Shown: positions 1 through 8,336 of the stretch, piece by piece
Position numbering within the stretch: position 1 is the first letter of the stretch
How the letters are laid out: each line of letters starts with the position of its first letter
Assembly (NCBI GenBank): GCA_012841565.1
Contig: DUUM01000288.1
Location: 1 to 8,336, forward strand
Reading direction: 5' to 3'
From: Candidatus Epulonipiscium sp.
GTDB lineage: Bacteria > Bacillota_A > Clostridia > Lachnospirales > Cellulosilyticaceae
DNA length: 8,336 bases
Made by a program: the position numbers and the translations under genes
The notes under the pieces: generated by a model
What the model saw: the letters and a program-made list of their open reading frames with translations, nothing else
What the model was told of the DNA's origin: nothing
Database searches by the model: none

Positions 1-66
1 ACGGTTGGCACTATCAACCCCCGTATCGGACTTTCACCGACTAGTTTGCACCCATGCTGGGCGCAC
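1..66 (-). mobile_element. 5' end of a group II intron (partial, runs off the left edge)
   Basis: Read on the minus strand, the element begins at position 66 with GTGCGCCCAGCATGGGTGC, which fits the 5' consensus of bacterial group II introns (GUGYG) and the start of domain I. It continues with a GGTGAAAGTCC segment in a small hairpin, and then with a GGTTG/CAACC hairpin (plus-strand positions 3-19). The junction is sharp: from position 67 the sequence matches the internal part of the attC-like repeats at 701 and 1445, so the intron sits inside a copy of that repeat. The catalytic domain V and any intron-encoded reverse transcriptase would lie left of the window. The structural class cannot be set from 66 bases. 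Identification rests on the recalled 5' consensus plus the interruption of the repeat. Confidence 0.75.
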
Positions 67-131
67 ATGTCCTAGCACCTTAGATAGCTCTTATCTTAGG
101 TGCTAGGATATTAGGAGTACTATGTTATAGG
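67..131 (-). repeat. attC-like repeat 1, interrupted by the group II intron
   Basis: This is the surviving right part of a repeat whose left arm has been displaced by the intron. It keeps the outer arm GTTATAGG (124-131), the GGAGTAC segment and an internal hairpin. The hairpin pairs CCTAGCACCT (71-80) perfectly with AGGTGCTAGG (98-107); the stem extends inward with one mismatch around a GCTCT loop. The order and internal sequence match repeats 2 and 3 (ATGTC at 67-71, 701-705 and 1445-1449). The flank GTTATAGGGTGGATAT (124-139) recurs at 1507-1522. Confidence 0.7.
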
Positions 132-197
132 GTGGATATCCCCTATGACTGTATAGCCAATTCTATATAATCTAAAAATGGCACCTCTGTATTTCAT

Positions 198-344
198 TTA
201 TTTCCTATTCAACTGATTCCAAATATTTACAAAAAATCTCCTAATGTGTTCACCTACATAACGTGCTACAAACATATATATTCTGAAGATTACTATTAGC
301 ATAATTAAAACCATTGTAAATCTTACAATAAAGTCAATATCCAA
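198..344 (-). CDS. Small single-span membrane protein, 48 aa, TTG start
   Basis: This short ORF starts with TTG at 344-342 and ends with TAA at 200-198. The start is supported by an excellent Shine-Dalgarno AAAGGAGG (357-350), five bases upstream of the TTG; such a match is unlikely by chance in this AT-rich DNA. The product begins MDIDFIVRFTMVLIMLIVIF. Residues about 5-27 form one hydrophobic segment, followed by a basic tail rich in Arg and Lys (RYVGEHIRRFF, ending NRK). It lies 23 bases downstream of the 63-aa gene on the same strand, so the two are probably co-transcribed as a two-gene cassette ending at repeat 1. The family is not recognised. A small membrane toxin or a membrane-anchored accessory peptide would fit the size and topology, but nothing in the sequence proves either. 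Confidence 0.55.
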   Translation of the reverse strand: MDIDFIVRFTMVLIMLIVIFRIYMFVARYVGEHIRRFFVNIWNQLNRK

Positions 345-367
345 GATGGCCTCCTTTCAACATATTT

Positions 368-559
368 TTATTTCTCAAGAACATGTTTACCTTTTGTTCC
401 ATCAGCGTTAATATAAAACCCATCAATTATTTCATTAATACCACCACCAAAAGACCAACTATTAGACTCTACAAAATTAATGAGTTTATCAAAAAACTCA
501 TCTTCTGATAATTCTATCGGAATCTCTACACAACCTTGAATTTCAAATTCCTTGCTCAC
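368..559 (-). CDS. Small acidic hypothetical protein, 63 aa
   Basis: The gene starts with GTG at 559-557, preceded by AAGGGG with a spacing of about seven bases. The ATG seen three codons upstream runs straight into a TGA in its own frame, so GTG is the supported start. The product has no signal peptide or membrane segment and is acidic. It has a beta-strand-like start (EFEIQGCVEIPIELSEDEF), a predicted helix (DEFFDKLINFVESNSW) and a glycine-rich stretch, FGGGINEIIDGFYIN, followed by ADGTKG. This alpha/beta make-up with a W-x-FGGG turn resembles small proteins that accompany mobile genes, but I cannot name a family. It sits in its own cassette-like unit between repeats 2 and 1 and is followed closely by the 48-aa membrane ORF. 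A partner role with that peptide is possible but only suggested by proximity. Confidence 0.75.
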   Translation of the reverse strand: MSKEFEIQGCVEIPIELSEDEFFDKLINFVESNSWSFGGGINEIIDGFYINADGTKGKHVLEK

Positions 560-675
560 AACATATCCCCTTTATATAAGTAATTCTCATACTTCATGCT
601 TAGCTACATCCCTGAAGTGAAAATCATAGTCTGTAATTCTAACTAAACACACTGATGCCATAGATATCTGATCTG

Positions 676-765
676 CCCTATAACGTCTCACGTATTCCTG
701 ATGTCTCGCAACCTTAGACAGCTCATGTCTTAGGGTGGGGAATGGCAGGAGTACTATGTTATAGG
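676..765 (-). repeat. attC-like repeat 2
   Basis: A 90-bp imperfect palindrome. The outer arms CCTATAAC (677-684) and GTTATAGG (758-765) are perfect complements. The inner arms GTATTCCTG (692-700) and CAGGAGTAC (746-754) pair with one G-T wobble. Between outer and inner arms the two sides differ: seven bases GTCTCAC on the left and only TAT on the right. This leaves an unpaired internal spacer like the one in attC sites. The terminal hairpin pairs CCTTAGAC with GTCTTAGG (one mismatch) around AGCTCAT. The left flank GATCTGCCCTATAAC (670-684) is shared exactly with 2035-2049. Confidence 0.75.
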
Positions 766-815
766 AAGTAATGTCACTATTACAAATCCCTACATAGTAG
801 AATCAACTTGCTTAA

Positions 816-1316
816 CTATTTTTTCACTTTTCTAGCAAAGAACATATATATCATCCCTGCCACTAAACCTAATCCCAATACACCAGTGAAAATATATGGC
901 GAGAAACTACTTGTTATAAAAACAGCTGTTGGTCCATCTGCACCACCTATAATCCCTATTGATCTTGCTTCTGGCGGCGGTAAAAAATCAAATCCTACGC
1001 TAACCAGAATTATTATCATACTTATAATCATGAGTATCATAACTATTTTTGTTGATTTCGTTTTTTCCATTCTATTCCTCCATAGTATTTTAAGAGAATA
1101 AATAATGCATAATATTGCACCTGTAAAATTAACTAGAAGTAAAATCTTAAATATAATATCTGCAAATATACTCAATATATTCTTATTTGTAAAGCTATCA
1201 AACCCTGTATAAAACTGCGGGGCTGTCTCTGCGAAAAAATAAAGGAATATAGTTGTTGCAACAAAAGATATAAATGTGAATAAGTATAATCTTTTAATAT
1301 TAACTTGCTTTTTCAT
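816..1316 (-). CDS. Four-span membrane protein with an OadB-like GGADGPT motif, 166 aa
   Basis: The start is placed at the ATG at 1316-1314 because it follows a strong AAGGGGGT ribosome site eight bases away. An ATG 11 codons upstream (1349) has only weak support. Hydrophobic segments lie at about residues 10-28, 54-78, 91-108 and 142-161, with a basic loop at 80-90. Between segments 3 and 4, residues 119-134 read SIGIIGGADGPTAVFI. This is the signature of the beta subunit of sodium-translocating decarboxylases (OadB/GcdB), where the aspartate of the conserved region takes part in Na+ transport. That subunit is usually a much larger polytopic protein, and none of the rest of it is recognisable here, so this is not a functional decarboxylase subunit. 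It may have borrowed the ion-binding element. The gene occupies a unit between repeats 3 and 2. Function unknown. Confidence 0.75.
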   Translation of the reverse strand: MKKQVNIKRLYLFTFISFVATTIFLYFFAETAPQFYTGFDSFTNKNILSIFADIIFKILLLVNFTGAILCIIYSLKILWRNRMEKTKSTKIVMILMIISMIIILVSVGFDFLPPPEARSIGIIGGADGPTAVFITSSFSPYIFTGVLGLGLVAGMIYMFFARKVKK

Positions 1317-1360
1317 TATCTCAACCCCCTTGATATAAAATTCTAGCATGTAAAGCCACC

Positions 1361-1389
1361 ATTATATATACTACTACCCTTATAAAAAA
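1361..1389 (-). promoter_or_regulatory. Possible promoter of the 166-aa membrane protein gene
   Basis: On the minus strand a perfect TATAAT (1366-1361) lies 44 bases upstream of the preferred start codon. At 17 bases further upstream there is only an A/T tract (TTTTTT, 1389-1384), so the -35 element is poor. In DNA this AT-rich a TATAAT can arise by chance. If real, this unit carries its own promoter, as cassettes in large chromosomal integrons sometimes do. Confidence 0.3.
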
Positions 1390-1420
1390 TCCCATTAATA
1401 ACTTAAACGGTTTAGAATTT

Positions 1421-1514
1421 CCTATAACGTCCAACGTATTCCTGATGTCTCGCAAGATAAGATGGCTCTTTATCTTAGCTTGTGGGATATTGGGAGTACG
1501 TTGGACGTTATAGG
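1421..1514 (-). repeat. attC-like repeat 3 (best-preserved copy)
   Basis: A 94-bp stem-loop. The outer 18 bases CCTATAACGTCCAACGTA (1421-1438) are perfectly complementary to 1497-1514. They contain GTCCAAC (1429-1435) and GTTGGAC (1500-1506), which match the attC core-site consensus RYYYAAC and GTTRRRY exactly. The inner arms ATTCCTGATGTCTCGCAAG and TTGTGGGATATTGGGAGT pair imperfectly with bulges. The tip pairs AAGATAAGA-like sequence with TATCTTA around a GGCTC-containing loop. GCTC in the loop is shared with repeats 1 and 2 although the stems have diverged. Confidence 0.8.
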
Positions 1515-1604
1515 GTGGATATGCTTCGTTAGCGCATGACGATTCCTTGTACCAGTCTTAGGTCCTCTATCTATTGCACAAATAATAGTGCACATCCATT
1601 AATA

Positions 1605-1925
1605 TTAGCCCCACCACATAATTAAGACCATTAGTGACCATAATGAAGTCATTATACCTACCACAAGATTGATAACAAAATATAGCTTGAATTCTTCTTT
1701 CTTCATCTTTTGTTTCTTGTTAAGTCTGTATGCTAATATGGCTGGGATTGTAAACAACGAGATACTTATTATTGTTATGATTGTCAGCCAATATACAGCT
1801 AAGTTTTCCAATATATTCTTATCGAGATAATACGAAATACTTTGACCATATATTCCTAATCCTAACGCCAAAAACATACTTCCGTATGTAAATACCCTTA
1901 TCTTGTTTTTTTCGTTAATCAACAT
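1605..1925 (-). CDS. Small three-span membrane protein, 106 aa
   Basis: The ATG at 1925-1923 is preceded by AAGGGGGG, a good ribosome binding site. The product has hydrophobic segments at about residues 12-30, 43-66 and 80-103, with a strongly basic loop (RLNKKQKMKKEEFK, residues 67-80) between the last two. By the positive-inside rule this loop is probably cytoplasmic. It ends in a tryptophan-rich MWWG. There is no catalytic motif and I do not recognise the family. The gene forms the first unit of the cassette-like array in the direction of transcription, between half-site 4 and repeat 3, and shares no similarity with the other small membrane protein at 816-1316. Its role is unknown. Confidence 0.75.
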   Translation of the reverse strand: MLINEKNKIRVFTYGSMFLALGLGIYGQSISYYLDKNILENLAVYWLTIITIISISLFTIPAILAYRLNKKQKMKKEEFKLYFVINLVVGIMTSLWSLMVLIMWWG

Positions 1926-2034
1926 TAATCCCCCCTTGTTAATTTGTTTTTACCGGCTTCTCATTTATCTATAACTGTGAAGCGAAAAGCTCAGCTATTT
2001 AATTACGCTCCTACACATAGCTGCCAAAACATAG

Positions 2035-2060
2035 GATCTGCCCTATAACTAATGTATTCC
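2035..2060 (-). repeat. attC-like half-site 4 at the array boundary
   Basis: GATCTGCCCTATAAC (2035-2049) is identical to 670-684 beside repeat 2. It is followed by TAAT and GTATTCC (2054-2060), the inner-arm sequence of the other repeats. The matching right arm (GGAGTAC...GTTATAGG) is not found in the next 200 bases. This is therefore a single-arm site: either a decayed repeat or a boundary site comparable to a simple recombination site. Confidence 0.6.
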
Positions 2061-2253
2061 CGTCCCCCACTTCCGTATATCCCCCCCCACAAGTGGTATT
2101 CCGGAACCCTCTTTCGGGAATGCCACCTCTATCAGTATCCTTCCCACTCCCTATTTAACCCATTCTCCCCCCAAATCAATACTCACCATTGTGAATTGTT
2201 AAACATCTCTAACCTATTGTAACATATTCCAACAAATTATACATAATATTTCC
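2061..2253. other. Gene-free stretch with C-tracts and one hairpin
   Basis: No credible ORF is seen between the half-site and the terminator of the xylosidase gene. The stretch holds runs of five and eight C (2064-2068, 2081-2088), seen as G-tracts on the minus strand. It also holds a 10-bp hairpin: GTGGTATTCC (2093-2102) pairs with GGAATGCCAC (2117-2126), with one G-U pair and a 14-base loop. The hairpin has no U-tract, so it is not a standard terminator. From 2127 to 2253 I see nothing specific. Confidence 0.5.
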
Positions 2254-2290
2254 CACAAAAAAACCTTACTTATATTATAAGTAAGGTTTT
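2254..2290 (-). terminator. Intrinsic terminator of the xylosidase operon
   Basis: AAAACCTTACTTATA (2260-2274) is perfectly complementary to 2276-2290, giving a long hairpin. In transcription direction it is followed by a run of seven U (plus-strand A-run 2257-2263, partly within the stem). It starts about 20 bases after the xylosidase stop codon. The near-perfect symmetry would also give an A-run before a plus-strand hairpin, but no gene on the plus strand needs it. Confidence 0.85.
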
Positions 2291-2310
2291 CGTCTTCTTA
2301 TTAGATTATT

Positions 2311-3873
2311 TTACACTTCTTCGTACTCCAAGTACATAAATTCTGCGCTACATCCATCACCCTGCAAATCTACACAGTTCACACCAACCATGGAACCTGT
2401 AAAACCATTCCCCACAACATGCTCATCAGAAATCTTGCGCATATCCTGCACATCACCGACCTGTATATACTCTAGGCCATCTAAAGAATAATAAAACCTA
2501 ACTTCATCTCTTCGAATTTCGGCTCTAAAGAAATAGGTCTCATTAGCACCCTTATCTTGGATATATATAGGCTCACTATCTTCAATTTCACGGTTTATGA
2601 TCGTAGAAAGTTCAATTTTACGCCCTTTATCTTCTCTGGTCATTCTAAGCTGATAAACGTTGTCGTAGTTGTAATACACAACCAGACCTGCTAAATGTCT
2701 ATAATGCTCAGGTTCAAATTTCATTGCTGCTGTAAAGTTACAGTGAATACTTTCTTGGGCTCTAGCTAGTAATCCCTGATGATACTTAGAAGCTACAGAG
2801 CATCCACCTTTAATTTTCAAATGACCATCAACAACTTGAATGCCGTTTGTTTCATAAGATTGTCTAAGGCTTAAGTAATCTTGTGGAATTTTGCCATCTG
2901 AAAAAGTATCATGGATCTTCTTTTTACGTGGCTTTTGTGTGGCACCTGGAACTTCAAAGTATAATTCTGGTGTTGCTGTATCATTAGCTGAAAGTTTATA
3001 CCAGCCATCTTCTGTCCACTCAATATTTTGAATAGCTGTTTCTCTTCCAAGGATACTATACCCATCTACTGGACGCGAACATAGGTGAGCCATGTACCAA
3101 TTATGGTTTTTATCCTCCATTATCTGCATATGCCCTGCCCTTTGTAGGGGGCAATCCGGTTTGTTGGCAGATGAAATAATAGGATTGTGTGGACACTCTT
3201 CATAAGGACCATTAATGTTTTCTGCTCTTAAAACAATAGCACAATGTCCAAACTCAGTTCCACCCTCTGCACAAACAAGATAATACCAACCATCTTTTTT
3301 CATAATATTAGGGCCTTCCGTAAAACCACGATGAGAACCCCTAAAAACGCGTTGAGGTTTCCCTATTAAAACCCCTTTTGTAATATCATACTCTTGAACA
3401 TCAATTCCTGCAAAACGCTCTTGATTCACACTATAATCTAAAACCATATTGACAACATATTTCCTGCCATCCGTGTCATGAAACAACGAAGGGTCAAAGC
3501 CTGCACAATTAACCATAACTGGTTTAGTCCATGGTCCTTTTACATCCTTTGCTGTAATAAGAAAATTATAGGTATCCTTAAATCTGGAACGATCTGTATA
3601 GACAATGGTGTACATTAAATAAAAAATGCCATTATCATATGTTAAGTTAGGGGCCCATATACCACAAGCTGAATCAATGCCCATCATATTCACGTCTTGA
3701 TCATTTGTTAACGCGTGAGATACCAATTCCCAATTGGCCATATCTTTAGAATGAAAAATACGTACGCCTGGAAACCATTCAAATGTAGATGTAGCAATAT
3801 AATAATCATCCCCCGCCCTTACTAATGAAGGGTCCGGATGAAATCCACTAATAACGGGATTCATTATTTTCAT
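2311..3873 (-). CDS. xynB: Glycoside hydrolase family 43 beta-xylosidase, 520 aa, cytoplasmic
   Basis: It would release xylose (or arabinose) from the ends of imported xylo-oligosaccharides by an inverting mechanism. The five-bladed propeller domain covers about residues 1-310. The catalytic triad is visible: Asp14 in GFHPDPS (base), Asp127 in GFDPSLF (pKa modulator) and Glu186 in FTEGP (acid). The numbering equals that recalled for Selenomonas ruminantium SXA. His248 in RAGH and Arg277 in LGRETAIQ match further active-site residues; the loop before the arginine is about 11 residues shorter than in SXA. The C-terminal part (about 320-520) is the beta-sandwich domain typical of GH43 xylosidases, which closes the pocket. 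There is no signal peptide, so it works inside the cell. The start has AAGGAG seven bases upstream. It is the last gene of the operon, 25 bases after the second permease gene. Bifunctional arabinofuranosidase activity is possible. Confidence 0.93.
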   Translation of the reverse strand: MKIMNPVISGFHPDPSLVRAGDDYYIATSTFEWFPGVRIFHSKDMANWELVSHALTNDQDVNMMGIDSACGIWAPNLTYDNGIFYLMYTIVYTDRSRFKDTYNFLITAKDVKGPWTKPVMVNCAGFDPSLFHDTDGRKYVVNMVLDYSVNQERFAGIDVQEYDITKGVLIGKPQRVFRGSHRGFTEGPNIMKKDGWYYLVCAEGGTEFGHCAIVLRAENINGPYEECPHNPIISSANKPDCPLQRAGHMQIMEDKNHNWYMAHLCSRPVDGYSILGRETAIQNIEWTEDGWYKLSANDTATPELYFEVPGATQKPRKKKIHDTFSDGKIPQDYLSLRQSYETNGIQVVDGHLKIKGGCSVASKYHQGLLARAQESIHCNFTAAMKFEPEHYRHLAGLVVYYNYDNVYQLRMTREDKGRKIELSTIINREIEDSEPIYIQDKGANETYFFRAEIRRDEVRFYYSLDGLEYIQVGDVQDMRKISDEHVVGNGFTGSMVGVNCVDLQGDGCSAEFMYLEYEEV

Positions 3874-3898
3874 TGATTTTCTCCTTTTTATCTTATAT

Positions 3899-4750
3899 TT
3901 ATCCTTTTAAACCACTCGTTGCCATTCCTTCCACAAAATACTTTTGTGCTGCGAAAAACAGAAGCATAACAGGTATTACAGCCACAAATGACATGGCCAT
4001 GACCTTACCCCACTGGACCACTGACTCTGCATCTAGGGACATACGAAGGGCAAGTGAAACAGGATATTTCTTAACCGAATTAATAAAAACTAAAGGGTTG
4101 AAATAATCATTATAGGTCCATAAAAACTGAAATAACCCTGCTGAGAATAAGGCTGGCTTCATTAAGGGAAGTAAAATCTGAATAAGGGTCCTGAACGTTC
4201 CGCAGCCATCTACATAGGCAGATTCATCTAATTCCTTCGGTAGCCCCCGCATAAACTGAATCAGCATATAGATGAAAAACGGATAACAAGCCAATAATGC
4301 TGGCACATGAAACGGTAAATAAGTATTAATCCAATTAAATTTATTATATAAGGTATAGCGCGGAATAATAATAACTGAGTTTGGTAGCATTAAAGTTGCT
4401 ATTAAAATACCAAAAAGTATTTTTTTACCTGGAAACTTAAACCGGGCAAATCCGTAGGCTACAAATGTTGAAGAAAGAACGGTCAGGATTGTAGTTGGAA
4501 TAACTAATAAAAATGTATTAATAAAAAATGTACCATAGGTAATCCGCCCAGTTCCCTTCCATCCTTCTATATAAAACTTTAGGTTGAAATCTGTTGGCAA
4601 TAATTTAACCGAACCATAAATCTCTTCATTTGTTTTAAAGGTTGCAAAAAACATCCATAGAATAGGATATAAAATAATCCCTCCAATAATTACGATAATT
4701 GCATAATCCATTATAACTTTAGCTTTTTTATTTCTTAGTATTTTTTTCAT
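3899..4750 (-). CDS. Sugar ABC transporter permease, MalG/AraQ type, 283 aa
   Basis: This is one of the two membrane subunits of a CUT1-family carbohydrate importer. It has a basic N-terminus, a first membrane span at about residues 14-37 and six spans overall. The cytoplasmic EAA loop at about 173-199 reads ELDESAYVDGCGTFRTLIQ and ends ILLPLMKP; it is the docking site for the ATPase. The C-terminus ...YFVEGMATSGLKG is characteristic of MalG-like permeases, and the length is normal. The ATG is preceded by GGAGT six bases away. It begins 32 bases after the other permease gene ends and is followed after 25 bases by the xylosidase gene, so translation is tightly linked. The substrate, probably xylo-oligosaccharides, is inferred from the enzyme next door. 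No ATPase gene is present; CUT1 importers in Firmicutes commonly share one encoded elsewhere. Confidence 0.93.
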   Translation of the reverse strand: MKKILRNKKAKVIMDYAIIVIIGGIILYPILWMFFATFKTNEEIYGSVKLLPTDFNLKFYIEGWKGTGRITYGTFFINTFLLVIPTTILTVLSSTFVAYGFARFKFPGKKILFGILIATLMLPNSVIIIPRYTLYNKFNWINTYLPFHVPALLACYPFFIYMLIQFMRGLPKELDESAYVDGCGTFRTLIQILLPLMKPALFSAGLFQFLWTYNDYFNPLVFINSVKKYPVSLALRMSLDAESVVQWGKVMAMSFVAVIPVMLLFFAAQKYFVEGMATSGLKG

Positions 4751-4782
4751 ATCTTACTCCAATCTATAGCAACAAAATATTT

Positions 4783-5697
4783 TTAAAAGTCTCCTTGATC
4801 TTCGTAAAATACCCAACCTGATGAAGATTTAAAAAGAATCATCGTAATAACCATAATCACTAGAAATATTATCCAGGAAATTGCACTTGCATATCCCATT
4901 TTGAAATATGAAAATCCTTCATTATATAATTTCATACCAAGCACGTAGGTAGACTTTAGTGGGCCACCTTCTGTAATTACAAACGCAGACGTAAAATTTT
5001 GTAGGGCTTGAATAATCTGCATAATCATATTGAAAAAGATAATCGGTGTAATCTGGGGAACTGTAATTTTGAAAAAGATTCGAACTTTACCCGCTCCATC
5101 AATTCTTGCAGCTTCATATAAAGATGATGGAACTTGTTTAAGGGCTGCTAAAAACATAACCATAGACGAACCAAATTGCCATATCTCAAGCATACAAATC
5201 GTTTTGAGAGCCATCTTTGGATCTCCTAGCCACTGGATAAGTGGTAACTTCAACGCAGCTAACATAGCATTTATAACCCCATTATCTAAAAACATTAACT
5301 TCCAAAGAATTGCAATGGCCACACTTCCCCCAAATAATGAAGGAATATAAAAGATCGTTCGAATCAAATTAATACCTTTAATATCTCGGTTTAAAAACAT
5401 GGCAACGGCTAGGGCCATCACTAGCTTCCCTGGAACTGTATAGATTGTATACAGAAGGGTTACTTTTAATGAATTCCAAAATTCAGTATCTACTGTAAAA
5501 AGTTTAATATAGTTATCAAAGGCAAGCCAGTTGGGTTGAGCACCAATGGTGTAATCCGTAAAGGAGTAATATAAAGATGTCATAAATGGGTATAATTGAA
5601 GCAGTAATAGTCCTATAATCCACGGTAGTATATAGATAAATGCTTGATAATCTCTTTTCTTATATCCTGATAAATTCATTTTGATTCTTGTTTTCAT
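4783..5697 (-). CDS. Sugar ABC transporter permease, MalF/AraP type, 304 aa
   Basis: This is the partner membrane subunit of the importer. It starts with a cytoplasmic basic stretch and a first span at about residues 19-44 (FIYILPWIIGLLLLQLYPF), followed by SLYYSFTDY, a common feature of this subfamily. The EAA loop is canonical at 195-203 (EAARIDGAG), continuing to the conserved TVPQITP. There are six spans and a standard length for MsmF/AraP-like permeases; the large periplasmic insertion of enterobacterial MalF is absent. The ATG has GGAG seven bases upstream. It is separated from the upstream binding-protein gene by 73 bases containing a terminator-like hairpin, and is followed by the second permease after 32 bases. 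Function and heterodimer partner follow from the family and context; the exact sugar is not shown by the sequence. Confidence 0.93.
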   Translation of the reverse strand: MKTRIKMNLSGYKKRDYQAFIYILPWIIGLLLLQLYPFMTSLYYSFTDYTIGAQPNWLAFDNYIKLFTVDTEFWNSLKVTLLYTIYTVPGKLVMALAVAMFLNRDIKGINLIRTIFYIPSLFGGSVAIAILWKLMFLDNGVINAMLAALKLPLIQWLGDPKMALKTICMLEIWQFGSSMVMFLAALKQVPSSLYEAARIDGAGKVRIFFKITVPQITPIIFFNMIMQIIQALQNFTSAFVITEGGPLKSTYVLGMKLYNEGFSYFKMGYASAISWIIFLVIMVITMILFKSSSGWVFYEDQGDF

Positions 5698-5728
5698 ATT
5701 AACACTCCATTTCCCATATTCTAATACT

Positions 5729-5769
5729 AAAAAAGACAGGTGCCTTTTCTAGCTCAGGCACCTGTCTTT
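5729..5769 (-). terminator. Intra-operon terminator/attenuator hairpin after the binding-protein gene
   Basis: AAAGACAGGTGCC (5732-5744) is perfectly complementary to GGCACCTGTCTTT (5757-5769), with a 12-base loop. On the minus strand the stem is followed by six U (plus-strand A-run 5729-5734). It begins two bases after the TAA of the binding-protein gene and ends about 30 bases before the permease start. Such hairpins are common in sugar ABC operons. They allow partial read-through and protect the upstream message, giving more binding protein than permease. A full stop is less likely because no clear promoter is seen between the two genes. Confidence 0.85.
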
Positions 5770-5770
5770 C

Positions 5771-7120
5771 TTATTTAACTAATCCGGTAAGCAGTTTAAT
5801 AGTATCTGCTGCTGCTTTTGCAGGATCGCTCATGCCATAACCAATGGTTTCGGTTGCATCAAATAAGATTGCCTTTGCTTCTGCTGTAGAAGAAATTCTA
5901 TCATTTGGTGTTCCACCCATGGATCCCGCAATATTTGCGCCTTCCATTGTATAATCCGTTAACAATCCTTTTTGTGCGCAAATTTCTCTTGCACTTGCTG
6001 TTGCCGGAACAGATCTTGTTGTTCCAAGAGTTTCCTGGGCAGTTGGGTCATTAAAGAAATAATTCATAAATTCAGCTGCCATTTCTGGATGTTTACCAGC
6101 TTTTGTAATGGCAAACACCTGTGGTGTATTAGATGCCCATCCTGTTTCTGTAGCGCCAGCTATGCTTGGAAGCTTCCCTGCATAAAACTGAGCACTTTCA
6201 TTTGCTGCAGCCATAACATCCATAGTAGAGATATATGTGTATGTCGCAACGTACTTTCCATTAATCCAGTTTGGATCAGACTGTAAGTTGTCACCACTAT
6301 AAGCTGTTTGATAAGATGCTGGGGCAACTACTTCTTCATCATAAAGTCGTTGTACAAAAGCATAAACTTCTTGCATCTGAGCTTCAGTAACATTTAATTT
6401 CACATCTGTTGCATCAACAAGAGTTGTTCCTATAAGTTGTTTTGCATAGTTAAAAACAATTAAATTTGTAATATACTCTTTGTTTAGACAAAGAAGATAC
6501 ATGCTATCATCATATTCACGAACTTTTTTACCCATTTCAATTAGATCTTCCCAAACATAATCTTTATTAAAGTCGATTCCAATTGCTTCTGCTAATTCTT
6601 TATTAACTAAAATTCCTGCACCTGAGATACCACTTGGAAGGCCTAATTGCTTTCCATCATATCTCCCATTAATCTCTAAAGAGATATATGCTTCATCAAA
6701 ATCTGATACATCAACACCATAATCTAAGTAATCATAGAAATAATCCTCAATGGCGATATACTTTGGAAAAACCTCAGGATCTACCTGAATAATATCTGGT
6801 GCCGTACCTGATGCTAACTGAGTCGCTAGCTTGTCATGATAGCCATCATTCCCGCCATATTCAGCTTCAATAGTCACATTCTCATGCAACGCCTCAAACT
6901 GATCAATTACCTTCATTGTTGCTTCGTTTCTTTCATCTCCGCCCCACCATGAAAACCGTAATACAATTTCCTCATCAGTTGATGGTGGATTTTGTTCTGT
7001 TGCCGGTGTTTCATTCTTTCCTTTGTCCACAGGGTTGACTTGCGAAACTTTTCCACACCCTCCTAATAAGGACACTGTCATTATTGCAAACATAGTAATA
7101 GATATAAATTTTCTTTTCAT
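5771..7120 (-). CDS. Sugar ABC transporter substrate-binding lipoprotein, 449 aa
   Basis: This is the extracellular solute-binding subunit of the importer (family 1, SBP_bac_1). A lipoprotein signal is clear: basic MKRK, a hydrophobic core and the lipobox LGGC with the modified cysteine at residue 22. A flexible linker rich in Pro, Thr, Glu and Asn follows to about residue 50. The mature fold starts at VLRFSWWGGDERNEAT, a usual first strand and helix for oligosaccharide binders, and continues with KLATQLASGTAPDIIQVD. Length is normal. The ATG follows GAGGGG at about nine bases. It is the first transporter gene, 148 bases after the sensor kinase gene, and is followed at once by an attenuator hairpin. 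The ligand is probably a xylo-oligosaccharide, inferred from the GH43 gene downstream. Confidence 0.93.
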   Translation of the reverse strand: MKRKFISITMFAIMTVSLLGGCGKVSQVNPVDKGKNETPATEQNPPSTDEEIVLRFSWWGGDERNEATMKVIDQFEALHENVTIEAEYGGNDGYHDKLATQLASGTAPDIIQVDPEVFPKYIAIEDYFYDYLDYGVDVSDFDEAYISLEINGRYDGKQLGLPSGISGAGILVNKELAEAIGIDFNKDYVWEDLIEMGKKVREYDDSMYLLCLNKEYITNLIVFNYAKQLIGTTLVDATDVKLNVTEAQMQEVYAFVQRLYDEEVVAPASYQTAYSGDNLQSDPNWINGKYVATYTYISTMDVMAAANESAQFYAGKLPSIAGATETGWASNTPQVFAITKAGKHPEMAAEFMNYFFNDPTAQETLGTTRSVPATASAREICAQKGLLTDYTMEGANIAGSMGGTPNDRISSTAEAKAILFDATETIGYGMSDPAKAAADTIKLLTGLVK

Positions 7121-7150
7121 GATTTCTACCCCTCTCTGATTTATAATTTA

Positions 7151-7179
7151 ATTGTATCTCACTTGCTTTCCTAGAAAAA
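7151..7179 (-). promoter_or_regulatory. Weak candidate promoter for the transporter-xylosidase operon
   Basis: In the 148-base gap after the kinase gene the minus strand carries TACAAT (7156-7151). It lies 17 bases downstream of TTTTTC (7179-7174), a poor -35 element. A promoter with a weak -35 would fit control by an AraC-type activator, the usual partner of YesM kinases. No strong terminator is seen after the kinase gene, so read-through from upstream is also possible. No clear catabolite-repression operator was found in this gap. Confidence 0.3.
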
Positions 7180-7268
7180 GGTAGGTACCATCTTATTTTT
7201 CTTCAAAACTTAATGAGTATTAGAACGAAGGTATCATTTATTCATCTTTGTCCTCATTTGTTAATTAT

Positions 7269-8336
7269 TTAATCTGTAGGGATCCAAAACCTTACGATAC
7301 TTCCCATGCCTTTTTTACTTCTGATATGAAGTCCTGCATGGTCTCCATAATATAACTTCAACCTACTATTGACATTATTAAGTCCAATACGCCGAACATC
7401 TATTTCTGCCATAGAATCTTGTAATGCTTTGGCTTCTTCTTGTGTCATACCAACCCCATTATCAATGACAGAAAAATGAATTCTTTTAGCTCGTTTCACA
7501 ATTTTAAGTTTAATATACCCTGTTTGATTGGATTGTCTAAGTCCATGAAGAATACTATTTTCCACAAGTGGTTGGAGCATCAGACGAAAAACGGAGGTCT
7601 GCCAAAGGTCTTCATCAATTTCATAATATACAATAAACTCTTCTCCAAAACGAAATTGCTGAATCCCTACATATTTTTTCAGGTACTCCACTTCTTCCTT
7701 TAAAGAAATCATCTCTAGTGGATCTGAAAGTGCATACTTTAAAATATCTGATAAAGAATCAATAATACCACATGCTTCATCTGTCCCCTCACCTAATTTC
7801 CTAATTTGAAACTGAACATTTTGAAGGGTGTTAAATAAGAAATGTGGGTTAATCTGAAGCTGCAAAGCTAGTAGTTCAGCTACTTCCTGCTCCTGTTGCT
7901 TTTTAGCTAAAGTATTATTTAATTTAAGAGTTTGCAAAAACAAATAAATAATATTATTCATAATAACATCATACTCATCTTCAATTTCTTTTTTGGGTTC
8001 TGATGGATAGATACCTTTTTCTGCATCATCAAATACCTGTATTAAATAATGCATTTCATTAAAAGTACGTTTTGTCGTTACATAAGCAATAAAGACTATG
8101 ACAAGGATATTAATTCCCCAAAAAAGAATAAATATCCTTAGCAATATCAACATACCATCTGTTTTTGCTTTATGAGAAATTAAAGAAACAAGTTTTAAAT
8201 TATAGTTATAATTATTGGATATCTGAACCTTATATTTTTGATTCCCTATGGTAATCCATTTGCCTTCTATATTATTATCAAAAAAAATAGAAGGGTCGAC
8301 GCTATTCCAGTCTTGCCCTTCTTTATCATTCCAAGA
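7269..8336 (-). CDS. YesM-type sensor histidine kinase, 5' end beyond the window
   Basis: The frame stays open to the window edge, so at least 61 residues precede the first in-frame Met (8153); that Met is inside a membrane segment and is not the start. Visible residues 1-60 are the end of an extracellular sensor domain. A membrane span follows at about 62-87 (MLILLRIFILFWGINILVIV), then a HAMP-like linker and a coiled coil. The phospho-acceptor motif LQLQINPHFLFNTLQ has its histidine at visible residue 165 (family His_kinase, PF06580). The ATPase domain shows the N-box LQPLVENSILHGL, the G1 box DNGVGM and IGLNNVNSRL with GMG. These kinases pair with AraC-type response regulators (YesN) and control neighbouring sugar importers. 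Here the kinase precedes the transporter genes, so it probably senses extracellular xylan fragments. The regulator gene is not in the window and may lie upstream. Confidence 0.93.
   Translation of the reverse strand, partial: SWNDKEGQDWNSVDPSIFFDNNIEGKWITIGNQKYKVQISNNYNYNLKLVSLISHKAKTDGMLILLRIFILFWGINILVIVFIAYVTTKRTFNEMHYLIQVFDDAEKGIYPSEPKKEIEDEYDVIMNNIIYLFLQTLKLNNTLAKKQQEQEVAELLALQLQINPHFLFNTLQNVQFQIRKLGEGTDEACGIIDSLSDILKYALSDPLEMISLKEEVEYLKKYVGIQQFRFGEEFIVYYEIDEDLWQTSVFRLMLQPLVENSILHGLRQSNQTGYIKLKIVKRAKRIHFSVIDNGVGMTQEEAKALQDSMAEIDVRRIGLNNVNSRLKLYYGDHAGLHIRSKKGMGSIVRFWIPTD

Follow-up and report, generated by a model that had tools for sequence, protein, structure and literature searches.

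A probable integron cassette array in a Clostridia genome, and a candidate recombinase lineage lacking the IntI additional domain

The stretch of Candidatus Epulonipiscium sp. DNA analysed here (8,336 nucleotides of contig DUUM01000288.1, hereafter the window) very probably harbours part of the cassette array of a Clostridia integron system. On sequence evidence the layout is that of integrons, and the recombinase, the gene order and the site code differ from those of canonical integrons. The first-pass annotation had recognised an integron-cassette layout, and this is supported by sites that are clustered and co-oriented and by units that are common to related genomes and start at GTTA. We consider it rather likely that Clostridia possess an integron lineage of their own, with a patchless HARP-domain recombinase, folded single-stranded sites, G.T wobbles instead of extrahelical bases choosing the strand, and a HARP-type domain replacing the single-strand binding of the IntI extra domain.

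The minus strand of the window encodes a histidine kinase, a solute-binding protein, two permeases and a GH43 xylosidase, in this order, followed by the cassette array. On the same strand the array runs from half-site s4 through cassette A, site s3, cassette B, site s2, cassette C and site s1 to a group II intron. Its features are the following.

About 2035-2061, minus strand: half-site s4, a right half with the L' box and GTTA-TAG-GGCAG, which opens the array beside the GH43 gene; no left arm was seen
1428-2048 (621 bp), minus strand: cassette A, with terminal site s3 and an ORF of 106 aa (1605-1925)
1425-1510 (86 nt), minus strand: site s3, an attC-like hairpin
684-1427 (744 bp), minus strand: cassette B, with terminal site s2 and an ORF of 177 aa (816-1349)
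681-761 (81 nt), minus strand: site s2, an attC-like hairpin with spacers of 7 and 3 nt
67-683 (at least 617 bp), minus strand: cassette C, with the interrupted s1 as terminal site and ORFs of 63 aa (368-559) and 48 aa (198-344)
67-127, minus strand: site s1, left arm and terminal hairpin only, the right arm being cut off by the intron
1-66, minus strand: 5' end of a group II intron, inserted in site s1

The unit lengths agree with the earlier description of units of about 600-750 bp, each ending in one repeat. Regarding the repeats that were said to alternate with co-oriented small ORFs, s2, s3 and half-site s4 proved real, and s1 is not whole, the intron starting at position 66 within its right arm. 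The ORFs of cassettes A, B and C are short and co-directional, all on the minus strand. A two-box repeat pattern was matched four times in the window (s2 and s3, on both strands each), compared to zero matches in 200 shuffles. Across its 66 bases the intron end is 86.4% identical to sequence close to ltrA of Peptoclostridium acidaminophilum, and it was the sole return of a plasmid search with the window. The protein of cassette A matched only itself in a protein search with 13 candidates scored. Relatives of the cassette B protein comprise one at 92% on a 2.4 kb metagenome contig and three weak ones; this protein also resembles OadB over a short stretch (E 1.3e-7, 31.4 bits, cut-off 31.6). For the window repeats, Rfam returned only miRNA-type hairpins below gathering scores, and a CGAAC..GTTCG palindrome is absent from the window. 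The reported lack of an integrase was confirmed, as no recombinase of the array-linked kind was present among the ORFs and domain matches of the window. Because no recombinase is in view, the window array may be an orphan cluster.

The bottom strand of the sites corresponds to the plus strand of the window, and is favoured in folding according to the energies of s1-s3. Using RNA parameters, the plus strand of s3 folds at -67.2 kcal/mol versus -45.6 kcal/mol for the minus strand. Per base, the bottom strands of s2, s3 and one site of the Clostridiales MAG DUQJ01 fold at -0.43 to -0.70 kcal/mol. Site length is 81-91 nt among twelve model-found sites of this MAG together with s2 and s3. In 14 sites the arms pair by G.T on the bottom strand, where the top strand has A.C, in 74 cases versus nine on the top strand (P 8e-14), and in 15 canonical attC sites, kept by eye from 23 hits of a crude finder, the counts were 41 and 24 (P 0.046); the sites behind these statistics are related and hence non-independent. 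The spacers of s3 are alike (symmetric), and they differ in the other 13 aligned sites. By eye, extrahelical bases are present in the arms of canonical attC sites and none were seen in the arm alignments of window and MAG-type sites, except for an insertion in the 91-nt L047 site. The terminal hairpin is alike across genomes.

In gene orientation, the sites follow the rule CATC-NNN-TAAC ... GTTA-NNN-GACA. Immediately beyond AAC and GTT the flanks diverge, but the two belonging to one unit pair. In eleven cassettes, eight from the MAG and three from the window, the start is complementary to the cassette's own end past AAC/GTT, with a mean prefix score of 6.9 for own ends and 1.4 for cross comparisons (permutation P 1e-5). 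The NNN of own start and own end were identical in 39 out of 61 cassettes (shuffle mean 3.4, P 1e-5), a set drawn from the window, the MAG and 12 other genomes, with sites scoring at least 14.8 and spaced 250-2600 bp; the rule is broken in the remaining 22. Agreement was also found without the window and the MAG (29/50, from 12 genomes) and under other scorings (41/64, 24/41, 40/68 and 28/50, with shuffle means of 2.7-4.3), and it reached only 10/109 across one site. In 37 of the 39 NNN-matched cassettes a bottom-strand G.T wobble occupies position 7 after GTTA, under a scan scoring that favoured wobble. With positions 4-7 unscored, this position is a wobble in 26 and a Watson-Crick pair in none of 28 cassettes, and positions 8-10 pair in 25-27 of them. 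Cassettes A, B and C of the window conform to the R-box rule and to the position-7 wobble, and so do the eight listed MAG cassettes, by reading of the start/end comparison. The heuristic site scan has a background, with 127 hits versus 40 in shuffled DNA, and 10.9 per Mb of strand at a stricter cut. Canonical cassettes also show some pairing past 7 nt (six pairs), so that an extended match to the own end is not by itself a distinguishing feature.

A relative with such sites was found by a contig pattern scan covering 84,980 species, which returned nine stretches, two of them from DUQJ01 (G001). The other seven, with one match each and weak folding (-0.20 to -0.31 kcal/mol per base), were judged chance. 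Covariance model R1, built from eight sites, detected 12 sites on four contigs of this MAG (2.1 Mb); with 150 of 178 candidates scored, nothing else matched at E<=0.001. A later scan added two DUQJ01 sites with a different L box, bringing the total to 14 on four short contigs. Scattered single repeats had been named beforehand as the mark of a MITE family; the DUQJ01 sites are instead clustered and co-oriented. The ORFs of the DUQJ01 units encode, by eye, GNAT-like acetyltransferases, a HigB/HigA-type pair, a phosphotransferase-like protein and small membrane proteins. The array contigs are 3-4 kb long, and misbinning is possible. An array-type recombinase was not found in DUQJ01, and its five tyrosine recombinases are by eye of other types; because the arrays are split over contigs, this is uninformative. 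Two pieces of the window recur in DUQJ01 beside other genes: part of the cassette B gene (85 bp, 88%), and a 117-bp piece (85%) made up of site s2 and some 36 bp of cassette C. The window sites are close only to those of DUQJ01, and their tie to the recombinase loci runs via R1, the R-box rule and the terminal hairpin.

R1 had no match in the remaining 33 genomes of the DUQJ01 genus and a single weak one (G049) in the other 298 genomes of the family sample; the latter looks like a terminator hairpin. R1 matches were present in 15 of the 391 class-sample genomes, namely G001, the model's own source, and 14 others, several of which have a single weak match each. Across 20 loci of 12 genomes, 49 matches were found at E<=0.5, including seven that duplicate another match on the opposite strand. 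R1 overlooks sites whose terminal structures are long. The strict repeat pattern matched four viral contigs, which were judged chance, and the core repeat pattern had no match.

A profile of 30 canonical IntI integrases picked recombinases near some of the sites. By its profile and fold matches the array-linked enzyme is close to XerA and IntI, without the IntI domain and mostly with an N-terminal HARP-like domain. Four array-linked recombinases had NF040815 (XerA) as best NCBIfam match, with 204-236 bits and two of them passing the cut-off of 220; the same four matched TIGR02249 with 186-225 bits in two stretches (cut-off 265). The IntI additional domain, of about 30 residues, is absent in all four when aligned with one IntI, and the TIGR02249 match is split and below cut-off because this domain is missing. 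The IntI-specific patch, which the first-pass annotation had put forward as a search key, therefore fails as such, since a search for it would miss the enzyme. In a tree that took in 15 of the 30 IntI rows, these formed one clade (100/100) apart from the clostridial recombinases (25 rows, moderate support of 81/92). The predicted structure (pLDDT 83.6, pTM 0.51) has a separate small N-terminal domain, and its best PDB fold matches are XerA 5hxy (E 2.6e-16) and IntI4 2a3v (E 3.9e-15), with low TM-scores.

The HARP domain is otherwise known from fork-remodelling helicases. The Pfam HARP model was noted in three of 120 listed recombinase relatives; among seven scanned relatives, including those three, it was above cut-off in two, weaker in three and absent in two, and the L121 and L123 recombinases gave nothing at E<=0.01. 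Two motif tryptophans of the N-terminal domain are invariant in all 27 aligned relatives, chosen from the 120 listed. Species with the recombinase include Orenia metallireducens and Halonatronum saccharophilum. Related recombinase cores without the N-terminal domain are present in other genomes, and viral relatives of the core were found at 79 loci.

A three-row recombinase profile matched 23 of the 391 class genomes, 18 of them from the start of the N-terminal domain. Ten of these 23 also have sites (Fisher P 1.4e-10, or 5e-11 without G001); of the 15 site genomes, five have no recombinase at threshold. Nineteen recombinase loci, one each from 19 of the 23 genomes, were scanned for sites. The contig ends 104-226 bp past the recombinase stop in six of the 19 loci, leaving 13 testable, and in 12 of these co-oriented sites are present downstream of the recombinase, the first one 730-3630 bp past the stop. 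A single site was seen in six of the 12 loci and a pair of sites in two. On the chromosome-size contigs of G642 (3.26 Mb) and G659 (3.12 Mb), seven and nine sites lie downstream of the recombinase. The 13th testable locus, in G438, encodes a recombinase without the N-terminal domain and has no site in 12.7 kb downstream. Upstream of the recombinase no co-oriented site was found in the 19 loci, where one opposite-strand hit was seen. Genome G653 possesses three further recombinases without the N-terminal domain, outside the 19-locus scan, with model sites upstream of two of them.

Past the recombinase stop, at 69-125 bp, lies a GTTA-NNN box (GTT-CTCC in G386) resembling attI. If the box is picked from its flanking sequence only, 7 of 11 loci show an NNN identical to that at the end of the first detected cassette; with a selection favouring the NNN fit, 8 of 11 do. 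By eye, a small CGAAC..GTTCG-like palindrome precedes the box in most loci. As to mobility, G462 and G587 have in common a 1051-bp unit that is 93% identical with GTTA at both borders. A stretch of 917 bp (83%), with its start at GTTA, follows an attC in G438 and the attI-like box in G460, and its end falls within the next site. Two further unit starts are common to G386 and G484, the likeness stopping within the unit. A comparison of the kind suggested in the first-pass annotation, for gain or loss of single units, was made between related genomes, which share single units starting at GTTA. It indicates that units move between related genomes as segments with boundaries at GTT; whole window cassettes are not among them.

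Of the alternatives, the one that survives best is nonetheless improbable: the arrays would be mobile, and the patchless neighbour would serve another purpose, the true recombinase (XerC/D or an HUH enzyme) being encoded elsewhere. The cores without N-terminal domain found elsewhere, with the one such locus scanned having no downstream sites, would suit this explanation, and the role of the recombinase is read from sequence comparison. Against it stand the fixed gene order at the recombinase loci, the co-occurrence of recombinase and sites, and the attI-like box with its near-constant distance and its fit to the first cassette.

A canonical integron or CALIN, with an ordinary IntI acquired from another phylum, is quite unlikely. 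Such an element would share the same logic, with AAC..GTT boundaries, a bottom-strand hairpin and genes that by eye are cassette-like (GNAT-like, toxin-antitoxin-like and small membrane proteins). However, TIGR02249 at E<=1e-40 was found in none of the 391 class genomes, whereas 103 of 274 genomes of another class were above cut-off; the class search was scored per stretch, so that two-stretch patchless matches could not show, and is weak alone. No canonical IntI was found in DUQJ01 or the class sample, the linked recombinases are without the IntI domain, and R1 had zero matches in 14 canonical integron loci. The extrahelical arm bases of canonical sites are also not seen by eye in the sites of window and MAG type. 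A MITE, REP or terminator-like repeat family, positioned by chance between small genes, is hardly credible, since the repeats are indeed palindromic, with the sub-threshold Rfam hairpins mentioned above, but the DUQJ01 copies are clustered and co-oriented, the flanks of the sites diverge right past AAC/GTT and pair within the unit, and units are common to genomes as segments.

For the Clostridia integron lineage, a mechanism can be proposed from the observed site architecture, own-end complementarity and strand bias and, in related genomes, from arrays that follow the recombinase gene, the attI-like box and the shared units starting at GTTA. The unit would be a mobile cassette with one or two small genes and one attC-like site of about 81 nt. 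Its bottom strand (window plus strand) would fold into an R box, an asymmetric unpaired spacer, an L box, a stem and the terminal hairpin. The R box, consisting of GTTA-NNN and further bases, would pair the cassette's own start with its own end, and in the excised cassette the folded R box may form one stem of about 14 bp, as suggested by the matched NNN and the fixed wobble. We infer that the actor is this XerA/IntI-related recombinase, which would bind the folded single strand and cut at GTT. By analogy with integrons, it would pair two sites and exchange strands at GTT, and the cassette would leave as a circle and enter at attI or another attC. The HARP-like domain may take on the single-strand binding done in IntI by the extra domain.

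If this proves true, a share of Clostridia would possess a parallel cassette-shuffling system (recombinase in 23 and sites in 15 of 391 genomes), with an unsampled pool of cassette genes. Strand selection would have a second natural solution. The question would also arise of hairpin recombination without a domain called necessary; the title of Messier and Roy 2001 reportedly describes the IntI extra domain in this way. Searches requiring the IntI domain and canonical sites would miss the system. Among titles and abstract openings, we found no description of Clostridia integrons with such a recombinase. In Firmicutes, integrons are extremely rare according to PMC9024848, which mentions one complete integron (Limnochorda pilosa) and a few CALIN.

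Similar to sedentary chromosomal integrons, the clostridial system comprises a tyrosine recombinase, an attI-like box and co-oriented units with one site each. It also has AAC..GTT borders, a bottom-strand hairpin with an unpaired spacer, unit starts at GTT and, by eye, cassette-like genes. Unlike in those integrons, the recombinase is without the IntI extra domain and mostly has an N-terminal HARP-like domain, and the attI-like box is found past the recombinase gene, on its 3' side. In canonical attC sites R' is GTTRRRY and R'' is RYYYAAC, whereas the clostridial sites have GTTA-NNN, although single sites may fit the canonical boxes by chance. The clostridial R box is longer than the canonical one, with an NNN that is free but matched and a fixed G.T wobble; sites of window and MAG type show no extrahelical bases by eye, and the terminal hairpin is similar across genomes. 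Compared to XerA-type recombinases (NF040815; PDB 5hxy), which are the best family and fold match, the clostridial enzyme adds the N-terminal domain and the link to cassette arrays. In canonical IntI the additional domain comprises about 30 residues, as given in PMC7784347, and the enzyme of Treponema integrons is named intI in PMC3607928. Similar to the group IIC-attC introns (PMC4424553), the window also has a group II intron in an attC-like site; unlike them, the window intron, of which 66 bases lie in the window, is on the strand of the cassette genes.

Site s3, the 86-nt attC-like site that ends cassette A (window 1425-1510), carries the same spacer, GTCCAAC, in both arms. Pairing of the arms is near-perfect in this site, which differs in this respect from the 13 other aligned sites. 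The 106-aa ORF of cassette A (window 1605-1925) was assigned by the protein database to a contig of 14371 bases, and therefore the surroundings of the array may extend past the window.

The site that ends cassette C, s1, is interrupted in its right arm by the following element:

A group II intron, of which window 1-66 holds the 5' end; like the cassette genes, it lies on the minus strand.

ORFs resembling a group II reverse transcriptase were also noticed by eye in two loci of related Clostridia genomes, L112 (10225-11076) and L114 (2834-4711).

Recombinases with the same core as the site-linked tyrosine recombinase, lacking the N-terminal domain, were found in seven out of 212 genomes, all belonging to the family of the MAG (loci L190-L202), and several of the seven harbour multiple copies.

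Among the sites found with the covariance model, an inner hairpin of the type CTTAGATAGCTCYTATCTTAG is repeated in many, across several genomes (loci L112-L131). Intergenic regions of L121, L118 and L122 contain sites of approximately 130-180 nt, as estimated from the scan, alongside short ones in the same loci. In canonical attC sites the terminal hairpin part is variable, whereas many of the clostridial sites found with the model possess a similar hairpin across genomes.
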